64,000 bases of DNA from Lachnospiraceae bacterium (lineage in GTDB: Bacteria; Bacillota; Clostridia; Lachnospirales; Lachnospiraceae), in contig JAMPGL010000002.1 of assembly GCA_023663945.1 (NCBI GenBank), positions 62,001 to 126,000 on the forward strand, in the 5' to 3' direction. Position 1 is the stretch's first letter. Each line of letters opens with the position of its first letter. Position numbers and translations under genes: made by a program. The notes below the pieces were generated by a model. That model did not search any database. It had not been told where the DNA came from and was given only the letters and a program-made list of their open reading frames with translations. Of this stretch, positions 1 to 64,000 are shown one piece after another.

Positions 1-712
1 CACAACCTTATTAGCACAGGCTGATTCCAGCATCGGAGGCAAAACGGGCGTAGATTTTGACGGGTACAAGAATATGGTCGGCGCTTTTTATATGCCGAAG
101 CTGGTCTATATGAACGCCGCAACCCTGAAAACCTTAGAAGACCGGCAGTTTTACAGTGGGTTTGCGGAGGTCATGAAGTATGGGCTGATCAAGGACGGTT
201 CCTTTTACGAATGGCTGATTGATAAGATGTATGAGATTTGTGACAGGGATTTGGATACCCTGCTTGAAATGATTCAAAGAAGCTGCATGATCAAAAAGCT
301 TGTGGTTGAAAAAGACCCAAAGGAAAAGGGAGACCGCGCCCTTCTCAATTTTGGCCATACCATCGGCCATGCCATCGAAAAATATAAGAATTTCTCCTTA
401 ACCCACGGAGAATGCGTGGCGTTAGGCGCGGTAGCCGCGGCGTTTATCTCTTGGAAACACGAATGGCTGTCCATGGAAGAGTACTATGAGATCCGGGATA
501 TGTTTGTGCCCTTTTATCTTCCAATCTCCATTGAGGATATCGATCCCGAAGAGATTCTAAGATTGACAAAGTCTGATAAAAAAATGGAAGACGGGAATCT
601 TAAGTTTATCCTCCTTAAAAAGGTTGGAAAGGCGGTCATTGACAGAAACGTAACCGATCAGGATATTTTAAATGCCCTGTCTGAAATTCATTATGTGGAA
701 GAGAACGATTGA
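1..712 (+). CDS. aroB: 3-dehydroquinate synthase, C-terminal part (cut by window start)
   Basis: Second step of the shikimate pathway: converts DAHP to 3-dehydroquinate using NAD and a divalent metal in the cytoplasm. The frame is open from the first bases, so the start lies outside the window. The first visible residues read TTLLAQADSSIGGKTG, the family's substrate/NAD-binding segment, followed by GFAEVMKYGLIKD and the metal-binding NFGHTIGHAIE and LTHGECVALG histidine motifs. About 237 residues of a usual 350-360 are present. The stop overlaps the TTG start proposed for lspA, suggesting co-transcription. Identification is firm; the 5' end cannot be judged. Confidence 0.95.
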   Translation, partial: TTLLAQADSSIGGKTGVDFDGYKNMVGAFYMPKLVYMNAATLKTLEDRQFYSGFAEVMKYGLIKDGSFYEWLIDKMYEICDRDLDTLLEMIQRSCMIKKLVVEKDPKEKGDRALLNFGHTIGHAIEKYKNFSLTHGECVALGAVAAAFISWKHEWLSMEEYYEIRDMFVPFYLPISIEDIDPEEILRLTKSDKKMEDGNLKFILLKKVGKAVIDRNVTDQDILNALSEIHYVEEND

Positions 713-1242
713 ATATGAATAAAAGAAAATTTTTCTTACTATTTATAGATCTGCTTCTGCTGGCGCTGCTTGTGGCGGTTGACCAGTATACCAAATATGC
801 TGCAGTTCTAAAATTAAAAAATCAACCGGCGTTTAATATCATCAACGGAGTTCTGGAATTTAATTATCTGGAAAACCGGGGCGCGGCGTTTGGCATGCTC
901 CAGAATCAGAAGGTATTTTTTGTTTTTGTGGCTGTCATTTTCCTCTGTGTGATTGCATACGTTCTTGTAAAGGCTCCTGATGAAAAGCGGTATTTTAAGC
1001 TTCATATTCTCCTGATTATGATCGCGGGAGGCGCTATCGGGAATCTGATTGACCGTCTGAGGCTGGATTATGTGGTAGATTTCATTTATATTGTGCTGAT
1101 TAATTTTCCTATTTTTAACGTGGCGGATATGTATGTTACCTTTTCAACGGCGCTTTTGGTAATACAGGTTCTTTTTGTGTACAAAGAAAATGATTTCAAT
1201 TTTCTCAGCTTTAATCAGAAAAAATTTCGAGAATTGAAGTAG
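709..1242 (+). CDS. lspA: Lipoprotein signal peptidase (signal peptidase II)
   Basis: Membrane aspartyl protease that cleaves the signal peptide from diacylglyceryl-modified prolipoproteins. Family motifs are visible: DQYTK (residues 25-29), ENRGAAFG (55-62), GGAIGNLIDR with catalytic Asp115, and FNVADMY with catalytic Asp140. There are four hydrophobic segments. Length 177 is slightly above the usual 150-165. A TTG start at 709 overlaps the aroB stop (TTGA) and sits 5 nt after GGAAGAG; an ATG at 715 is the alternative. The downstream pseudouridine synthase follows at 4 nt, so the three genes look like one operon. Confidence 0.95.
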   Translation: MNMNKRKFFLLFIDLLLLALLVAVDQYTKYAAVLKLKNQPAFNIINGVLEFNYLENRGAAFGMLQNQKVFFVFVAVIFLCVIAYVLVKAPDEKRYFKLHILLIMIAGGAIGNLIDRLRLDYVVDFIYIVLINFPIFNVADMYVTFSTALLVIQVLFVYKENDFNFLSFNQKKFRELK

Positions 1243-1245
1243 CCT

Positions 1246-2166
1246 ATGGATCTGCGGAAAGAATTTAATTTTGTGATAACAGAAGAGATGGAAGAGGAGC
1301 GTATTGATAAGTGCCTGAGTGCGCTTATCGATACTTTATCGCGCTCTTATATTCAAAAACTGCTTGCAGAGGGAAATGTGACGGTAAACGGAAAGCAGGT
1401 AAAGCCCAGCTATAAGGTCTGCACGGACGACAGGGTGATGCTTTTGCTTCCGCCCCTTATCACTCCGGATATTCTGCCGGAAAACATTCCCTTAGACATT
1501 CTCTATGAAGACGAGGATGTGATTGTGGTGAATAAGCCCAAGGGGATGGTGGTGCATCCGGCTCCCGGGCACTATGAAGGCACTTTGGTGAATGCGCTTT
1601 TATACCACTGCGGAAGTGAGTTGAGCGGGATTAACGGGGTGTTAAGACCGGGAATCGTGCATCGGATTGACCGGGATACCACCGGTTCCGTGATTGCCTG
1701 CAAAAATGACCACGCCCACAATGAAATTGCAAGACAGCTGAAAGAACATACCATCGTCCGCCGGTATCAGGCGGTTGTCCACGGCGTGCTTAAGGAGGAG
1801 CGCGGAACGGTACATACTTTAATTGGAAGACATCCCGCAGACCGCAAAAAGATGGCGGTGGTTGAAGGAAACGGAAAAGATGCAATTACCCATTATCAGG
1901 TGCTTAAGCGTTTTCAAAATGCCAGCTATATAGAATGTGTTCTTGAAACCGGGCGGACTCATCAGATCCGCGTCCATATGTCGCACATTGGCCATCCGCT
2001 GTTAGGAGATGCCGTGTATGGCTCAAAGAATAATTCTTTTAAGCTCCAGGGGCAGACGCTTCACGCGGCGGTTTTGGGATTTCACCATCCGGTAACCGGC
2101 GCTTATGTGGAAACAAGCGCGCCGCTTCCGGAATATTTTCAGGCTCTTTTAAACAAATTGTCTTAA
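1246..2166 (+). CDS. rluD: RluA-family 23S rRNA pseudouridine synthase (RluD-like)
   Basis: Isomerises uridines in rRNA to pseudouridine. An N-terminal S4 RNA-binding domain (about residues 15-75, DKCLSALIDTLSRSYIQKLL) precedes the catalytic domain. The signature HRIDRDTTG holds the catalytic Asp142, and RTHQIRVHMSHIGHPLLGD marks the C-terminal part of the fold. Length 306 is normal for RluD/YlyB. The lspA-rluD pairing is common in Firmicutes (lspA-ylyB in Bacillus), which supports the RluD/YlyB assignment over other RluA paralogues. A second family member lies at 43015-43995. The exact target uridine cannot be read from sequence. Confidence 0.9.
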   Translation: MDLRKEFNFVITEEMEEERIDKCLSALIDTLSRSYIQKLLAEGNVTVNGKQVKPSYKVCTDDRVMLLLPPLITPDILPENIPLDILYEDEDVIVVNKPKGMVVHPAPGHYEGTLVNALLYHCGSELSGINGVLRPGIVHRIDRDTTGSVIACKNDHAHNEIARQLKEHTIVRRYQAVVHGVLKEERGTVHTLIGRHPADRKKMAVVEGNGKDAITHYQVLKRFQNASYIECVLETGRTHQIRVHMSHIGHPLLGDAVYGSKNNSFKLQGQTLHAAVLGFHHPVTGAYVETSAPLPEYFQALLNKLS

Positions 2167-2284
2167 GCGCATAAGATGCATAAGCTTTTGCAAGAACGAA
2201 ACGGCAATTTTTAACGTCGTTAACTATAAAAACTGAAAAATTAAATTTTTATTAAGTATTATAAATTTTTTATGCAGAAAATAC

Positions 2285-2313
2285 TTGTTTTTTGACGTCT
2301 ATATGAGTATAAT
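2285..2313 (+). promoter_or_regulatory. Promoter for the 2426-4649 gene pair
   Basis: A -35 like TTGTTT (2285-2290), a 17-nt spacer and a perfect -10 TATAAT (2308-2313). Transcription would begin near 2320, about 105 nt before the first start codon, which leaves room for the structured leader annotated next. The -35 is a weak match; an overlapping TTGACG at 2292 has poor spacing to any -10. Confidence 0.55.
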
Positions 2314-2321
2314 TATTAGTA

Positions 2322-2382
2322 AATGCGGATACAAAGAGGTATCGCAAAGGCTGCAGGTATCCCTTTGGGGTACTTGTTTTTT
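2322..2382 (+). promoter_or_regulatory. Structured leader with intrinsic terminator and competing hairpins
   Basis: A terminator-like hairpin (GTATCCC 2357-2363, TTT loop, GGGGTAC 2367-2373) runs into TTGTTTTTT (2374-2382) well before the next gene start at 2426. Upstream, GATAC (2328-2332) can pair with GTATC (2339-2343) around an AAAGAG loop. The same upstream block GGATAC (2327-2332) is a perfect complement of GTATCC inside the terminator stem, so an antiterminator is possible. This is the layout of an attenuator or small riboswitch. GCAAAGGCT (2344-2352) faintly recalls c-di-GMP-I aptamers, but the rest does not fit. The ligand or effector is unknown. Confidence 0.5.
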
Positions 2383-2425
2383 ATGTGCGGAAGTTATCTG
2401 CACAGCCTACAGGAGAGCAGTCTAT

Positions 2426-2917
2426 ATGAACAGAGATGAGATTCTGGAAAAGCTTTACGGCTCTTTTCAGATTTACTACGATGTGAAGCGTGAGGATGTC
2501 GCTCCGCCCTTTATCGCGGAAGCAAGGTTTCACACCCATGATGAACAGTTTTTTCTGGTAAAAAGCGCAGTGCTTTCTGAGGCAGAATCCCGGGAATATG
2601 TATTCTTTGCTTCCGAGGACACGCTGGATCTTGAGACACTTCTTTATCTGGACAGGGAAGCGTGGAAGAGGGGAACTGCTGATGTGAAGCCGCATTTCAG
2701 CCACCGCAACACAGATACGGCGCTTATCATTGTCGCGGATAAGATTACGGAGGAGGCTTTCGGGCAGATCCCAAAGCTCCGCCATTACCAAAGCTACCGT
2801 TTCGGATTTCAGGGATGGAGCAATTACCGTTTGGTTGCCATCGAGCTGTCTACAGAACGGGCGGAATATAACCGTCTGGGACGCAGTTTTAAAAAGCTCG
2901 TTCGCAATATACTTTAA
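2426..2917 (+). CDS. Conserved hypothetical protein upstream of cstA
   Basis: A 163-residue soluble protein with no signal peptide, membrane segment or motif that I recognise. The frame is open further upstream, but the start is placed at the ATG at 2426 because AGGAG (2411-2415) lies in front of it and the extra upstream residues come from the leader with its terminator hairpin. It is rich in charged and aromatic residues, including FHTHDEQFFLV and YRFGFQGWSNYRLVAIEL. It ends 28 nt before cstA and shares its leader, so a role linked to that transporter or its regulation is possible, but this is inference from position only. Confidence 0.7.
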   Translation: MNRDEILEKLYGSFQIYYDVKREDVAPPFIAEARFHTHDEQFFLVKSAVLSEAESREYVFFASEDTLDLETLLYLDREAWKRGTADVKPHFSHRNTDTALIIVADKITEEAFGQIPKLRHYQSYRFGFQGWSNYRLVAIELSTERAEYNRLGRSFKKLVRNIL

Positions 2918-2945
2918 AACTCATTACAAGTAAAGGAGAAAGAAA

Positions 2946-4649
2946 ATGACAGCAATTCTTATTATCCTTGCCGCAATTGTTTTGCTCATTATCGGTTATG
3001 TGACCTATGGTTCATGGCTGGCAAAGCAGTGGGGCATTGATCCTTCCAGAAAAACTCCGGCTAAGGAGTTGGAGGACGGCGTTGACTATGTAGCCGCACC
3101 TCCCGTTGTCCTTATGGGACATCATTTTTCATCCATCGCGGGCGCAGGTCCGATTAACGGACCGATTCAGGCTTCCGTTTTTGGCTGGCTTCCTGTATTT
3201 TTGTGGTGTGTCATCGGCGGTATCTTTTTCGGCGGACTTCAGGACTTTGGTTCCCTGTTTGCTTCCGTTCGTCATGATGGAAAGTCCGTTGGAGAAATCA
3301 TCAAGGATTCCATGGGCGACCGTGCCCAGAAGCTGTTTACCATTTTCGCGCTGTTAGTGCTGATTCTGGTAATTGCTTCCTTCGTAAACGTAGTAGCGGG
3401 CACCTTTTTCACTCCGGAAGGCGGATTTGGATTTACCACCAATCCTACCGGGGCACAGACAACTGCTATGATTTCCGTATTATTTATTGTACTGGCAATT
3501 ATTTACGGCATTATTACCAACCGCTTCCATGTAGGAACCGTTCCTGCAACCATCGGCGGCATTGTCGGCATCGTGATTATCGTTGTTTTTGGTCTGAATG
3601 TTGGTCTGATTCTTGGACGTACGGCATGGATTGTCCTTATTGGTTTGTATATCACCATCGCTTCACTGGTTCCTGTATGGATTCTGTTGCAGCCTCGTGA
3701 TTACTTATCAAGCTTCCTGCTTTACGCAATGATGATCGTTGCACTTGGCGGTATTTTCATTTCCGCATTTACACATACTGCAACCTTCACCATCCCTGCA
3801 TTTGCAGGCTGGAAAGTAGGCATCGGAACTCTGTTCCCTACCTTGTTTATTACCGTGGCGTGCGGTGCATGTTCCGGTTTCCACAGCTTAATCGCTACCG
3901 GAACCTCTTCCAAGCAGCTTGCAAACGAAAAGGATGCCAAGGCGATTGGCTACGGTTCTATGTTAATTGAATCTGCACTGGGCGTTGTTTCCCTGATTGC
4001 AGTTGGTATGGTATTTGATAAATACACCGGCGGAGAATTTGGTTCACCTTCAGCGGCATTCGCGGCAGGTATTGCAACCATGTTCGGAACCGAAACAAGT
4101 ACAGTATATGCTACCATTTACGCATTGCTTACTTTGGCAGTATCCGTATTTGCTCTTACCAGCTTGGATACCGGTACCCGTTTAAGCCGTTTCATGTTCT
4201 CCGAGCTGTTCTTAAAGAAGGGTGAAGCAACCTATAAGGAAGCATCCGGCGCACGTAAGTTCTTAGCTCATCCGCTTGTCGGCACGGCTATCATGGTTAT
4301 TATCGGCTGTGTGCTCGGCGGATTAAGCTTAAGCCAGATTTGGGGATTGTTCGGCGCGGCAAACCAGCTGCTTGCAGGTATCGCTCTGATGGCTGTAGCC
4401 GCATGGCTTGGCAATGCAGGAAAGAACAATAAGATGTTCTATTTCCCTATGATATTCATGCTTGCAGCAACACTGACCAGCCTGATTCTTACTGTTAAGA
4501 CTAAGATTGGCATGGTTGCCGGCGGTACGGCAGCATGGGGCGACTGGTTCCAGCTTATCTTTGCGGCTGCAATGGCAGTTCTCGCAGTGATTCTGGTCGT
4601 GGAAGGCTTCCAGACCTTGTTTATGAAGAAGAATGCTAAGAAAGCATAA
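2946..4649 (+). CDS. cstA: CstA-family carbon starvation protein (peptide/pyruvate transporter)
   Basis: Polytopic membrane protein of the CstA family, whose characterised members take up pyruvate or peptides under carbon limitation. The N-terminal signature is clear: the first helix, GYVTYGSWLAK, then VLMGHHFSSIAGAGPINGPI, GGLQDFGSLFASVRHDGKS and later CGACSGFHSLIATGTSSKQL. About 15 hydrophobic segments fill 567 residues, the short form typical of Gram-positives (E. coli CstA is about 700). A strong ribosome site AAAGGAG precedes the ATG. The leader attenuator upstream suggests control by premature termination. Substrate cannot be told from sequence. Confidence 0.92.
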   Translation: MTAILIILAAIVLLIIGYVTYGSWLAKQWGIDPSRKTPAKELEDGVDYVAAPPVVLMGHHFSSIAGAGPINGPIQASVFGWLPVFLWCVIGGIFFGGLQDFGSLFASVRHDGKSVGEIIKDSMGDRAQKLFTIFALLVLILVIASFVNVVAGTFFTPEGGFGFTTNPTGAQTTAMISVLFIVLAIIYGIITNRFHVGTVPATIGGIVGIVIIVVFGLNVGLILGRTAWIVLIGLYITIASLVPVWILLQPRDYLSSFLLYAMMIVALGGIFISAFTHTATFTIPAFAGWKVGIGTLFPTLFITVACGACSGFHSLIATGTSSKQLANEKDAKAIGYGSMLIESALGVVSLIAVGMVFDKYTGGEFGSPSAAFAAGIATMFGTETSTVYATIYALLTLAVSVFALTSLDTGTRLSRFMFSELFLKKGEATYKEASGARKFLAHPLVGTAIMVIIGCVLGGLSLSQIWGLFGAANQLLAGIALMAVAAWLGNAGKNNKMFYFPMIFMLAATLTSLILTVKTKIGMVAGGTAAWGDWFQLIFAAAMAVLAVILVVEGFQTLFMKKNAKKA

Positions 4650-4684
4650 GGAATTTCATAAGCAGATTATTACATAAGCAGATT

Positions 4685-4725
4685 TAAGACCGCATTCCAT
4701 TTTGTGTGGGATGCGGTCTTATATA
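4685..4725 (+). terminator. Terminator after cstA
   Basis: AAGACCGCATTCC and GGGATGCGGTCTT form a long stem around a 9-nt loop (4686-4720), then TTATATAGTT. The T-tract is weak, but the stem is strong and it lies 36 nt after the cstA stop. Confidence 0.7.
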
Positions 4726-4792
4726 GTTAACGGCATAACATTAACGCGTTATATTTGTGACTAAACAGCAGGCATCATAAGGAGAGAAATCT

Positions 4793-6427
4793 ATGAAGAG
4801 GTTCACTAAGTTTTGGCTGGGATTTTGTCTGTCTATCTCAGTTCTTTTTATTTTTTCCATCAAAAGCAGAGCGGCGGAAAGCTATGCAGATCTCACCCAA
4901 GGCGCAGAATATGACGAGGAGGAAGGCGTCCTTTATCATCCGGATGGAGACGGGATTTTGGTTTCTGATTATACCCTTCCGGAAAACACCTATTTTGGCT
5001 GGTACAATGGAGATTTGACTATTGCGTCAGGAGTTACTTTGACAATCCCTAAGGGAAGCACCCTCGACGTGTCCACCGGAACAAAATTTAAGTTTATTGT
5101 TGAGGAAGGGGCATGTATCCGGATTGAGGGAGAGCCCGATGTCAATGAGTGGGGAGAGCCTTTAGAGCGTATCCATGTTGTATTTGCGGAAACATATATG
5201 AACGGAATCATCGAAAGCAAAGGCACAGGGATTCGGTGCGAATTAAATAAACTATATCTAAACGGAACCATTCATTCTGCGCAGCCCTCTGTCTTGGCAA
5301 ACGAATGTCAGGTATTTGTCAAAGGTGGAGAGTACCTTTGCGAAGCTGAACAGCCGATTATTGATTTGGATGCAGACTGTAAAAGTCTGATTGAAATTCG
5401 CGGAGGAGTGTTTTCCGGTGAAGGGATGTCGGATTACCTTTATCAAGGTTATACCTATAAGGAACATCCGGAGGGTGTGGAAGCGGTTCCTGTGAGTTCT
5501 ATCATGGAGGAAGAAGAGACCGACTCAGTCAATAGCTCGCAAGATGCCGGTATCAAGGAGCGCATTCAGGGGATTGCCGACTACGCCAAGGGGTTATTTA
5601 TGGAAGCAAAGGATGACAGCATTACCGAGGGCGGAAGCTGGATAAACGGTGATATTGTAGTGGTAGTTCTCTGCGTTGCAACGGTGGTGATTATCCTGCT
5701 GTATGTGATTTTTGATTTTATCCGCTCTCCTTGGAAAAAGAAGCTGAAAATACTGATTGAAGTTGTAATTGCCGTAGGGCTTGTAGGCGGAAGTTTATGG
5801 TATTTTTGGAATCAGGCGGCGGGAGAACAGCAGGCAAAGAGAGACGAAGCCTACGCGGCTTATCAGGAAGATGCCGTTCAGGAAAGGACAGCATTGCAAA
5901 ATAGTAAGTCCGTGCTTGACGGTATGGAGGTTTACACGGATGGGATTTATCAGGTGGGAAAAGACTTAGAACCCGGAGTTTATTTCTTTGAATCTGCCGA
6001 CCCTGAGGAGGAAGATACTTGTTTTTATATTTATTTTAGTAAAAATGCGGATTTGGAAGAAAAGGAAGTCGGCGCATGGGTAAAACGCTGTTATGTAGAG
6101 CTTAAAAAAGGAGAATATATTTATGTAAGGGACGCTCATTTTGTCCCGAACGGGGAACAGCCTGCTTATCAACCGGCGCAGGAAGGGGGTTCCGTCACTT
6201 ATCCCAAGGGAGAATATCTTGTGGGATATGACCTTATGCCGGGAACCTATCGGATTGAAACTACAAGCGATATTTGTGTACGCGATTCTGCGCTAACGGG
6301 TGCGGAGGCTAATTTCAGCGAATATAATCAGGAAGGACATTATAGTGACGGCGACAGCGTTGTGCTCAAAGACGGACAGCATCTCTATACGGGTATTTGG
6401 TCATCGGTAACATTGACGGCTGAGTAA
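4793..6427 (+). CDS. Exported membrane-anchored protein with repeated GxYxVGxD modules
   Basis: A 544-residue protein of unknown function. Residues 1-27 form a signal peptide (hydrophobic core LGFCLSISVLFIFSI, then AA). The extracytoplasmic part (about 30-225) looks beta-rich, perhaps a right-handed helix fold. Two membrane segments follow near 290-312 and 325-345. The C-terminal half carries two similar modules, YTDGIYQVGKDLEPGVYFFES and TYPKGEYLVGYDLMPGTYRIET, a pattern common in Firmicutes surface lipoproteins and sensors. The ATG follows AAGGAGAG. It stands alone between a terminator and a new promoter, so it is probably monocistronic. No enzymatic motif was found. Confidence 0.75.
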   Translation: MKRFTKFWLGFCLSISVLFIFSIKSRAAESYADLTQGAEYDEEEGVLYHPDGDGILVSDYTLPENTYFGWYNGDLTIASGVTLTIPKGSTLDVSTGTKFKFIVEEGACIRIEGEPDVNEWGEPLERIHVVFAETYMNGIIESKGTGIRCELNKLYLNGTIHSAQPSVLANECQVFVKGGEYLCEAEQPIIDLDADCKSLIEIRGGVFSGEGMSDYLYQGYTYKEHPEGVEAVPVSSIMEEEETDSVNSSQDAGIKERIQGIADYAKGLFMEAKDDSITEGGSWINGDIVVVVLCVATVVIILLYVIFDFIRSPWKKKLKILIEVVIAVGLVGGSLWYFWNQAAGEQQAKRDEAYAAYQEDAVQERTALQNSKSVLDGMEVYTDGIYQVGKDLEPGVYFFESADPEEEDTCFYIYFSKNADLEEKEVGAWVKRCYVELKKGEYIYVRDAHFVPNGEQPAYQPAQEGGSVTYPKGEYLVGYDLMPGTYRIETTSDICVRDSALTGAEANFSEYNQEGHYSDGDSVVLKDGQHLYTGIWSSVTLTAE

Positions 6428-6433
6428 AATTTA

Positions 6434-6462
6434 TTGTGCGTTGGGATAATTTTGTGTATAAT
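6434..6462 (+). promoter_or_regulatory. Promoter for the cytidylate-kinase-like gene
   Basis: TTGTGC (6434-6439), 17-nt spacer, TATAAT (6457-6462). The roughly 100-nt 5' UTR contains a fragment of the dispersed palindromic element (6483-6500) and a hairpin CTTCCTT/AAGGAAG (6504-6522). Confidence 0.6.
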
Positions 6463-6569
6463 GTTTTTAGAGGGCACTGTTCATTCCCGCGAGCAATGAT
6501 TCTTCCTTGAATAGTAAGGAAGCTGGAGAGTGAATGGCGCATAAGGCTATAAAAGCAGGAGGGCACACT

Positions 6570-7199
6570 ATGAACACAGTTATCACAATTGGACGACAGT
6601 TTGGATCAGCAGGAAGAGAAATCGGAGAAATGGTTGCTGAATACTTTGGGATTAAATGCTATGACAAGGAGCTTCTTTCCAGAGCCGCAAAGGAAAGCGG
6701 ATTCTGTGAGGAGATGCTGGAAAACCACGATGAAAAGCCTACAAGTTCCTTCTTATATAACTTGGTTATGGATACTTATTCTTTTGGCTATAATGCATCA
6801 CATTTTGTAGATATGCCTATCAGCCACAAGGTTTTTTTGGCGCAGTTTGATACCATCAAAAAGATTGCGAAGGAAGAGCCCTGCGTGATTGTAGGCAGAT
6901 GCGCCGATTACGCGTTAAGCGAAATGAAAAACTGCGTTCACATTTTTATTTATGCGGATGAGGAAGCCAAGACAAAGCGTATCATGCAGAAATATAATTT
7001 GGATGCCTCCAAGGCAAAAGATATGTGCAACAAAAAGGATAAACAGCGTCAAAGCTACTATAATTATTATTCCTCCAAGAAATGGGGACGGGCGGACAGC
7101 TACGACCTGTGCATCAACAGCAGTATTTTAGGCGTTGAGGGAACTGTCAAGCTGCTTGTTCAGTATATTGAGGATTTTGAATCCCGTAATAACGGTTGA
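6570..7199 (+). CDS. Cytidylate kinase-like family protein (copy 1)
   Basis: A 209-residue P-loop nucleotide-kinase-fold protein of the cytidylate-kinase-like family. The N-terminus ITIGRQFGSAGREIGEMVAEYFG is the modified nucleotide-binding loop of this family, followed by YDKELL and VIVGRCADYAL. True function is unproven: members are often annotated cytidylate kinase, but the classical Cmk sequence is not present. The start is the ATG at 6570 with AGGAGGG 6 nt before it; the open frame further upstream is UTR. A paralogue of almost equal length lies at 13201-13827 on the other strand, on the far side of the dif-like sites. Confidence 0.85.
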   Translation: MNTVITIGRQFGSAGREIGEMVAEYFGIKCYDKELLSRAAKESGFCEEMLENHDEKPTSSFLYNLVMDTYSFGYNASHFVDMPISHKVFLAQFDTIKKIAKEEPCVIVGRCADYALSEMKNCVHIFIYADEEAKTKRIMQKYNLDASKAKDMCNKKDKQRQSYYNYYSSKKWGRADSYDLCINSSILGVEGTVKLLVQYIEDFESRNNG

Positions 7200-7358
7200 T
7201 TTCCGCGAGCAACGAGCCAAGGGCTGTTCTATGTTTTGCATCGGGGTTGTTGACTTCGCTTACACGATTCTCTTACAAAAGTTTATATTGACATTTTATG
7301 CAAATCCGGAATATTTACCGGAACATTTGATTAGGAGGGCAGGGGATTCCCCGAAGAT

Positions 7359-8711
7359 ATGAAATTTCAAATTGACAAAAAATATATCCGCATTGGTGTT
7401 ACCGCGTTTGCCGTAATAGCAGCATCCATCTGCTTTTATTATCTAATTTTTCACGGCGACCGGTTTTCCAATCAGATCAATGCATTTTTTGCGGTGATCA
7501 GTCCTGTTATGTATGGAATTATCATTGCTTACCTGCTGACCCCGCTTGTCAACGGCTTAGAAACCTACCTTTTAAAACCGCTTTTGGAGAAGCTGAATAG
7601 AACCAGCATCCGCTCCAAGAAGCATATGCGCGGCATTTCTATTATCGTAACGCTTATTATTGTGGGAATGTTGATTTACGCATTTTTTTCCATATTAATT
7701 CCAAACATTGCGAACAGCATCCGGAGTATTGCCATTCAATTTCCTAATTATATTGAAAATCTGACCAATTGGTCCACACAGTTTTTGGCGGATAATCCGG
7801 ATATTGAGGCAATGGTTATTCGTTTTTTGGATACTTATTCGGAAGAATTTTATGGTTATCTGAATAATACCCTTGTTCCTCAGATGGAAACCATTGTAAA
7901 ACAGGTTTCCTTAAGCATGATCAGCCTGTTAAAAATTCTTTGGAATTTTATCATTGGTTTTGTCATTTCTATTTATGTTATGTACAGTAAGGAAACCTTC
8001 GCCGGTCAGGCAAAAAAGATAGTTTATTCCATTTTGCGCACACAGACGGCAAACCAGTTTATTAAAGACGTCCGCTTTGCCAGTGACACCTTTATCGGAT
8101 TTATCAGTGGAAAGATCATTGACTCGATCATTATCGGATGTATCTGCTTTGTGGGAACCAGCATTATGAAAACGCCTTACGCACTGTTAGTCAGTGTTAT
8201 TGTAGGAGTGACCAACATCATTCCTTTCTTTGGCCCTTATTTGGGCGCAGTTCCCAGTGCCGTGTTGATTTTAATGGTCAGCCCGGTTAAATGTGTTTAT
8301 TTTATTATTTTTATTCTAATTTTACAGCAGATTGACGGCAATTTGATTGGACCTAAGATTCTTGGGCAGTCCACCGGTTTATCCGGATTCTGGGTGATTT
8401 TTTCCATCACAATCGCAGGCGGTATCATGGGGATTCCGGGCATGATTATCGGCGTTCCGTTTTTTGCGGTTTTATATGCATTTATCCGCCGTCATACCAA
8501 TGTGATGCTGAAAAAGCGCGGACTTCCCACGCAGACAGAAGAATACTTGAATGTGGATTATATTGACGAGAACTCTGCCTTTGTCCAAAGAGATACAGTT
8601 CAGAAGCCTAAAAGCTTTTTCCGGCTTGGCAGGCACCGTCCACAAAAGGAGCTTTCAGACGGTAATTCTTCCAGTCATCCAAAAGAAGCAGGAGAGCGGC
8701 AGGAGCGATGA
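7359..8711 (+). CDS. AI-2E family (PerM/YdiK/TqsA-type) transporter
   Basis: A 450-residue permease with eight or so membrane helices, opening with two hydrophobic segments (about 10-30 and 40-65). The conserved C-terminal block [20 protein letters not shown] and [14 protein letters not shown] is diagnostic of the family. Members export varied small molecules or act as Na+/H+ antiporters, so the substrate is open. The last about 60 residues are hydrophilic and cytoplasmic. AGGAGGG lies about 20 nt before this ATG, so the start is a little uncertain. The stop overlaps the dtd start by 4 nt (ATGA), implying translational coupling. Confidence 0.9.
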
Positions 8712-9160
8712 GATTTGTAATTCAAAGAGTAAAACAAGCAAATGTACAGGTGGAACAAAAGATTGTCGGTGAAATATCACAGGGATATTGCGTTTTTGTA
8801 GGCATCAAGGATACCGATAATCAGGAAATTGCCGACAAAATGATTCGAAAATTGCTGAATTTACGGATTTTTGACGACGAGGAAGGCAAAACAAATTTAA
8901 GTCTGGAAAATGTTCAGGGGGAATTGTTAATTATTTCACAATTTACATTATATGCAGACTGCCATAAAGGAAACCGTCCGTCTTTTGGCAGCGCGGGCAA
9001 ACCGGAATTTGCAAATCGCATGTATGAATATATTGTTCAAAAATGCTCAGAAATGGTTCCTCATGTTGCAAAGGGAGTTTTTGGCGCACATATGGAGGTT
9101 TCTTTGGTCAATCATGGACCCTTTACCATAGTCCTTGATTCCGATGACATCTGTAAATAA
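8708..9160 (+). CDS. dtd: D-aminoacyl-tRNA deacylase
   Basis: Removes D-amino acids (and glycine from tRNA-Ala) mischarged on tRNA; cytoplasmic dimer. Length 150 is typical. The N-terminus [13 protein letters not shown], the SQFTLYAD motif and the C-terminal NHGPFT block correspond to the SQFTL and NxGP(V)T active-site motifs; Phe replaces the usual Val of GPVT. The start overlaps the upstream permease stop. In many Firmicutes dtd follows relA; here that context is absent. Confidence 0.95.
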
Positions 9161-9235
9161 TTTCATTTGTGGTATTATTTGCAATAACTTTGAGGAACTA
9201 TCTGTAAAGGATGACGTTTATGTGAGGTAATTAAA

Positions 9236-9526
9236 ATGAAATTGCTGTTAATTGGAATTATAATTTTTTTGGTGATTTTGTATATCTATACCTTTGTCAG
9301 ATATAAAAAGCTTAAAAACAGCCATATAAGCGCTGTTGAAGAATTTAAACGCAAATATCACAAAGAACAATCCGATGACAGACTGGACATACAGAACGAT
9401 TCTTATAAAATATATGAAACAAAATTTAACAGCAATTTAGACTATATTGAACCGGAGGAATTGGTTAAAGAATGTCAGGAAATGAAAGAACCTAAGACAA
9501 AGAAATTTGGGAAATTGCAATTTTAA
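9236..9526 (+). CDS. Small single-pass membrane protein, function unknown
   Basis: A 96-residue protein with one N-terminal membrane helix (about residues 2-20, LLLIGIIIFLVILYIYTFV) and a charged cytoplasmic tail rich in Lys and Glu. GTGAGG precedes the ATG. The final codons (KLQF) and stop fall inside the first repeat unit of the array: the same bases, without an ORF, recur near 9645. Not assigned to a family. Confidence 0.55.
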   Translation: MKLLLIGIIIFLVILYIYTFVRYKKLKNSHISAVEEFKRKYHKEQSDDRLDIQNDSYKIYETKFNSNLDYIEPEELVKECQEMKEPKTKKFGKLQF

Positions 9527-9533
9527 AAGATGT

Positions 9534-9560
9534 GGTTAACATAATATAATTATGTAAACT
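9534..9560 (+). other. Candidate dif site 1 (Xer recombination site)
   Basis: Left arm GGTTAACATAA (9534-9544), centre TATAA (9545-9549), right arm TTATGTAAACT (9550-9560); the arms are imperfect inverted repeats. The right arm equals the B. subtilis dif XerD-side arm as I recall it, and the left arm matches the E. coli XerC-side arm GGTGCGCATAA at 8 of 11. The 5-bp centre is one shorter than the usual 6. A Xer-family recombinase gene starts 1.3 kb downstream and gene orientation flips nearby, both expected for a chromosome-dimer-resolution site. Confidence 0.7.
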
Positions 9561-9662
9561 ATATTCAAATAACTGCTGCAAGTTTAACGAATTAGTTGTG
9601 CCGTTACAGAATGTCCACTATGATAGCTGAATAATGGCATAATTTGCAATTTTAGAAGATGT

Positions 9663-9689
9663 GGTTAACATAATAAAATTATGTAAACT
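9663..9689 (+). other. Candidate dif site 2 (duplicate)
   Basis: Second copy of the same site, 129 bp downstream, with identical 11-bp arms (9663-9673 and 9679-9689) and centre TAAAA instead of TATAA. It is part of a duplication that also covers the flanking TTGCAATTTTARAAGATGT on the left and TTCAAATAACTGCT on the right. Confidence 0.6.
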
Positions 9690-10117
9690 TTATTCAAATA
9701 ACTGCTACAAGTTTAACGAATTAGTTGTGTCATTCTACAGAATCCATTATGATGCTTAATTAATAACACAACATTATGATACTACTGCAAGTTTAACGAA
9801 TTAGTTGTGTCATTCTTCAGAAACCATTATGATGCTTAATTAATAACACAACATTATGATAACTGCTGCAAGTTTAACGAATTAGTTGTGCCGTTCTTCA
9901 GAAACCATTATGATGCTTAATTAATAACACAACATTATGATAACTACTACAAGTTTAACGAATTAGTTGTGTCATTCTACACAGAACCAATTATGATAGC
10001 TGAATAATGACACAACTATTCGTTAAACTTGTGTTTTGCGAATAGTTGAATTTCGCTTCTTTCCCCTAATTTTATCCGCTAGACTTTATCCTCCACAACA
10101 AAAGGAATGGTTATACA

Positions 10118-10849
10118 ATGAAATTACAACAGGTATTAAGCTATATTCGCAGAGCCGTGGACGATTATCAAATGATTGAGACCGGAGATCAGATTGCTAT
10201 AGGGATTTCCGGTGGGAAGGACAGCCTTACTTTATTATATGGACTTCACGGGCTTATGCGGTTTTATCCGAAGCCTTTTCAGATACATGCGGTGACGGTA
10301 GACCTAGGATTTGATAATCTGAATCTTGAAAAAATTGAAGAACTGTGCAAATCCTTGGGAATCCCCTATACCATTGTCAAGACAGATATTGCAGACATTA
10401 TCTTTCACCAGCGGAAAGAATCCAATCCCTGCTCTCTGTGCGCCAAAATGCGCAAAGGCGCGCTAAACGAGGCAATTAAGGCGGCGGGCTGTAATAAGGT
10501 GGCGTATGCGCACCACAAGGATGATGTGGTGGAGACCATGCTGATGTCGCTGATTTTTGAAGGCAGATTTCACACGTTCTCGCCGGTAACTTATTTAGAC
10601 CGGATGGATTTAACGGTGATACGTCCATTAATGTATATGAATGAGGCGGATGTGATTGGTTTTGTCCGCAAAAATGATATTCCGGTGGTTAAAAGCCCCT
10701 GCCCTGCGGATGGGTACACAAAACGGGAATATGTCAAAAGTCTGTTAAAAAGCTTAAACAGGGAAAATCCCGGCGTGAAAGAACGGATGTTTACCGCAAT
10801 TCAAAACAGTACAATAGGAGGCTGGAATAGATATAATGGAGAACAGTAA
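10118..10849 (+). CDS. TtcA-family tRNA thiolation / PP-loop ATPase
   Basis: PP-loop ATPase of the TtcA/TilS superfamily that adenylates a tRNA base before sulfur transfer (2-thiocytidine-32 in TtcA). The PP-loop GISGGKDS is at residues 29-36. Cysteine pairs CSLC (NPCSLCAKMRKGALNEA) and a later SPCP provide the Fe-S/thiol residues typical of TtcA. Length 243 is shorter than E. coli TtcA (about 310), as in many Clostridia. AAAGGA precedes the ATG. It overlaps the recombinase start by 14 nt. The substrate base is inferred from family. Confidence 0.85.
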   Translation: MKLQQVLSYIRRAVDDYQMIETGDQIAIGISGGKDSLTLLYGLHGLMRFYPKPFQIHAVTVDLGFDNLNLEKIEELCKSLGIPYTIVKTDIADIIFHQRKESNPCSLCAKMRKGALNEAIKAAGCNKVAYAHHKDDVVETMLMSLIFEGRFHTFSPVTYLDRMDLTVIRPLMYMNEADVIGFVRKNDIPVVKSPCPADGYTKREYVKSLLKSLNRENPGVKERMFTAIQNSTIGGWNRYNGEQ

Positions 10850-11915
10850 AAATTATCATGACGAGCAAAATAATCTTAATACATTAAAAATGCGTCAGGT
10901 GGCGGCTACTCTCCCACGCTTTTGCTCGCAATTCTTCCGAGGGATTCAAGAATATACCTCATCAAGAACCAGACTTGCCTATGCGTATGATCTCAGGGTT
11001 TTCTTTGAATTTATACATAATAATAACAGCACGCTTTCCGGTACGGAAATTACAGACTTTCCGCTGTCAATTCTCGACCAGATTACCCGCGAAGATATTG
11101 AGGAATATATGGAATATATCACCTACTATGTCAAAGACGGTAAGGAATATACCAACAATGAGCGTGGAAAAAAAAGAAAGCTTTCCGCGCTGAAGAGCTT
11201 TTATAATTTTTACTTTTGTGCAGAACTTATTAAGACAAATCCTGCGGCGCTGGTGCCTCTTCCCAAACAGCATGAAAAGGAAATTGTACGCCTTGACGTG
11301 GATGAAGTGGCTATCTTATTGGATCAGGTGGAGGAAGGCGACAAGCTTACCAAAAACCAGCTCAAATACCATAACAAAACTAAAATACGTGACGTAGCGC
11401 TCCTCACTCTTCTATTAGGAACCGGAATTCGTGTCTCAGAATGTGTGGGACTGGATATCAATGATGTTGATTTCAGAAATAATGGAATTAAAATCAGACG
11501 AAAAGGCGGTGCGGAAACCGTAATTTACTTTGGAGATGAAGTTGCCGACGCGCTTCATGATTATCTGGAAAAAAGGCATCATATGATTCCCATGGAAGGT
11601 CATGAGAACGCACTCTTCCTATCCATGCAGAACCGCCGGATTACCGTGCGGGCGGTAGAAAATCTAGTCAAAAAATATGCATCAAACGTTACCGGATTAA
11701 AGAAAATTACGCCTCATAAGCTTCGCAGTACTTATGGTACAACCTTGTATCAGGAAACCGGTGATATATACTTGGTTGCTGATGTTTTGGGACATAAAGA
11801 CGTTAATACTACCCGTAAGCATTACGCAGCTCAGGAAGAAACCCGGCGCCGTATGGCAGCAAGATCCGTTCAGCTGCGGGAAAAACCGCATCAGCCTACA
11901 AATTCCGAGTCATAA
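10836..11915 (+). CDS. XerS-like tyrosine recombinase
   Basis: Site-specific DNA recombinase/topoisomerase of the Xer class. N-terminal SAM-like core-binding domain about residues 25-145, catalytic domain 150-345. All catalytic residues are present: Arg199 (GTGIRVSE), Lys223 (RRKGG), His294 and Arg297 (HKLRSTYG), His320 (GHKDV) and nucleophile Tyr330 (RKHY). Length 359 and the segment ITDFPLSILDQITREDIEEYM resemble XerS, the single recombinase of streptococci that acts on a dif site beside its gene; that recalled similarity, plus the dif-like sites 1.1-1.3 kb upstream, suggests dimer resolution rather than a phage integrase. AGGAGG lies 14 nt before the ATG. Its 3' end overlaps the convergent yneA-like gene by 25 nt. 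Confidence 0.88.
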   Translation: MENSKNYHDEQNNLNTLKMRQVAATLPRFCSQFFRGIQEYTSSRTRLAYAYDLRVFFEFIHNNNSTLSGTEITDFPLSILDQITREDIEEYMEYITYYVKDGKEYTNNERGKKRKLSALKSFYNFYFCAELIKTNPAALVPLPKQHEKEIVRLDVDEVAILLDQVEEGDKLTKNQLKYHNKTKIRDVALLTLLLGTGIRVSECVGLDINDVDFRNNGIKIRRKGGAETVIYFGDEVADALHDYLEKRHHMIPMEGHENALFLSMQNRRITVRAVENLVKKYASNVTGLKKITPHKLRSTYGTTLYQETGDIYLVADVLGHKDVNTTRKHYAAQEETRRRMAARSVQLREKPHQPTNSES

Positions 11916-12262
11916 TAAGGGATAATAAGGTATTGACCGGCTGTAATGCGGTCGTCCGGCAGCCCGTTCATCCTTATAACCTCATCAATGTATTCCTGAT
12001 AGGACTCATAATATTCGGGACAACTGTACTCTTCTGCCAGACTCCATAAGGTATCTCCTGTTTCCACGGAGATACTCTTATAATATTTGTATTGAATGTC
12101 CTGCGCAGGATTCTGCGCTTTGGTTCTGAAACTGAAAAAAGTGACGGAAATGCCTGCGGATAAAATAAGCGTTAATAATAATGTATAAAAATGACGTCTC
12201 AGTTCTCTTCTTCTGCGAATACGGTTGTTTCTGATTCGGCGCTCACTTAATGATGTACTCAT
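11891..12262 (-). CDS. yneA: YneA-like LysM-domain SOS cell-division suppressor
   Basis: A 123-residue protein with an Arg-rich N-terminus, one membrane helix (about 24-45, HFYTLLLTLILSAGISVTFF) and an extracellular LysM domain (about 60-118, SVETGDTLWSLAEEY ... DDRITAGQYLIIP). In Bacillus, yneA has this architecture, diverges from lexA and blocks division during the SOS response; the same arrangement and a run of SOS boxes are found here. The start at 12262 follows GGAGGG; an upstream open frame crosses the operators and is rejected. The symbol is given by synteny and architecture. Confidence 0.8.
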   Translation of the reverse strand: MSTSLSERRIRNNRIRRRRELRRHFYTLLLTLILSAGISVTFFSFRTKAQNPAQDIQYKYYKSISVETGDTLWSLAEEYSCPEYYESYQEYIDEVIRMNGLPDDRITAGQYLIIPYYDSEFVG

Positions 12263-12277
12263 AGCATCCCTCCATAA

Positions 12278-12386
12278 CGAACATTTATTCCGAACAAACG
12301 TTGCGAACGTTTGTTTTGTAATTGAATTATACCGAACAAATATTCTGTTGTCAATAGTTTTAAAAGAAAAATCGAACAAATATTTG
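12278..12386. promoter_or_regulatory. Bidirectional SOS operator region between yneA-like gene and lexA
   Basis: Five copies of a CGAAC-N4-(G/A)TT-type LexA box: 12278-12291, 12291-12304, 12304-12317, 12333-12346 and 12373-12386. Boxes 2 and 3 abut and form a long palindrome (CGAACAAACGTT/AACGTTTG). Box 4 lies wholly inside the spacer of the - strand promoter, so LexA binding there would block RNA polymerase. Confidence 0.88.
12326..12354 (-). promoter_or_regulatory. Promoter of the yneA-like gene
   Basis: Read on the - strand: consensus TTGACA (12354-12349), 17-nt spacer, consensus TATAAT (12331-12326). The spacer contains the SOS box at 12333-12346. Confidence 0.85.
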
Positions 12387-12396
12387 GAATATATGT

Positions 12397-12425
12397 TTGC
12401 TTTTTTTGACCTGCTATGTTATACT
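12397..12425 (+). promoter_or_regulatory. lexA promoter
   Basis: TTGCTT (12397-12402), 17-nt spacer, TATACT (12420-12425). The nearest SOS box (12373-12386) ends 10 nt upstream of the -35, consistent with autoregulation. Confidence 0.6.
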
Positions 12426-12471
12426 TATTAATAACAACAACTTATTAAATCTGTTTAAGGGGGAATGATTC

Positions 12472-13089
12472 ATGGGATATGGAAAGATCAGCGCAAAGCA
12501 ACAGGAAATCCTTGATTATATTAAGGAAGAGATTTTAAAAAGAGGTTATCCGCCGGCAGTGAGGGAGATTTGTGAGGCTGTTCATCTGAAATCCACCTCT
12601 TCCGTGCACTCTCATCTTGAGACTTTAGAGAAGAATGGATATATTCGCAGAGACCCGACTAAGCCCCGCGCGATTGAAATCTGTGACGACAATTTTCAGA
12701 TGGTACGCACGGAGATGGTCAGTCTTCCGGTTGTAGGACGCGTTGCGGCAGGAACGCCGATTCTTGCTGAAGAGAATATTGAGAGCTATTTTCCGGTTCC
12801 CGCAGAGTTTGTTCCCCATGGGGAGTCCTTTATCTTAAATGTTAAGGGAGATTCTATGATCAATGCAGGAATTTTCAGCGGCGACCAGATTTTTGTTAAT
12901 TCCTGTGATACAGCCCGAAACGGTGATATGGTGGTTGCGCTCCTTGATGACTCTGCCACTGTCAAGACCTATTACAAAGAGGACGGACATATCCGTTTAC
13001 AGCCCGAAAATGATACCATGGATCCGATTATCGTGGATGACTGCCAGATTCTTGGAAAAGTATTCGGAGTATTCCGGATTTTCCACTAA
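12472..13089 (+). CDS. lexA: LexA SOS repressor
   Basis: Transcriptional repressor of the SOS regulon, inactivated by RecA-stimulated self-cleavage. Winged-helix DNA-binding domain at residues 1-70 ([34 protein letters not shown]). The cleavage site Ala93-Gly94 lies in GRVAAGTPI, and the catalytic pair is Ser128 (KGDSMI) and Lys165 (ATVKTYY). Length 205 is standard. GGGGGAA precedes the ATG. The divergent SOS-box cluster explains autoregulation. Confidence 0.97.
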
Positions 13090-13104
13090 ATTTTACGAAA
13101 CTAA

Positions 13105-13135
13105 GAGCAGGGAAACATCTCCCTGCTCAACTTTT
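13105..13135 (+). terminator. lexA terminator
   Basis: GAGCAGGGA (13105-13113), loop AACATC, TCCCTGCTC (13120-13128), then AACTTTTAT. It lies at the meeting point of the + and - gene blocks. Confidence 0.8.
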
Positions 13136-13200
13136 ATATTTATACTTAGAAAAAAATCTTTGCTTAACTTCTCTGTGCTTAGAAAAGCATTCCTGCTCAA

Positions 13201-13827
13201 CTAATTTTTAAATCGGACATTAATATAAGATACAATCTCTTCCACACATCTGTCATACCCAAGCTTGGAGCTGTCAAGGCACAGGTCATAATTTCTGGCA
13301 TCCGTCCACTCTCTTCCGGTATAATACTTGTAATATTCAGCCTTGTGCTTATCCGTTTTTAGAATAAAACGCTCCAATTCTTTGGAAGACATGCTGTGCT
13401 TTTGAGCCGCCTGTTCCATACAGTACTCGTGAGGAGCATGGATAAAGACACTGAGTACATTGTCGTAGTCCTTCAAGATAAAATCAGCACAGCGCCCTAC
13501 AATAATGCAGGACTCCTCTTCTGCAAGACGTTTGATGATTTTTGCCTGATAGTTAAACAAATTCTGTGTGGAGACAAAATCATCACTTTCCGGCGGAATC
13601 AGCTCTCCGTGATATACGCTGTGTGCTATTTTAAACAGTCTGGTGCTTTTGAGCTTTTCATCTGCACCGGCAAACAGGGCTTCATTAATCCCGCTGTCCT
13701 CAGACGCAAGTTTTAAAAGCTCTTTGTCATAAAAATGAATCCCCATCTTTTCCGACAGCATCTTGCCTACGGTACGTCCGCCGCTTCCGTATTGTCTGGC
13801 TATTGTGATTACGATTTTGTCTTTCAT
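13201..13827 (-). CDS. Cytidylate kinase-like family protein (copy 2)
   Basis: A 208-residue paralogue of 6570-7199, sharing the loop ITIARQYGSGGRTVGKML, FYDKELL, CIIVGRCADFIL and a C-terminal YYKYYTGREW. P-loop kinase fold; the true substrate is unproven. The start is the ATG at 13827, preceded by GGGGAGGCAGGA. It ends 111 nt after lexA on the opposite strand and is the first gene of the long - strand block. It lies 69 nt downstream of livF and may be read through from the liv operon. Confidence 0.85.
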   Translation of the reverse strand: MKDKIVITIARQYGSGGRTVGKMLSEKMGIHFYDKELLKLASEDSGINEALFAGADEKLKSTRLFKIAHSVYHGELIPPESDDFVSTQNLFNYQAKIIKRLAEEESCIIVGRCADFILKDYDNVLSVFIHAPHEYCMEQAAQKHSMSSKELERFILKTDKHKAEYYKYYTGREWTDARNYDLCLDSSKLGYDRCVEEIVSYINVRFKN

Positions 13828-13896
13828 TCCTGCCTCCCCATAATATAATAGAAAATCATACCGCAGTGTTAAAGCTGGTCGCTGGACCAACTTATT

Positions 13897-14607
13897 TTAT
13901 TCGCCCAAATACGCCTTTTTGATGGAATCGTTGTTTAAGAGTTCCTCCGATTTCCCCTCCAGAACAATTTTTCCAGTCTCCAAAACATATCCTCTGTCCG
14001 ATATGGACAGTGCCTTTTTGGCGTTTTGTTCCACCAGAAGAACGGTCGTTCCTCCTGCACTGACCTCCTTGATGATGTCAAAAATTTCATTGACAAAAAT
14101 CGGGGAAAGCCCCATGGAAGGTTCGTCCATAAGAAGAAGCCGGGGATGCGACATCAGCGCCCTTCCCATAGCTAGCATCTGTTGTTCCCCGCCGCTGAGG
14201 GTTCCGGATAACTGGTTGTGCCGTTCTTTCAGCCTTGGAAAACGCTTATAGACATTTTCCAGCGTCTCTTCGATTTCCGTCTTATCCTTCCGCGTATAAG
14301 CTCCCATTTTTAAATTTTGATAGACGGTAAGATTGGCAAACACCCTTCTGCCCTCCGGCACATGCGCCATTCCCATGGAAACAATTTTATGAGCAGGGGC
14401 TTTGGTAATATCCTTTCCGTCAAAGGTGACGGTTCCCTTTTTGGCTTCCAAAAGACCCGTTACCGTATGAAGGATGGTCGTCTTTCCGGCGCCGTTTGCG
14501 CCGATCAGGGCAATGACTTCCCCTTCATTTACCTCAAAAGATACGCCCTTTATTGCCTGAATCATTCCATAATAAACTTCCAAATCCTTTATTTCAAGCA
14601 TTGCCAT
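13897..14607 (-). CDS. livF: Branched-chain amino-acid ABC transporter ATPase LivF
   Basis: One of the two ATPase subunits of the high-affinity Leu/Ile/Val importer. Walker A GANGAGKTT (about residues 33-41), Q-loop region, ABC signature LSGGEQQMLAMGRAL and Walker B LLLMDEPSMGLSP are intact, ending with the typical ...IKKAYLGE. Length 236 matches LivF. It is the last gene of livKHMGF. Confidence 0.95.
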   Translation of the reverse strand: MAMLEIKDLEVYYGMIQAIKGVSFEVNEGEVIALIGANGAGKTTILHTVTGLLEAKKGTVTFDGKDITKAPAHKIVSMGMAHVPEGRRVFANLTVYQNLKMGAYTRKDKTEIEETLENVYKRFPRLKERHNQLSGTLSGGEQQMLAMGRALMSHPRLLLMDEPSMGLSPIFVNEIFDIIKEVSAGGTTVLLVEQNAKKALSISDRGYVLETGKIVLEGKSEELLNNDSIKKAYLGE

Positions 14608-14631
14608 GATTACTCTCCTCCACTTTAATGG

Positions 14632-15390
14632 TTATTCACCTAAATAGGCGGTGATGACCTGGGGATTGCTTAAGACCTCACTGGTCTTTCCCTTTGCAAG
14701 AATACGTCCAAAATTAAGAACGGTCAGTTCTTCACAAATCCCGGAAACGAGCTTCATATCATGCTCAATCAAAAGAATCGTCATGTCAAAATTGTCTCTT
14801 ACAAATCGGATGGTCTTCATCAGTTCAATGGTCTCGTTGGGATTCATGCCTGCCGCAGGCTCATCAAGGAGTAATATCTTCGGTTCTGTAGCGAGGGCTC
14901 TTGCTATTTCAAGCTTTCTCTGTTTGCCATAAGGGAGATTTGCCGCCAAAAGCTCCGCCTCCTGATCCAGCTCAAACACCTTCAAAAGCTCTAAAGCACG
15001 CTCGTTCATCGCCGATTCCATCCTGCGGTAGCGGGGCATTCTGAAAATTCCTTCCACCGTGGAATAACTATAATGATTGTGAAGGCCTGCTTTTACATTG
15101 TCAAGCACTGTCAAATCCTTAAACAGACGGATATTCTGAAATGTCCGGGCAATTCCTGCCTTATTGATCTCAATGGTCTTTAATCCGGTTATATTGGCTC
15201 CGTCTAAGGTGATAATGCCTTCACTGGGCTTATAAACTCCTGTCAAAAGGTTAAAAACAGTTGTTTTACCGGCACCGTTGGGACCGATTAAGCCGTACAA
15301 CTGCCCCTTTTTGATGGAAATTTCAAAATCGTCTACCGCACGAAGACCTCCAAAGGAAATGCCAAGATTGTTTACTTCTAATAAAGCCAT
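14632..15390 (-). CDS. livG: Branched-chain amino-acid ABC transporter ATPase LivG
   Basis: Second ATPase of the Liv importer. Walker A GPNGAGKTT, the LivG-specific GIARTFQNIRLFKDLTVLDNV segment, a signature region YGKQRKLEIARAL and Walker B ILLLDEPAAGMNP are visible. The signature reads LPYGKQRKLE in place of LSGGQ, as usual for LivG. Length 252. One nucleotide separates it from livM. Confidence 0.95.
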   Translation of the reverse strand: MALLEVNNLGISFGGLRAVDDFEISIKKGQLYGLIGPNGAGKTTVFNLLTGVYKPSEGIITLDGANITGLKTIEINKAGIARTFQNIRLFKDLTVLDNVKAGLHNHYSYSTVEGIFRMPRYRRMESAMNERALELLKVFELDQEAELLAANLPYGKQRKLEIARALATEPKILLLDEPAAGMNPNETIELMKTIRFVRDNFDMTILLIEHDMKLVSGICEELTVLNFGRILAKGKTSEVLSNPQVITAYLGE

Positions 15391-15391
15391 A

Positions 15392-16459
15392 TTACTGCAC
15401 CTCCCTGGTTCGTTTCCGCAATTGCCGGGGTGAAAATCTTTTGCGAAGCTCTATCAGCTTCGGGCTCCAGTTAAAAAGCATCATTAAGATTAAAACAATT
15501 GCATAAATCAGCATACGGTAATTATTCAGCCCGCGCAAAAGCTCCGGAAGCAGGGTAAGGATAACCGCTGCAATCATCGAACCCCGTATATTTCCAATTC
15601 CGCCAAGAACTACAAATACCAAAATCATAATAGACATATTATAGCCAAAATTCTTCGGTGTTGCCATTAAGCTGTTCAGGTTATGTGAGTACAGAACACC
15701 GGCAACGCCTGCTAACGCCGCAGAGATGGAAAACGCCATCAATTTATACTTTGTAATGTTGATTCCTATGGATTCCGCCGCAATGGTATTGTCACGGATT
15801 GCCATGATTGCCCTTCCATCTCTGGAATGAATCAGGTTTAGGACAATAAACAAGGTGATAAGAATTAACACAATGCCTATTGTAAAGGTAGAATCCTTAG
15901 GCGTTCCGGTAATTCCCTGCGCACCGTTTACGATAACCTTTCCCTCCTCTTCAAGCCCCAGGGATAGAGAATCTTTCATTGAAAAGTGAAGCCCTCTGCT
16001 GTCCTTTCCAATGTAGAGAACATTTACAATGTTTTTGATGATTTCCCCAAAGGCAAGGGTGACGATGGCAAGATAATCTCCTTTCAGCCTGAGCACCGGC
16101 ATACCAATCAAAAAGCCAATCAGCGCCGCGCTGACGCCGCCTATCAGAATTGCCAAGATAAAGCGCAGAAGCCCTGCCGTGATCACCTCTTCCATACATT
16201 TGGAAAAAAATGCACCTGTAAAAGCTCCCACACACATAAATCCGGCGTGCCCAAGGCTCAGCTCTCCCAAAATGCCCACCGTAAGGTTTAAGGATACGGC
16301 AAGAATCACATAAATGCAAAGCGGCACTAAAAGTCCCTGCATCAGGCTGGATATTTTTCCTGCACTGTTTAAAACCTGCATAATCACATAGACAAGGATT
16401 ACGATTCCGTAGGTGATAAGATTATCTCTTAAATTTTTATTTAAACTATATTTCTTCAC
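15392..16459 (-). CDS. livM: Branched-chain amino-acid ABC transporter permease LivM
   Basis: Inner permease of the Liv system, with about nine to ten hydrophobic segments over 355 residues. The family motifs GELSLGHAGFMCVGAF and LRLKGDYLAIVTLAFGEI are present, as is the EAA-like AIRDNTIAAESIGINITKYK cytoplasmic loop that contacts the ATPase. A loop of about 35 residues (MKDSLSLGLEEEGKVIVNGAQ) separates two helices. Twelve nucleotides follow livH. Confidence 0.95.
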   Translation of the reverse strand: MKKYSLNKNLRDNLITYGIVILVYVIMQVLNSAGKISSLMQGLLVPLCIYVILAVSLNLTVGILGELSLGHAGFMCVGAFTGAFFSKCMEEVITAGLLRFILAILIGGVSAALIGFLIGMPVLRLKGDYLAIVTLAFGEIIKNIVNVLYIGKDSRGLHFSMKDSLSLGLEEEGKVIVNGAQGITGTPKDSTFTIGIVLILITLFIVLNLIHSRDGRAIMAIRDNTIAAESIGINITKYKLMAFSISAALAGVAGVLYSHNLNSLMATPKNFGYNMSIMILVFVVLGGIGNIRGSMIAAVILTLLPELLRGLNNYRMLIYAIVLILMMLFNWSPKLIELRKRFSPRQLRKRTREVQ

Positions 16460-16470
16460 TTTTCTCCTCC

Positions 16471-17355
16471 TTAAACCTTCTCCTGAATCTTCTTCCCGAG
16501 AATGCCCGTAGGCTTAACAAGAAGGACTACAATCAACACCAGAAATACAATGGCATCCGCCATTTGTGAGGAGATGTATGCTTTGCCGAGAATCTCAATG
16601 ACGCCAAGAACCACCCCTCCGATCAAGGCTCCCGGAATGGAACCGATTCCGCCGAACACGGCGGCAACAAATGCTTTGATTCCGGGCATGGAACCGGTAT
16701 AAGGAGTCAGAGACGGGTACGCGGAGCAAAGAAGCATACCGGCAATTGCCGCAAGAGCGGAACCAATCGCAAAAGTAAGGGAAATAGTCCGGTTCACATT
16801 GATTCCCATAAGCTGTGCGGCTCCCTTATCCTCCGATACAGCAAGCATAGCCTGTCCTGCCTTTGTTTTATTGATAAACAAGGTCAGTCCGATCATGATA
16901 ATAATACAGGATATGATCGTGACGATGGTTTCTCCTGAAATAATAATCTGCCCTTCGGCAAGCTTTATTGCCGGAACTGTGATAACGGATGTAAACGCCT
17001 TGGTATTCGCGCCAAAAATAATGAGCGCTAAGTTCTGCAAAAGATAGCTGACGCCAATTGCGGTAATCAGCACCGCCAGCGATGATGCCGCCTGCCTTAA
17101 CGGACGGTAGGCAATATATTCAATGACAATCCCAAGCACCGTGCAGAGAATCACTGCAAGAATCACGCCCGCAAACGGCGGAAGCCCCTGCATGCTGACA
17201 GCGCAGAAAATAGTAAATCCGCCCACCATAATAACATCGCCGTGCGCAAAATTAAGCATTTTAGCAATTCCGTACACCATGGTATACCCAAGCGCAATAA
17301 TTGCATATACACTTCCTAAGCTTATTCCGTTGATCAAATATGATATAAAACTCAT
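16471..17355 (-). CDS. livH: Branched-chain amino-acid ABC transporter permease LivH
   Basis: Partner permease of LivM; 294 residues with about eight membrane helices. Diagnostic sequences are GISLGSVYAIIALGYTMVYG and MLNFAHGDVIMVGGF at the N-terminus, AVSEDKGAAQLMGINVNRTI (the EAA-like loop) and AAVFGGIGSIPGALIGG near the C-terminus. It follows livK after 117 nt containing a hairpin that may lower expression of the membrane and ATPase genes relative to the binding protein. Confidence 0.95.
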   Translation of the reverse strand: MSFISYLINGISLGSVYAIIALGYTMVYGIAKMLNFAHGDVIMVGGFTIFCAVSMQGLPPFAGVILAVILCTVLGIVIEYIAYRPLRQAASSLAVLITAIGVSYLLQNLALIIFGANTKAFTSVITVPAIKLAEGQIIISGETIVTIISCIIIMIGLTLFINKTKAGQAMLAVSEDKGAAQLMGINVNRTISLTFAIGSALAAIAGMLLCSAYPSLTPYTGSMPGIKAFVAAVFGGIGSIPGALIGGVVLGVIEILGKAYISSQMADAIVFLVLIVVLLVKPTGILGKKIQEKV

Positions 17356-17427
17356 GAAAACACCTCTGCGTGAAATTTGTCTTTTAAGTATATCAGATAG
17401 ACAGGGAAACTGGCAAGTAAAGGATTC

Positions 17428-17465
17428 TTAAAAAATGAGGGCTGCATTTGATGCAACCCCCATTG
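17428..17465 (-). terminator. Partial terminator between livK and livH
   Basis: On the - strand GGGTTGCAT and ATGCAGCCC form a stem around CAA, followed by TCATTTTTTAAG. Its place right after the binding-protein gene of an ABC operon fits partial termination that makes the solute-binding protein more abundant. Confidence 0.75.
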
Positions 17466-17472
17466 GTCATTT

Positions 17473-18732
17473 TTACTGAATAAGTGAGTAATTGCCGTTA
17501 ACGATTTCCATAGCCTTAGGAGATTTATTAACTGCACCGTCGGCATCCCAAGTCATCGCCGCGCCGGTCAGTCCGTCTACGGAAATTTCGGACATAGCTG
17601 ACTTTAACTTATTGCAGATATCGGATACGCTCTCTGTCGGCACCGCACCGCTCTTTTCAATCGCCGCCTTAAGAATATAAACCGCATCGTATGCGTCTGC
17701 GGCAAACTGGTTCGGCGTGTCGCCGTAAGCATCTTTATACGCGCTTACAAATGCCTTGGTTGCATCATCCTCTGCATCTGCGGCAAAGGGAGTAAGAAGC
17801 ATAACGCCCTCAGCTAAAGAAGTATCAAAGTTTTCAACGTTCAAAATACCATCGAGACCGTCACAGCCAAAGAATTTCGGCTCAAATCCCATTGCATTTG
17901 CCTGTGTAAGAATCAAAGACGCCTCAGAGTAATAAATAGGAAGGAAAACCAGTTCTGCACCGGCATCCTTTGCCTTTTGAAGCTGTACGGAAAAGTCTGT
18001 TTTGTTGTCCGCCGTAAATGCTTCTGCGGAAACAATTTCAAAAGGCTGATTTCCTGCTTCCTGTGCAAACTTCTCATAGATGCCTGAAGAATAAACATCC
18101 GAGCTGTCATAGATAACCGCAACCTTGGAAGCAACTGCATTTCCGCCGATATACTGCGCCGCGCCGACACCCTGGTTCGGGTCGGTAAAGCATACCTGAT
18201 AAACATTTTCATTATTATTAATGATGTCTACGGAAGAACCGGAAGGCGTAAGCTGGAACATATTGTCACTTGAAGATTCTGCAGCAACGGCAATACAGCA
18301 TCCGCTGGTGGTCGTACCTACAAGCATCTGCATTCCCCAGTCCTTTAACGCATTGTAAGCATTGACAGACTTCTCATTATCACATTCGTCATCCTGAAAA
18401 TTATACTCAATCAGGGTGCCGTTAATTCCGCCTGCAGCGTTAATCTCTTTAACGGCAAGGTCTGCGCCGTTTTGAACGGCAATGCCATAAACAGCGGCAT
18501 CACCGGTAGCAGGACCGATTGCGCCAATCTTAAATGCGCCCTCACTTCCTGCATCTGTACTGCCAGCATCTGCGTTGCCTGCGTCTGCACTGCCAGCATC
18601 TGCGCTTCCTGTTTCAGCATTATCTGCACTGCCTGTATTACCGGCATCTCCGGAGCCGGAACAGCCTGCAAGTAACGCCATGACCATTGCACCGGTCATC
18701 ATAAGGCTTAATATTTTTTGAAACTTTTTCAT
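17473..18732 (-). CDS. livK: Branched-chain amino-acid binding lipoprotein LivK/LivJ-type
   Basis: Substrate-binding lipoprotein (periplasmic-binding-protein type I fold) of the Liv importer. The signal peptide ends in the lipobox LLAGC (Cys at about residue 24). A low-complexity tether of about 40 residues follows, built of SADAG/NADAG repeats, then the binding domain starts at FKIGAIGPATGDAAVYG. Length 419 including the tether. RBS GAGGAGG. It is first in the operon, behind a consensus promoter. The Ala/Gly/Ser/Asp tether is coded by short nucleotide repeats and may vary in length between strains. Confidence 0.93.
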   Translation of the reverse strand: MKKFQKILSLMMTGAMVMALLAGCSGSGDAGNTGSADNAETGSADAGSADAGNADAGSTDAGSEGAFKIGAIGPATGDAAVYGIAVQNGADLAVKEINAAGGINGTLIEYNFQDDECDNEKSVNAYNALKDWGMQMLVGTTTSGCCIAVAAESSSDNMFQLTPSGSSVDIINNNENVYQVCFTDPNQGVGAAQYIGGNAVASKVAVIYDSSDVYSSGIYEKFAQEAGNQPFEIVSAEAFTADNKTDFSVQLQKAKDAGAELVFLPIYYSEASLILTQANAMGFEPKFFGCDGLDGILNVENFDTSLAEGVMLLTPFAADAEDDATKAFVSAYKDAYGDTPNQFAADAYDAVYILKAAIEKSGAVPTESVSDICNKLKSAMSEISVDGLTGAAMTWDADGAVNKSPKAMEIVNGNYSLIQ

Positions 18733-18763
18733 ATTTTTTCCTCCTCAAAATAATTTGTATACG

Positions 18764-18792
18764 ATTATACTCAAAAACAAATTTCTTGTCAA
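18764..18792 (-). promoter_or_regulatory. liv operon promoter
   Basis: On the - strand, consensus TTGACA (18792-18787), exactly 17 nt, consensus TATAAT (18769-18764), about 30 nt upstream of the livK start. Confidence 0.88.
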
Positions 18793-18883
18793 CTTTTCCT
18801 TTCGTATATTTTTAAGATTATTGGCAAAAATAAAACGGAAAGCTTAAAAACAGCTTATGAATTTAAATATGGAGGTGGATATT

Positions 18884-19102
18884 ATGAATAATAAATTTCT
18901 GGACTGCGCGGCACTTACACTTGCTATTATCGGTGCTGTAAACTGGGGATTAATTGGCTTTTTTTCCTTTGACCTTGTAGCATTTGTCTTTGGAAATATG
19001 TCCTGGCTGTCAAGAATCATCTATGCCATCGTGGGAATATGCGGTCTGTACCTGATCACATTTTATATGTACACCGGAGGTACGGAAAGGTCAAACAGCT
19101 AA
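18884..19102 (+). CDS. DUF378 family small membrane protein
   Basis: A 72-residue protein with two membrane helices and the family's signature LDCAALTLAIIGAVNWGLIGFF, then a short loop and YAIVGICGLYLITFYM. Function unknown; members are widespread in Firmicutes. The start is the ATG at 18884, with GGAGGTGG before it; an ATG 27 nt upstream lacks a ribosome site. It is one of only three genes on + right of 13.1 kb and has its own terminator. Confidence 0.85.
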   Translation: MNNKFLDCAALTLAIIGAVNWGLIGFFSFDLVAFVFGNMSWLSRIIYAIVGICGLYLITFYMYTGGTERSNS

Positions 19103-19123
19103 CCTGCAATACTGCTGAATATT

Positions 19124-19167
19124 TTATAATGAAAGGAATCACAAAATGCTGGTTCCTTTCATTATAA
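19124..19167. terminator. Bidirectional terminator between DUF378 gene and rsfS
   Basis: TTATAATGAAAGGAA (19124-19138) and TTCCTTTCATTATAA (19153-19167) form a 15-bp perfect stem with A/T ends usable on both strands, serving the convergent genes. Confidence 0.85.
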
Positions 19168-19184
19168 ATACCATAACACATCCT

Positions 19185-19568
19185 TTATTCGTCATTGTCC
19201 GCTATATTTTTTAGTTCATCTGCTTCAATCAGGACGCCATCCCTCCAAATGCGCTCCAAATCATAAAATAAACGGTTTTCCTTGTCAAAAATATGGATGA
19301 TAATATCGCCAAAATCAAGAAGAACCCAGTTTGCATTGGCATATCCTTCTTTTTGCCGCAGGGGACAGCCTGCTTTATGAAGCTTCTCTTCCACCTCATC
19401 TGCCATTGCCTGAATCTGGCTTACATTATTTCCGTTTGCGATAATAAAATAATCTGCAATAACCGATACCCTGCTGATGTCGATTATCCGAATATCCTCT
19501 GCTTTTTTATCTTCAAGGGCAAGAATTGCCTTTCCAGCCAAAGACTGAATTTTGTTATGCTCTGTCAT
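19185..19568 (-). CDS. rsfS: Ribosome silencing factor RsfS
   Basis: Binds L14 on the 50S subunit and blocks subunit joining in starvation. The conserved block reads KKAEDIRIIDISRVSVIADYFIIANGNN, followed by EGYANANWVLLDFGDIIIHIF. Length 127 is normal. The start at 19568 follows GGAGGAAATTT; a longer frame extends into yqeK. It overlaps yqeK by 14 nt, so is translationally coupled. Confidence 0.95.
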   Translation of the reverse strand: MTEHNKIQSLAGKAILALEDKKAEDIRIIDISRVSVIADYFIIANGNNVSQIQAMADEVEEKLHKAGCPLRQKEGYANANWVLLDFGDIIIHIFDKENRLFYDLERIWRDGVLIEADELKNIADNDE

Positions 19569-20160
19569 AAATTTCCTCCGTATCTGCATGATGTTTCACG
19601 TAAAAATCATAAGTTTTCTGCGTCATCGTATCAATGGGAATCCCGCTGCTTTTAAGATACTTCAGCGTATCACCGAGAATTTGGATCAGCGCCTTGTCAA
19701 GATCCCGAAACGCTGTTTTGCGAATCAGCTGCAGATTCGGCGCCTGCTTTCTCCCCGGTTCGATATAATCCGCAACATACACGATTTTTTCCAGAAGAGA
19801 CATGCCGGGTCTTCCGGTGGTATGATTTAGGATGGCGTTGATAATATCCTGATCGTGAATGTTAAACTGCTTCATTGCCAGATAACTGCCCACTTTGGCG
19901 TGTAAAAGAAACGGGTTCTCACGCTCCACGTCATTAATCGGGATATTATGCTTTTCGCAGACGGCGATCTTCTTTTCATTGCTGATGCACTTAGCGCAGT
20001 CATGCAAAAGCCCTGCGGTCAAAGCCCTGTTCACGTCCTCCTCATAACGCATGGCAAGAGATGCCGCCGTATACGCTACGCCCAAGGTATGCTCAAAGCG
20101 TTTGGCATCCAGTGTCTTTTCCATCTTTTTTCTTATTTTTTTAATATCCGCAGCTTTCAT
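19555..20160 (-). CDS. yqeK: YqeK HD-domain diadenosine tetraphosphatase
   Basis: HD-superfamily metal phosphohydrolase; characterised YqeK enzymes cleave Ap4A symmetrically to ADP. Metal ligands are seen as the His of RFEHTLGVAYTAASLA, the HD of AGLLHDCAK, HAKVGSYLA, and the Asp of VYVADYIEPGR. Length 201. Order nadD-yqeK-rsfS is the standard Firmicutes arrangement and supports the assignment. Confidence 0.93.
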   Translation of the reverse strand: MKAADIKKIRKKMEKTLDAKRFEHTLGVAYTAASLAMRYEEDVNRALTAGLLHDCAKCISNEKKIAVCEKHNIPINDVERENPFLLHAKVGSYLAMKQFNIHDQDIINAILNHTTGRPGMSLLEKIVYVADYIEPGRKQAPNLQLIRKTAFRDLDKALIQILGDTLKYLKSSGIPIDTMTQKTYDFYVKHHADTEEIYDRA

Positions 20161-20175
20161 ATCGTTTACTCCAAT

Positions 20176-20787
20176 TTATTCATTTCGGTACAGACCATTC
20201 TCGACAATATACTCCCTGACCTTTTCGGGAAGCATATACCGCACCGATTTCCCGTTTGCGATCCGATGCCTGATTTCCGAAGAAGAAAGGTCGATAAATC
20301 TGGAAGGAAGAATGCGGACATCCGCCTGATATTCGTAAATCAAATGCGTGGCAATCTTGCGGATCTTGTCTTCCGTTCCGGTTCCCCTTACGGAAGCAGC
20401 CACGATGCAGTTTTTAAAAATCTGCTCCGGATTTTTCCATGTCTCCATAGTGAGAAGGCTGTCCGCACCTACAATAAAGTAGTACGCATTGTCCGGATGT
20501 TCCTTTTTTAACGTTTCAAGCGTTTCGCAGGTATAAGTCGGTCCTTTCCTGTCCAGCTCAATCGATGAAAAATGGAAACAGGGATGCCCCTCTAACGCAA
20601 GCTTAGCCATCTGTGCCCGGATGCTTCCCGGCAGAAGAGGTTCTGCATCCTTCATATATGGATTTCCGCTGGGAATAAAAAGCACCTCGTCCAAATCATA
20701 CGCTTCCACAGCCTGCTCCGCAAGAAGCAGATGTCCAAAATGAATAGGATTAAAGGTTCCGCCCATAATGCCGATTTTCTTTGCCAT
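20176..20787 (-). CDS. nadD: Nicotinate-nucleotide adenylyltransferase
   Basis: Makes deamido-NAD from nicotinate mononucleotide and ATP. The nucleotidyltransferase motifs GGTFNPIHFGHLLLAEQ (with the HxGH equivalent HFGH) and the C-terminal SSSEIRHRIANGKSVRYMLP (ISSTxIR equivalent) are clear. Length 203. It lies 15 nt from yqeK and 17 nt from yhbY in the obg operon. Confidence 0.96.
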   Translation of the reverse strand: MAKKIGIMGGTFNPIHFGHLLLAEQAVEAYDLDEVLFIPSGNPYMKDAEPLLPGSIRAQMAKLALEGHPCFHFSSIELDRKGPTYTCETLETLKKEHPDNAYYFIVGADSLLTMETWKNPEQIFKNCIVAASVRGTGTEDKIRKIATHLIYEYQADVRILPSRFIDLSSSEIRHRIANGKSVRYMLPEKVREYIVENGLYRNE

Positions 20788-20804
20788 GTTCGTTTGTCAC
20801 TCCT

Positions 20805-21095
20805 TTATTTGGGAAGTTCGATTTTTTTGCGATCTTTACTTTCTTTATATAATACAATTTTTTTGCCAATTACCTGCACTACCTGTGCCCCGGTTCTTTC
20901 CGCCAGCATTTCGGCAATCGCTTTGGAATCGGCGGTGCAGTTTTTTAATACGGCGATTTTAACCAGTTCTCTGGTGTTAAACAGTTCACCGACTGCCTCA
21001 GTCAATTCCGGTGTCAGGCTGGATTTTCCAATCTGGAATACCGGATCGATATTCATTGCAAGCCCTTTCAGATAGGCGCGCTGTTTACTTGTCAT
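20805..21095 (-). CDS. yhbY: YhbY RNA-binding protein (CRM domain)
   Basis: A single CRS1-YhbY (CRM) domain of 96 residues linked to pre-50S ribosomes. Starts LTSK-like as MTSKQRAYLKGLAMNIDPVFQIGKSSLT, with the GxxG-type loop ERTGAQVVQVIGKKIVLYK near the end. Position between obgE and nadD is conserved in Firmicutes. Confidence 0.93.
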   Translation of the reverse strand: MTSKQRAYLKGLAMNIDPVFQIGKSSLTPELTEAVGELFNTRELVKIAVLKNCTADSKAIAEMLAERTGAQVVQVIGKKIVLYKESKDRKKIELPK

Positions 21096-21115
21096 ACTTA
21101 TAATTCCCTCCCGGC

Positions 21116-22408
21116 TTATTTGTAATAATTAAAGGAAAGCCCGTACATCCGGACGGTTCCGCCTTCTTCAATTCCAAGCTCTTCAAGCTGATCTAAGATA
21201 CCGTTTTCCTTTAGAAAATTCTGGAAGAATTGAAATCCTTTTTCAGAATCCAAATTAGTGTATCCCAACATTTTTTCAATACGCGGGCCTTCTACCACAT
21301 ATTCATCCGCCTTCTCGTCGTAAATGACTGTGTAAGGCTCATCGCTGCCGCCAAGCATATATTCCGGATAAAATTCCTGCTCAAAAACAACCGTCTCTTT
21401 GGGAAGCTTGTCCAGCATTTCACGGACATGATAAAGAAGCTGCCAGATTCCCTGACCGCTGATGGCGGAAATGGGATACACGGGGATTCCCTTCGGCTCA
21501 AACTCATCCTTAATCTTCTGCACGGGATTCTCTTCCCCATTGTCATAAATCATATCCGTTTTATTGGCGGCAATCACCTGAGGGCGTTTGGCAATCTCAG
21601 GATTGTAGGCTTCCAGTTCTTTGTTGATTGCATAAATATCTTCAATGGGATCCCGCCCCTCCGTGGAAGCGGCATCCACAATGTGAATGATCACCCTTGT
21701 CCGCTCAATATGCCGCAAAAATTCAAAGCCCAGACCGGCACCCTTGGAAGCACCCTCAATCAGACCGGGAATGTCCGCAATCACAAATCCGTCGGCATCC
21801 GGCAGGTCAACGACTCCAAGATGAGGATTTAAAGTTGTAAAGTGATAATTAGCCACTTGGGGTCTGGCGTTGGATACCTGAGTCAAAAACGTAGATTTCC
21901 CTACATTGGGAAAGCCTGCTAATCCGACATCTGCAATCACCTTAAGCTCCATGAGAAGCTCAAGCTCTTTTGCAGGCTGTCCCGGCTGTGCATATTTGGG
22001 AGCCTGCATGGTGCTGGTGGCATAATGCTGATTGCCGTTGCCGCCCCGTCCGCCCCGGAGCAGTTCAAAACGCCTGTTTTGTCCGGACATGTCCGCGATA
22101 ACCTTTCCGCTCTCCGCTTCCTTGACAACGGTTCCCTCCGGCACCTTTAAAATTAAGTCTTCGCCGTTTTTGCCCCTGCAGTTGCGTTTATTGCCGTTTT
22201 CGCCGTCCTGGGCATGATATTTCCGGACATGACGGTAATCGGAAAGAGTATTCATCCCGTTGTCAACAACCAATATAACGCTGCCGCCGTTTCCGCCGTC
22301 CCCGCCGTCCGGTCCGCCGTTCGGCACAAATTTCTCACGCCGGAAAGAGACGTGCCCGTCTCCGCCCTTACCGCTGCGCACATAAATTCTTGCCCTGTCT
22401 GCAAACAT
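21116..22408 (-). CDS. obgE: GTPase ObgE/CgtA
   Basis: Essential ribosome-assembly GTPase. The glycine-rich Obg domain is at residues 1-157 (GGDGHVSFRREKFVPNGGPDGGDGG), the G domain at about 158-330 (G1 GFPNVGKST, G3 DIPGLIEGA, G4 NKTD) and a C-terminal OCT domain follows. Length 430. The start MFADRARIYV at 22408 fits family N-termini; the longer frame adds 15 residues with no support. A terminator separates it from rpmA, so it may have its own promoter or depend on read-through. Confidence 0.96.
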   Translation of the reverse strand: MFADRARIYVRSGKGGDGHVSFRREKFVPNGGPDGGDGGNGGSVILVVDNGMNTLSDYRHVRKYHAQDGENGNKRNCRGKNGEDLILKVPEGTVVKEAESGKVIADMSGQNRRFELLRGGRGGNGNQHYATSTMQAPKYAQPGQPAKELELLMELKVIADVGLAGFPNVGKSTFLTQVSNARPQVANYHFTTLNPHLGVVDLPDADGFVIADIPGLIEGASKGAGLGFEFLRHIERTRVIIHIVDAASTEGRDPIEDIYAINKELEAYNPEIAKRPQVIAANKTDMIYDNGEENPVQKIKDEFEPKGIPVYPISAISGQGIWQLLYHVREMLDKLPKETVVFEQEFYPEYMLGGSDEPYTVIYDEKADEYVVEGPRIEKMLGYTNLDSEKGFQFFQNFLKENGILDQLEELGIEEGGTVRMYGLSFNYYK

Positions 22409-22439
22409 AATGTTTCCCTTCTGTTTAACAACTATAGGT

Positions 22440-22475
22440 AAAAAGGGCTTCAAACAAATCGGATGTTTGAAGCCC
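22440..22475 (-). terminator. Terminator after rpmA
   Basis: On the - strand GGGCTTCAAACA and TGTTTGAAGCCC form a perfect 12-bp stem with a 7-nt loop, followed by TTTTTACC. It lies 21 nt after the rpmA stop. Confidence 0.88.
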
Positions 22476-22496
22476 AGGAATAATTCGTACTTCGTA

Positions 22497-22781
22497 CTAT
22501 TTTTCTACCGGATAAACGGAAGCGCGCTTTTTGTCTCTTCCTACTCTTTCGAATCTAAGTACGCCATCGACCAATGCGAACAAAGTATCATCACCGCCGC
22601 GTCCAACGTTAATGCCGGGATGGATTTTTGTTCCGCGCTGTTTGTATAAAATATTTCCAGCTTTTACAAACTGTCCGTCAGCTCTTTTCGCACCAAGTCT
22701 TTTGGATTCGGAATCTCTGCCGTTTTTGGTAGAGCCGACACCCTTTTTATGAGCAAAAAATTGAAGGTTCAGCTTTAACAT
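22497..22781 (-). CDS. rpmA: 50S ribosomal protein L27 with cleavable N-terminal extension
   Basis: L27 lies at the peptidyl-transferase centre. Residues 1-9, MLKLNLQFF, are the Firmicutes extension removed by the Prp protease; mature L27 starts [15 protein letters not shown]. Length 94. The protease gene is adjacent (22785-23114). RBS GGAGG. Part of the rplU-prp-rpmA operon. Confidence 0.98.
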
Positions 22782-22784
22782 GGT

Positions 22785-23114
22785 TTACACCTCCTTAAAT
22801 TTGAGTTTAACATACTGCCTGCCGTATTGCTTTACGACACTTTTTAATCCAAGAACAAGGGAATCCATAAGGAGCCTGCCGTCACTTGATAAGTCCTCTT
22901 GAAACTTAAGGTCAATCGTACCGGACTCCTCCGCCGTGTGAACCTGCATCTTCGTATCCGTCAATGCCTCAAGGGAATTGATGGTATTGATCACAAGCAT
23001 GGAGATTGCGGCACAAACGATGTCTTCTCCGGCATCGGCATAGCCCGCATGACCCGAACAGGTCATTTGCTTATAGTTTCCATTTTGGGATTTTGTAATC
23101 GTTATGGTTGTCAT
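22785..23114 (-). CDS. prp: Prp (YsxB) ribosomal-processing cysteine protease
   Basis: Cleaves the N-terminal extension of L27. The catalytic pair is His22 in CSGHAGYADAGEDIVCAAIS and Cys34. Length 109 is typical. It sits between rplU and rpmA, 3 nt before rpmA, as throughout the Firmicutes. Confidence 0.95.
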   Translation of the reverse strand: MTTITITKSQNGNYKQMTCSGHAGYADAGEDIVCAAISMLVINTINSLEALTDTKMQVHTAEESGTIDLKFQEDLSSDGRLLMDSLVLGLKSVVKQYGRQYVKLKFKEV

Positions 23115-23131
23115 AATAACCTTTTCACACT

Positions 23132-23437
23132 TTAAGCGTTAATCTTGTCAATCTTAACCTGTGTGTATGCTTGTCTGTGACCGTTTTTCTTATGATAACC
23201 GGTTTTTCTCTTATACTTGTAAACGATAATCTTACGATGCTTGCCCTGCGCCATAACAGTTGCTGATACGCTTGCATCCTTTACATCATCAGCAACCTTA
23301 AGCTCTTTATCGCTTACTGCAAGAACCTGATCAAATGTCACAGTCTCTCCGGGTTCAACATCAAGCTTCTCAACCTTGATTACGTCGCCCTCAGAAACCT
23401 TGTACTGTTTTCCGCCTGTTACAATGATTGCGTACAT
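23132..23437 (-). CDS. rplU: 50S ribosomal protein L21
   Basis: Binds 23S r[21 protein letters not shown] at the N-terminus and [24 protein letters not shown] at the C-terminus are standard. Length 101. First gene of the operon, behind a structured leader that may be autoregulatory. Confidence 0.98.
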
Positions 23438-23444
23438 ATGGGAA

Positions 23445-23528
23445 CCTCCTTCTCATCAGTATGACTGATGTTTCTCGCTAACTATGGCGGTGCCAAAGGG
23501 CACACTTCTGCCTCGTTATGCGGCATAC
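23445..23528 (-). ncRNA. L21 leader (rplU mRNA autoregulatory element)
   Basis: The - strand leader carries GCAGAAGTGTGCCCTTTGGC, with a hairpin GTGCC-CTTT-GGCAC, followed by CGCCATAG and a second hairpin ATCAGTCATACTGAT before the ribosome site GGAGG. This matches what I remember of the Firmicutes L21 leader, thought to bind L21 for feedback control. Confidence 0.75.
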
Positions 23529-23534
23529 TCTTAG

Positions 23535-23563
23535 ACTATAGCATTCAAAGCAATCGTTGTCAA
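23535..23563 (-). promoter_or_regulatory. rplU operon promoter
   Basis: On the - strand TTGACA (23563-23558), 17-nt spacer, TATAGT (23540-23535). Confidence 0.85.
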
Positions 23564-23585
23564 GAAATTTATTCGAGAATTGCTT
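23562..23585. repeat. Direct repeat, left copy
   Basis: TTTATTCGAGAATTGCTT (23568-23585) is identical to 25707-25724; with the preceding AGAAA/AGAAT the match extends to 23 bp with one mismatch. The two copies bracket the phosphotransferase and AraC genes, and each encodes the C-terminal AILE and stop of a different gene. Confidence 0.7.
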
Positions 23586-24552
23586 GATTTACCGAAAGCA
23601 GATTCAACTGCTCAAACTGCTTCTTCAAAATATCTGCAGCCCAATGATACATATCCATCGTATCATACTTCCGATATTCACATTCCAGCGATGCAAGAAT
23701 CATCTGATAAACATCATACCACAAAGCCCTGCGATACTCGTTTTCCGTAAGATGTTCCTTCCCATATCCCTTCCGGAACCACACATTATCCTCATGAATG
23801 CGAAAATTTACTTCCAGCAGCGGATCTGCCCAGAGGCATCGTTCCCAGTCAATGATTCCTGTTACTTTTCCGTCTTTGACAAATATATTTCCATCCCAGC
23901 AATCCCAATGTACCAGATATGGCTTTGTTACTTCCTCAAAAGCAAATTTGTCCCTTTCCAAACACTGCCATAGCTTTTCTATCGGTATCATTAAATCCAC
24001 ATGTCCCGAAACAGCATCCTGTATCCCGGCTTCCAGCATCTTCTTAAATACCGGAAACCATTCCTTTCCCTGAAATTCAGGCTGTCCCGGATACCCAAAA
24101 CAAGGGCAGGCTATTTCATTGACCTGCCGGATGATCCGGCCAGTTTCCATATAAATGCTTTGAACCTGCTCCTTGGTCAGGGTTCCCTTCACCATGCTTA
24201 AACTCTCTCCCTGAATGATCTCCATAAAAAAGTATGGTGATTTACAAATCTGGCAGCTTCCATCATAACCAAGTACCTTAGGAGCCGGAATCCCATACAC
24301 AGCCCCCACTATTTTCATGGCTTCCACTTCACTTTCCATGATATTCTTTTCACATGTCATGACCCGTGTCTCTTTTGAGGGAGCCACCTTCAAAATCACT
24401 TTCTTCCCGTTGCTGAGGCAGATTTTGTATGCCACATTGAAATATCCCTCTGTCAGCTCCTCAATCTCCGATATGACGGATGGTGCAAAAAACCTTGCAG
24501 CCATCTGTTCTAGCATCTGTCTATCCTGTCTGTTCTTTGTTAAGCTTTCCAC
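23569..24552 (-). CDS. Aminoglycoside phosphotransferase (APH)-family kinase
   Basis: A 327-residue protein-kinase-like small-molecule kinase. The catalytic loop VHWDCWDGNIFV (Brenner-type HxDxxxxN, about residues 226-236) and the metal-binding IIDWERCLWADP are intact; KKVILKVAP supplies the ATP-binding Lys. Members phosphorylate antibiotics, choline, sugars or amino acids, so drug resistance must not be assumed. GTG start at 24552 with AAGGAG 8 nt upstream. Its last codons and stop lie in the 23-bp direct repeat. It is next to an AraC-type regulator on the same strand, 86 nt downstream of it. Confidence 0.82.
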   Translation of the reverse strand: MESLTKNRQDRQMLEQMAARFFAPSVISEIEELTEGYFNVAYKICLSNGKKVILKVAPSKETRVMTCEKNIMESEVEAMKIVGAVYGIPAPKVLGYDGSCQICKSPYFFMEIIQGESLSMVKGTLTKEQVQSIYMETGRIIRQVNEIACPCFGYPGQPEFQGKEWFPVFKKMLEAGIQDAVSGHVDLMIPIEKLWQCLERDKFAFEEVTKPYLVHWDCWDGNIFVKDGKVTGIIDWERCLWADPLLEVNFRIHEDNVWFRKGYGKEHLTENEYRRALWYDVYQMILASLECEYRKYDTMDMYHWAADILKKQFEQLNLLSVNQAILE

Positions 24553-24638
24553 GATTGCATCTCCTTTTTTACCCCTAATTATAGACCTCTCGCCTCAAGC
24601 ACTCTATCCACAGATTTTGGACATTATCTATATTTATT

Positions 24639-25664
24639 TTACTTATATCTGCCATTGCGGTACTCAGTTGGGGACATACCAAATTTCTGGCGGATCCCTT
24701 TGTAAATCGGTGTTGAATTGCGATACCCTGCCATATGGGCGATTTCTTCTACCGTATCTTCTGTACTTACCAATAGCATGATTGCTTTTTCCAAGCGGCA
24801 TTCCTTTACCAATTCCTGAAAACTTATCTGACATCTTTCCCGAATCATCCTGCTTAAATAACTGGAATTATAGGAAAACGCATCAGCCAGTTTTTCCAAT
24901 GTAACTGATGCACTGTTTTCATAAATATATTCTGTTATTTTACCCATATCCAAAGAATCTTGCGGCATCTTAAATTTACAACTGTTACATTTCCGGTTCT
25001 CACGCTCTACCCATATCAATAAAAGCTGCAAATAACTTCTGATAGCAATCTCATCATATTGCTGATTCAGATAATATTCTGTCATCAGCTTTTCTATAAA
25101 CTGCTTTTCCTCTCCTGCACATCCCGAATAATGCAGATAATGATAGTTTTCATTTCTACGGGATCTTGCACCAATCCAAAAATCAGCCATTTCACTGTTT
25201 TTATCCAAACCTTGAACAAATTCATGTGATATCAAGTCAGCAGGAATGATAAGCTTAATCAAAACTGCCTCTTTGTCCTTCTGCAACAGCCCGTGCACCA
25301 CATTCTGATTTAATAAAAATACATCCCCCTCCTCCAATGTAACCATATGGTTCAAATTTTCTATAAACTGCTGGCAGCGCCCCTTATACATATAAAGAAG
25401 CTCCACAAAATTATGCCTGTGAAAGTATAACGCACTCTCCCAAATATTTATTTTTGCTGAAAAATACGCCTGCTGTCTGGTCAAAACATGTTTATCGGTT
25501 TTTACAACATCAACAGCAGGGAATATGAACTTTCCACAATCCAATTCCCCCTGCATTTTCGCATTTATCACAAATTCATCCTTAAGCACTTCATTTAATT
25601 CTCTATGAACACGCTCATACTCCATCTTCCTTGACAGCAATAGAACATCTGAAAAATTTGACAT
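24639..25664 (-). CDS. AraC-family transcriptional regulator with cupin-like sensor domain
   Basis: Residues about 70-150 form a cupin-type sensor (FHRHNFVELLYMYKGRCQQFIENLNHMVTLEEGDVFLLN split by strands), and the C-terminal 100 residues hold two helix-turn-helix motifs (LEKLADAFSYNSSYLSRMIRE and VEEIAHMAGYRNSTPIYKGI, then FGMSPTEYR). Typical of sugar-responsive regulators. ATG at 25664 has GAGGTG 6 nt before it; a GTG two codons earlier is less likely. Targets are not evident; the adjacent phosphotransferase is a candidate. Confidence 0.88.
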   Translation of the reverse strand: MSNFSDVLLLSRKMEYERVHRELNEVLKDEFVINAKMQGELDCGKFIFPAVDVVKTDKHVLTRQQAYFSAKINIWESALYFHRHNFVELLYMYKGRCQQFIENLNHMVTLEEGDVFLLNQNVVHGLLQKDKEAVLIKLIIPADLISHEFVQGLDKNSEMADFWIGARSRRNENYHYLHYSGCAGEEKQFIEKLMTEYYLNQQYDEIAIRSYLQLLLIWVERENRKCNSCKFKMPQDSLDMGKITEYIYENSASVTLEKLADAFSYNSSYLSRMIRERCQISFQELVKECRLEKAIMLLVSTEDTVEEIAHMAGYRNSTPIYKGIRQKFGMSPTEYRNGRYK

Positions 25665-25706
25665 TTTCACACCTCATCTTGAAACTTTTGCAAACGACCA
25701 CAGAAT

Positions 25707-25724
25707 TTTATTCGAGAATTGCTT
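25707..25724. repeat. Direct repeat, right copy
   Basis: Second copy of the 18-bp exact repeat at 23568-23585, 2139 bp away. It contains the stop and last codons of the lipoprotein gene at 25708-26241. Confidence 0.7.
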
Positions 25725-26241
25725 TACTTGCCCATAATGCAAAGGTTTCATCATCTTCTTCCCCCTCCGGGCAGATGATTATGAAAGCACCGTAAGAATC
25801 CGTCCCCTTTTTGAGGTATTGATAATTTGTCTCTCCGCCGTCTGAAAATTTAACAAACAGATTATCGTAGCTGTCTCTGGTAAATTCTGCATCTTCCGGC
25901 AGTCCCTGTCTGACTCCGGCACGCGTTGAATAATCATCCAAATCCTCAGGAAGCGGAACGCCTGCGGCTTCGTAAGCATCTGCTCCAAAACGATTTAAGC
26001 CGATAAAAAGGGAATCTTTATTAAACTCAGCATAGTGCATGGGTAATCCCTCTTCTGTCACGCCGGATTCCACACTGAATCCTTCCGGCAGATACAGAGT
26101 CCCGACTCCGTCTATCACATATTCTTTCAGTTCTTCCTGCACATCTGTATCTGCGGCGACGGGATCCTTCTGGGAACAGCCTGCAAATACAGCAATGCCT
26201 GCGCATAACATTAATAACGTAAATAATTTTTTAACCTTCAT
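25708..26241 (-). CDS. Putative lipoprotein, function unknown
   Basis: A 177-residue secreted lipoprotein: signal peptide MKVKKLFTLLMLCAGIAVFAGC with lipobox FAGC, then a mature domain of about 155 residues that I cannot assign. Acidic, with a likely alpha/beta fold (YVIDGVGTLYLPEGFSVESG). RBS AAGGAG. Its last residues (SKAILE) match the end of the phosphotransferase two genes away because both lie in a direct repeat. Upstream 26242-26459 holds a plausible promoter (TTGCGT, 18 nt, TATGAT at about 26266) and nothing else recognised. Confidence 0.7.
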   Translation of the reverse strand: MKVKKLFTLLMLCAGIAVFAGCSQKDPVAADTDVQEELKEYVIDGVGTLYLPEGFSVESGVTEEGLPMHYAEFNKDSLFIGLNRFGADAYEAAGVPLPEDLDDYSTRAGVRQGLPEDAEFTRDSYDNLFVKFSDGGETNYQYLKKGTDSYGAFIIICPEGEEDDETFALWASKAILE

Positions 26242-26459
26242 TTTTCCAGCTCCTTTTTATGTAATTTACGATGCATCATATCACATTCTTATTAACCTAC
26301 GCAACTTAAAAACTATATATTAATGTTTTTGCAATGCCGGAAAATTTGAAGAACACTTAAAATTCGGGCTGATATATAAAGCTTTTCCGCAATCTTTAAT
26401 TTATATGGAAGTTAGATTTAAACATTCTGCCAATGTTTTTATCCGATTTTTATTGTAAA

Positions 26460-27956
26460 CTATTCTGCCCAATAACACAGATCCGGATACAATCCTTTAA
26501 CCTCTTCATAACCTCCGGTTATCGTGTGTATTTTAATCAGATTTCCCATTTCATAATAATACAGCGAGTCCGCATCATTTGTCCTTAAAAGATAATCTAA
26601 TTCCTTTGACAAGACATATTTGCCGTCAACTATTTCATACACTTTAATCCATTGTTCACAAGATCCGTATTGTCCGCGGGCAATCAAGCGGTTTCGATAA
26701 AATTCCACAAAATTAAGCTGTGCCGGAAAAGAAGAATACCAGCGAAACTCTTTTCCCTCCCAGATAACGCCCCGATAATTGTTCCAGCTTCCTCCGCTTC
26801 CACCACTTCCTCCTTCATGAATCAATAAATCTTTGAATCCATCGCAATTAATATCCTGCGATTCGATATGATAACTGAAAAATCCGGAAGAGCATCCAGT
26901 TGCGGGGATAACAAGATGTTGGAAATCAATTTCTTTTCCTTCCCATGTGCCCTGTATGATAAGATGATATTCCTCCTCTTCCAGCCCCTTTACGGCAAAA
27001 GTAAAAATACACAAGTCTTCTGTCTGCTCTGCACGCAGAAAAGAAAGCATCCGCGGATTATTGACCTCATCAGTTGAACTTCCGGATGACTTTTCAGCTT
27101 TCAATTCTTTACTGATAATCTGCTCAGCCTCCTTGCCGAATAAGGAAACAAAATCAAGCAGAAAATCAGTTTTCTCCGGTGCCTGCGAATAGGGATAAAA
27201 TTCGATTTCCCAAAAATGTCCATTCCTCTTTTCACTTTTATCCCAATACTCTTTCAGACAGGCGACTAATTCTGACATATCGTTGCAGTCGGTTTCCAAT
27301 GTAAGAGAAAACGGATGTCCCGAAAAAGCGTTTAGGTTCTGGATAAGGTTTTCACTCTCTTCTACATCCGAAATCTGTACATTAATTTTATCGTATGAAA
27401 ACATATCGTTCTGAACAGATAAATTTACAACCACCGCCGATGGATCCAAATGCATAAAACATTCCGCACCGGATTCTGCCTCAGAAGCAAATTTTCCCCA
27501 AAGATCATGCCCGTCTCCATCAAAAGTACCTTTAAACGGTTCTTTGTCCGTGCCAAATTGGAACCAATCCGACACCCTAAAAGAACGATGCAGGCGGTAA
27601 GAAGCTTCCGAAGCAGGCAGTCCCGGTTCAATTTCTTCGCCCCTTTTGATAAGATTACCAATCATATCTATGTCTGATTGATTATCAATCAAATAGACAT
27701 CTCCCTTTTTCTTAAGTCTGCTTAGCGTTCGTTCAATTTTTGCATTCTTATTTCCAAGCTCATCAAGGTAAGTCTGAATATCTTTCTGATACAATTCAAT
27801 CAACTCTTCCTTAAAGGCAAGGGACTGATTTAGATTTTCATTCTGCAAACGCATTTTAAGGTTATTGACCGCAAAAATAATTGATATAATCAGAAGACCT
27901 ATCACTAATAATATTAACAGTATTAATGATATTAGGTAATTGAAATGCTTTTTCAT
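26460..27956 (-). CDS. Membrane-anchored coiled-coil protein with FG-GAP-like C-terminus
   Basis: A 498-residue protein of unknown function. One N-terminal membrane helix (about 8-30, LISLILLILLVIGLLIISIIFAV), then a coiled coil (about 32-85) and a large extracellular region. A short GFHG/GLUG-like segment FDGDGHDLWGKF is near 150. The C-terminal part has a calcium-loop-like INCDGFKDLLIHEGGSGGSGG, as in FG-GAP/VCBS-type repeats. Five exact 11-bp iterons and a hairpin lie upstream. Function cannot be named. Confidence 0.65.
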   Translation of the reverse strand: MKKHFNYLISLILLILLVIGLLIISIIFAVNNLKMRLQNENLNQSLAFKEELIELYQKDIQTYLDELGNKNAKIERTLSRLKKKGDVYLIDNQSDIDMIGNLIKRGEEIEPGLPASEASYRLHRSFRVSDWFQFGTDKEPFKGTFDGDGHDLWGKFASEAESGAECFMHLDPSAVVVNLSVQNDMFSYDKINVQISDVEESENLIQNLNAFSGHPFSLTLETDCNDMSELVACLKEYWDKSEKRNGHFWEIEFYPYSQAPEKTDFLLDFVSLFGKEAEQIISKELKAEKSSGSSTDEVNNPRMLSFLRAEQTEDLCIFTFAVKGLEEEEYHLIIQGTWEGKEIDFQHLVIPATGCSSGFFSYHIESQDINCDGFKDLLIHEGGSGGSGGSWNNYRGVIWEGKEFRWYSSFPAQLNFVEFYRNRLIARGQYGSCEQWIKVYEIVDGKYVLSKELDYLLRTNDADSLYYYEMGNLIKIHTITGGYEEVKGLYPDLCYWAE

Positions 27957-27984
27957 TTATCTGAAAAATCCTTTCATATTTTTT

Positions 27985-28040
27985 AACAAAAATTAAAAAC
28001 AGCATAGACCGACGCTTGCCTTGTCGAGTCTATACTGTTA
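27985..28040 (-). terminator. Hairpin with T-tract upstream of the 27956 gene
   Basis: On the - strand AACAGTATAGAC and GTCTATGCTGTT (28039-27998), with an inner TCGAC/GCGTCG pairing, run into TTTTTAATTTTTG. It sits between the iterons and the gene start, so it is an attenuator if transcription begins at the iterons, or otherwise a terminator for the remnant gene upstream. Confidence 0.65.
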
Positions 28041-28055
28041 TTTTACATGACCGAT

Positions 28056-28104
28056 GCATCAAAATTGCATCATAGTTGCATCATAGTTGCATCATAGTTG
28101 CATC
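28056..28104. repeat. Five 11-bp iterons
   Basis: GCATC at 28056, 28067, 28078, 28089 and 28100, exactly 11 bp apart; the main unit is ATAGTTGCATC (- strand GATGCAACTAT). Spacing near one helical turn suggests a regulator binding one DNA face. On the - strand the run is followed by GATGCATCGGTCATG and TAAAAT, a possible -10. Confidence 0.7.
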
Positions 28105-28139
28105 ATTTTACGGTTTCGTCACTATAAAATGGTTAATTC

Positions 28140-28760
28140 CTATGCCATATCAGCCTCTCTGTACAGCCATTCCCTGTATTTCTGATCTGTAGCCGCTCTC
28201 CTTAAATCATCATTTCTTCCTGCATCCATAAGAATCTGTACCAGCTTGGCAAAACGGTTTTCACCTGCAATTTTTCCTTCCGCCATCCCGGCAATGCGTC
28301 CACGCGCTTCTCCGGTAACTTCTCCCTCTGCACGTCCCTTTCTTTCATACTGGTCAAATAATTCGCACACCATAATCTCATCCTCCTCTTTCATTCCCTG
28401 TTCTTCTACCCATTGTTCAATATTTTCGATATCCATATCACCGGAAAGCACCTTGATCATCTTGATTAGGGCGGACTTATGCTTAATTTTCCGGTCAGAG
28501 CGGTAGGTATTCCCTTCACACTCCCTGCGTTCTTTTGGGTATCTCTTTTTGCGCCCTTCTTTGTACTCTCTTTTCGTTTCTTCTCTTCGGGTCTCCCCAT
28601 GCATCCTCCTTCCGCAGGGTTCCCGAAATATAACATATACGAAAGAGAATGCCCTCCCATGCTCTGTTTCTGCTCCCTGCTTTATTGAATTTAAGATTGA
28701 TGATAAAAGCAAGGATTCTAAACAGATGGACACATTCTGTATCGAATCAGAATGCTCCAC
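28140..28760 (-). pseudogene. Decayed Rpn/YhgA-like transposase-nuclease remnant
   Basis: The last about 110 residues (ALIKMIKVLSGDMDIENIEQW ... ELFDQYERKGRAEGEVTGEARG ... LRRAATDQKYREWLYREA) look like the tail of Rpn-family PD-(D/E)XK proteins abundant in Lachnospiraceae, including the EG/GR-rich linker. The first about 90 residues are low-complexity Arg/Lys/Glu and do not resemble the nuclease core, which is missing. I read this as a 5'-deleted relic; an intact small ORF starting at an internal ATG is possible. Confidence 0.5.
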
Positions 28761-28947
28761 TAGAGCAATAGATAATTGGACTATTTATATTAGAATTTCT
28801 GTGCTTTTTCTTATTGTATCAAAACAATTAGATTGAGTCAATAGTGACTTTGCAGAATTTTGATAAAGTGTTACCCTTTTGTAATGAATTTCTTGCCTTT
28901 TCAAGCATTTCAAGCAACTGCACTTCAAATTTGGCTTACCAGCCCTG

Positions 28948-29583
28948 TTATATCTTCTTAATTGGATGTCTTATAACTGTCTTTAATTTACTTATATCAC
29001 ATTTTCTTGGGTCACTTAAATATATTTCGTGATGTAATCTTGTATCTGTAATATCTAATTCATATCCATTCTCATCTGCGAATTTGTGCATTAGATTAAC
29101 TGTTTCAGGTTCATCATCATAAGAGCCTATATGCATACATTGAACACAGATACCTTCCTTATAAGTTAAAAATTCAACTCTTGAAAAATCTTGCTTTTTC
29201 TTTTTAGCCGCTTCTTCAACCGCCCAATCAAAATCTTCTTTTGTCACGAAGTCTGGCAGTCTGATGATTGATATAAAGTGCATTGTACCTTTATTATTAT
29301 AATCAATAGTACCTTTTATGCCATCCTGCCACCAAAATCCCTCCAATGGTGGTACAACATATTCAAAAAATCCTTTTATTTTATGAGTTCCCTTATAGCT
29401 CATTTTGATTGTATATGCTACACCATATAATAAACCTATCGTATTTTGATAATCTCCATTTTCTTCATTTGGATTTCCAATTCCTCTAACTGCTATATAA
29501 TTCATTTCAGGTATTTCTACAATACCAGGGATATTCTTGGGCATATAAAATTCTTTGTATTCTTTCTTAAAATCAAACGCCAT
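28948..29583 (-). CDS. GyrI-like small-molecule-binding domain protein
   Basis: A 211-residue stand-alone GyrI-like (SOUL/BmrR C-terminal type) domain: AFDFKKEYKEFYMPKNIPGIVEIPEMNY, AVRGIGNPNEENGDYQ and a later HIGSYDDEPETV are typical of this group. Members bind small hydrophobic molecules or hydrolyse some electrophiles. The start is the ATG at 29583 with GGAG 9 nt upstream; the frame opens 33 nt earlier. The gap 28761-28947 holds no clear gene. Confidence 0.8.
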   Translation of the reverse strand: MAFDFKKEYKEFYMPKNIPGIVEIPEMNYIAVRGIGNPNEENGDYQNTIGLLYGVAYTIKMSYKGTHKIKGFFEYVVPPLEGFWWQDGIKGTIDYNNKGTMHFISIIRLPDFVTKEDFDWAVEEAAKKKKQDFSRVEFLTYKEGICVQCMHIGSYDDEPETVNLMHKFADENGYELDITDTRLHHEIYLSDPRKCDISKLKTVIRHPIKKI

Positions 29584-29640
29584 AGTTACGTCTCCAATCT
29601 GAAATTTCATTTTCAATCATATTATATTTCACTGCTTATT

Positions 29641-31281
29641 TCAAGGCATGGAAAACATTTTTTCGTTTTCTGTTCTTTTAATGACAGAATACCGTATCTC
29701 ATACGCGTCGTAATCTACTGCCATTATAATTTCCTGTCCTTCTGAAAGAAAACGAACAATTTTAGCATTAGATTTTATATAACAGACTTCATTACTATTC
29801 ATTTTCCATTTATTGTCGGTATCGGCTTTCTGGTCTGAAAGATAATGTCTCAATGCGCCTACGGGAGCCCGATCAGAATACAGGTTGTCTATTTCTATCT
29901 CATAGTAATATAACGGGGCTTCCCTTTTCTCAAAGGACTCCCACAAAAGAGCAGAATCATAGGCTATCTCGCCGTCTTTCCAGTGATAGTCCATGACTGT
30001 CAAGTATTCGGTATATTCCGGCAAATCCATTTTTGCGGCATCAGCGGACAGCAACAGGCAGATTACCCTCTCCTCCTCGCTTTGAACCGTGACAGCGTAA
30101 AGGTTGTCTCCATAGGAAATATGCTGAAGAAGAGTCCATTCCGTATCCAGAATTTTTTTCTTATAGCAGTAATCTCTCAATGCATTTGCAATCGACTGTT
30201 CCCAATAATATTCCAGATGGTAATGCGCATCATCAAAGGTGATCTTTGCAGATTTCAAATTTTCACAGGCTTCCCAGCCTGCTATTTCAACGCCGTTACC
30301 ATTTTCCAACAGGCTTTTTCTGGTCTCCTTTAAATCAATCTCCCTGACCTCGTTTCTAAAAGAAGTGTTTTCGAGCAGGATCCAGTCCGGTTCATTCTCT
30401 TCCATTATTTCCTCTGTAACGCCAAGCTTTTTTCGCCTTTTTTCGATTCGTTTATCAATTTCCTCCTGTGTGTAAAGCTTTCCGTTCTTTTTTTCATATA
30501 ACTTTTTAAAATGAATAAAGTTCTCATCCTCCGGCAATTCCTCGTCCTCCTGAAACAGACAATGATATTCTTTATTATCAATCAGGTAAGTCACCTGCAG
30601 AAAAGTATATTTATCAACACCGTATACCTGCTGGCAGATTTCCGGTTCTTCAATATTGCCTACCCAATAACTGCTGTCAAAAATATGCTCAATCCTTCCG
30701 CTGTCGCCAATATATGCCTCACAAAGAGCCCATGCAAAAGCACCGTCGCTTCCAGATTCCCAAATGTATCCATGCCGGTTTAGGGTAATCTGGTTTCTGG
30801 CCCACGCTTCAAATGCATGACGGAGCGTAAGCTTCCCCTCTTCATAGACAATGATAAATGTCAATACAGTATGATCAATAGGACTTGTTGCATGAAATCT
30901 CACGGCAAGTTCACTGCTTCCATCACTTCCACAGTCAAGATATGCATATTCAATATTGGCAATCCGGTTATTTTCTTCATACAAATCATAATACACATCA
31001 TAATAGCTTTCATTTATCTTTTTCAAAAATTGTTTCATGGAAAAATTACCGCATCCCAAATCGCCCAGCTTGTCTCCATAAGAAAGCTCGCTTAAAATAT
31101 TATGCATCTCCTCGTCAATATACAGCGTGCGGGTTCCGCTTAAAAATTCCTGATAGGCAGTCTCCGCATCGTAACCTTTTGCCTGAACACTTAAACTACA
31201 GCAGGCTCCTATCAAAAATATACTGACTGCAAGTAATATTAGAGCACAGATTTTTTTAATCTTGTTCCTATTAATGACCAT
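29641..31281 (-). CDS. Exported protein, possibly lipoprotein, function unknown
   Basis: 546 residues, N-terminal signal with hydrophobic core (about 12-28) ending LIGACC, which could serve as a lipobox, or SVQA for signal peptidase I. The mature region is acidic and Tyr-rich; YAYLDCGSDGSSELAVRF recalls the D-x-D-G calcium-loop segments of FG-GAP-like proteins, as in the 26460-27956 protein. The start follows GAGGGG. Four 11-bp iterons lie about 55-95 nt upstream, as for that gene, so the two may be co-regulated. Confidence 0.65.
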   Translation of the reverse strand: MVINRNKIKKICALILLAVSIFLIGACCSLSVQAKGYDAETAYQEFLSGTRTLYIDEEMHNILSELSYGDKLGDLGCGNFSMKQFLKKINESYYDVYYDLYEENNRIANIEYAYLDCGSDGSSELAVRFHATSPIDHTVLTFIIVYEEGKLTLRHAFEAWARNQITLNRHGYIWESGSDGAFAWALCEAYIGDSGRIEHIFDSSYWVGNIEEPEICQQVYGVDKYTFLQVTYLIDNKEYHCLFQEDEELPEDENFIHFKKLYEKKNGKLYTQEEIDKRIEKRRKKLGVTEEIMEENEPDWILLENTSFRNEVREIDLKETRKSLLENGNGVEIAGWEACENLKSAKITFDDAHYHLEYYWEQSIANALRDYCYKKKILDTEWTLLQHISYGDNLYAVTVQSEEERVICLLLSADAAKMDLPEYTEYLTVMDYHWKDGEIAYDSALLWESFEKREAPLYYYEIEIDNLYSDRAPVGALRHYLSDQKADTDNKWKMNSNEVCYIKSNAKIVRFLSEGQEIIMAVDYDAYEIRYSVIKRTENEKMFSMP

Positions 31282-31336
31282 ACATTTCCCCTCATGCTTT
31301 TGCGTATTGGTAACATCCTTATCCTAACATGCCAAT

Positions 31337-31374
31337 GCATCAAAGTTGCATCATAATTGCATCAAAGTTGCATC
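31337..31374. repeat. Four 11-bp iterons upstream of the 31281 gene
   Basis: GCATC at 31337, 31348, 31359 and 31370, exactly 11 bp apart, with alternating AAAGTT and ATAATT fillers; same family as 28056-28104. On the - strand the run ends GATGCATTGGCATG followed by TTAGGAT, very like the first locus. Confidence 0.7.
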
Positions 31375-31392
31375 ATAATTATTTTTTTTTTA

Positions 31393-31427
31393 CAAAAAAA
31401 CAGGCTAACCAATCCGGGTTAACCTGC
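31393..31427 (-). terminator. Terminator of the bactofilin operon
   Basis: On the - strand CAGGTTAACC and GGTTAGCCTG pair around a 6-nt loop, followed by TTTTTTT. It ends the transcript running from 32661 to 31517. Confidence 0.88.
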
Positions 31428-31516
31428 TCTGCTTTTAACGTTCTAAATCAATTGATTTATTATTCATTTATGTGCTGACTGTTTTAACAGCAGTTTAAAA
31501 GCATTTTAAACTGTGT

Positions 31517-31918
31517 TTATTCGTCTGATTCATCATCCGCGTAGGAGGCAGATACCGAAGCTGTCATTGTACATCTGCCGTCGAAACATGCTCCCTCGTC
31601 AATCACTAACGAGCCAGCCGTGATATTGCCTGCAATCTTGCCCGTGGATAAAAGCTCTAACTTTCCGCGGACGGTGATATCCCCGTCAACCTGTCCGGAA
31701 ATAATTACGCTCTGCGCAGAAATATTTCCTTTTACCTGCCCGTCAGGGCTGAGAATCAATTTGCTTTCGCAGGTACAGTTTCCGTTGATGACTCCGTCAA
31801 TCCGTACTGCATCTGTAGAGGACAGGTCTCCATCAAAAGTGGTATCCTTGCCAATGATTGTTCCCACCTTTGCATGGGAATCATCTGAATAAGACGTATT
31901 TTTACTTTTTCCTAACAT
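31517..31918 (-). CDS. Bactofilin (polymer-forming cytoskeletal protein)
   Basis: A 133-residue DUF583/bactofilin: beta-helical repeats read as TIIGKDTTFDGDLSSTDAVRIDGVINGNCTCESKL split by strands, with the following SAQSVIISGQVDGDITVRGKLELLSTGKIAGNI. Polymerises on the membrane and often localises peptidoglycan enzymes. It lies 14 nt downstream of an M23-type membrane protein, a pairing recurrent in bacteria. Confidence 0.93.
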   Translation of the reverse strand: MLGKSKNTSYSDDSHAKVGTIIGKDTTFDGDLSSTDAVRIDGVINGNCTCESKLILSPDGQVKGNISAQSVIISGQVDGDITVRGKLELLSTGKIAGNITAGSLVIDEGACFDGRCTMTASVSASYADDESDE

Positions 31919-31932
31919 TGCTTTCTCCTCCT

Positions 31933-32661
31933 TTATCCTTTTGCATCCAAAACCATCAGCGGATCAATGGGCTGATCGTTAAAAAGCACCTGATAATCAA
32001 GCTGCGCCGTATCAGTTTCCACAGTAACCAGAGTATCTCCGATTTTGACGTCTGTTCCCTCCTGAGGCTTGGATGCCGCATCCTGAAGACACATATAGCG
32101 TGTCTTATAACCGCTTCCATGTTCAATCTCGATAATAAGCGGATAGGTATCATCAGAACCGACCAAAGCCACAGTTCCATCTCCAGCGGCTACAATACTG
32201 CCCTCCGCCTGCATGCTGATGGAAAGATAAGGATGTTCCGCAGAATAAGTTTCTGCCAGCATACCAGTCTCCGAACAGGGGTATCTGCTGGGAAAAGAGG
32301 TATCCTCCTTTGGTTCTTCCGCGTCTGCTTCCGCCGGATATGAATCCTCCAACTGCATCTGCAGCGCCTCATTCTCTGCCGTAAGTTCCAATTTTTCGTT
32401 GTTTAGCGCTTCCTTTTCATCTTCTAACTGCTGCATCATCTGTGATTGGGAAACTATTTGACTGCGAAGAATCGCTTCATTTCCGTAATCCATAAAAAGC
32501 TGATAAGCAAGCCCTGCTATGACGATACCCACCAGCACAGGAATAAGAACCAGCATCCTCAATGAGAATAAAGAAATGTGAAAATGTCGGTTACTTTGTC
32601 CTGTATTGGAAATTAGAAGAATGGAAAAGGTCTCTTTCCGCTTATGTCTCTGCTCTTTCAT
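31933..32661 (-). CDS. M23/LytM-like membrane protein, probably catalytically inactive
   Basis: 242 residues: cytoplasmic Lys/Arg-rich start, one membrane helix (about 33-52), a coiled coil (about 65-100) and a C-terminal LytM fold (about 145-240, GSIVAAGDGTVALVG ... IEHGSGYKTRYMCL ... LDYQVLFNDQPIDPLMVL). The zinc ligands of active M23 enzymes are not all there: the usual HxH (as in LHFEV) reads LDYQV. It resembles SpoIIQ-like or scaffold LytM proteins. The start at 32661 follows GGAG; operon with bactofilin. Confidence 0.8.
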   Translation of the reverse strand: MKEQRHKRKETFSILLISNTGQSNRHFHISLFSLRMLVLIPVLVGIVIAGLAYQLFMDYGNEAILRSQIVSQSQMMQQLEDEKEALNNEKLELTAENEALQMQLEDSYPAEADAEEPKEDTSFPSRYPCSETGMLAETYSAEHPYLSISMQAEGSIVAAGDGTVALVGSDDTYPLIIEIEHGSGYKTRYMCLQDAASKPQEGTDVKIGDTLVTVETDTAQLDYQVLFNDQPIDPLMVLDAKG

Positions 32662-32799
32662 AGAGTTCTCCATTCCGCCGTCAAATCCGACGATAAATTT
32701 CTACTGGCAATCAGCCATTTGTTTCTTTGTTCATTTTATGTGCGTTGCTCTTTAAATTTTATCACAAATATCAAAAAAGTCAAATTTTCAAGTCAAATC

Positions 32800-33954
32800 T
32801 TAAAAACATTCTCTGAGCGGCTTATTTTGCTTTTTTCTGGTAATCTCCACAATTCCAAGAGCTGTCATATCCACCAGCCTTGTCCTTACCGGATCTTTTT
32901 CCAGACATTCATGCAGGTACGCAAGCAGATTCTGCTCATCCGCCCGGGATTCCATGTTAATAAAATCGACCATGATCATTCCAGACAAATTCCGGAGCCG
33001 AAGCTGCCTTGCAAGCTCATAGGCGGCTTCCCGGTTAGTCTTTAAGTACATCTGTTTCTTGGACAGCCCCTTTTCCCCGCTTCCTTTTCCTGAATTGACG
33101 TCGATTACTGTCATTGCCTCCGTAGGCTCGATTACCAGATAACCGCCGCCGGGAAGCCATACCTTTTTGGATAATGCCTGCCTTAAATGGGTTTCCAAGC
33201 TGTAAAGCTTTGCAAGGGACAGCGCTTCATCCTGATACAGCCGGACAGCGCCCTTCTCCTGCTCCGTCAATTGTTCAAAGACCGGAACCAGATCCGTCAC
33301 AATTTCGTCATACTGATTTTGCGGAATGTTGTTGACGGTGTTCATGCATTCGTTTTCTGCATGGTATAAACAGCTGTACAAGGTACGGTATTTTCCATTT
33401 TGAGAAATCTGCCCGGCAAGATCCATCAGCTGTCTCATTTCCTGAAAGAGCGGTTCCGGATGTTCAAGGAGCCCTGCATTAGTGCGGATAATAAAACCGC
33501 AGTTTCTTTTTCCTAAAAGATCCGCACCGGCAATCGCCGTCTTTAATTCTTTGCACTGAAAAGGGGACAGCTTTTTGGAAAAGCTGATTCCATGCTCGTC
33601 TAGACGGCAGACGCAGTATTTGCCGGAAAGGCACAATTTGGCGGAAGCTTCCGGAAGCTTTGTCTTTACGGCGGGCGCGGTAACCTGAACCAAAAGCTCA
33701 TCTCCCTGCTTTACCGGAATGCTTTCGTCCGCTTTGCCGCACTCCGCAAAAGGCAGAAAGACCTTCTGCTGACCGCTGATGTTCACAAAGGCGCCTTGGA
33801 TTCCGGGCACAACATCACTGACGCGCCCCGCATAAATATTTCCGATAAGAGTTTCCTCCTTCGAAAGAACATAGAGCAACTGTGGGTGGTTCTGTTCATC
33901 CATCAAAAACAGCATCCTCTTTCCCATAACTTCTGAAATGATTATTTTTCCCAT
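32800..33954 (-). CDS. rng: Ribonuclease E/G family protein
   Basis: Endoribonuclease for rRNA/mRNA processing. An S1 domain lies near residues 35-110 (GNIYAGRVSDVVPGIQGAFVNIS), and the DNase I-like catalytic part carries the Mg-binding Asp residues in MTVIDVNSGKGSG and GMIMVDFINM. Length 384 is near RNase G without a long C-terminal scaffold; the chain ends soon after KKQNKPLREC, where the zinc-link cysteines sit in the family. It overlaps the upstream gene by 13 nt, the order seen in many Clostridia next to rplU (here separated). Confidence 0.9.
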   Translation of the reverse strand: MGKIIISEVMGKRMLFLMDEQNHPQLLYVLSKEETLIGNIYAGRVSDVVPGIQGAFVNISGQQKVFLPFAECGKADESIPVKQGDELLVQVTAPAVKTKLPEASAKLCLSGKYCVCRLDEHGISFSKKLSPFQCKELKTAIAGADLLGKRNCGFIIRTNAGLLEHPEPLFQEMRQLMDLAGQISQNGKYRTLYSCLYHAENECMNTVNNIPQNQYDEIVTDLVPVFEQLTEQEKGAVRLYQDEALSLAKLYSLETHLRQALSKKVWLPGGGYLVIEPTEAMTVIDVNSGKGSGEKGLSKKQMYLKTNREAAYELARQLRLRNLSGMIMVDFINMESRADEQNLLAYLHECLEKDPVRTRLVDMTALGIVEITRKKQNKPLRECF

Positions 33955-34670
33955 GATAACGGCACCAGCTTTCTTTCTTCCTGTGTTCCAATATTCTGCA
34001 TGGTTTCCAGCCTGTGTATGAGAAGGAAAAAGGCTGGCAGTTCAAAGGACAAGGTCTGAAAAAAGGTTTCCAGTACAAACGCCGGTTTAATGTTTTCTCC
34101 GCTCTGAGCGTTCAGAAGAAGATATACCTCTTTGCCGGGAATGATTTCCTGTCCCTTTTTCGGGACGCCATCCCGAATCTCCAGTTCATAAATACTCTCT
34201 TTCAGATCAATCTCCTTCTCACCCTTTTTGGTCTTTTTGACCACCGGTATCTGAGGTCTCTGATAAAAGTTAAGTAATGCATCCTGCCAGAAAGCAGGAA
34301 GAATGGTTTCGTCACGAAATGCTGCCAAATAAGAGGCTGCGGCTACGCTTGCCATTGCATTTGCCGCTCCCTCACTAAGAGGCTGTACCCCCAATATGTC
34401 AATTCCCTCCACCATAACGGATTGAAGACGGCTTTTAAAATCTTCTCTGTCCGTAAAGCTGTTCACCTCAAGGTCAAAATATTCCCCTTCGCTGGTATGC
34501 CCCACCGACAAAGGTGATGCAAAGGACATAATCTGATGAGGGCTGAACCCTTCGGAATAGGCAACGTCAATCTCCGCCCGCCGGATTGCCTTTTGAAAAT
34601 ACCGCATCACATCCAAATGTCCGATAAACCGCACTGCGCCGTATTTGGCAAATTTCACCCGCACCTTCAT
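33942..34670 (-). CDS. TIGR03936-type radical SAM-associated protein (DUF2344)
   Basis: 242 residues with the family N-terminus VRVKFAKYGAVRFIGHLDVMRYFQKAIRRAEIDVAYSEGFSPH. Function unknown; always found with the radical SAM gene immediately upstream, and in some genomes fused to it. The start at 34670 overlaps the upstream stop by 4 nt (ATGA) behind GAGGAC. A longer frame inside the upstream gene is rejected. Confidence 0.9.
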   Translation of the reverse strand: MKVRVKFAKYGAVRFIGHLDVMRYFQKAIRRAEIDVAYSEGFSPHQIMSFASPLSVGHTSEGEYFDLEVNSFTDREDFKSRLQSVMVEGIDILGVQPLSEGAANAMASVAAASYLAAFRDETILPAFWQDALLNFYQRPQIPVVKKTKKGEKEIDLKESIYELEIRDGVPKKGQEIIPGKEVYLLLNAQSGENIKPAFVLETFFQTLSFELPAFFLLIHRLETMQNIGTQEERKLVPLSWEK

Positions 34671-36538
34671 GAGCGTCCTCCTTCCATGCATACTCCCGTC
34701 CGGTAACCTGCGGCTCCGCACCCTTGGCACTGCACCCGGCAGTTAGGCGTTGTCTGCGCCTTTTTCGCCTTATGCCATTCCCGCAGGAGAAATTCCCTGC
34801 TCACGCCGCAGCTTAAGAAATCCCAAGGGAAGATTTCGTTGTCGCTCCGCTCACGGGCCGTGTAAAATGACGGGTCAATTCCGCATTCCTCGAAGGCTTC
34901 AAACCACACATCGTTCTTGTAATATTCGCTCCACGCGTCATACATACAGCCTTTTTGATAGGCACGGAGAATCACTTGATTTAGTCGTCTGTCCCCTCTT
35001 GCCATGATTCCCTCTAACACGCTCACATCCGCCTCATGCCAGTTATATTTAATACTCTTTTGATTCAGCTGAGCGGAAATGGCAGTCCGGGTCAGGTAAG
35101 CCTTGTGCAGAAATTCATCCTTGGTGCACTGAGGAGCCCACTGAAAAGGCGTAAAGGGCTTGGGAATAAAAAAGGATGTGCTGGCAGTAATCTGTATCCT
35201 GCCGATGCGTTTTTCCTTCGGAACCGTCTCATAATAGACGGCGGCAATCTCATTGCACAGCTTGGCGATTCCCTCAATATCCTCCTCTGTTTCCGTGGGG
35301 AGCCCCAGCATAAAGTAAAGCTTTACCCGGTTCCATCCGCCTTCAAAAGCAAGTCTTGCCCCCTCCAGAATATCCTCCCTTGTAAGCCCCTTATTAATCA
35401 CGTCTCTAAGTCTCTGGCTTCCTGCTTCCGGCGCAAAGGTGAGACTGCTCTTTCTCACATCTTGGACTTTATTCATCACATCCAGTGAAAAGGCGTCAAT
35501 CCTAAGAGACGGCAGGGATATATTGACCTTCTGTTTTCCGCATGCTTCAATCAGATAATCCAAAAGCTCCGGAAGGGCAGAATAATCACTAGAGCTTAAG
35601 GAGCTCAGCGAAATTTCTTCATGCCCGGTGTTTTTCAGCATTTTCCCGGCATAACCCTTCAGCATTTCAAGGCTTCTTTCCCTGACCGGACGATAGAGTT
35701 GTCCCGCCTGACAAAAGCGGCATCCGCGGATGCATCCTCTTTGAATTTCAAGAACCACGCGGTCCTGTGTGACCTTAATAAACGGAACGATCGGCTTTTC
35801 CGGATAATAAGTTTCGGAAAGCTCCGTAACCAGTTCCTTTTCAATTTTCAGAGGCGCCTCTTTTATAATGCTTCGGCGCTCCCTGATGGTTCCGTCCTCG
35901 TGATATGTCACCTCGTAAAGAGACGGTACATACATTCCCGGAATCTGTGCGGCTCTTATCAAAAATTCCTTACGGGAAGCTTTCTGCCTGCGGTATTCCT
36001 TGTACAAATCAAGAAGCTCCCGGTAACGGGTTTCCGCCTCCCCGATATAAAAGAGGTCGAAAAAATCACAGATGGGCTCCGGATTATAAGTGCAGGGTCC
36101 CCCTCCAATCACAATCGGATCCTCTAAGGTTCTCTCTTCTGCCAAAAGCGGAATACCCGAAAGGTCAAGAATCTGCAAAATATTGGTGTAGCACATTTCA
36201 TATTGAAGGGTAATCCCCAAAAAATCAAAATCACGGACAGGCTCCTGCGATTCCAAGGCGAATAACGGAATCCGCTCCCTTCGCATCACCGCGTCCAAAT
36301 CCACCCACGGAGAATAAACTCGCTCACACCACACATCTTCAAACCGATTCAGCATATCATAAATAATCTGTATGCCTAAATGCGACATGCCGATTTCGTA
36401 CACATCCGGAAAACACATTGCAAAGCGGATGTCCACCCGGCTCTTGTCCTTGATCACCGCGTTGACTTCGTTTCCAATATATCTGGCAGGCTTTTCCACC
36501 TGCATCAAAATTTCATCCTTAAGCGCCAGTTCAGCCAT
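34667..36538 (-). CDS. TIGR03960-family radical SAM protein with B12-binding-like domain
   Basis: About 623 residues. N-terminal cobalamin-binding-like fold (FAMCFPDVYEIGMSHLGIQIIYD), then a radical SAM domain with cluster motif RGCIRGCRFCQAG (Cx3Cx2C) near residue 270 and LPSLRIDAF further on. The cysteine-rich C-terminus (CRVQCQGCGAAGYRTGVC) could hold another metal site. Substrate unknown; RNA or protein modification is speculated because of the RNase G linkage. The ATG at 36538 is preferred; one 4 codons earlier is too close to AAGGG. Confidence 0.88.
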   Translation of the reverse strand: MAELALKDEILMQVEKPARYIGNEVNAVIKDKSRVDIRFAMCFPDVYEIGMSHLGIQIIYDMLNRFEDVWCERVYSPWVDLDAVMRRERIPLFALESQEPVRDFDFLGITLQYEMCYTNILQILDLSGIPLLAEERTLEDPIVIGGGPCTYNPEPICDFFDLFYIGEAETRYRELLDLYKEYRRQKASRKEFLIRAAQIPGMYVPSLYEVTYHEDGTIRERRSIIKEAPLKIEKELVTELSETYYPEKPIVPFIKVTQDRVVLEIQRGCIRGCRFCQAGQLYRPVRERSLEMLKGYAGKMLKNTGHEEISLSSLSSSDYSALPELLDYLIEACGKQKVNISLPSLRIDAFSLDVMNKVQDVRKSSLTFAPEAGSQRLRDVINKGLTREDILEGARLAFEGGWNRVKLYFMLGLPTETEEDIEGIAKLCNEIAAVYYETVPKEKRIGRIQITASTSFFIPKPFTPFQWAPQCTKDEFLHKAYLTRTAISAQLNQKSIKYNWHEADVSVLEGIMARGDRRLNQVILRAYQKGCMYDAWSEYYKNDVWFEAFEECGIDPSFYTARERSDNEIFPWDFLSCGVSREFLLREWHKAKKAQTTPNCRVQCQGCGAAGYRTGVCMEGGRS

Positions 36539-36556
36539 CTTGATAACCATGCCCTT

Positions 36557-36645
36557 TATTTATTCCCGTGGCAGCGAGTCAAAGTCATGCTTAGAACCAG
36601 CTAAGGCTGGTTTGGACCTTTGACGACTGCGCGCGGGTCTTTGCC
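36557..36645 (-). repeat. Dispersed palindromic element, copy at 36.6 kb
   Basis: Read on -, it contains CAGTCGTCAAAGGTC, then the core palindrome AACCAGCCTTAGCTGGTT, then GACTTTGACTCGCTG and a CGGGAATAA end. GTCAAAG pairs with CTTTGAC outside the core stem. It lies just upstream of the radical SAM gene start, in its 5' UTR. Confidence 0.75.
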
Positions 36646-36702
36646 TTTGTCCATGATAGACATCACTCTATTATACGGGCATCTAAATCCTGATTGCAAG
36701 CT

Positions 36703-37104
36703 CTATTTTTCGGTGAACAATCCTCCAATCAGTTCTGAGATTATTTGGTCTTCGTTGATAATCCGGTACAGGTCATCCGTGGTGACAGAGCCAATCGGTA
36801 TCCTGCGGATGTCGCAATACACAAACGCCAGAAAAAGTCCCATTGCAATTAAAAATCGGATGCGGAAGCTTCGGAACATTCCGCTCCCTGACTCTGGTTT
36901 GTCCACCGTGCTTTTCATGCGGACAGCGTCTTCTTTTACCGGATAGGCGGCAGATTCCAGCCCGTAAATTTCTCCGTGACGAAGGGAAGGGTCATCGGAA
37001 TAAATCAAATCCTCCCTGGATTTAAATAATTGCCGGTTATATTGATTCTGCATTCGGATGGTGCGTATCAGCTCTAATTTTTTATCAGTGCTCACTTTGC
37101 TCAT
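36703..37104 (-). CDS. Hypothetical protein with one membrane segment
   Basis: 133 residues, mostly hydrophilic N-terminal half (Lys/Glu/Gln/Arg) and a hydrophobic segment about residues 84-100 (FLIAMGLFLAFVYC), then a short extracellular tail. Unassigned. The start at 37104 has AAGGGTG 7-10 nt before it; the frame starts 21 nt earlier without a better site. Upstream lies TTGTTGTTACAACA, a short inverted repeat. Confidence 0.65.
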   Translation of the reverse strand: MSKVSTDKKLELIRTIRMQNQYNRQLFKSREDLIYSDDPSLRHGEIYGLESAAYPVKEDAVRMKSTVDKPESGSGMFRSFRIRFLIAMGLFLAFVYCDIRRIPIGSVTTDDLYRIINEDQIISELIGGLFTEK

Positions 37105-37216
37105 AAAAAACACCCTTTGAAACAACTTGTTGTTACAACACTTATTGTTTCAACTTATATTCACAATATAAATATGCAGAGCATATGTTAAATATACTCT
37201 GCACATCTTTCCAGCG

Positions 37217-38503
37217 TCATCTTTTATCCAATTCCTCCGTGATTTCCTCCCAGGTAATTCCCTTTTCCACCATCAGTACCATCATATGGTACAGGAAATC
37301 CGAAATCTCATATTTAATCTCATTGGCATTGGGATTTTTGGCGGCGATCACGATCTCGGTAGCCTCCTCTCCCAGCTTCTTTAATATCTTGTCAATGCCC
37401 TTGTCAAAAAGGTAATTGGTATAAGAGCCCTCCTTGGGATGAACCTTCCGATCCTTGATCACGTCAAGAACCGATTCAAATACCGCAAGGGGGTTGGTAT
37501 CCTGATATTCCTTTTTCATGATCTCATTAAAGAAACAGCTGTAATTTCCTGTATGGCAGGCGGCTCCCACTTGGGAAACTTTGGCTAAAATCGTATCTTT
37601 ATCGCAATCTGCCTTCATCTCTTTGACATACTGAAAATGTCCGCTGGTCTCCCCTTTAATCCATTGTTCCCGGCGGCTCCGGCTGTAATAGGTCATCCGC
37701 CCGCTCTTTAGGGTATGCAGATACGCCGCCTTATTCATGTACGCAAGCATAAGAACTTCCAGCGTCTTGTAGTCCTGAACGATCACCGGCACAAGCCCTT
37801 CGGAATTAGTCTTTAATTCTTCCCATTTAATCTGAGGTTCAAAGGTGTGAACGCTCACTCCGTTGCCTGCGCAGAGATCTTTAATGTCAGTCAATTCCTT
37901 CACATTTGCATTGATTGCCGGACCTGTGACGCCTTGGATGACCGGGTAAGATAAAAGCTCGATGATCTTATCTAAGGATACCTCCGGAAGAGTCACGATA
38001 AGCGGCGTTTTAGAGTACTCCATCGCCTGCTTAATGGTCTTTTCCCCAAGCAGGATCACTTCGCTCACAAATTCCTCCAAAAGCTCCGCGTTCGCTTCAA
38101 TCTCTGAGGCTTTGGCGATACAGGCAAGAATTTTGTCCTTGCCGAATTTCTGGGAAACTTCTTTGGTTATCTCAATGTTCCCAGCCTTGGAATAATTTAA
38201 AACCGCTTTTGCACAGCCGGCATAGAGAAGCTTTTTGATGTCTTCCATCCGCTTTACATTTCCCGCTCCGATAATTGGAATCTGTGCTCTTTCGCAGACT
38301 GCCTTGATCAGGTCAAGCGCCTGCTCATGATCGGCATCCCCCTCAGACAAGTCGTATAGGATGACCTCATCTGCATTGTACTCTCCGTAAAGCCGTGCAA
38401 GCTCTATGGGGTCTTCGCTGACTACCGTTTCATCCTGAAACCCTGCTACAGCCTTTTGGTCTTTTAAATAAATGCAGGGAACAAATTTTTTATATGTATT
38501 CAT
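37217..38503 (-). CDS. hisI: HisIE with N-terminal degenerate HisA/HisF-like barrel
   Basis: Carries steps 2 and 3 of histidine synthesis (phosphoribosyl-ATP pyrophosphohydrolase and phosphoribosyl-AMP cyclohydrolase). Residues 1-215 resemble the HisF/HisA beta/alpha barrel, but the catalytic Asp of the CLDV motif is replaced (PCIYLKD, Tyr12) and the second (AID) reads CIA. HisI follows (about 220-330, MTYYSRSRREQWIKGETSGHFQ, then CDKDT and ACHTGNYSCF zinc ligands), then HisE (about 340-428, GEEATEIVIAAKN). Last gene of the his operon. The extra barrel is recalled from other Lachnospiraceae. Confidence 0.92.
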   Translation of the reverse strand: MNTYKKFVPCIYLKDQKAVAGFQDETVVSEDPIELARLYGEYNADEVILYDLSEGDADHEQALDLIKAVCERAQIPIIGAGNVKRMEDIKKLLYAGCAKAVLNYSKAGNIEITKEVSQKFGKDKILACIAKASEIEANAELLEEFVSEVILLGEKTIKQAMEYSKTPLIVTLPEVSLDKIIELLSYPVIQGVTGPAINANVKELTDIKDLCAGNGVSVHTFEPQIKWEELKTNSEGLVPVIVQDYKTLEVLMLAYMNKAAYLHTLKSGRMTYYSRSRREQWIKGETSGHFQYVKEMKADCDKDTILAKVSQVGAACHTGNYSCFFNEIMKKEYQDTNPLAVFESVLDVIKDRKVHPKEGSYTNYLFDKGIDKILKKLGEEATEIVIAAKNPNANEIKYEISDFLYHMMVLMVEKGITWEEITEELDKR

Positions 38504-38558
38504 CCGATATTCATTCCTTTTCTGAACTTTCGTACCTAATCGAAACTTGCGTCCCGGA

Positions 38559-39146
38559 TTATAAGCATCCCTTCGTGCTTAAAACATCCTTAATCCTATC
38601 GTCCTTACTTACCGCCTCGTCAAGGGCTCTTGCAAACGCCTTAAAGACCGCCTCGATCATATGATGGGTATTCATGCCGGAAAGCATTTTAATGTGCAGG
38701 TTCATACCCACACTGTAAGAGACTGCATAAAAGAACTCTCTTATAAGCTCCGTATCCAGATACCCGGCTCTTTCCGACGGAAATTCGCAGTCAAAGACAA
38801 AATAAGGTCTTCCGCACAAATCTACGGCGCACAGGCACAGCGCGTCATCCATCGGAAGAATGCAGGAGCCATAGCGTCTGATTCCTGTCTTATCGCCAAG
38901 TGCCTGACGGATTGCCGTCCCTAAGACAATTCCCGCATCTTCTACGCTGTGGTGGGCATCCACCTGCAGATCGCCTTTAATCCGGATTTTCAGGTCAAAA
39001 AATCCATGCTTTGCAAATCCCTCCAGCATATGGTCAAAGAATCCGATTCCTGTCTCGATATTGCTTTGTCCGCTTCCATCCAGATTAAGCTCTGCCGAAA
39101 TATCTGTTTCCTTTGTTGTCCTGGTAATACTGGCGCTTCGTTCCAT
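38559..39146 (-). CDS. hisB: Imidazoleglycerol-phosphate dehydratase
   Basis: Sixth step of histidine biosynthesis. Manganese-binding motifs DAHHSVEDAGIVLG and the C-terminal MNTHHMIEAVFKAFARAL are intact; GFFDHMLEGFAKHGFFDL near residue 40 is diagnostic. Monofunctional form, 195 residues. Confidence 0.97.
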   Translation of the reverse strand: MERSASITRTTKETDISAELNLDGSGQSNIETGIGFFDHMLEGFAKHGFFDLKIRIKGDLQVDAHHSVEDAGIVLGTAIRQALGDKTGIRRYGSCILPMDDALCLCAVDLCGRPYFVFDCEFPSERAGYLDTELIREFFYAVSYSVGMNLHIKMLSGMNTHHMIEAVFKAFARALDEAVSKDDRIKDVLSTKGCL

Positions 39147-39188
39147 TCTGCCTCACCCAACCTTTCTTAACCCCTTTCATAGCACTTC

Positions 39189-40478
39189 TCATTCAAATCT
39201 AACTTTAATGGAGTTTGCATGCGCCGTCAAGCCTTCTTTTTCGGCAAACAGTTCAATATCCTTATGAACCTTTTCAAGTGCTTCCTTAGAATAAGAGATA
39301 ATGCTGGTCTTTTTCAAAAAGTCATCCACATTTAGGGGAGAAAAGAATCTTGCCGTTCCATTGGTAGGCAAAATATGGTTTGGACCTGCAAAATAGTCTC
39401 CAAGGGGTTCGGAAGAATATTCGCCTAAGAAAATGGCACCTGCATTTTTAATTTTTGTCATCACCTGATAAGGGTCTGCCGTGAGAATTTCCAAGTGTTC
39501 GGAAGCAATCTCATTCGCGGCGTCGATTGCCTGCTCCATGGTCTCTGCTACCAAAATATATCCATAATTGTCCAAAGATTTCACAATAATTTCTTTGCGG
39601 GAAAGCTGACTCACAAATGCATCCACTTCCTGAGACACCCTCTCTGCAAGCTCCCTGCTTGTGGTGATCAAAATTGCGCTTGCAAGCTCGTCATGCTCCG
39701 CCTGCGATAAGAGATCCGCCGCAACATACCGGGGATTGGCACTCTCATCCGCAAGCACCAATATTTCACTGGGACCGGCGATGGAGTCAATGCTCACGTG
39801 CCCAAAGCACGCCTTTTTGGCAAGCGCCACAAAAATATTACCGGGACCGGTGATCTTGTCAACCTTGGGAATGCTTTCCGTTCCAAACGCCATTGCCGCA
39901 ATTGCCTGCGCGCCGCCCGCTTTATAAATTTCCCGGACGCCTGCAATATCCGCGGCAACTAAAGTTCCGGGATTGACCTTCCCAAAAGCATCCGGAGGGG
40001 TAGTCATGATAATGCGGGATACTCCCGCTGCCTTCGCCGGAAGAATATTCATAAGGACGCTGGACGGGTAAGCGGCTTTTCCGCCGGGAACATAAACGCC
40101 GGAAATTTCAATAGGCGTAATCTTCTGACCAAGAATGGTTCCGTTTTCATCAGGAAGGATCCAGCTGTTGTGCATCTGTTTCTCGTGAAATGCCGTGATA
40201 TTTGCCGCAGACTTTTTCATGACTGAAACAAATTCCGGAGCAATCTGCTTATAGGCATCGGCAATCTCCTCATCCGTGACACGGATCGTCTGTGCGTTCA
40301 GTTCGCACTGATCAAACTTTGCAGTAAGCTCAAACAAAGCCTTATCGCCTTCCTTCCGCACCTGCGCAACAATATCGTTTACGGTCTGTTCATAGCCGCC
40401 GTAACTGCCGGGGCTTCTCTTTAAAAGATTAGCCAATAAATTATTTCTGCTTTCTGCTGTTAATTCTACGATACGCAT
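39189..40478 (-). CDS. hisD: Histidinol dehydrogenase
   Basis: Oxidises histidinol to histidine in two NAD-dependent steps. Visible motifs: YVPGGKAAYPSSVLMNILPA, TGPGNIFVALAKKACFGHVSIDSIAGPSE (split in the family profile), SQAEHDELASAIL with the zinc ligands, and ASEHLEI. Length 429 is standard. One nucleotide separates it from hisG. Confidence 0.97.
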   Translation of the reverse strand: MRIVELTAESRNNLLANLLKRSPGSYGGYEQTVNDIVAQVRKEGDKALFELTAKFDQCELNAQTIRVTDEEIADAYKQIAPEFVSVMKKSAANITAFHEKQMHNSWILPDENGTILGQKITPIEISGVYVPGGKAAYPSSVLMNILPAKAAGVSRIIMTTPPDAFGKVNPGTLVAADIAGVREIYKAGGAQAIAAMAFGTESIPKVDKITGPGNIFVALAKKACFGHVSIDSIAGPSEILVLADESANPRYVAADLLSQAEHDELASAILITTSRELAERVSQEVDAFVSQLSRKEIIVKSLDNYGYILVAETMEQAIDAANEIASEHLEILTADPYQVMTKIKNAGAIFLGEYSSEPLGDYFAGPNHILPTNGTARFFSPLNVDDFLKKTSIISYSKEALEKVHKDIELFAEKEGLTAHANSIKVRFE

Positions 40479-41138
40479 TTATAAACTCCCTTCCTGACAT
40501 AGTTCCTTTAATCGGGCAATCAAGGTTCTGATGCGGTCCGTCTCCATCTGCATGCTTACCTGATTGACAATCATTCTTGCGGACAGGAGGCAGATTTCCT
40601 CCAAAACTCCCAGTCCGTTTTCTTTCAGCGTGGAACCGGTCTCCACAATATCAACGATCACATCGGACAACCCCACAATAGGACCAAGTTCCACGGAGCC
40701 GTTCAGCTTGATAATATCCACCGTCTGATGCTTTTTATTGTAAAAGTAATCTCTTGCAATCAAAGGATACTTGGTAGCTACCCGAATCCGCTCATGGTGC
40801 CGGAGCAATTCCCCTGCACTTTCCGGTCCGCACACGCACATACGGCATTTGCCAAATCCAAGGTCAAGCACCTCATAGACCCGGCGGTTCTCTTCCATGA
40901 TGGTATCTTTGCCGACCACGCCGATATCCGCCGCGCCGTATTCCACATAAGTGGGAACATCCGGTCCCTTAGACAGGAAGAACTTTAATTTCAGCTCTTC
41001 ATTGACAAAGATTAATTTCCGGGAATTTTTGTCTTTCATCTCCTCACAGGTGATTCCAATCTTTTCAAACAGCTCCAATGTTTTATTTGCCAGCCTGCCC
41101 TTGCCAAGGGCAAAGGTCAGATATTTCTCTTCCTTCAC
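40479..41138 (-). CDS. hisG: ATP phosphoribosyltransferase catalytic subunit, short form
   Basis: First committed step of histidine biosynthesis. The 219-residue HisG lacks the C-terminal regulatory domain and so needs HisZ, encoded directly upstream (3 nt). [21 protein letters not shown] and the PRPP-binding [18 protein letters not shown] are clear. Confidence 0.96.
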
Positions 41139-41141
41139 GAT

Positions 41142-42266
41142 TTATTTCTGCTCCTTCCTCTTTTCCGGAACCAGCGCTGTTTTTATTCCTTGCTGCCGGA
41201 GCTTTTTTGCTTCTGCCAGACGGATTTCATAATCCTGCTCCCTATAAGTGAGCACGCGGATTTCGTCTTCAATTGGTATCTGATGCTGACGCTGAAGCGC
41301 TAATAACAAGTCGTCAATCACCACAACAAACCCGATGGCAGGGGCGTCCTTGCCGAAATATCCTAAGAGACGGTCATACCTGCCGCCTTTGGCAACAGCA
41401 TCTCCCACTCCATAAGTATATATCTTAAAAATCACGCCGGTATAATAATGGTACTTGCTTAGCATCCCTAAGTCAAAGGACACGTACTTTTCCACCCCGT
41501 ATTCGCAAAGCACGTGATACAGCTTTTCAAGACGCGCAAGAGCGTTTAAGGAACGTTCATTCAGACCGGGAGTTTTGGCAAGCTTTAAAACCTCCGCTGT
41601 TCCAAAATAGTCGGAGGTCTTAAGAAGCAGCTCCTTATACTGCTCGTCAATCCCCTTCTGCATGAGCAGTTCCTCCGCTCCAAAGATATTTTTGCTGGAA
41701 ATAAATTCCCGAAGCTCAAGTTCCGTATCTTCCGAAATCCCTGCCTGTGCGCAAATTCCTTTAAAGTATTCCACCTGTCCGATACTGACCTGAAATTCTT
41801 TAAGCCCGGCATCCTTTAACGCCTCCACCGCCATAGCAATCATTTCGCCATCCGCCTGTGCGCTTTCATCATTCATCAGCTCCGCCCCCATCTGGGTAAC
41901 TTCTTTCAGTTTCCCTTGAAGACTGCTTGTGTTGGTAAAGGTGTTTCCCGCATAACAAAAACGGATGGGGACATTCTCGTCCATAAAGTATTTTGCGGCG
42001 CATCTTGCCACGGAAGGAGTAAAATCCGGGCGGAGAACCAAGGTGTTTCCTTCTTTATCAAAAAATTTATATAATTCCTTTGAGGGCGTGGTTCCGATTT
42101 CTCTGGAAAACACATCAAAAAACTCGAAGGTCGGAGTCTGAATATCCTGATATCCATACAGGTTAAACTGTCTGCGGATACGTTCTTCGGTTTCCAGTTT
42201 CCCAGCATATTCCTTTCCGTATATGTCTCTGACTCCTTCCGGAGTATGAAGCAACTGCCTGTTCAT
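41142..42266 (-). CDS. hisZ: ATP phosphoribosyltransferase regulatory subunit HisZ
   Basis: HisRS-like protein lacking tRNA charging, forming the octameric HisG-HisZ enzyme and carrying histidine feedback sensitivity. The class II core is seen as TPEGVRDIYGKEY, RRQFNLYGYQDIQTPTFEFFDVF and LRPDFTPSVARCAAKYF; there is no tRNA anticodon-binding domain in 374 residues. First gene of hisZGDB-IE; hisC, hisH, hisA and hisF are not in the window. Expressed from the promoter at 42430 through a 157-nt leader with a palindromic element. Confidence 0.93.
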   Translation of the reverse strand: MNRQLLHTPEGVRDIYGKEYAGKLETEERIRRQFNLYGYQDIQTPTFEFFDVFSREIGTTPSKELYKFFDKEGNTLVLRPDFTPSVARCAAKYFMDENVPIRFCYAGNTFTNTSSLQGKLKEVTQMGAELMNDESAQADGEMIAMAVEALKDAGLKEFQVSIGQVEYFKGICAQAGISEDTELELREFISSKNIFGAEELLMQKGIDEQYKELLLKTSDYFGTAEVLKLAKTPGLNERSLNALARLEKLYHVLCEYGVEKYVSFDLGMLSKYHYYTGVIFKIYTYGVGDAVAKGGRYDRLLGYFGKDAPAIGFVVVIDDLLLALQRQHQIPIEDEIRVLTYREQDYEIRLAEAKKLRQQGIKTALVPEKRKEQK

Positions 42267-42301
42267 AGTTGTACAATCTGCTGTTTTCAGCTTTTCCTTT
42301 C

Positions 42302-42375
42302 TTTTATTCCCGCGAGCAGCGAGTCAAAGTCATGCTTAGAACCAGCTAAGGCTGTTTTTGACCTTTGACGATCGC
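42302..42375 (-). repeat. Dispersed palindromic element in the his leader
   Basis: On -, GATCGTCAAAGGTC then AACAGCCTTAGCTGGTT core then GACTTTGACTCGCTGCTCGCGGGAATAA split at the core. It is the closest relative of the 36.6-kb copy and lies within the 5' UTR of hisZ. Confidence 0.75.
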
Positions 42376-42429
42376 TTTCGCACTTTAAAGTGATAATTCA
42401 CTGTCACATTAGCAAACGAAACTATTGGT

Positions 42430-42458
42430 AGTATACAAGATGAATCTCACTTTGTCAA
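42430..42458 (-). promoter_or_regulatory. his operon promoter
   Basis: On the - strand consensus TTGACA (42458-42453), 17 nt, TATACT (42435-42430). A 157-nt leader follows. Confidence 0.85.
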
Positions 42459-42471
42459 TTTTTAATGCCGT

Positions 42472-43011
42472 TTACAATCCGTCCCGATCCTCCAAATCCT
42501 TCCGCAGTATATCAAGATAAGGGACAAAAACTCCGCTCTTTTTAGGCAGGATATATTCCGGGTTTAATTCCTCAAACAAAAAGCTCTTTCTGCCGCCCTC
42601 CTTTGCCCTGTCCCAAAACAGCCGGAATATTTCAAAGGGCAGATAATAAAATAAATCTCTGTGAACATAGTAAATTAAGAAGAAAGCAACTCCTCCCTGC
42701 TTTTCAAACTGTTCCATAAACGCCACCTGATGTTCGTGGGTATTTTGAAGCGCAAACCGGTCTATCGTGCATTCCTTTGCGTCGAAACAGACCGGAATCC
42801 CCTGAACCACCCCGATATAATCCACGGTACTCTTCTGTTCAAAATAAGCGAGGGTGATATGCCGTGTCGCTTTGTCGATATTAATCGGCGTAATCGGCGT
42901 GGGAATCTTTTGGATCAGCGCCAATCCGCTTTCCTGATATTTTTCATTGGTTCTGTTGATCAAATCCTCTAAGGTGGATCCCCGAAGCCCCCTTGAATTC
43001 CAAGTTGCCAT
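42472..43011 (-). CDS. recU: Holliday junction resolvase RecU
   Basis: Firmicutes resolvase that cuts four-way junctions. LEDLINRTNEKYQESGLALIQKIPTPI, STVDYIGVVQGIPVCFDAKEC (catalytic D/E-D-K centre) and NTHEHQVAFM are all family blocks. Length 179. It lies 3 nt from the pseudouridine synthase upstream, not beside a penicillin-binding protein gene as in Bacillus. Confidence 0.9.
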   Translation of the reverse strand: MATWNSRGLRGSTLEDLINRTNEKYQESGLALIQKIPTPITPINIDKATRHITLAYFEQKSTVDYIGVVQGIPVCFDAKECTIDRFALQNTHEHQVAFMEQFEKQGGVAFFLIYYVHRDLFYYLPFEIFRLFWDRAKEGGRKSFLFEELNPEYILPKKSGVFVPYLDILRKDLEDRDGL

Positions 43012-43014
43012 ATC

Positions 43015-43995
43015 TTACATCTGCCTCCCCAGCGCTTTAAATTCATCAGGAATCGGAGCCGTGACGGTCTGACCGCTTAAAGAGGAAAGCACTCCCTCCA
43101 AATTTCCAAATTCAAGCCTGCACGCATACAAAAGCTGGTTTTTGATCCCATACTCTGCCTTATATTTCTCATTCCAGCTCCGGTCGCCGTACTTATAGTC
43201 CCCAAGAATCGGATGCCCGATGCCCGCCATATGCGCACGGATCTGATGGGGTTTGCCCGTAATCAGCTCCGCTTCCACCAGCGTCCGGTCGGAAAAGTTT
43301 GCAAGGGGATAATACCGGGTCTGTATGGGCGAGGCGTTTTCACAGGGTTCCTTTACCAGACGTACCCGGTTTCTCTCTTCGTCCTTGACCAGATATCCTT
43401 CTAACAGCTCTTCTTTGTGAATTTGCCCCTTTACAAACAACTGATAGAATTTCCGCACCTGCCGGCACCGTATCAGTTCATTCACCGCCTGACCGGCGGC
43501 TAAGGATTTGCTTCCGATGAGAAGCCCTCTGGTATTGCGGTCGAGACGGTTGCAGATGGAAGGCTTAAAAGTGGCAAGTTCCTCCCGGGTAATCTGCCCG
43601 GTCATCAGCAAGTAGCCAATCAGCCATTCATTGGCGGATAAGTCCGTATCCTTTGCTTTCTGGGAAAGCACATTCACCGGCTTATTCAGAATCAAAATCC
43701 CCGAATCCTCATACACCGGAGTAATTCCCTTCAACGTCTCATAAGCGTTTTGATATTCCACTATGGAAATCTCCCCACGCTGAAATCCGCTTATGGTCTC
43801 TTCGGAGAAGAAAAGCGATACCGAGTCTCCTTGATTCAGCTTTTCTCCGCCCTCTGCCTTTTTGCCGTTTAAGGTGATATTTTTTTTGCGGAGCATTTTA
43901 TACAAAAAGGAAGAAGGCGCAAGAGGCAGATATTTATGAAGAAATTTATCCAGCCGTTGTCCGGCTTCATTTTCTTTGATTTCAATCTGACGCAT
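43015..43995 (-). CDS. RluA-family pseudouridine synthase (RluC-like)
   Basis: 326 residues with an N-terminal S4 domain (QRLDKFLHKYLPLAPSSFLYKMLRKKNITLNGKK split across strands) and a catalytic domain whose signature reads CNRLDRNTRG, keeping the catalytic Asp in RLD. GKPHQIRAHMAGIGHPILGD follows. Targets are likely 23S rRNA uridines as for RluC; uncertain. Nine nucleotides follow the upstream gene. Confidence 0.9.
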   Translation of the reverse strand: MRQIEIKENEAGQRLDKFLHKYLPLAPSSFLYKMLRKKNITLNGKKAEGGEKLNQGDSVSLFFSEETISGFQRGEISIVEYQNAYETLKGITPVYEDSGILILNKPVNVLSQKAKDTDLSANEWLIGYLLMTGQITREELATFKPSICNRLDRNTRGLLIGSKSLAAGQAVNELIRCRQVRKFYQLFVKGQIHKEELLEGYLVKDEERNRVRLVKEPCENASPIQTRYYPLANFSDRTLVEAELITGKPHQIRAHMAGIGHPILGDYKYGDRSWNEKYKAEYGIKNQLLYACRLEFGNLEGVLSSLSGQTVTAPIPDEFKALGRQM

Positions 43996-44003
43996 AATTC
44001 CTC

Positions 44004-44573
44004 CTACAAGGAAATCTCATAAAGAGCCACCCTCACCTCATCATCCCTTGCGCTGTCACAGGTCTCCTTTTTGTCGTTTAATCCTCTTAACTGCTCGCAA
44101 TATTTGGAAAGATCATTATTGACCGTTATGGTCATATCCTTATATCCCGCCTGTTTCAACATGGTTTCCAGATGTTCCCTGCACGATAAAAGGTCACAAT
44201 TCTTATCCTCGGTATAGGCTAAGATAATCCGATCCTCCACAACCATATGACTGACAGCGTAATTCCTTTGATAGGATGTAAAGTACATATCAAACATCCC
44301 AATCAGGCGCCCCTCAACTTTAATAATTTGTTGATAGGCGGACTCACTGCATCCGGATGCCCGAAAATACATGATCAGATTCACCAGACTTTTACATGCA
44401 GGAAGACACCCTAAAACAGCCACTACCGTAAGCAGATTTCTTTTGGTATGAGTGGTGATATATCCTGCCGCAAAAAGTGCAAAGGCAATCCCAAAATAGA
44501 TAATCGTCCGAATCATGACCAGCGTTCTTTTACGCTTTAAATATCCGTAAGTTCCTTTTACTGCCTTTTTCAC
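44004..44573 (-). CDS. Hypothetical membrane protein
   Basis: 189 residues with two hydrophobic segments near the N-terminus (about 21-40 and 47-68) and a cytoplasmic C-terminal domain of about 110 residues. Unassigned. GTG start at 44573 behind GGAGG. Located in a run of closely spaced genes with ygiQ and pseudouridine synthase. Confidence 0.75.
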   Translation of the reverse strand: MKKAVKGTYGYLKRKRTLVMIRTIIYFGIAFALFAAGYITTHTKRNLLTVVAVLGCLPACKSLVNLIMYFRASGCSESAYQQIIKVEGRLIGMFDMYFTSYQRNYAVSHMVVEDRIILAYTEDKNCDLLSCREHLETMLKQAGYKDMTITVNNDLSKYCEQLRGLNDKKETCDSARDDEVRVALYEISL

Positions 44574-44585
44574 AAATCCGCCTCC

Positions 44586-46502
44586 TTATTTTGCGCGTGA
44601 ACCTCTGGAAGATTTTGAAGTTTTGGAACTTCTAAAACTTTTTGGCGTTCTTTTTCCCTTGGGGTTCCCGGAAGTTTGTTGAAAATGGGTTTTCGGACGG
44701 ATCAGACACTTTTTATCATATCCAATCAAATCCGGACGCCCTGCCTTTTGCAGAGCCTCATAAACCAAATCGTAAACTGCCGGATTCCGATACTGAATCA
44801 GCGCTCTCTGCATTGCTTTTTCGTGGGGATTGCGGCATACGTAAACCGGCTTCCCGTCCCGCGGGTCAATTCCGGTATAGTACATGACCGTTGACAGCGT
44901 GGAGGGCGTGGGATAAAAATCCTGCACCTGTTCCGGCATATACCCCAGATCCCGGAGATATTCCGCCAGTTCAACCGCTTCCTTTAAGGTGGAGCCGGGA
45001 TGGGAGGACATCAGATAAGGAACCAGATATTGCTCCATTCCCAGCTCCGCATTTAACTGATGATATTTCTTTACAAATTTATCGTAGACGCTTCTCTTTG
45101 GCTTGCCCATCCGGCACAAGACCGCATTGGATATATGCTCCGGTGCAACCTTGAGCTGTCCGCTCACATGGTACTTTACTAATTCTCTGAAAAAGTCATC
45201 CGTTCCCTCCGCCAGCAGGTAATCAAAACGGATTCCGGAACGGATAAAGACCTTTTTTACTCCCGGCAGGGCTCTCAGCTTTTGAAGCAGTTCCAGATAA
45301 TCCCGGTGGTCTGCATCTAAGTTAGGACAGGGGGACGGATACAGGCACTGTCTGTTTTGACAGACCCCGCTCTTTAACTGCTTCTGACAGGAAGGGTGCC
45401 TGAAATTGGCGGTAGGTCCTCCCACATCATGAATATACCCCTTAAAATCAGGATCCTTTACCATCTCCTGCGCCTCCGCAAGCAGGGATTCATGGCTTCT
45501 TGCCTGAACAATCCGCCCTTGATGGAAAGTCAGTGCGCAAAAACTGCATCCGCCAAAGCATCCCCGGCTGCTGATCAAGGAAAATTTAATCTCCGCGGCT
45601 GCCGGAACGCCTCCTGACGCCTGATAAGAAGGATGAAAGGTTCTCTCATAAGACAGAGAATAAATATCGTCCATCTCTTCCATGTTAAGCGGTTCCTGCG
45701 GCGGATTTTGAACCACATAAATTCCGTCTGGATATGATTCCACAAGAACCTTTGCGTTGAAAGCATCGGTATTTTGATATTGAATCCCAAAGCTCTGCGC
45801 ATATTTTCGGGGATCCGCCTTCATCTTCTCATAGGAGGGAAGCAAAACGGCGCGGTATGCCTCCTCTCCGCTTATCAAATCCTCGATATTCCTAGTCCGG
45901 TAAACGGTTCCACGGATATATGTAATGTCCTTTATATCAATTCCGCCGTCTAACGCATCAGCAATCTCTATCATGGACTTTTCGCCCATCCCGTAAGAAA
46001 TTAGATCCGCTTGGCTGTCTAATAAAATGGAACGCTTCAAAGAATTGCTCCAATAATCGTAATGCGCAAGTCTTCGCAGGCTTGCCTCGATTCCGCCGAT
46101 AATCACTGGAATATCCTTATATTTTCTGCGAACCAGATTTCCGTACACGACAGCCGCATAATCCGGACGCTTTCCCATAACGCCGCCCGGCGTATAGGCA
46201 TCTTTGCTTCTGCGCCTGCCGGAAACATAATAATGATTGACCATGGAATCCATATTTCCGGCGCTGATCAAAAATCCTAACCGGGGTCTCCCTAAGATGC
46301 TGATACTGTCCGCATTCTTCCAATCCGGCTGGGAAATGATTCCAACCGAATAGCCGTGTGCTTCTAAGACCCGGCTGATAACCGCATGCCCGAAGGAAGG
46401 ATGATCCACATAAGCATCCCCGATAATATAGACAAAGTCAAGCTGTTTTATGTTTCTTTGTTCCATATCCTGTCTGCAGACAGGCAAAAAACCATTACTC
46501 AA
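44586..46502 (-). CDS. YgiQ family radical SAM protein
   Basis: About 638 residues; N-terminal FLPVCRQDMEQRNIKQLDFVYIIGDAYVDHPSFG and the radical SAM motif SSRGCFGGCSFCALTFHQG are diagnostic; a C-terminal Lys/Ser/Arg-rich tail (PKSFRSSKTSKSSRGSRAK) follows. Reaction unknown. The start is a TTG at 46502 with GGGAGG 5 nt before it, overlapping the upstream stop by 4 nt (TTGA); the longer frame adds residues from the upstream gene. Confidence 0.9.
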   Translation of the reverse strand: MSNGFLPVCRQDMEQRNIKQLDFVYIIGDAYVDHPSFGHAVISRVLEAHGYSVGIISQPDWKNADSISILGRPRLGFLISAGNMDSMVNHYYVSGRRRSKDAYTPGGVMGKRPDYAAVVYGNLVRRKYKDIPVIIGGIEASLRRLAHYDYWSNSLKRSILLDSQADLISYGMGEKSMIEIADALDGGIDIKDITYIRGTVYRTRNIEDLISGEEAYRAVLLPSYEKMKADPRKYAQSFGIQYQNTDAFNAKVLVESYPDGIYVVQNPPQEPLNMEEMDDIYSLSYERTFHPSYQASGGVPAAAEIKFSLISSRGCFGGCSFCALTFHQGRIVQARSHESLLAEAQEMVKDPDFKGYIHDVGGPTANFRHPSCQKQLKSGVCQNRQCLYPSPCPNLDADHRDYLELLQKLRALPGVKKVFIRSGIRFDYLLAEGTDDFFRELVKYHVSGQLKVAPEHISNAVLCRMGKPKRSVYDKFVKKYHQLNAELGMEQYLVPYLMSSHPGSTLKEAVELAEYLRDLGYMPEQVQDFYPTPSTLSTVMYYTGIDPRDGKPVYVCRNPHEKAMQRALIQYRNPAVYDLVYEALQKAGRPDLIGYDKKCLIRPKTHFQQTSGNPKGKRTPKSFRSSKTSKSSRGSRAK

Positions 46503-47170
46503 TGAGACCTCCCTGTGCCCGGCTGACCGATTATTTCCGTAAAATCTTTTATGTAGTAATCCGCCAGTTTCCGCTTTTCCTGTTCCTGATAACGGGAATA
46601 CACATCCTCCACGGCACAAACCTTCATTCCGGCGGCTTTCCCAGCCATAATTCCGGCAACAATATCCTCAAACACCAGACAGTGTTCCGGCAAAGCCTTA
46701 CATTGTCTTGCCGCTTCCAGATAGACATCCGGCGCCGGCTTTCCTCTTTCCACATCGCATCCCGTTACTATAGATTCAAAGAGATCCAAAATCCCGTGAG
46801 CATTTAACACTGCTTCGATTAATTCTCTGGAATTGCTGGAAGCAATCCCTAAGCGGATTCCTCTCTTACGGCAGATTTGAAGAAATCCCTCCGCGCCTGC
46901 CTTTAAAGGAACCTGATGGGTATATTTCTCCCATGCCATCCGATTCCAGTCCTCTTTTATTTTTGCTACGGATTCGGGAATCTGAAACCGTTCCTTAAAG
47001 CAGACCGCGGTCTCCGAAAAGCTCATCCCCTCAATATCCGCCTGCAGTCCCTCAGGCAGAGGGATTCCATATCTTCCCAGATATTCAATGTCAATGTCTC
47101 TCCAAAGCCACATGGAATCCACCAAAGACCCGTCTAAATCAAACAACACCGCGTCTATTTCTTTGAGCAT
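46499..47170 (-). CDS. HAD-superfamily hydrolase (beta-phosphoglucomutase/GPH type)
   Basis: 223 residues. Motif I LFDLDGSLVDS with nucleophile Asp, motif II IASSN, motif III Lys near RGKPAPDVYLEAA, and motif IV VFEDIVAGIMAGKAAGM. The substrate is unknown; the helical cap resembles phosphatases acting on phosphosugars. It overlaps the rsuA-like gene by 16 nt. Confidence 0.9.
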   Translation of the reverse strand: MLKEIDAVLFDLDGSLVDSMWLWRDIDIEYLGRYGIPLPEGLQADIEGMSFSETAVCFKERFQIPESVAKIKEDWNRMAWEKYTHQVPLKAGAEGFLQICRKRGIRLGIASSNSRELIEAVLNAHGILDLFESIVTGCDVERGKPAPDVYLEAARQCKALPEHCLVFEDIVAGIMAGKAAGMKVCAVEDVYSRYQEQEKRKLADYYIKDFTEIIGQPGTGRSH

Positions 47171-47904
47171 AACTTACGAACCTCTTCCTGTGTTAATTCC
47201 CGGATTTGTCCCTCCGGAAGCGTTTCATCCAGCGTAAGGGAACCCATGGAAACCCTTTTTAGATAGGTTACCTCCCGTCCCACCGCCTGAAACATTCTTT
47301 TGACCTGATGGAATTTTCCCTCCGTGATGGTGAGGTAATATTCCGCCTCCTTCAGCTCTTTGCCGCCGTATTCCAGTTTTACCGGCTTGACAGGGCTTTT
47401 TTCACCGATGTCCACTCCCTCCAAGAGCTGTGCAATTGCCGGAGGGTCAAGGCTTAAGTCGGTCTTTACCAAATAAGTTTTGGGCACATGGCTTCCGGGG
47501 GCTAAGAGCCGGTGCGCCGTCTCTCCGTCATTAGTAAAAAGCAGAAGCCCTGACGTATCCTTATCCAGTCTCCCTGCCGGAAAAATATCTTTAACAGGAA
47601 TCCCGGTAAGCTCTCCGCTGTTTCCTTCTCTTATCCGGTCACAAAAAAGATCCCACACCGTTTTTTCCCGGGCATCTTTGACAGCAGTGATGAATCCGGC
47701 TGGTTTATTCATCATATAATAGAAAAACGGGCGGTAACAATATTCCTTTCCCTGACAGACAATCCGATCCGAATGCTCATTAACCTTAGTGTCCGCCTTC
47801 GTCACAACAACACCGTTTACCGTCACCAGCCCTTTTTTTAAAAGCTCCTTGACGCGGCTCCTGCTTCCAATATTCATTTCGCATAATAATCGATCAAGTC
47901 TCAT
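47155..47904 (-). CDS. rsuA: 16S rRNA pseudouridine synthase RsuA-type
   Basis: About 249 residues: S4 domain (MRLDRLLCEMNIGSRSRVKELLKKG) and catalytic signature PAGRLDKDTSGLLLFTNDGE, then GKFHQVKRMFQAVGREV and LKRVSMGSL, as in RsuA. Start uncertain: three nearby ATGs without a strong ribosome site; 47904 fits family N-termini. Confidence 0.9.
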   Translation of the reverse strand: MRLDRLLCEMNIGSRSRVKELLKKGLVTVNGVVVTKADTKVNEHSDRIVCQGKEYCYRPFFYYMMNKPAGFITAVKDAREKTVWDLFCDRIREGNSGELTGIPVKDIFPAGRLDKDTSGLLLFTNDGETAHRLLAPGSHVPKTYLVKTDLSLDPPAIAQLLEGVDIGEKSPVKPVKLEYGGKELKEAEYYLTITEGKFHQVKRMFQAVGREVTYLKRVSMGSLTLDETLPEGQIRELTQEEVRKLCSKK

Positions 47905-47942
47905 AAGCATTATCATAACATAAATTAACCCGGGAGCCTATC

Positions 47943-48884
47943 ATGAAACACAAATTTTCTCTGTATGCAGTCCTTTTTGTATGCCTGACCGCCGTGATTT
48001 TGCTTAATCCGGAAAAATGTCTGGCATTTTCCTTAAACGGACTGAATTTGTGGTTTCAAAAAATGATTCCGGCGTTGTTTCCGTTTATGGTTCTATCCGG
48101 AATCATGATCCGGATGGACTTAATTTCTCCCTGCGTGAAGGTTTTGATGCCTGTCTTTGGGCGCCTCTTTCATACAAGCCCTGCATGTGTCTATGGAATA
48201 TTGGTGGGATTCTTATGCGGATTTCCCATGGGCGCACACACGGCGGCGCAGCTTTACGAGAACGGGCAGATTTCCAAGGACGAAGCTTCCTTTTTGCTGG
48301 CGTTCTGCAACAATATTGGTCCTGTTTACTTTTTAAGCTTTGTGATCCCTGCGCTGGGAATCGCCTCCCCCGGTCTGTACCTGTTTGGGATGTACGGGCT
48401 CCCGTTCCTTTACGGACTGGTTCTCCGCTATACTGCCTACTCAGACCGGATAAATCCTTCCGTGAAATCCTATCAGCCGGATGCGCGTAGAACTTCCTTT
48501 GCCTGTGCGTTAGACCTTTCTATTGAAAACGCACTGCTTAATATGGCGCGCTTAGGCGGTTATATGGTGGTCTTTAATCTGCTTTTCATCCTGCCGTCTC
48601 TTTGCAGTGAGCTTTTGTCCGGACTGCCTCAGATAGAGCTCCTTACGGGAAGCATCTGCTGTCTTTTGGAAATCACCGGCGGAATCAGCGTCCTTGGAAA
48701 AGGAGCGTCCTGCTTTGTGCTGTGCATCCTGCCCTTCGGCGGTCTCTCCTGCACCATGCAGACCTACAGCATGATCCGCAGCACCGACTTATCCCTCACC
48801 GAATATCTCATGCACAAAGCAATCCTCACGGCAGTCACCGTCGTTTTTTACCTCGCAGCAGTAAATCAATTTTTCCTGCCATAA
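47943..48884 (+). CDS. ylbJ: YlbJ-type sporulation integral membrane protein
   Basis: 313-residue membrane protein of the nucleoside-recognition (Gate) superfamily; YlbJ is needed for spore cortex formation in Bacillus. FQKMIPALFPFMVLSGIMIRM, GFLCGFPMGAHTAAQLYENG and FLLAFCNNIGPVYFLSFVI are typical. About eight helices. The divergent gene is rsuA-like; its 3' end overlaps the amidase by 50 nt. Neighbours rsmD-coaD are as in Bacillus. Confidence 0.88.
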   Translation: MKHKFSLYAVLFVCLTAVILLNPEKCLAFSLNGLNLWFQKMIPALFPFMVLSGIMIRMDLISPCVKVLMPVFGRLFHTSPACVYGILVGFLCGFPMGAHTAAQLYENGQISKDEASFLLAFCNNIGPVYFLSFVIPALGIASPGLYLFGMYGLPFLYGLVLRYTAYSDRINPSVKSYQPDARRTSFACALDLSIENALLNMARLGGYMVVFNLLFILPSLCSELLSGLPQIELLTGSICCLLEITGGISVLGKGASCFVLCILPFGGLSCTMQTYSMIRSTDLSLTEYLMHKAILTAVTVVFYLAAVNQFFLP

Positions 48885-50217
48885 AGAAGGCGACAAAAAT
48901 CATTGCCAGCAGGATAAGCGCCAGCACCGCCCATACATACAGCATGGATTGCGGATCCTCCTCCTGATAAGGTTCTTCTATGGTGATTTCCCTTACCTGC
49001 TCATCCGCCCTGTTCTCATCGGTCAGGACTGAATCTCCCTCCTTATTTTGCTGTATTCTCTGCTGTTCTTCCCTGCGGAGGGCTTCCTCCTCGGCGGCAA
49101 GCTCTGCCTCCCGTTTCAGTCTCTCCGGATCCGGAATTGCGTCTATCGCGACAATATTGCTTTCTGTCCAAAGGTCAAATCCATTAAATACGTTCATCCG
49201 CAGTTCTATGGGACGGTCATAAGGAACCTTTACGGTAAAGGTATTGCTCCCAAGGGAAGCATTCCACTCCGGGCGCGGCCATTCATTTAACTCCGAATAG
49301 CTGTTTCCCCCATCCAGGCTGTATTCATAGTACAAAATATAACTATCCGAATCCTCCGCATTTGCCGATACCGTGATCTCTCCGGTTTCCTCGTTGATTT
49401 CTGTCACTTCAATATAAGACACTTCCGGCTCCGTACTGTCCGGGCGGACAATATCCGCCGGAACAGGCGTCTCCGGAACCGGATAATCCTGATAATCCAC
49501 TCCCAGAATCTCCGACCTTAAATGAAAGTACTTTGCAACGGCTGTGGCATCCATAACCCCGAATGCCTTTAATTGTTCCTCCCCCTGCTGATAAAACGGC
49601 TGGTCTTTGGCATGGTCTAAATGGCAGTGTTCAATCAGTACCGATGGGATATTCTCCTGCGTGCAGTATCTTAAGATTCCATAATAGTTTTCATTCCGGT
49701 CGTTAATTCTGGTTTTGATTCCTCTGGAATAAAGACCAATGTCCAAAAACTCCTGCATCTGAATCTGCGCAAAGGAGTATCCTTTGGAGTAATATTCACC
49801 GGTGGCTGGAACCCACACCTCCGCGCCGAATAAATTGTGGTTGACAGACATATTAAAATGCAGGCAGAACAAAAAATCCGCATCCTTTTCGGAGGCAAAC
49901 AGCGCCCGGTCTTTGATGCTCATATCCACATCTGTATCATGCGTCAGATAGACCTCCACGCCTTCATATTTTTCCAGTTCTTCCTTCATGGCGTTTGCCA
50001 CAATGGGCGTAAGTTCCTTCTCCGTGTACTGCTCATGCTCTCCGCCCCGGTTTTCTCCGCCGTGTCCCGGATCAATCACAATCACAAGCGGTTCATCCGC
50101 CCTTGCAGAAATTCCCTCACAGAAAAAGAGAAGACAAAATAACCCCAATGTGAGGACAAACGTCTTGTTTATTCTGCCTATATGATTATAATATCTAAAA
50201 TGAACCAGCCGCCTCAT
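48835..50217 (-). CDS. Membrane-anchored N-acetylmuramoyl-L-alanine amidase
   Basis: 460 residues: N-terminal signal/anchor (about 17-38), Amidase_3 domain (about 45-235, IDPGHGGENRGG, EKELTPIVA, FLFCLHFNMS, VLIEHCH with zinc ligands and catalytic Glu), a beta-rich middle and a C-terminal membrane helix (YVWAVLALILLAMIFVAFFMAG). Probably cell-wall or spore-cortex related. Convergent with ylbJ. Confidence 0.88.
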   Translation of the reverse strand: MRRLVHFRYYNHIGRINKTFVLTLGLFCLLFFCEGISARADEPLVIVIDPGHGGENRGGEHEQYTEKELTPIVANAMKEELEKYEGVEVYLTHDTDVDMSIKDRALFASEKDADFLFCLHFNMSVNHNLFGAEVWVPATGEYYSKGYSFAQIQMQEFLDIGLYSRGIKTRINDRNENYYGILRYCTQENIPSVLIEHCHLDHAKDQPFYQQGEEQLKAFGVMDATAVAKYFHLRSEILGVDYQDYPVPETPVPADIVRPDSTEPEVSYIEVTEINEETGEITVSANAEDSDSYILYYEYSLDGGNSYSELNEWPRPEWNASLGSNTFTVKVPYDRPIELRMNVFNGFDLWTESNIVAIDAIPDPERLKREAELAAEEEALRREEQQRIQQNKEGDSVLTDENRADEQVREITIEEPYQEEDPQSMLYVWAVLALILLAMIFVAFFMAGKIDLLLRGKKRR

Positions 50218-50286
50218 GCTTTTTGTAAAAACCTCTTCTTTCTGCTTACCTATACTAAGAGATAAGTCCGCTCTTCCACCTTAAAA

Positions 50287-50325
50287 CGCCAAAACCGGCT
50301 TCCCCAAAAGGTAAGCCGGTGAGAA
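50287..50325 (-). terminator. Terminator upstream of the amidase gene
   Basis: On -, ACCGGCTT and AAGCCGGT pair (50320-50294), followed by TTTGGCGTTTT. It ends the transcript from 50987 and separates it from the amidase gene. The T-tract is broken by GGCG. Confidence 0.65.
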
Positions 50326-50363
50326 GTTCCGTTCATCTGCCTGCCAAGCGACAGGCATTGTCT

Positions 50364-50987
50364 TTAAATCAAATCAAGGTTCAAGCTTTCGCTATTTCCT
50401 TGAGAAGCGTTATCTTCAGGCAGATCCTGCGGCAGATATTCATCCGCCTCCGGCGGGTTTAGTTCCACCCGGTTGGCATTAACAATATCATTATAATGAT
50501 TTAATGCGGTAATAAAGCTCTCGTAATGATCCTGAGTCATCTTCATCGTCTGCGTCATTAAACTTTCAATATTTGCCAAAATATCATCGGTATACTGGGT
50601 CGCCGCCGCACGCATGTTGTTTGCCTCCATAACGGCATTATCCAAAATCTCCTGTGCCTGCTGGCTTGCCTGCTTCACCACAATCGTTGCCTGGGCATAC
50701 GCCTGCTGATAAATCTCGTGTTCGCTGATCAGTTCGTTGGTGTGAACCATTGCATCATTAACAAGCGCTTCCGCCTTGGCGCGGGCGTCATTTAGGATTG
50801 CCTCCTTATTGCTGATGATCTTTTGATACCGCTTAATCTCATCCGGCGTTTTCATTCGGAGCTCACGAAGGAGCTCGTCAATTTCTTCTTTATTTACGAT
50901 AATCTTTGTATTGGAAAGCGGCTGATATTTACAGCCGTCAATATATGTTTCAATCTCATCGATTAATTGTTCAATTCTGCTGCTCAT
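50364..50987 (-). CDS. Coiled-coil ATPase-like protein
   Basis: 207 residues, long coiled coil about 60-170 (Ala/Gln/Glu/Lys-rich, e.g. ARAKAEALVNDAMVHTNELI, QASQQAQEILDNAVMEANN), with short conserved N-terminal IDEIETYIDGCKYQPLSN. Often annotated as a vacuolar-type ATPase subunit or DivIVA-like protein in Lachnospiraceae; I would not assert either. Fifteen nucleotides from coaD. Confidence 0.75.
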   Translation of the reverse strand: MSSRIEQLIDEIETYIDGCKYQPLSNTKIIVNKEEIDELLRELRMKTPDEIKRYQKIISNKEAILNDARAKAEALVNDAMVHTNELISEHEIYQQAYAQATIVVKQASQQAQEILDNAVMEANNMRAAATQYTDDILANIESLMTQTMKMTQDHYESFITALNHYNDIVNANRVELNPPEADEYLPQDLPEDNASQGNSESLNLDLI

Positions 50988-51001
50988 TTCCTTTCCCCCG
51001 T

Positions 51002-51493
51002 TTATTTGACCTCAAACCCATACTTCTGATACACGCGCTGTGCAACAAATTCCGGCACACACATGGAAATATCGCCGTGAAAGCTTGCAATCTCCTTCAC
51101 GCTGGATGAACTGAGATATGCATATTCCAGACTGGTCGTAAGAAAAATGGTATCAAGTGCGCCGCCGGATAACTTAGCGTTGGTCTGGGCGTTTTGAAGC
51201 TCATACTCAAAATCCGTAATTGCGCGGAGTCCCCTGATCACCACATGGATATCTCTGGAATTGGCATAGTCCACCAAAAGTCCGCTGAAAGATTCCACCT
51301 CTACATTCGGGATATCTTTAACTGCTTCCTGTAATATCTTAACACGTTCTTCAACAGAAAACAATGGAGTCTTTAGTTTATTATTTAATACACTGACAGT
51401 CAGCTTGTCAAAAATCTTTGCCGCCCGCTTGATCACATCCAAATGTCCGTAGGTAACCGGGTCAAAACTGCCCGGATAAATTGCTGCTTTCAT
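51002..51493 (-). CDS. coaD: Phosphopantetheine adenylyltransferase
   Basis: Penultimate step of coenzyme A synthesis. [21 protein letters not shown] (nucleotidyltransferase TxGH), [15 protein letters not shown] and [11 protein letters not shown] are family blocks. 163 residues. The start at 51493 follows AGGAG; the frame before it belongs to rsmD. Order rsmD-coaD as in Bacillus ylbH-ylbI. Confidence 0.97.
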
Positions 51494-51512
51494 ACTGTTC
51501 TCCTGCCTTTTC

Positions 51513-52079
51513 TTAATTTTGTCTGTCTTTAGCAATTTTCTTAAAGAACACATGTTTATTGGTCTTGTATTTCTTTTCGCGTACGATAGAAAACCCAGCC
51601 TCCGGCGCAAACGAAAAATCCGCATCAGCCAAAGCTTCCATGATCAGCAGAGTATTTTCCGTTACATAAGGCCGGCTGTTTAAAGCTTTCAGTAAGTCCC
51701 GTTCCACTCCGGCTGTATAGGGCGGATCCATAAAAATTAAATCCGCCTCCTTTTCGTGGATAGAGCCAAGCGCCGTAAATACGTCCTGCTTAAGCAGTGT
51801 TGCACGGTCCGTAAATTTGGTAACGGTAAGATTCTCTGCTATACATGCCGATGGTTCTCTGCCGGAATCCACAAAATAAGCGTGTTTTGCGCCCCGGCTT
51901 AACGCCTCAATGCCGATTCCGCCGCTTCCGGCAAACAAATCTAGGAAAATGCTTCCCGGAATTTCTCCCTGAATGATATTAAACAGAGTTTCCTTAATCC
52001 GGTCGGTGGTAGGCCTTGTATCCTGCCCCTTTGGAGTTTTTAATTGTATGCTTCTTGCGCTCCCCGCTATAACACGCAT
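51513..52079 (-). CDS. rsmD: 16S rRNA (guanine966-N2)-methyltransferase RsmD
   Basis: SAM methyltransferase acting on 30S rRNA. N-terminal [21 protein letters not shown] loop [20 protein letters not shown] and catalytic MDPPY are complete. 188 residues. Fifteen nucleotides downstream of the topoisomerase A gene. Confidence 0.95.
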
Positions 52080-52094
52080 ATGTTTCCTTTCCGG

Positions 52095-54332
52095 TTATAC
52101 CCTGATTTTGGTTCCCTTTCCATCCCGCTTGGCAAGCTTCAGCTTATGAAGATCCACCGGCTTGTCGCGGTAGGTAATCACCTGTTCTATGCCGGTTCTG
52201 GTGTAATAGACGCTCTCCACATGATCCTTTCCCGCAAAACGCATTCCTCTGACTCCGATAGCGTTTTTCTTCTTTTCCGGGATTTCATCGATATTAAATT
52301 TCAAAAAGTATCCGTCTGAGCTCTGTAAAATAATCTGCTTCTGATCGCTTAGCACTTCAACGGACACCACCTCGTCCTCTTCCGAAAGCTTGGTTGCGGC
52401 AACGGTCCTCTTTGCCACGTCAAACTCTCCGCCGTCCACCACCTTCATCATCGCCTGTCTGGTGACAAAGATCATCCGGTACAGATTAAGGCTCATCTGG
52501 CTTGCTGCCGCAACAACGATTTCCTTTTCACCGTTGAAATTGCTGATATTGTCGATAGGCACGCCCTTATCCCGGAACTTGCCAAAGGGAATATCCATCA
52601 CCTTTACGGTGTGAAGCTGTCCGGTGTTGGTAAACAGGCATACCTTTCCGGTATTTTTGCAGGTAAAGACGTATTTGTTTTCGGCATCCGCCGCTTCTTT
52701 GTTCCGCTCGTATGCAGCTAAGTCGATACATCTTGCATATCCAAAGCGGTCCATCAAAAAAACGACCTCCATCTCTTCCAATTTCTTTTCCACATAGACA
52801 GCCTCCGCCGCATTTTCAATAACGGTCTTGCGCGGGGCGGAAAATTCACTGCGAAGCTGCTCTAAGTCATTGATGATCACCTGCGCCATGGAATCCCTGC
52901 GCTCCAAAATATCCTCGTAACGGTAAATATTTGCCAGAGTCTCTTCATGTTCATTGATCAGGGCTTCCAGCTCTAATCCAATTAATTTGTAAAGGCGCAT
53001 CTCCAAAATGGCGTTTGCCTGTTTCTCGGTGAAGCAGAGCTGAGCCGCCATGATCTTGGACTCCTTGGAGCGGAACTTAATCCCGTCAATCTTTCCTTCT
53101 ACCAGACATGCCTTTGCCATCGTCCTGTCCTTAGACCCCCGGAGGATTTCAATGACCAGATCAATGACGTTGCACGCTTTAATGAGACCCTCCTGAATTT
53201 CCTTGCGCTCCCGCTCCTTTTCAAGCAAAGTCGTATATTTGCGTGTTGCCACTTCAAACTGAAAGTCTACATTGTGCTTAATGATCTGCTTAAGGCTCAT
53301 GATTTCCGGTCTGCCGTCGGCAATCGCAAGCATATTTACCCCAAAAGTGTCCTCAAGCCGTGTCTTTTTGTACAGCATGTTGACAAAATTATCAACGTCC
53401 GCATCTCTTCTCAGTTCAATAACAATGCGGATTCCTTCCTTGGAGGATTGATTGGAAATATCCACAATATCCTGAGTCTTTTTGGATTCCGAGAGTGCCG
53501 CCACATCCATAAGGAATTTGGAAATATTAGCGCCGATCATCGGATAAGGGATCTGGCTGATAACCACGTTGGTTTTCCCTGCTTTTCCCTTTTCGATGTC
53601 TACCTTTCCGCGGACTTTAATCTTGCCCATGCCGGTCTCGTAAATCTGTTCCAGCTCATCCTTGTTAATCACGATGCCGCCGGTGGGAAAATCCGGTCCC
53701 TTGACATACTTCATCAGCCCCTTAGTGGTAATGAACTCGTCCATCATATATGCCTTTACCGCATCCACTACTTCTCCCAGATTGTGAGGCGGTATGCTGG
53801 TTGCCATACCCACCGCAATGCCCTCGGAGCCGTTTACAAGCAGATTGGGAAATTTGACCGGAAGCACCGTAGGTTCCTTTTCGGTCTCGTCAAAGTTTGG
53901 GATAAAGTCCACCACATCCTTATCCAAATCCGCTAAAAAAGCCTCCTGCGTGACCTTTTCCAGCCTTGCCTCCGTATAACGCATGGCGGCCGCGCCGTCG
54001 CCTTCAATATTTCCAAAGTTACCGTGACCGTCCACCAAGGGAAGCCCCTTTTTAAATTCCTGCGTCATCACCACAAGCGCATCATAAATGGAACTGTCGC
54101 CATGCGGGTGGTATTTACCCATGGTATCTCCCACAATACGCGCGCTCTTCCGATAAGGTTTATCAAACTTGATTCCCAGCTCGTGCATATCATACAGGAC
54201 GCGTCTCTGCACCGGCTTTAATCCGTCTCTGGCATCCGGCAGCGCCCTGGCGATAATTACGCTCATGGCATAATCTATATATGACTTCTGCATGACCTCA
54301 GAATACTCGGTCTTGATAATCTTTTCTTCCAT
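52095..54332 (-). CDS. parC: Type IIA topoisomerase subunit A (ParC-type)
   Basis: 745 residues. Catalytic Tyr in [19 protein letters not shown] and quinolone-region [16 protein letters not shown] near the N-terminus (Ser and Asp at the resistance positions, so apparently unmutated), then a beta-pinwheel C-terminal domain. A canonical GyrA box (QRRGGKG type) is absent and the protein is shorter than a usual GyrA, so topoisomerase IV (chromosome decatenation) is more likely than gyrase. The partner lies upstream. Confidence 0.88.
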
Positions 54333-54362
54333 TTGTCATTCTATCCTTTCTGCCGGAAATTC

Positions 54363-56285
54363 CTATACATCCAATTCCGCATCCGTTGCATGTTCGTAGA
54401 TAAATGCCTTGCGGGGCGGCACTTCCGTCCCCATCAGCATTTCCGTCACTTCGGAAGCCATACGGGCGTCCTCAATCTCCACCAGCTTTAAAATTCTGGT
54501 TTCCGGATTCAACGTAGTCTCCCATAACTGCTGGGCATCCATCTCGCCTAACCCCTTGTATCTCTGCAGGGTAAACGGACCTTTGTGCTTCTTCCGATAC
54601 CGCTCTAACGCCTTGTCATCGTATAAATATTCTTCCGCTCCTTTGCTGGGCATTGCCTTGTAGAGCGGAGGCATGGCGATATAAACATGCCCTTCATAGA
54701 TAAGCTCCGGCATAAACCGATAAAACAGCGTCAAAAGCAGGGTGGAAATATGAGCTCCATCCACGTCCGCATCCGCCATAATGATAATCTTGTCATACCG
54801 CAGCTTTGTAATATCAAAATCGTTGCCGTAGCCTTCTGAAAATCCGCATCCAAACGCGTTGATCATAGTCTTGATCTCCGCATTGGCAAGCACCTTATCA
54901 ATACTTGCCTTCTCCACATTCAAAATCTTACCCCGAATCGGCAGGATTGCCTGATACTCACGGTCTCGCGCCGTCTTGGCGCTTCCCCCTGCGGAATCTC
55001 CCTCCACGATAAAAATCTCACATTTGGAGGCATCTCTGGATCCACAATTTGCAAGCTTTCCGTTGGAATCAAAAGAAAACTTTTGCTTGGTCAGCATATT
55101 TGTACGGGCTTTTTCTTCGGTTTTGCGGATTTTAGCGGCCTTTTCCGCACAGCTGATCACATTCTTCAAGGTGTCCAGATTCCGGTCAAAATAGCGGACT
55201 AACTCGTCGCCGGTGATTTTAGCCACCACCTTTGCCGCGTCCTGATTATCCAGCTTCGTCTTGGTCTGACCCTCAAAACGGGGATCCGGATGCTTAATGG
55301 AAATCACTGCCGTCATGCCGTTGCGCACATCTGCACCGGTAAAGTTTGCATCCTTTTCCTTTAAAATATTAAGCTCTCTGGCATACGTATTGATAATATT
55401 TGTAAATGCGGTCTTAAAGCCGGTCAAATGGGTTCCGCCCTCCGCATTGTAGATGTTATTGCAGAATCCCAAAACATTCTCATGAAATTCATTAATATAT
55501 TGAAAAGCACCCTCAACGGAAATTCCTTCGCTCTCTCCCTTAAAATAAATCACATCGCAGACGCTCTCCGTGGATTTGTTCAAATCCTTGATAAAGCCAA
55601 TCAGTCCATCCGGCTCCTGATATTCAATATGCTCCGGCTCTTCCCTGCGTTTATCCTCAAAGACAATGGTAAGCTGAGGGTTCAAGTAAGCCGTCTCGTG
55701 CATACGGCTTTTGATCTCATCCTCTTTGAAACGAGTCTTATCAAAAATCGTATCATCCGGCAAAAAATTAATGCACGTTCCGCTTCCCTTTGCCCTTCCA
55801 ACAACCGGGAGCAGTCCATCTTTAAGCTCCACGACAGGTATCCCTCTCTCATAGCGGTCTTCATAGACGTTGCCGCCGTTCTTGACTCTGACGGTCAAAT
55901 ATGTAGAAAGCGCATTGACCACCGAAGATCCAACTCCGTGAAGACCGCCGCTGGTCTTATAGACGGAATCGTCAAACTTACCGCCCGCATGAAGGGTGGT
56001 AAAGACCAGGCGCTCCGCACTGATTCCCTTTTCGTGCATTCCCACGGGAATCCCGCGCCCGTTATCCTCCACCGTAGCGGATCCATCCGCTTCCAGCGTC
56101 ACGCAGATTCTGTCACAATAACCTGCAAGATGCTCATCTACCGCATTATCGACAATTTCGTAGATTAAGTGATTGAGACCCTTGGTGGAAACACTGCCGA
56201 TATACATTCCGGGCCTTCTTCTTACCGCCTCGAGCCCCTCTAAAACCGTGATGCTGGACGCATCATAAACTGCTGTTTTTGCCAT
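54363..56285 (-). CDS. parE: Type IIA topoisomerase subunit B (ParE-type)
   Basis: 640 residues. GHKL ATPase part (VLEGLEAVRRRPGMYIGS, NAVDEHLAGYCD, EDNGRGIPVG), transducer domain, and TOPRIM with EGDSAGGSAKTARDREYQA and DADVDGAHISTLLL. 640 residues fits ParE/short GyrB. The start at 56285 follows AGAGAGG; a longer frame adds residues from the intergenic side. With the ParC-type subunit it forms a pair; gyrase is presumably encoded near the origin. Confidence 0.88.
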   Translation of the reverse strand: MAKTAVYDASSITVLEGLEAVRRRPGMYIGSVSTKGLNHLIYEIVDNAVDEHLAGYCDRICVTLEADGSATVEDNGRGIPVGMHEKGISAERLVFTTLHAGGKFDDSVYKTSGGLHGVGSSVVNALSTYLTVRVKNGGNVYEDRYERGIPVVELKDGLLPVVGRAKGSGTCINFLPDDTIFDKTRFKEDEIKSRMHETAYLNPQLTIVFEDKRREEPEHIEYQEPDGLIGFIKDLNKSTESVCDVIYFKGESEGISVEGAFQYINEFHENVLGFCNNIYNAEGGTHLTGFKTAFTNIINTYARELNILKEKDANFTGADVRNGMTAVISIKHPDPRFEGQTKTKLDNQDAAKVVAKITGDELVRYFDRNLDTLKNVISCAEKAAKIRKTEEKARTNMLTKQKFSFDSNGKLANCGSRDASKCEIFIVEGDSAGGSAKTARDREYQAILPIRGKILNVEKASIDKVLANAEIKTMINAFGCGFSEGYGNDFDITKLRYDKIIIMADADVDGAHISTLLLTLFYRFMPELIYEGHVYIAMPPLYKAMPSKGAEEYLYDDKALERYRKKHKGPFTLQRYKGLGEMDAQQLWETTLNPETRILKLVEIEDARMASEVTEMLMGTEVPPRKAFIYEHATDAELDV

Positions 56286-56310
56286 CCTCAAAACCTCTCT
56301 CTGCCACTGA

Positions 56311-57177
56311 TTATTTAATCTTTTTGCAGCATGCAATCGCCAGCGCACCCGGTCCAATATGACATGCCACGCTTAAAGAAAGGGGATTATATATCATATC
56401 AAATCCCGGAAACTCTTCTTTTAATTCCTCAATAAACTGCTTTGCGGCGTCCGTATTTTTGGTGTAGGCGACTTCCAGCCAGATATTATCTGCACGCGCC
56501 CCTCCAAAACGGGTTTCCATATCGTTCCGGATTGCATTGACCATAATGGATTTGCCCTGATTTGCCGTCCGTGCCTTGGCAAAGGCATCCAGCTTATCCC
56601 CTTGAATCTGGAGAACCGGCTTTAGACGCAGCATCGTGCCGATTGCTGCCGCCGCCGGAGTGATTCTTCCGCCCTTTTTTAAATAATACAGGGTGTCCAG
56701 CATAATATAAATACTGGAGTTAAATTTATCCCTTTCCAGAAATTCCTTAATCTGTAAGGCATCCATTCCTCTGTCCGCAAGCAGTTTAGCGTCCAAGGCA
56801 GACTGTCTCTGTGTAACGGAAATCCTCTGATTATTGACAACCTGAACCTTTCCGTCATAGTCCTCCGCAAGCATGACTGCACTCTGGCAGGAGCCGGAAA
56901 GCCCGCTGCTCATGGGAATATGGACAACCTCATCATACTCTGCCAAAAGCTTATCCCACAACGCTAACACCGATTCCGGGGAGGGCTGGCTGGTCACCAC
57001 GTTTACTCCGCTTTCCAGCTTTTCATAAAACTCCTCCTGACTTAAGGTGATATCCTCGTAAAAGGTTTCTTCATTAATCATAAAAGGCATGGGAAGAATA
57101 TGAATGCCGAACTCCTTCCCCTGTGCCTGTGTAATACCGCTGTTTGAGTCTGTAACGATTGCAATTTTCTTTTCCAA
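56311..57177 (-). CDS. DegV-family fatty-acid-binding protein (FakB-like)
   Basis: 288 residues. IVTDSNSGITQAQGKEFGIHILPMPFMINEE and SGLSGSCQSAVML are DegV signatures. DegV/FakB proteins present fatty acids to the FakA kinase, which is encoded two genes upstream, supporting a role in exogenous fatty acid use. RBS AAAGGG. Confidence 0.88.
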   Translation of the reverse strand: MEKKIAIVTDSNSGITQAQGKEFGIHILPMPFMINEETFYEDITLSQEEFYEKLESGVNVVTSQPSPESVLALWDKLLAEYDEVVHIPMSSGLSGSCQSAVMLAEDYDGKVQVVNNQRISVTQRQSALDAKLLADRGMDALQIKEFLERDKFNSSIYIMLDTLYYLKKGGRITPAAAAIGTMLRLKPVLQIQGDKLDAFAKARTANQGKSIMVNAIRNDMETRFGGARADNIWLEVAYTKNTDAAKQFIEELKEEFPGFDMIYNPLSLSVACHIGPGALAIACCKKIK

Positions 57178-57222
57178 TTTCGTAACCCTTTCTTTTCTTT
57201 CTTCAACGTTTATATCTTACTG

Positions 57223-59283
57223 TCAGATTGTTCTAAAGTCAACAAAATTTCCTGCATTTTCTTCCAGATAATTCCGCAGGGGCGCGTGAGCATCTGACAT
57301 AAGCCCCGGGTCTTCCGATAAAAGCCCGTCTACCGTCATGCTGATTCTTTTTAAAAGCTCCGAATCCTGATAAATATCGGCAATTTTAAACTCCATGGAG
57401 CCGCTTTGGCGGATTCCAAATAAATCGCCCGGTCCCCGGAGCTTTAAATCCTCCTCCGCAATCAAAAATCCGTCGTTGGATTTGTTTAAAACGGAAAGCC
57501 TCTGCATTGCCGTATCCTTTCCGGAGCTGTTCATAAAGATGCAGAAGGACTGCTCCTTTCCCCTTCCGATTCTCCCTCTCAGCTGGTGAAGCTGTGCAAG
57601 CCCAAACCGTTCTGCATTTTCAATCATCATCACCGTTGCATTGGGGACGTTGATTCCCACTTCGATGACGGTGGTGGACACCAGCACATGAATATGTCCT
57701 TCGGAAAAAGCATCCATGATCCGCTTCTTGTCGGCAGGCTTCATTTTGCCGTGAAGAATTTCCACGCGTATTTCTTTAGGGAGGATTCTCTTTAGCTTTT
57801 CGCCGTAGTCCACAACATTTTCCAGCCCTTCCGTCTCCTCTTCCCCCGCCTCCACCATAGGACAGATCACGTATGCCTGCCTGCCGCTTTGCACTTGGTC
57901 TGCAATAAACTGATACGCTTTATTCCGAAAGGAGCTTCCTACCACACAGTTCTTGATGGGAAGCCGTTCCGCAGGCAGTTCATCCACCACGGAAAGATGC
58001 AGATCTCCATAGAGAATAATTGCCAGCGTTCTTGGAATGGGCGTTGCGCTCATAACAAGCACATGAGTCCGCCCGCCCTTTTCATTTAAGATTTCCCGCT
58101 GGCGCACCCCAAAGCGGTGCTGTTCATCCGTAATCACAAGTCCCAGCTTCGCGTATGTAACCTTTTCCTGAATCAGCGCATGGGTTCCGATTATCACATT
58201 TGCCTCTGCGTCTTCTATCTGCCGGTAAATTTCCTTTTTGGCAGAAGCGCTCAAAGACCCGGTCAGCAGTACCGGACGAAAAGGCAGCCCGTATTTTTTC
58301 GTCATTGAGGACAGCTGTTCAAAATGCTGTGAGGCAAGAATTTCGGTAGGCGCCATCAATGCTCCCTGATACCCGTTGGTCACTGTCAAAAGCAGCGCCA
58401 AAAAGGCAAGTATCGTCTTGCCGGAACCTACATCCCCCTGTATCAGACGGTTCATGCATTTACCGCTTGTTAAATCTCTTAAAATCTCCTCCCAGACTCT
58501 GCTTTGGGCATTCGTCAGCCGGTATGGAAGCTGTTCGATCAGCCGGTCTGTCCACGCCGTCTCAATCATCGGGTAATCCGTGTCTAATTCTTCGTTATAT
58601 TCCTTCATCTTCCGGACAGAAATTAGAAAAAAGAAAAATTCGTCAAAGACAAGCCTCTTTCTTGCCTTAAGAAGCATATCCCAATCCTTGGGAAAGTGAA
58701 TCAGCCATCTTGCCTCCTTAAGCGGAATCAGATCATATTCTTTTTGAATATCCTCCGGCAGATATTCCGCCTCCGAATAATCCTCCAGCGCACGCGTGGC
58801 GGCTTTTAGGACTGTCGTATTGGAAAGCCCCTTGGTCAGCGGATAACAGGGCCATAACTGTCCCATCTTTTGATGGTATTCTTCATAGGTAAACAGCCCC
58901 GGCTGATCCATATAATATTTTCCGTTCTCAAACCGGACTTTTCCGCGGAATAAAAACCGGCTTCCCCTTACCAGCTTCCCCTTTAAATAAGGCACGTTAA
59001 AATAGATAATAGAAACTTGGTTGATGCCATCGCTTGCCTTTCCTGTTCCGATGCTCATGGTTTTCGTCTTTTTCCATTTAAAGGAATCCAGAATTCCAAG
59101 TTCCACGGTTACAACCTCTCCTTCACCCGCCTCCGAAAGCTTTACGGGCGGTTTGTAACTCTGGTAATCCCGCGGATAATAATTAAGAAGATCCTCTACG
59201 GTGTAAATTTCCAGCCGGTGAAACAATGCCGCCGTCTTTTCACCAATCCCCTTAAGTGTTGTTATGTCCTGTGAATATTTCAT
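57223..59283 (-). CDS. recG: ATP-dependent DNA helicase RecG
   Basis: Reverses stalled forks and branch-migrates junctions. N-terminal wedge/OB domain (DLLNYYPRDYQSYKPP), Walker A GDVGSGKT, DEQH box (LVITDEQHRFGV) and QLRGRIGRG near the C-terminus. 686 residues. The start at 59283 is downstream of the fakA terminator; the longer frame runs through it. Order fakA-recG is widespread in Firmicutes. Confidence 0.96.
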   Translation of the reverse strand: MKYSQDITTLKGIGEKTAALFHRLEIYTVEDLLNYYPRDYQSYKPPVKLSEAGEGEVVTVELGILDSFKWKKTKTMSIGTGKASDGINQVSIIYFNVPYLKGKLVRGSRFLFRGKVRFENGKYYMDQPGLFTYEEYHQKMGQLWPCYPLTKGLSNTTVLKAATRALEDYSEAEYLPEDIQKEYDLIPLKEARWLIHFPKDWDMLLKARKRLVFDEFFFFLISVRKMKEYNEELDTDYPMIETAWTDRLIEQLPYRLTNAQSRVWEEILRDLTSGKCMNRLIQGDVGSGKTILAFLALLLTVTNGYQGALMAPTEILASQHFEQLSSMTKKYGLPFRPVLLTGSLSASAKKEIYRQIEDAEANVIIGTHALIQEKVTYAKLGLVITDEQHRFGVRQREILNEKGGRTHVLVMSATPIPRTLAIILYGDLHLSVVDELPAERLPIKNCVVGSSFRNKAYQFIADQVQSGRQAYVICPMVEAGEEETEGLENVVDYGEKLKRILPKEIRVEILHGKMKPADKKRIMDAFSEGHIHVLVSTTVIEVGINVPNATVMMIENAERFGLAQLHQLRGRIGRGKEQSFCIFMNSSGKDTAMQRLSVLNKSNDGFLIAEEDLKLRGPGDLFGIRQSGSMEFKIADIYQDSELLKRISMTVDGLLSEDPGLMSDAHAPLRNYLEENAGNFVDFRTI

Positions 59284-59337
59284 CAAATAACCCCCAAAAC
59301 CGGAACAAATAGAATTCTTACCTGCCTTTTGCATCAT

Positions 59338-59364
59338 ACAAAAAGGACGGGATACCGTCCTTTC
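59338..59364 (-). terminator. fakA terminator
   Basis: On -, AAAGGACGG and CCGTCCTTT form a 9-bp stem with a 4-nt loop, followed by TTTGT. It lies 15 nt after the fakA stop and sets the limit for the recG start. Confidence 0.7.
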
Positions 59365-59378
59365 TGTCAAAAGAAATA

Positions 59379-61037
59379 TTACTCAGCAGAAACAATATAG
59401 TAGTAAATCGGCTGTCCTCCATACTGAAGTTCCACATCGCATCCGGAAAAACTCTCTTCCACACGGGATTTCAGCTCTTCCGCCGCCTCCTTGGAGACAT
59501 CCTGCCCGTAATAAATGCTGATCAACTCCCGATCTTCATCCATCATATCGGAAATCATGGAAAAAGTGACCTCCTCCATCCTGCTTCCCACGGAAAGGAT
59601 TCCCTCGTCGCCGATTCCCATATAGTCGCCCTGTTTAATCTCTTTATCTTCAATCACGGTGTCACGCACTGCATAGGTGACTTCGCCCGTCTTTACGCTG
59701 CCGATTTCATTCTGCATATTTTCGGCGTTTTCATCGGCGGAAAGATCCGGCACATAATTGATGACTGCCGTAATTCCCTGAGGGATCGTCTTGGTGGGAA
59801 TTACTATGATATTTTTGTTTTCCACCATCATCTGCGCCTGATTAGCCGCAAGAATGATATTCTTATTGTTAGGAAGAATAAATACGTTATCCGCATTCAC
59901 CTTTTCAATGGCGTTTAACAGGTCTTCCGTGCTGGGATTCATCGTCTGTCCGCCTTCTATAATATAGTCAACGCCTAATCCCTTAAAAATCTCATTGATG
60001 CCTTCGCCTGCGGAAACGGCGATAAATCCGGTCTCCTTGTGAGGCATGGGCGCCTCCTCCGGTTCCTCTGCCGTGCCGACATTTTCTTTAAACAGCTTTT
60101 CCTGATGCTCTAAACGCATATTGTCTATTTTTAAATTTGATAATGCACCATACTTCAATGCCTTTTGGATTGCCAGACCCGGATCATTGGTATGTACATG
60201 TACCTTGACCACGTCCTCGTCTGTGACAACCACGATGGAATCACCAATGGATTCCAGATATTCCTTAAAATCCATCTCATTTTTAATGTTGAAATTCCTG
60301 CTTAACATAATAATAAATTCTGTGCAGTAACCGAATTTAATATCTGCTTCCTGTTTTATTCCTCCGCCGGATTTCGGCTCTTCGCTCTTCGGCTCTTCCT
60401 TCACGGAAAAATCAATCTCTTTTCCCATGAATGCATCGTAAGCTCCCTTAAGCACCTGCATAAGCCCCTGACCGCCGGAATCCACCACGCCCGCCTGTTT
60501 CAAAACAGGAAGCATGTCCGGAGTCTTTAAGAGCACCTCATCTGCATATTCAATCACCTTCTCAAAGAAAACGGCTAAATCGCCGCACCCTTCATTTGAC
60601 AGCTCTCTTGCCTTGACGCTTGCTCCTTTTGCCACAGTCAGAATCGTTCCCTCTTTGGGCTTCATAACCGCCTTGTACGCTGTTTCCACTGCCTTTTCAA
60701 ATGCATCTGCAAATACAGGGATATTAAGCTCGTCCTTATCCCGGATAGATTTAGTAAATCCACGGAACAGCTGAGACAGGATAACTCCTGAGTTTCCTCT
60801 TGCCCCGCGAAGAGAGCCTGAGGAGATTGCCTTGCACAGAGACATCATATCAGGATTTTCCATGGCTGCTACCTCTTTGGCGGCAGACATAATTGTCAGT
60901 GTCATATTGGTTCCTGTATCTCCGTCAGGGACAGGAAAAACATTTAAATCGTTAATCCACTCTTTTTTGGATTCCAGATTTTGGGCTCCTGCTAAGAACA
61001 TCTTTGCAAGGGTCTTAGCGTCGATTGTATTAGTCAC
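59379..61037 (-). CDS. fakA: Fatty acid kinase FakA (DhaL/DAK2 domain)
   Basis: 552 residues. DhaL domain at about 1-200 (VFPVPDGDTGTNMTLT with metal ligands, RGARGNSGVILSQLFRGF), then the linker and C-terminal DegV-related domain. Phosphorylates fatty acids bound to FakB-type proteins. GTG start with GGAGG. Asp23 gene 12 nt upstream, as usual. Confidence 0.93.
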   Translation of the reverse strand: MTNTIDAKTLAKMFLAGAQNLESKKEWINDLNVFPVPDGDTGTNMTLTIMSAAKEVAAMENPDMMSLCKAISSGSLRGARGNSGVILSQLFRGFTKSIRDKDELNIPVFADAFEKAVETAYKAVMKPKEGTILTVAKGASVKARELSNEGCGDLAVFFEKVIEYADEVLLKTPDMLPVLKQAGVVDSGGQGLMQVLKGAYDAFMGKEIDFSVKEEPKSEEPKSGGGIKQEADIKFGYCTEFIIMLSRNFNIKNEMDFKEYLESIGDSIVVVTDEDVVKVHVHTNDPGLAIQKALKYGALSNLKIDNMRLEHQEKLFKENVGTAEEPEEAPMPHKETGFIAVSAGEGINEIFKGLGVDYIIEGGQTMNPSTEDLLNAIEKVNADNVFILPNNKNIILAANQAQMMVENKNIIVIPTKTIPQGITAVINYVPDLSADENAENMQNEIGSVKTGEVTYAVRDTVIEDKEIKQGDYMGIGDEGILSVGSRMEEVTFSMISDMMDEDRELISIYYGQDVSKEAAEELKSRVEESFSGCDVELQYGGQPIYYYIVSAE

Positions 61038-61049
61038 AGCAAATCCTCC

Positions 61050-61424
61050 TTAATCAATCACTCGAACACCTTCTACAAAGATGTTTATTTTTGCTACTTC
61101 AATTCCTGTGAATTCCTCTACTTTGTATTTCACATTGCTGATCAGATTGTCCGAAACAGCAAGAATGCTCACGCCGTAAGCCAGAATAACATGAAAATTC
61201 AGCGTCAGTTTGTTTTGGGTAATAAATACATTAATTCCTCTGGTCATACTGTCCATCTTAAGCAGCTTGACCAGCCCGTCCTTTACATTGATTCCTGCCA
61301 TCCCCACAACGCCGAAGCATTCCATCGCAACACTGCCTGCGTATTGGGCAATGACCTCATTATCAATTGTAACATTCCCCATATGAGTATTCATAGAAGT
61401 TTCCTTCATGGAAGAATTTTTCAT
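61050..61424 (-). CDS. Asp23/Gls24 family protein
   Basis: 124-residue Asp23 (DUF322) protein: VTIDNEVIAQYAGSVAMECFGVVGMAG, then GINVFITQNKLTLNFHVILAYGVSI. Function linked to envelope stress in Staphylococcus; the conserved neighbour of fakA and rpmB. RBS AGGAGG. It diverges from rpmB. Confidence 0.92.
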   Translation of the reverse strand: MKNSSMKETSMNTHMGNVTIDNEVIAQYAGSVAMECFGVVGMAGINVKDGLVKLLKMDSMTRGINVFITQNKLTLNFHVILAYGVSILAVSDNLISNVKYKVEEFTGIEVAKINIFVEGVRVID

Positions 61425-61516
61425 AGGCTGCCTCCTTATATTTTGAACATATATAATGTATTATAACCGTAAAATCCAAAAAAAGAAACTATATTTTTTA
61501 CGGAATAAATTTTTGC

Positions 61517-61545
61517 TTGCATTCTGAACCAATATCTGCTATTAT
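61517..61545 (+). promoter_or_regulatory. rpmB promoter
   Basis: TTGCAT (61517-61522), 17 nt, TATTAT (61540-61545). Confidence 0.65.
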
Positions 61546-61586
61546 ACAACTGTTGTGTATATTATTGATCGTTAGGAGGTGCACCG

Positions 61587-61772
61587 ATGGCTAAATGTGA
61601 TATTTGTGGCAAAGGCGTTCATTTTGGAAACAATGTAAGCCATTCTCATAGAAGATCAAACAGAATCTGGAAATCTAACATTAAAAGGGTTAAATGTAAG
61701 GTAAACGGAGCTTCCAAAAGAATGCATGTTTGTACTAACTGTTTGAAATCCGGAAAAGTAGAAAGAGCTTAG
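61587..61772 (+). CDS. rpmB: 50S ribosomal protein L28, zinc-binding form
   Basis: 61 residues, MAKCDICGKGVHFGNNVSHSH ... and VCTNCLKSGKV: a C4 (CxxC...CxxC) L28 typical of Firmicutes. RBS TAGGAGGTG. Divergent from asp23, as in Bacillus. Confidence 0.97.
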   Translation: MAKCDICGKGVHFGNNVSHSHRRSNRIWKSNIKRVKCKVNGASKRMHVCTNCLKSGKVERA

Positions 61773-61783
61773 TCAACCCCGCC

Positions 61784-61886
61784 ACAAGCAACGGGGTATT
61801 GACCCTCGCGGCAGTCGTCAAATGTCTAAACCAGCCTTAGCTGGTTCTAAGCAGACCACTTGACTCGTTGCTCGCGGGAATAAACG
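61784..61886 (+). repeat. Dispersed palindromic element after rpmB
   Basis: Full-length copy on +: outer pair AGCAACG/CGTTGCT, GGGTATTGACCC sub-hairpin, GTCAAATG with CACTTGAC, core AACCAGCCTTAGCTGGTT, end CTCGCGGGAATAA. It is the most divergent copy in the inner arms, and changes occur on both sides of the stem. Confidence 0.75.
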
Positions 61887-61894
61887 TCTATATG

Positions 61895-61924
61895 AAAGCT
61901 GACCGATTGGTCAGCTTTTTTATA
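61895..61924 (+). terminator. rpmB terminator
   Basis: AAAGCTGACC (61895-61904), GATT loop, GGTCAGCTTT (61909-61918), then TTTATA. The hairpin lies after the palindromic element. Confidence 0.85.
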
Positions 61925-61947
61925 TGATAGGAAACACCTTCATGATG

Positions 61948-62418
61948 CTATGCTCTTTTGTCATAATCCCGGTCATAATCCCGCTTTAATTCTTCATAAA
62001 TCTTGTTGATGCGGAGAACCATCTCATGGTCTCCCGCTATATTATCCGGATGAAAAATCTTAATCAGGTCGCGGTAACGCTTCTTTAATGCAAGGGGGCT
62101 TTTTACCCCCTGAAATAAGATTTCCGCCAGATCCGGCTCCCGGCTCTGCTTTACGGAAGCCTGATATACCTTCTCTTCCGCTTCCAGCATCAGCCGTTTC
62201 TTTTCCAGTTCTCTCCGTTCTTCCTCAAGCTGAGCGAACCCGCCCTTTAAGATTTCCATCTTTTGGTCAAAAAAGTTCTCCTCCTGCTTTAGGCGGCTGC
62301 GCTCGAACAGAATCCTTTCATTTTCTTTTGAAAGCCATTCCTTTGCCTCGTTAAGCTTGTCCCTGTCTCCTTCGGCAAGCAGCTCTTCGATTTTTTGTGC
62401 ATCTGAATCCAGTTTCAT
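61948..62418 (-). CDS. J-domain (DnaJ-like) protein
   Basis: 156 residues: Lys/Glu-rich coiled coil about 1-100, then a C-terminal J domain (SPLALKKRYRDLIKIFHPDN with the HPD motif intact). Stimulates Hsp70 presumably; partner unknown. Many Lachnospiraceae have this near the ytfJ cluster. Confidence 0.8.
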   Translation of the reverse strand: MKLDSDAQKIEELLAEGDRDKLNEAKEWLSKENERILFERSRLKQEENFFDQKMEILKGGFAQLEEERRELEKKRLMLEAEEKVYQASVKQSREPDLAEILFQGVKSPLALKKRYRDLIKIFHPDNIAGDHEMVLRINKIYEELKRDYDRDYDKRA

Positions 62419-62442
62419 TCTTAAATATCTCCATCTATGCAG

Positions 62443-62586
62443 TCAATCGCAATAGTAAAAATTATAGCCGATTAAAAGCAAAAGCGCAATAATAATCAGC
62501 CCGATCAGATAATGACGGGCAAGAAAAAGCATAAGCAGCATTCCCACCGCAATCCAAAATGCTATGAATCCGATTAATTTTTTCAT
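62443..62586 (-). CDS. Small membrane protein, 47 residues
   Basis: Short ORF from ATG 62586 to TGA 62443: begins MKKLIGFIAFWIAVGMLLML, then LARHYLIGLIIIALLLLIGY, ending YYCD. Two hydrophobic segments with a short Arg-His loop between. AGGTGG lies 6 nt upstream of the ATG, so translation is plausible. Between ytfJ and the J-domain gene, same strand. Function unknown. Confidence 0.6.
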   Translation of the reverse strand: MKKLIGFIAFWIAVGMLLMLFLARHYLIGLIIIALLLLIGYNFYYCD

Positions 62587-62653
62587 GCCTGCCACCTGCT
62601 TATGCCTCTTAATTCATTTTATGCAGCTTTTAACAATTATTGCCTGTTATCTG

Positions 62654-63046
62654 TCATTCCTTGTCTTCCGGGAATGCAATATCGACCGCATCATCATCAT
62701 CGATCATCTCTTCCTTGGGAGCCGTAAACTTATCTACAATATCGGGAATGAGGTCAAGCACCTTGGTAACGGTATCCTGATTTTTAATATTGACAAGCTT
62801 GGTGCTTCCGTTTTTGATCACAAGCACGGCGCTTGGAGTGAGCTTTCCGCTGAACCCGCCTGCACCGCCGTTCTTCTTATCTCCCACGCTGGCTCCGGCG
62901 CCCACGCCGAAAGTGACATCCACTAAGGGCAGGATAATCGTATCGCCTATCTTTGTAGCCTCTCCCACCACTGTTTTGGTGGATAGCACCGTGTTCATTC
63001 CCTTCATCAATGATTCAATTACTCCGTTAAAATTATTGTCTGCCAT
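62654..63046 (-). CDS. ytfJ: YtfJ/GerW family sporulation protein
   Basis: 130 residues with the family block VIESLMKGMNTVLSTKTVVGEATKIGDTIILPLVDVTFGVGAGA and SAVLVIKNG. Known from the forespore; needed for GerW-dependent germination in Bacillus. RBS GGGAGG; overlaps the upstream gene by 1 nt. Confidence 0.92.
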   Translation of the reverse strand: MADNNFNGVIESLMKGMNTVLSTKTVVGEATKIGDTIILPLVDVTFGVGAGASVGDKKNGGAGGFSGKLTPSAVLVIKNGSTKLVNIKNQDTVTKVLDLIPDIVDKFTAPKEEMIDDDDAVDIAFPEDKE

Positions 63047-64000
63047 TATACAGCCTCCCTTTTCAACATACTAATTACCTGACGTAAATTTTTGTTAAAG
63101 TAAACAATCCATGCACATCGAACCAGCCGGAACAAGGTAATCCTGCCCTTAATGAGCAGCTCTCCCTCCACAATCTGCTGTTCAAAGTCAGGCGTTACTG
63201 CAATCTGTCCGCCCAAAAAAGGATACAGCATCCCATAAACTGCAAGCACCTGTCCCGTGCCTGCCGGATCTCCGGTTCCAATCCTAAGGCTTCCCTTTAT
63301 CTTTCGAGGGCAGATGTGCCGGAGCAGCGCTCCCACCTGAGTGCCGCACATCTGAAGAGCGTTTTTAAATTTTGAACTGCTTATCACTTCTATATAATAC
63401 TTGATATTTTTAACAATTTTCTTAATCTTATCACATATTTGCGCAATTGTGTACTGCAGATTTCTGAGCAGGTCGAAAAACTTTTTAAAAAAAGCTTTCA
63501 CGGAGGGCTCTTTATCCGCTTCCTTCCCCTTATCCTCCTCAGAAGAGGGACTTTCCGAATTTTCTGCCGTTTCAACGTCTGGCTTTATTTCCGCTTTTGA
63601 TTCCGCTTTCGCCTTTGGAGTTGTCTCACCATCTGAGCCAGCCTCCGCCTTTCGTGTTGTCCCACTGTCCGCGTCTGTCTCCGCCTTTAAAGCTGTTTCT
63701 GTAGTTTCCTCCGCTTCCTGCTTCGATTTTCCTTTTGACTGTTTCTCTTTGGCACGGTCAGAGCGGAACAGGGTAATACAGCCTAAGCGGACCTTAACAT
63801 ATACCGCATCGGGATAATCAAAATGCACATTCAGCAGATGAAACAGCCATGTCGCTTTCAGTTTGGCAGAAAGAGGCATTTTGTCGGGCTTTCGCTCTGC
63901 ATAAATCCGGTATCTGACAGGAACAAACAGAACCAGCAAAATGAGCAGAACCAAAATGCCAATCAGGGATAAGAGGATAATCCCCAAAACCTTTAAAACG
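63046..64000 (-). CDS. DUF2953 membrane protein (5' end beyond window)
   Basis: About 317 residues visible. N-terminal membrane helix (LLSLIGILVLLILLVLFVPVRYRIYAE), then a low-complexity, Glu/Lys/Ala/Thr-rich segment about 85-160 and the conserved C-terminal domain. DUF2953 is regularly upstream of ytfJ in sporulating Clostridia. The internal TTG at 63987 lacks a ribosome site and the frame stays open to 64000, so the real start is probably outside. Confidence 0.85.
   Translation of the reverse strand, partial: VLKVLGIILLSLIGILVLLILLVLFVPVRYRIYAERKPDKMPLSAKLKATWLFHLLNVHFDYPDAVYVKVRLGCITLFRSDRAKEKQSKGKSKQEAEETTETALKAETDADSGTTRKAEAGSDGETTPKAKAESKAEIKPDVETAENSESPSSEEDKGKEADKEPSVKAFFKKFFDLLRNLQYTIAQICDKIKKIVKNIKYYIEVISSSKFKNALQMCGTQVGALLRHICPRKIKGSLRIGTGDPAGTGQVLAVYGMLYPFLGGQIAVTPDFEQQIVEGELLIKGRITLFRLVRCAWIVYFNKNLRQVISMLKREAV

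Follow-up and report, generated by a model that had tools for sequence, protein, structure and literature searches.

The two tandem 27-bp sites, named PAL here, which precede the gene of a XerS-like tyrosine recombinase in the analysed window (the whole 64,000-nucleotide, i.e. 64-kb, stretch of Lachnospiraceae DNA), are probably XerD-only sites of the replication terminus comparable to the XDS of Bacillus subtilis, and chromosome dimers would be resolved apart from them, by the XerS-like enzyme at a 34-bp dif. This 34-bp site is, judged from sequence, a likelier dif candidate of the XerS-like recombinase than PAL.

The sequence-only reading of this DNA had described two 27-bp sites with identical arms and different centres, 1.1-1.3 kb from a XerS-like gene. 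Coordinates and sequences were confirmed (Table 1), and the distances upstream of the gene were measured as 1,302 and 1,173 bp. PAL can be written as GGTTAACATAA-N5-TTATGTAAACT, with the same 11-bp arms in both copies. Just these two matches were found in the window with up to three mismatches (0.00 were expected from 100 shuffles), and in the 3.74-Mb draft assembly GTTNACATAA-N5-TTATGTNAAC occurred at two places only with at most one mismatch, the reversed-pattern control giving 0. The spacing of the arms was 5 bp in 14/14 exact arm pairs from 32 genus stretches chosen by xer, with none at 0-4 or 6-20 bp, and in 28/28 exact pairs across all stretches examined, some of which had been chosen by PAL itself. 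The arms are presumably those of canonical XerD sites, and the right arm, TTATGTAAACT, is what we take to be the right arm of the B. subtilis or canonical dif. Beyond this shared arm the two kinds of sites differ: the canonical XerCD dif is 28 bp long (11-6-11) and present in one copy per chromosome, whereas PAL has 27 bp, a centre of 5 bp, XerD-type sequence in both arms and a varying number of copies.

In the window a 129-bp tandem duplication passes into an 81-bp array, at the end of which the 34-bp palindrome stands, followed by the PP-loop gene and then by the XerS-like gene; the array and the palindrome at its end were absent from the earlier reading. The three-gene block, PAL and dif (7359-10047) are inverted together in the window genome relative to the other genus genomes, where the transporter gene and xer occupy opposite strands in 31/31 other loci in which the former was seen. 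As a consequence of this inversion PAL is nearer to xer in the window genome than at its usual position in the genus, about 3 kb upstream, and the genes of the block are still directed at PAL and dif despite the inversion.

Table 1. Sites, repeats and genes of the window, with related sites in other loci
Feature	Position	Strand	Basis or remark
PAL copy 1 (two inverted arms, candidate XerD type)	9534..9560	+	centre TATAA
PAL copy 2	9663..9689	+	arms as in PAL copy 1; centre TAAAA
Candidate dif of the XerS-like recombinase, AACTATTCGCAAAACACAAGTTTAACGAATAGTT	10014..10047	-	conservation; inovirus junction
129-bp unit, two copies, each with PAL and one half-dif	about 9512..9769	+	repeat analysis
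81-bp unit, about 3.9 copies, one half-dif per unit	9698..10016 (end approximate)	+
Half-dif copy 1, CAAGTTTAACGAATTAGTTGTG	9579..9600	+
Half-dif copy 2	9708..9729	+
Half-dif copy 3	9788..9809	+
Half-dif copy 4	9869..9890	+
Half-dif copy 5	9950..9971	+	surroundings pair with 10001-10032 (overlapping the dif candidate) in a strong hairpin
XerS-like tyrosine recombinase, 359 aa	10836..11915	+	PF00589 and PF02899 over cut-off
PP-loop gene, presumably TtcA-like	10118..10849	+	PF01171; overlaps the start of the xer gene
Three-gene block: transporter and dtd (presumed names), 96-aa ORF	7359..9526	+
34-bp-type sites in inovirus-type contigs	L227: 5183; L228: 2358, 8586
Loci with an inverted half-dif	window (9579-9971, 10001-10048), L053, L069, L070, L075, L076, L077, L079, L082

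The 34-bp site, a near-invariant imperfect palindrome, was recognized through genomes that have no PAL near xer. With at most three mismatches it was present in 30/33 genus loci; the remaining three were two short contigs (L054, L073) and L074 (genome G017), in which the site is 0.9 kb outside the stretch. Genome-wide it was detected in 32/37 genus genomes and at a single place in 30 of these 32, the exceptions being G019, which has two places and may mix strains, and G020, where the second place has three mismatches. Altogether 53/79 relatives, other families included, carried the site, and the control gave no match in all 79; close forms, with two mismatches, were seen in the other Lachnospiraceae Roseburia porci and Eisenbergiella porci. 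The distance to the nearest PAL had a median of 71 bp (10-1,295) in the 21 loci having both, and in the window the 34-bp site is 324 bp past the second PAL. It was found single, linked to the recombinase and near the flip of the GC skew, as befits a dif of the XerS type.

These observations bear on the claim that the two 27-bp sites are themselves the dif of the recombinase, for which a clear dif elsewhere in the genome had been named as contrary evidence: the 34-bp site is the better candidate for exactly such a dif. The arms were supposed to be kept beside the recombinase in relatives, which does not hold throughout, as six genus genomes have the recombinase and no PAL anywhere in the assembly; the 34-bp site is kept by five of these six, and the contig of the sixth (G024) breaks off at 1.1 kb from xer. 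A 28-bp dif of the B. subtilis type was not found in the genome, where the best match had one mismatch and fewer matches were obtained than with the reversed control.

The locus of PAL, dif and xer is the replication terminus. On the 148-kb contig the GC skew bins are positive to the left of the site and negative to the right, with position 10014 being 2.9 kb and the first PAL 3.4 kb away from the cumulative maximum, and in 32/33 genus loci (the exception being L074) the maximum is at most 4.1 kb upstream or 2.9 kb downstream of where xer starts. Most of the genes listed for 22 kb are directed at the locus from both sides. Of 19 KOPS-type octamers (GGGNAGGG) on the 148-kb contig, 17 are directed at dif, an orientation shared by other purine-rich octamers; it fits a terminus and largely repeats the GC skew. 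The proposal of a single-recombinase system of the XerS-like kind, situated at the terminus and linked to its dif, is supported by the nearby skew maximum and the linked 34-bp site. As to whether one 27-bp site per genome is typical, there are zero to three PAL places per genome among the 37 genus genomes, with none in eight.

Two near-identical contigs of a viral collection (L227, L228) carry an inovirus-type prophage, one end of which apparently coincides with the 34-bp site; a xerS-like gene follows 0.7 kb further on. The prophage has a replication protein (PF23343, 51.9 bits) and a Zot match of 19.5 bits, under the cut-off of 20.3. In L228 the left arm and the centre of the 34-bp site recur 6,228 bp away, matching what is expected for tandem attachment sites, so that the prophage appears to be in tandem. 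The inovirus junction supports the 34-bp site as a site of recombination, short of proof. Eight more contigs of the viral collection (L261-L268, among which L262 and L265 are near-duplicates) also have 34-bp dif-type sites, beside some of which terminase-like open reading frames were noticed by eye, as if phages or phage-plasmids exploited the XerS-like system of the host.

The best NCBIfam match of the window recombinase is XerS with 192.9 bits, and because this is below the cut-off of 267 the protein is regarded as XerS-like and not as a XerS equivalog. Orthologues were found in 33/36 genus genomes with at least 83% identity and in 23/24 genomes from other families of the order with 46-62% identity. 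The same genome contains, elsewhere, a XerD equivalog (351.8 bits; cut-off 329.6), whose gene adjoins a spoIIM-like gene (45.3 bits, below the cut-off of 100.2). An XerC-sized gene on C26 reached 240.7 bits to XerC (cut-off 335). XerC over the cut-off was not found among the three genes scanned against NCBIfam, and as these are three of 12 PF00589 matches, we infer that XerC is absent from the window genome. In L011 two single XerD-type arms (GTTTACATAA) were observed at positions 2371 and 2568, one of them 31 bp upstream of xerD and the other at the 3' end of the spoIIM-like gene, where XerD might bind near its own gene; single arms near xerD were absent from L258-L260.

The distribution of PAL follows XerD and not the XerS-like enzyme, with thin support once the tree is corrected for. 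Among the 33 genus genomes with a xer locus, XerD and PAL were found together in 24, XerD only in none, PAL only in 3 and neither in 6 (p=7.6e-5, ignoring kinship); in all 36 genus genomes the same classes counted 25, 2, 3 and 6 (p=0.001, ignoring kinship), and in the 25 genomes at least 90% complete 19, 1, 0 and 5 (p=1.1e-4, again ignoring kinship). In this scoring G013 and G021 were taken as XerD-positive with 313.9 and 318.6 bits, which are not full-length matches and stand just below the XerD cut-off. PAL without XerD was seen in G006, G017 and G034, which are 82-89% complete, many of the genomes being drafts in which an absence of XerD may be a gap; XerD without PAL was seen in G012 and G035, both also without a xer locus. 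When independent pairs were taken from the xer tree, all 33 rows gave six, three in the same way, none opposite and three with no difference (sign test p 0.25), and the 24 rows at least 90% complete gave three, all in the same way; three informative pairs are too few for significance. Outside the genus 42 of 49 PAL-bearing genomes, taken from 50 of 119 PAL loci, had a XerD-class protein with 282 bits or more (24 over the cut-off), and 7 had none at this level. Such a protein occurred in 7/24 genomes from other families of the order, and no PAL was near xer in 4/7 XerD-class families. The PAL-like sites of non-genus loci L085, L087 and L100 are weak (scores 12-15 vs 31-40), and all three belong to XerD-class genomes.

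In the genus PAL with at most one mismatch was detected in 29/37 genomes, with none from the reversed control, and near the xer/dif locus in most of the loci. Tandem copies are not peculiar to the window: G028 has two PALs 60 bp apart and G029 three about 61 bp apart, in both cases about 30 kb from xer and away from the skew flip, and L122 has two 113 bp apart. That the clusters of G028 and G029 were a relocated dif was considered and rejected, since the skew flip and the 34-bp site both remain at the xer locus. Extra copies that share a contig with xer are 24-126 kb from it, and dispersed single PALs stand at shared places in several members of the genus (L240-L242, L244, L248, L253, L254), beside genes which we take to be hisZ, leuD and yqeG-like. 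A Xer-type gene is contained in 35/119 PAL stretches of at most 8 kb, a figure with no control set alongside. In Tissierellia and some Bacilli another Xer-like recombinase gene, which shares 27-33% identity with the query, was observed at a distance of about 0.05-1.2 kb from PAL (L112, L121, L178, L198, L199, L219; L166, L187, L223, L225). A canonical-type dif was found in 2/8 Bacilli, one having a PAL-like site with two mismatches about 0.3 kb off, a level at which the reversed control was not empty (5 places vs 27 in 13 genomes), and the other an exact PAL 27 kb from the dif.

According to the model which we consider the most probable, PAL would consist of two XerD half-sites placed head-to-head across 5 bp and bound by two molecules of an orphan XerD, that is, a XerD without XerC. 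XerD at PAL would halt and unload the SMC rings reaching the terminus with no recombination taking place, and the XerS-like enzyme would resolve chromosome dimers separately, at the 34-bp site. If they are XerD-only and non-recombining, the tandem PALs would not need to delete each other. In B. subtilis the XDS contain the XerD arm sequence, are several per genome and have a role independent of dif; according to Karaboja et al. 2021, unloading of SMC by XerD reportedly requires neither XerC, nor dif, nor the catalytic residue. PAL is like XDS in the terminus location of its window copies, XerD arm sequence and several sites per genome. It is unlike XDS in that the scanned genes of this genome included no XerC and that the resolution of dimers is attributed to a XerS-like enzyme acting at a dif of unrelated sequence. 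PAL is also a symmetric double arm with a fixed 5-bp spacing, and it is likened to XDS by description and not by a published motif. The unloading of SMC complexes by XerD at the B. subtilis terminus is described in PMC10945525, PMC12322038, PMC8357415 and PMC13342612 and in three reviews (PMC13220808, PMC9733580, PMC8242196); PMC10945525 names the unloading site XDS, and PMC13342612 places the unloading at dif itself, which counts against an XDS-like reading of PAL.

The window recombinase and its 34-bp site resemble the XerS/difSL system of streptococci and lactococci, where a single recombinase of about 356 aa works with a linked, imperfectly palindromic dif (PMC5357621): here too there is one enzyme and a linked imperfect palindrome. 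The 34-bp site nevertheless has another sequence and an arm gap of 4 bp against the 11-bp centre of difSL, and the window recombinase is under the XerS cut-off; PAL does not resemble difSL. Elements that exploit Xer, e.g. the CTX-type inoviruses (IMEX), are described in the same paper (PMC5357621). The inovirus-type prophage of L227 and L228 resembles these in apparently ending at a dif, the 34-bp one, and differs in that the neighbouring host enzyme is XerS-like, not XerCD.

A purely transcriptional role of PAL, with no relation to Xer, is unlikely, whether as an operator, as a part of a promoter, or as a hairpin terminating in both directions between converging genes. PAL is mostly intergenic, with more convergent than divergent flanking genes (38 vs 11; 64 co-directional and 15 with open ends, at 128 PALs), its flanks are palindromic beyond the core in about half of the genus sites, both window PALs fold, as DNA, more stably than shuffled sequences (z -3.5 and -2.8), and PAL is overlapped by promoter-like matches, of which its region holds 14 vs 7.6 expected; yet no terminator match was found at PAL, its hairpin is weak (-4.8 kcal/mol), and both the core and the 5-bp spacing are fixed. 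A regulon was sought by clustering the genes neighbouring PAL and none was found, the neighbours being terminus gene families, and the loss of PAL together with XerD would be left unexplained.

Quite unlikely as well is genuine recombination at PAL by XerD alone, or a use of PAL as the attachment site of XerD-exploiting elements; the dispersed copies would then be scars of such events. The persistence of tandem copies and the freely varying centres (TATAA, TAAAA), which strand exchange disfavours, both argue against this, and no PAL-bounded element came into view in an inspection that was not systematic, even if the co-occurrence with XerD and the dispersed and tandem copies agree with it. The reading in which PAL, recently duplicated and unusual in its 5-bp centre, serves the XerS-like recombinase as dif was considered first and dropped once the 34-bp site appeared in genomes without PAL near xer, and it is now very improbable, because against the arms matching the presumed canonical right arm and the linkage to the XerS-like gene at the terminus there stand the six genus genomes that keep the recombinase without PAL, the two or three copies in several genomes, some far from xer, and a different, near-invariant and usually single 34-bp site resembling an inovirus attachment site.

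With XerD-only PAL sites and a separate 34-bp dif as the preferred reading, we tentatively suggest, as a wider idea somewhat more doubtful than not, that Lachnospirales have split two jobs of the B. subtilis XerD, dimers being left to the XerS-like enzyme and the 34-bp dif and SMC unloading to an orphan XerD, with the sites decaying once XerD is lost. If true, natural gene loss would show that SMC unloading alone can preserve XerD, dimer resolution would stand apart from XerD-dependent SMC unloading in a large group of gut bacteria, and a sequence rule for SMC unloading sites would be at hand. In addition, a dif candidate is supplied for the XerS-like recombinases of Lachnospiraceae, and it is seen that a scan for canonical-looking arms can hit a XerD site and overlook a likelier dif. 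Literature searches on the topic brought up PMC3025954, which describes canonical dif predictions, and PMC4876114, and otherwise found nothing.

The repeat array next to dif has features of its own. An invariant 22-bp block is common to its five units and corresponds to half of dif plus one additional base; an invariant run of this length arose in 1 of 20,000 column shuffles. An inverted half-dif was also found 39-61 bp beyond dif in 9/30 genus loci with dif, a count that leaves out L067 (4 mismatches) and seven rows of other families (the full tally being 10/37 with at most 4 mismatches), and its extra base is A in three, G in five and none in one. The half-dif might possibly be a decoy or accessory site of the recombinase, a terminator, or the scar of single-stranded phage integration. 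An integron attC was considered for the array and dropped, the array repeats being copies of half-dif. Comparison with Rfam gave microRNA matches only, all under the gathering scores. The inverted half-dif and the dif arm together form a strong hairpin (z -8 in the window), the inner stem of which co-varies: 39/45 positions pair, vs 177/360 when the flanks were swapped between genomes. A second, partial copy of the half-dif was present in L076, and five copies in the window alone.
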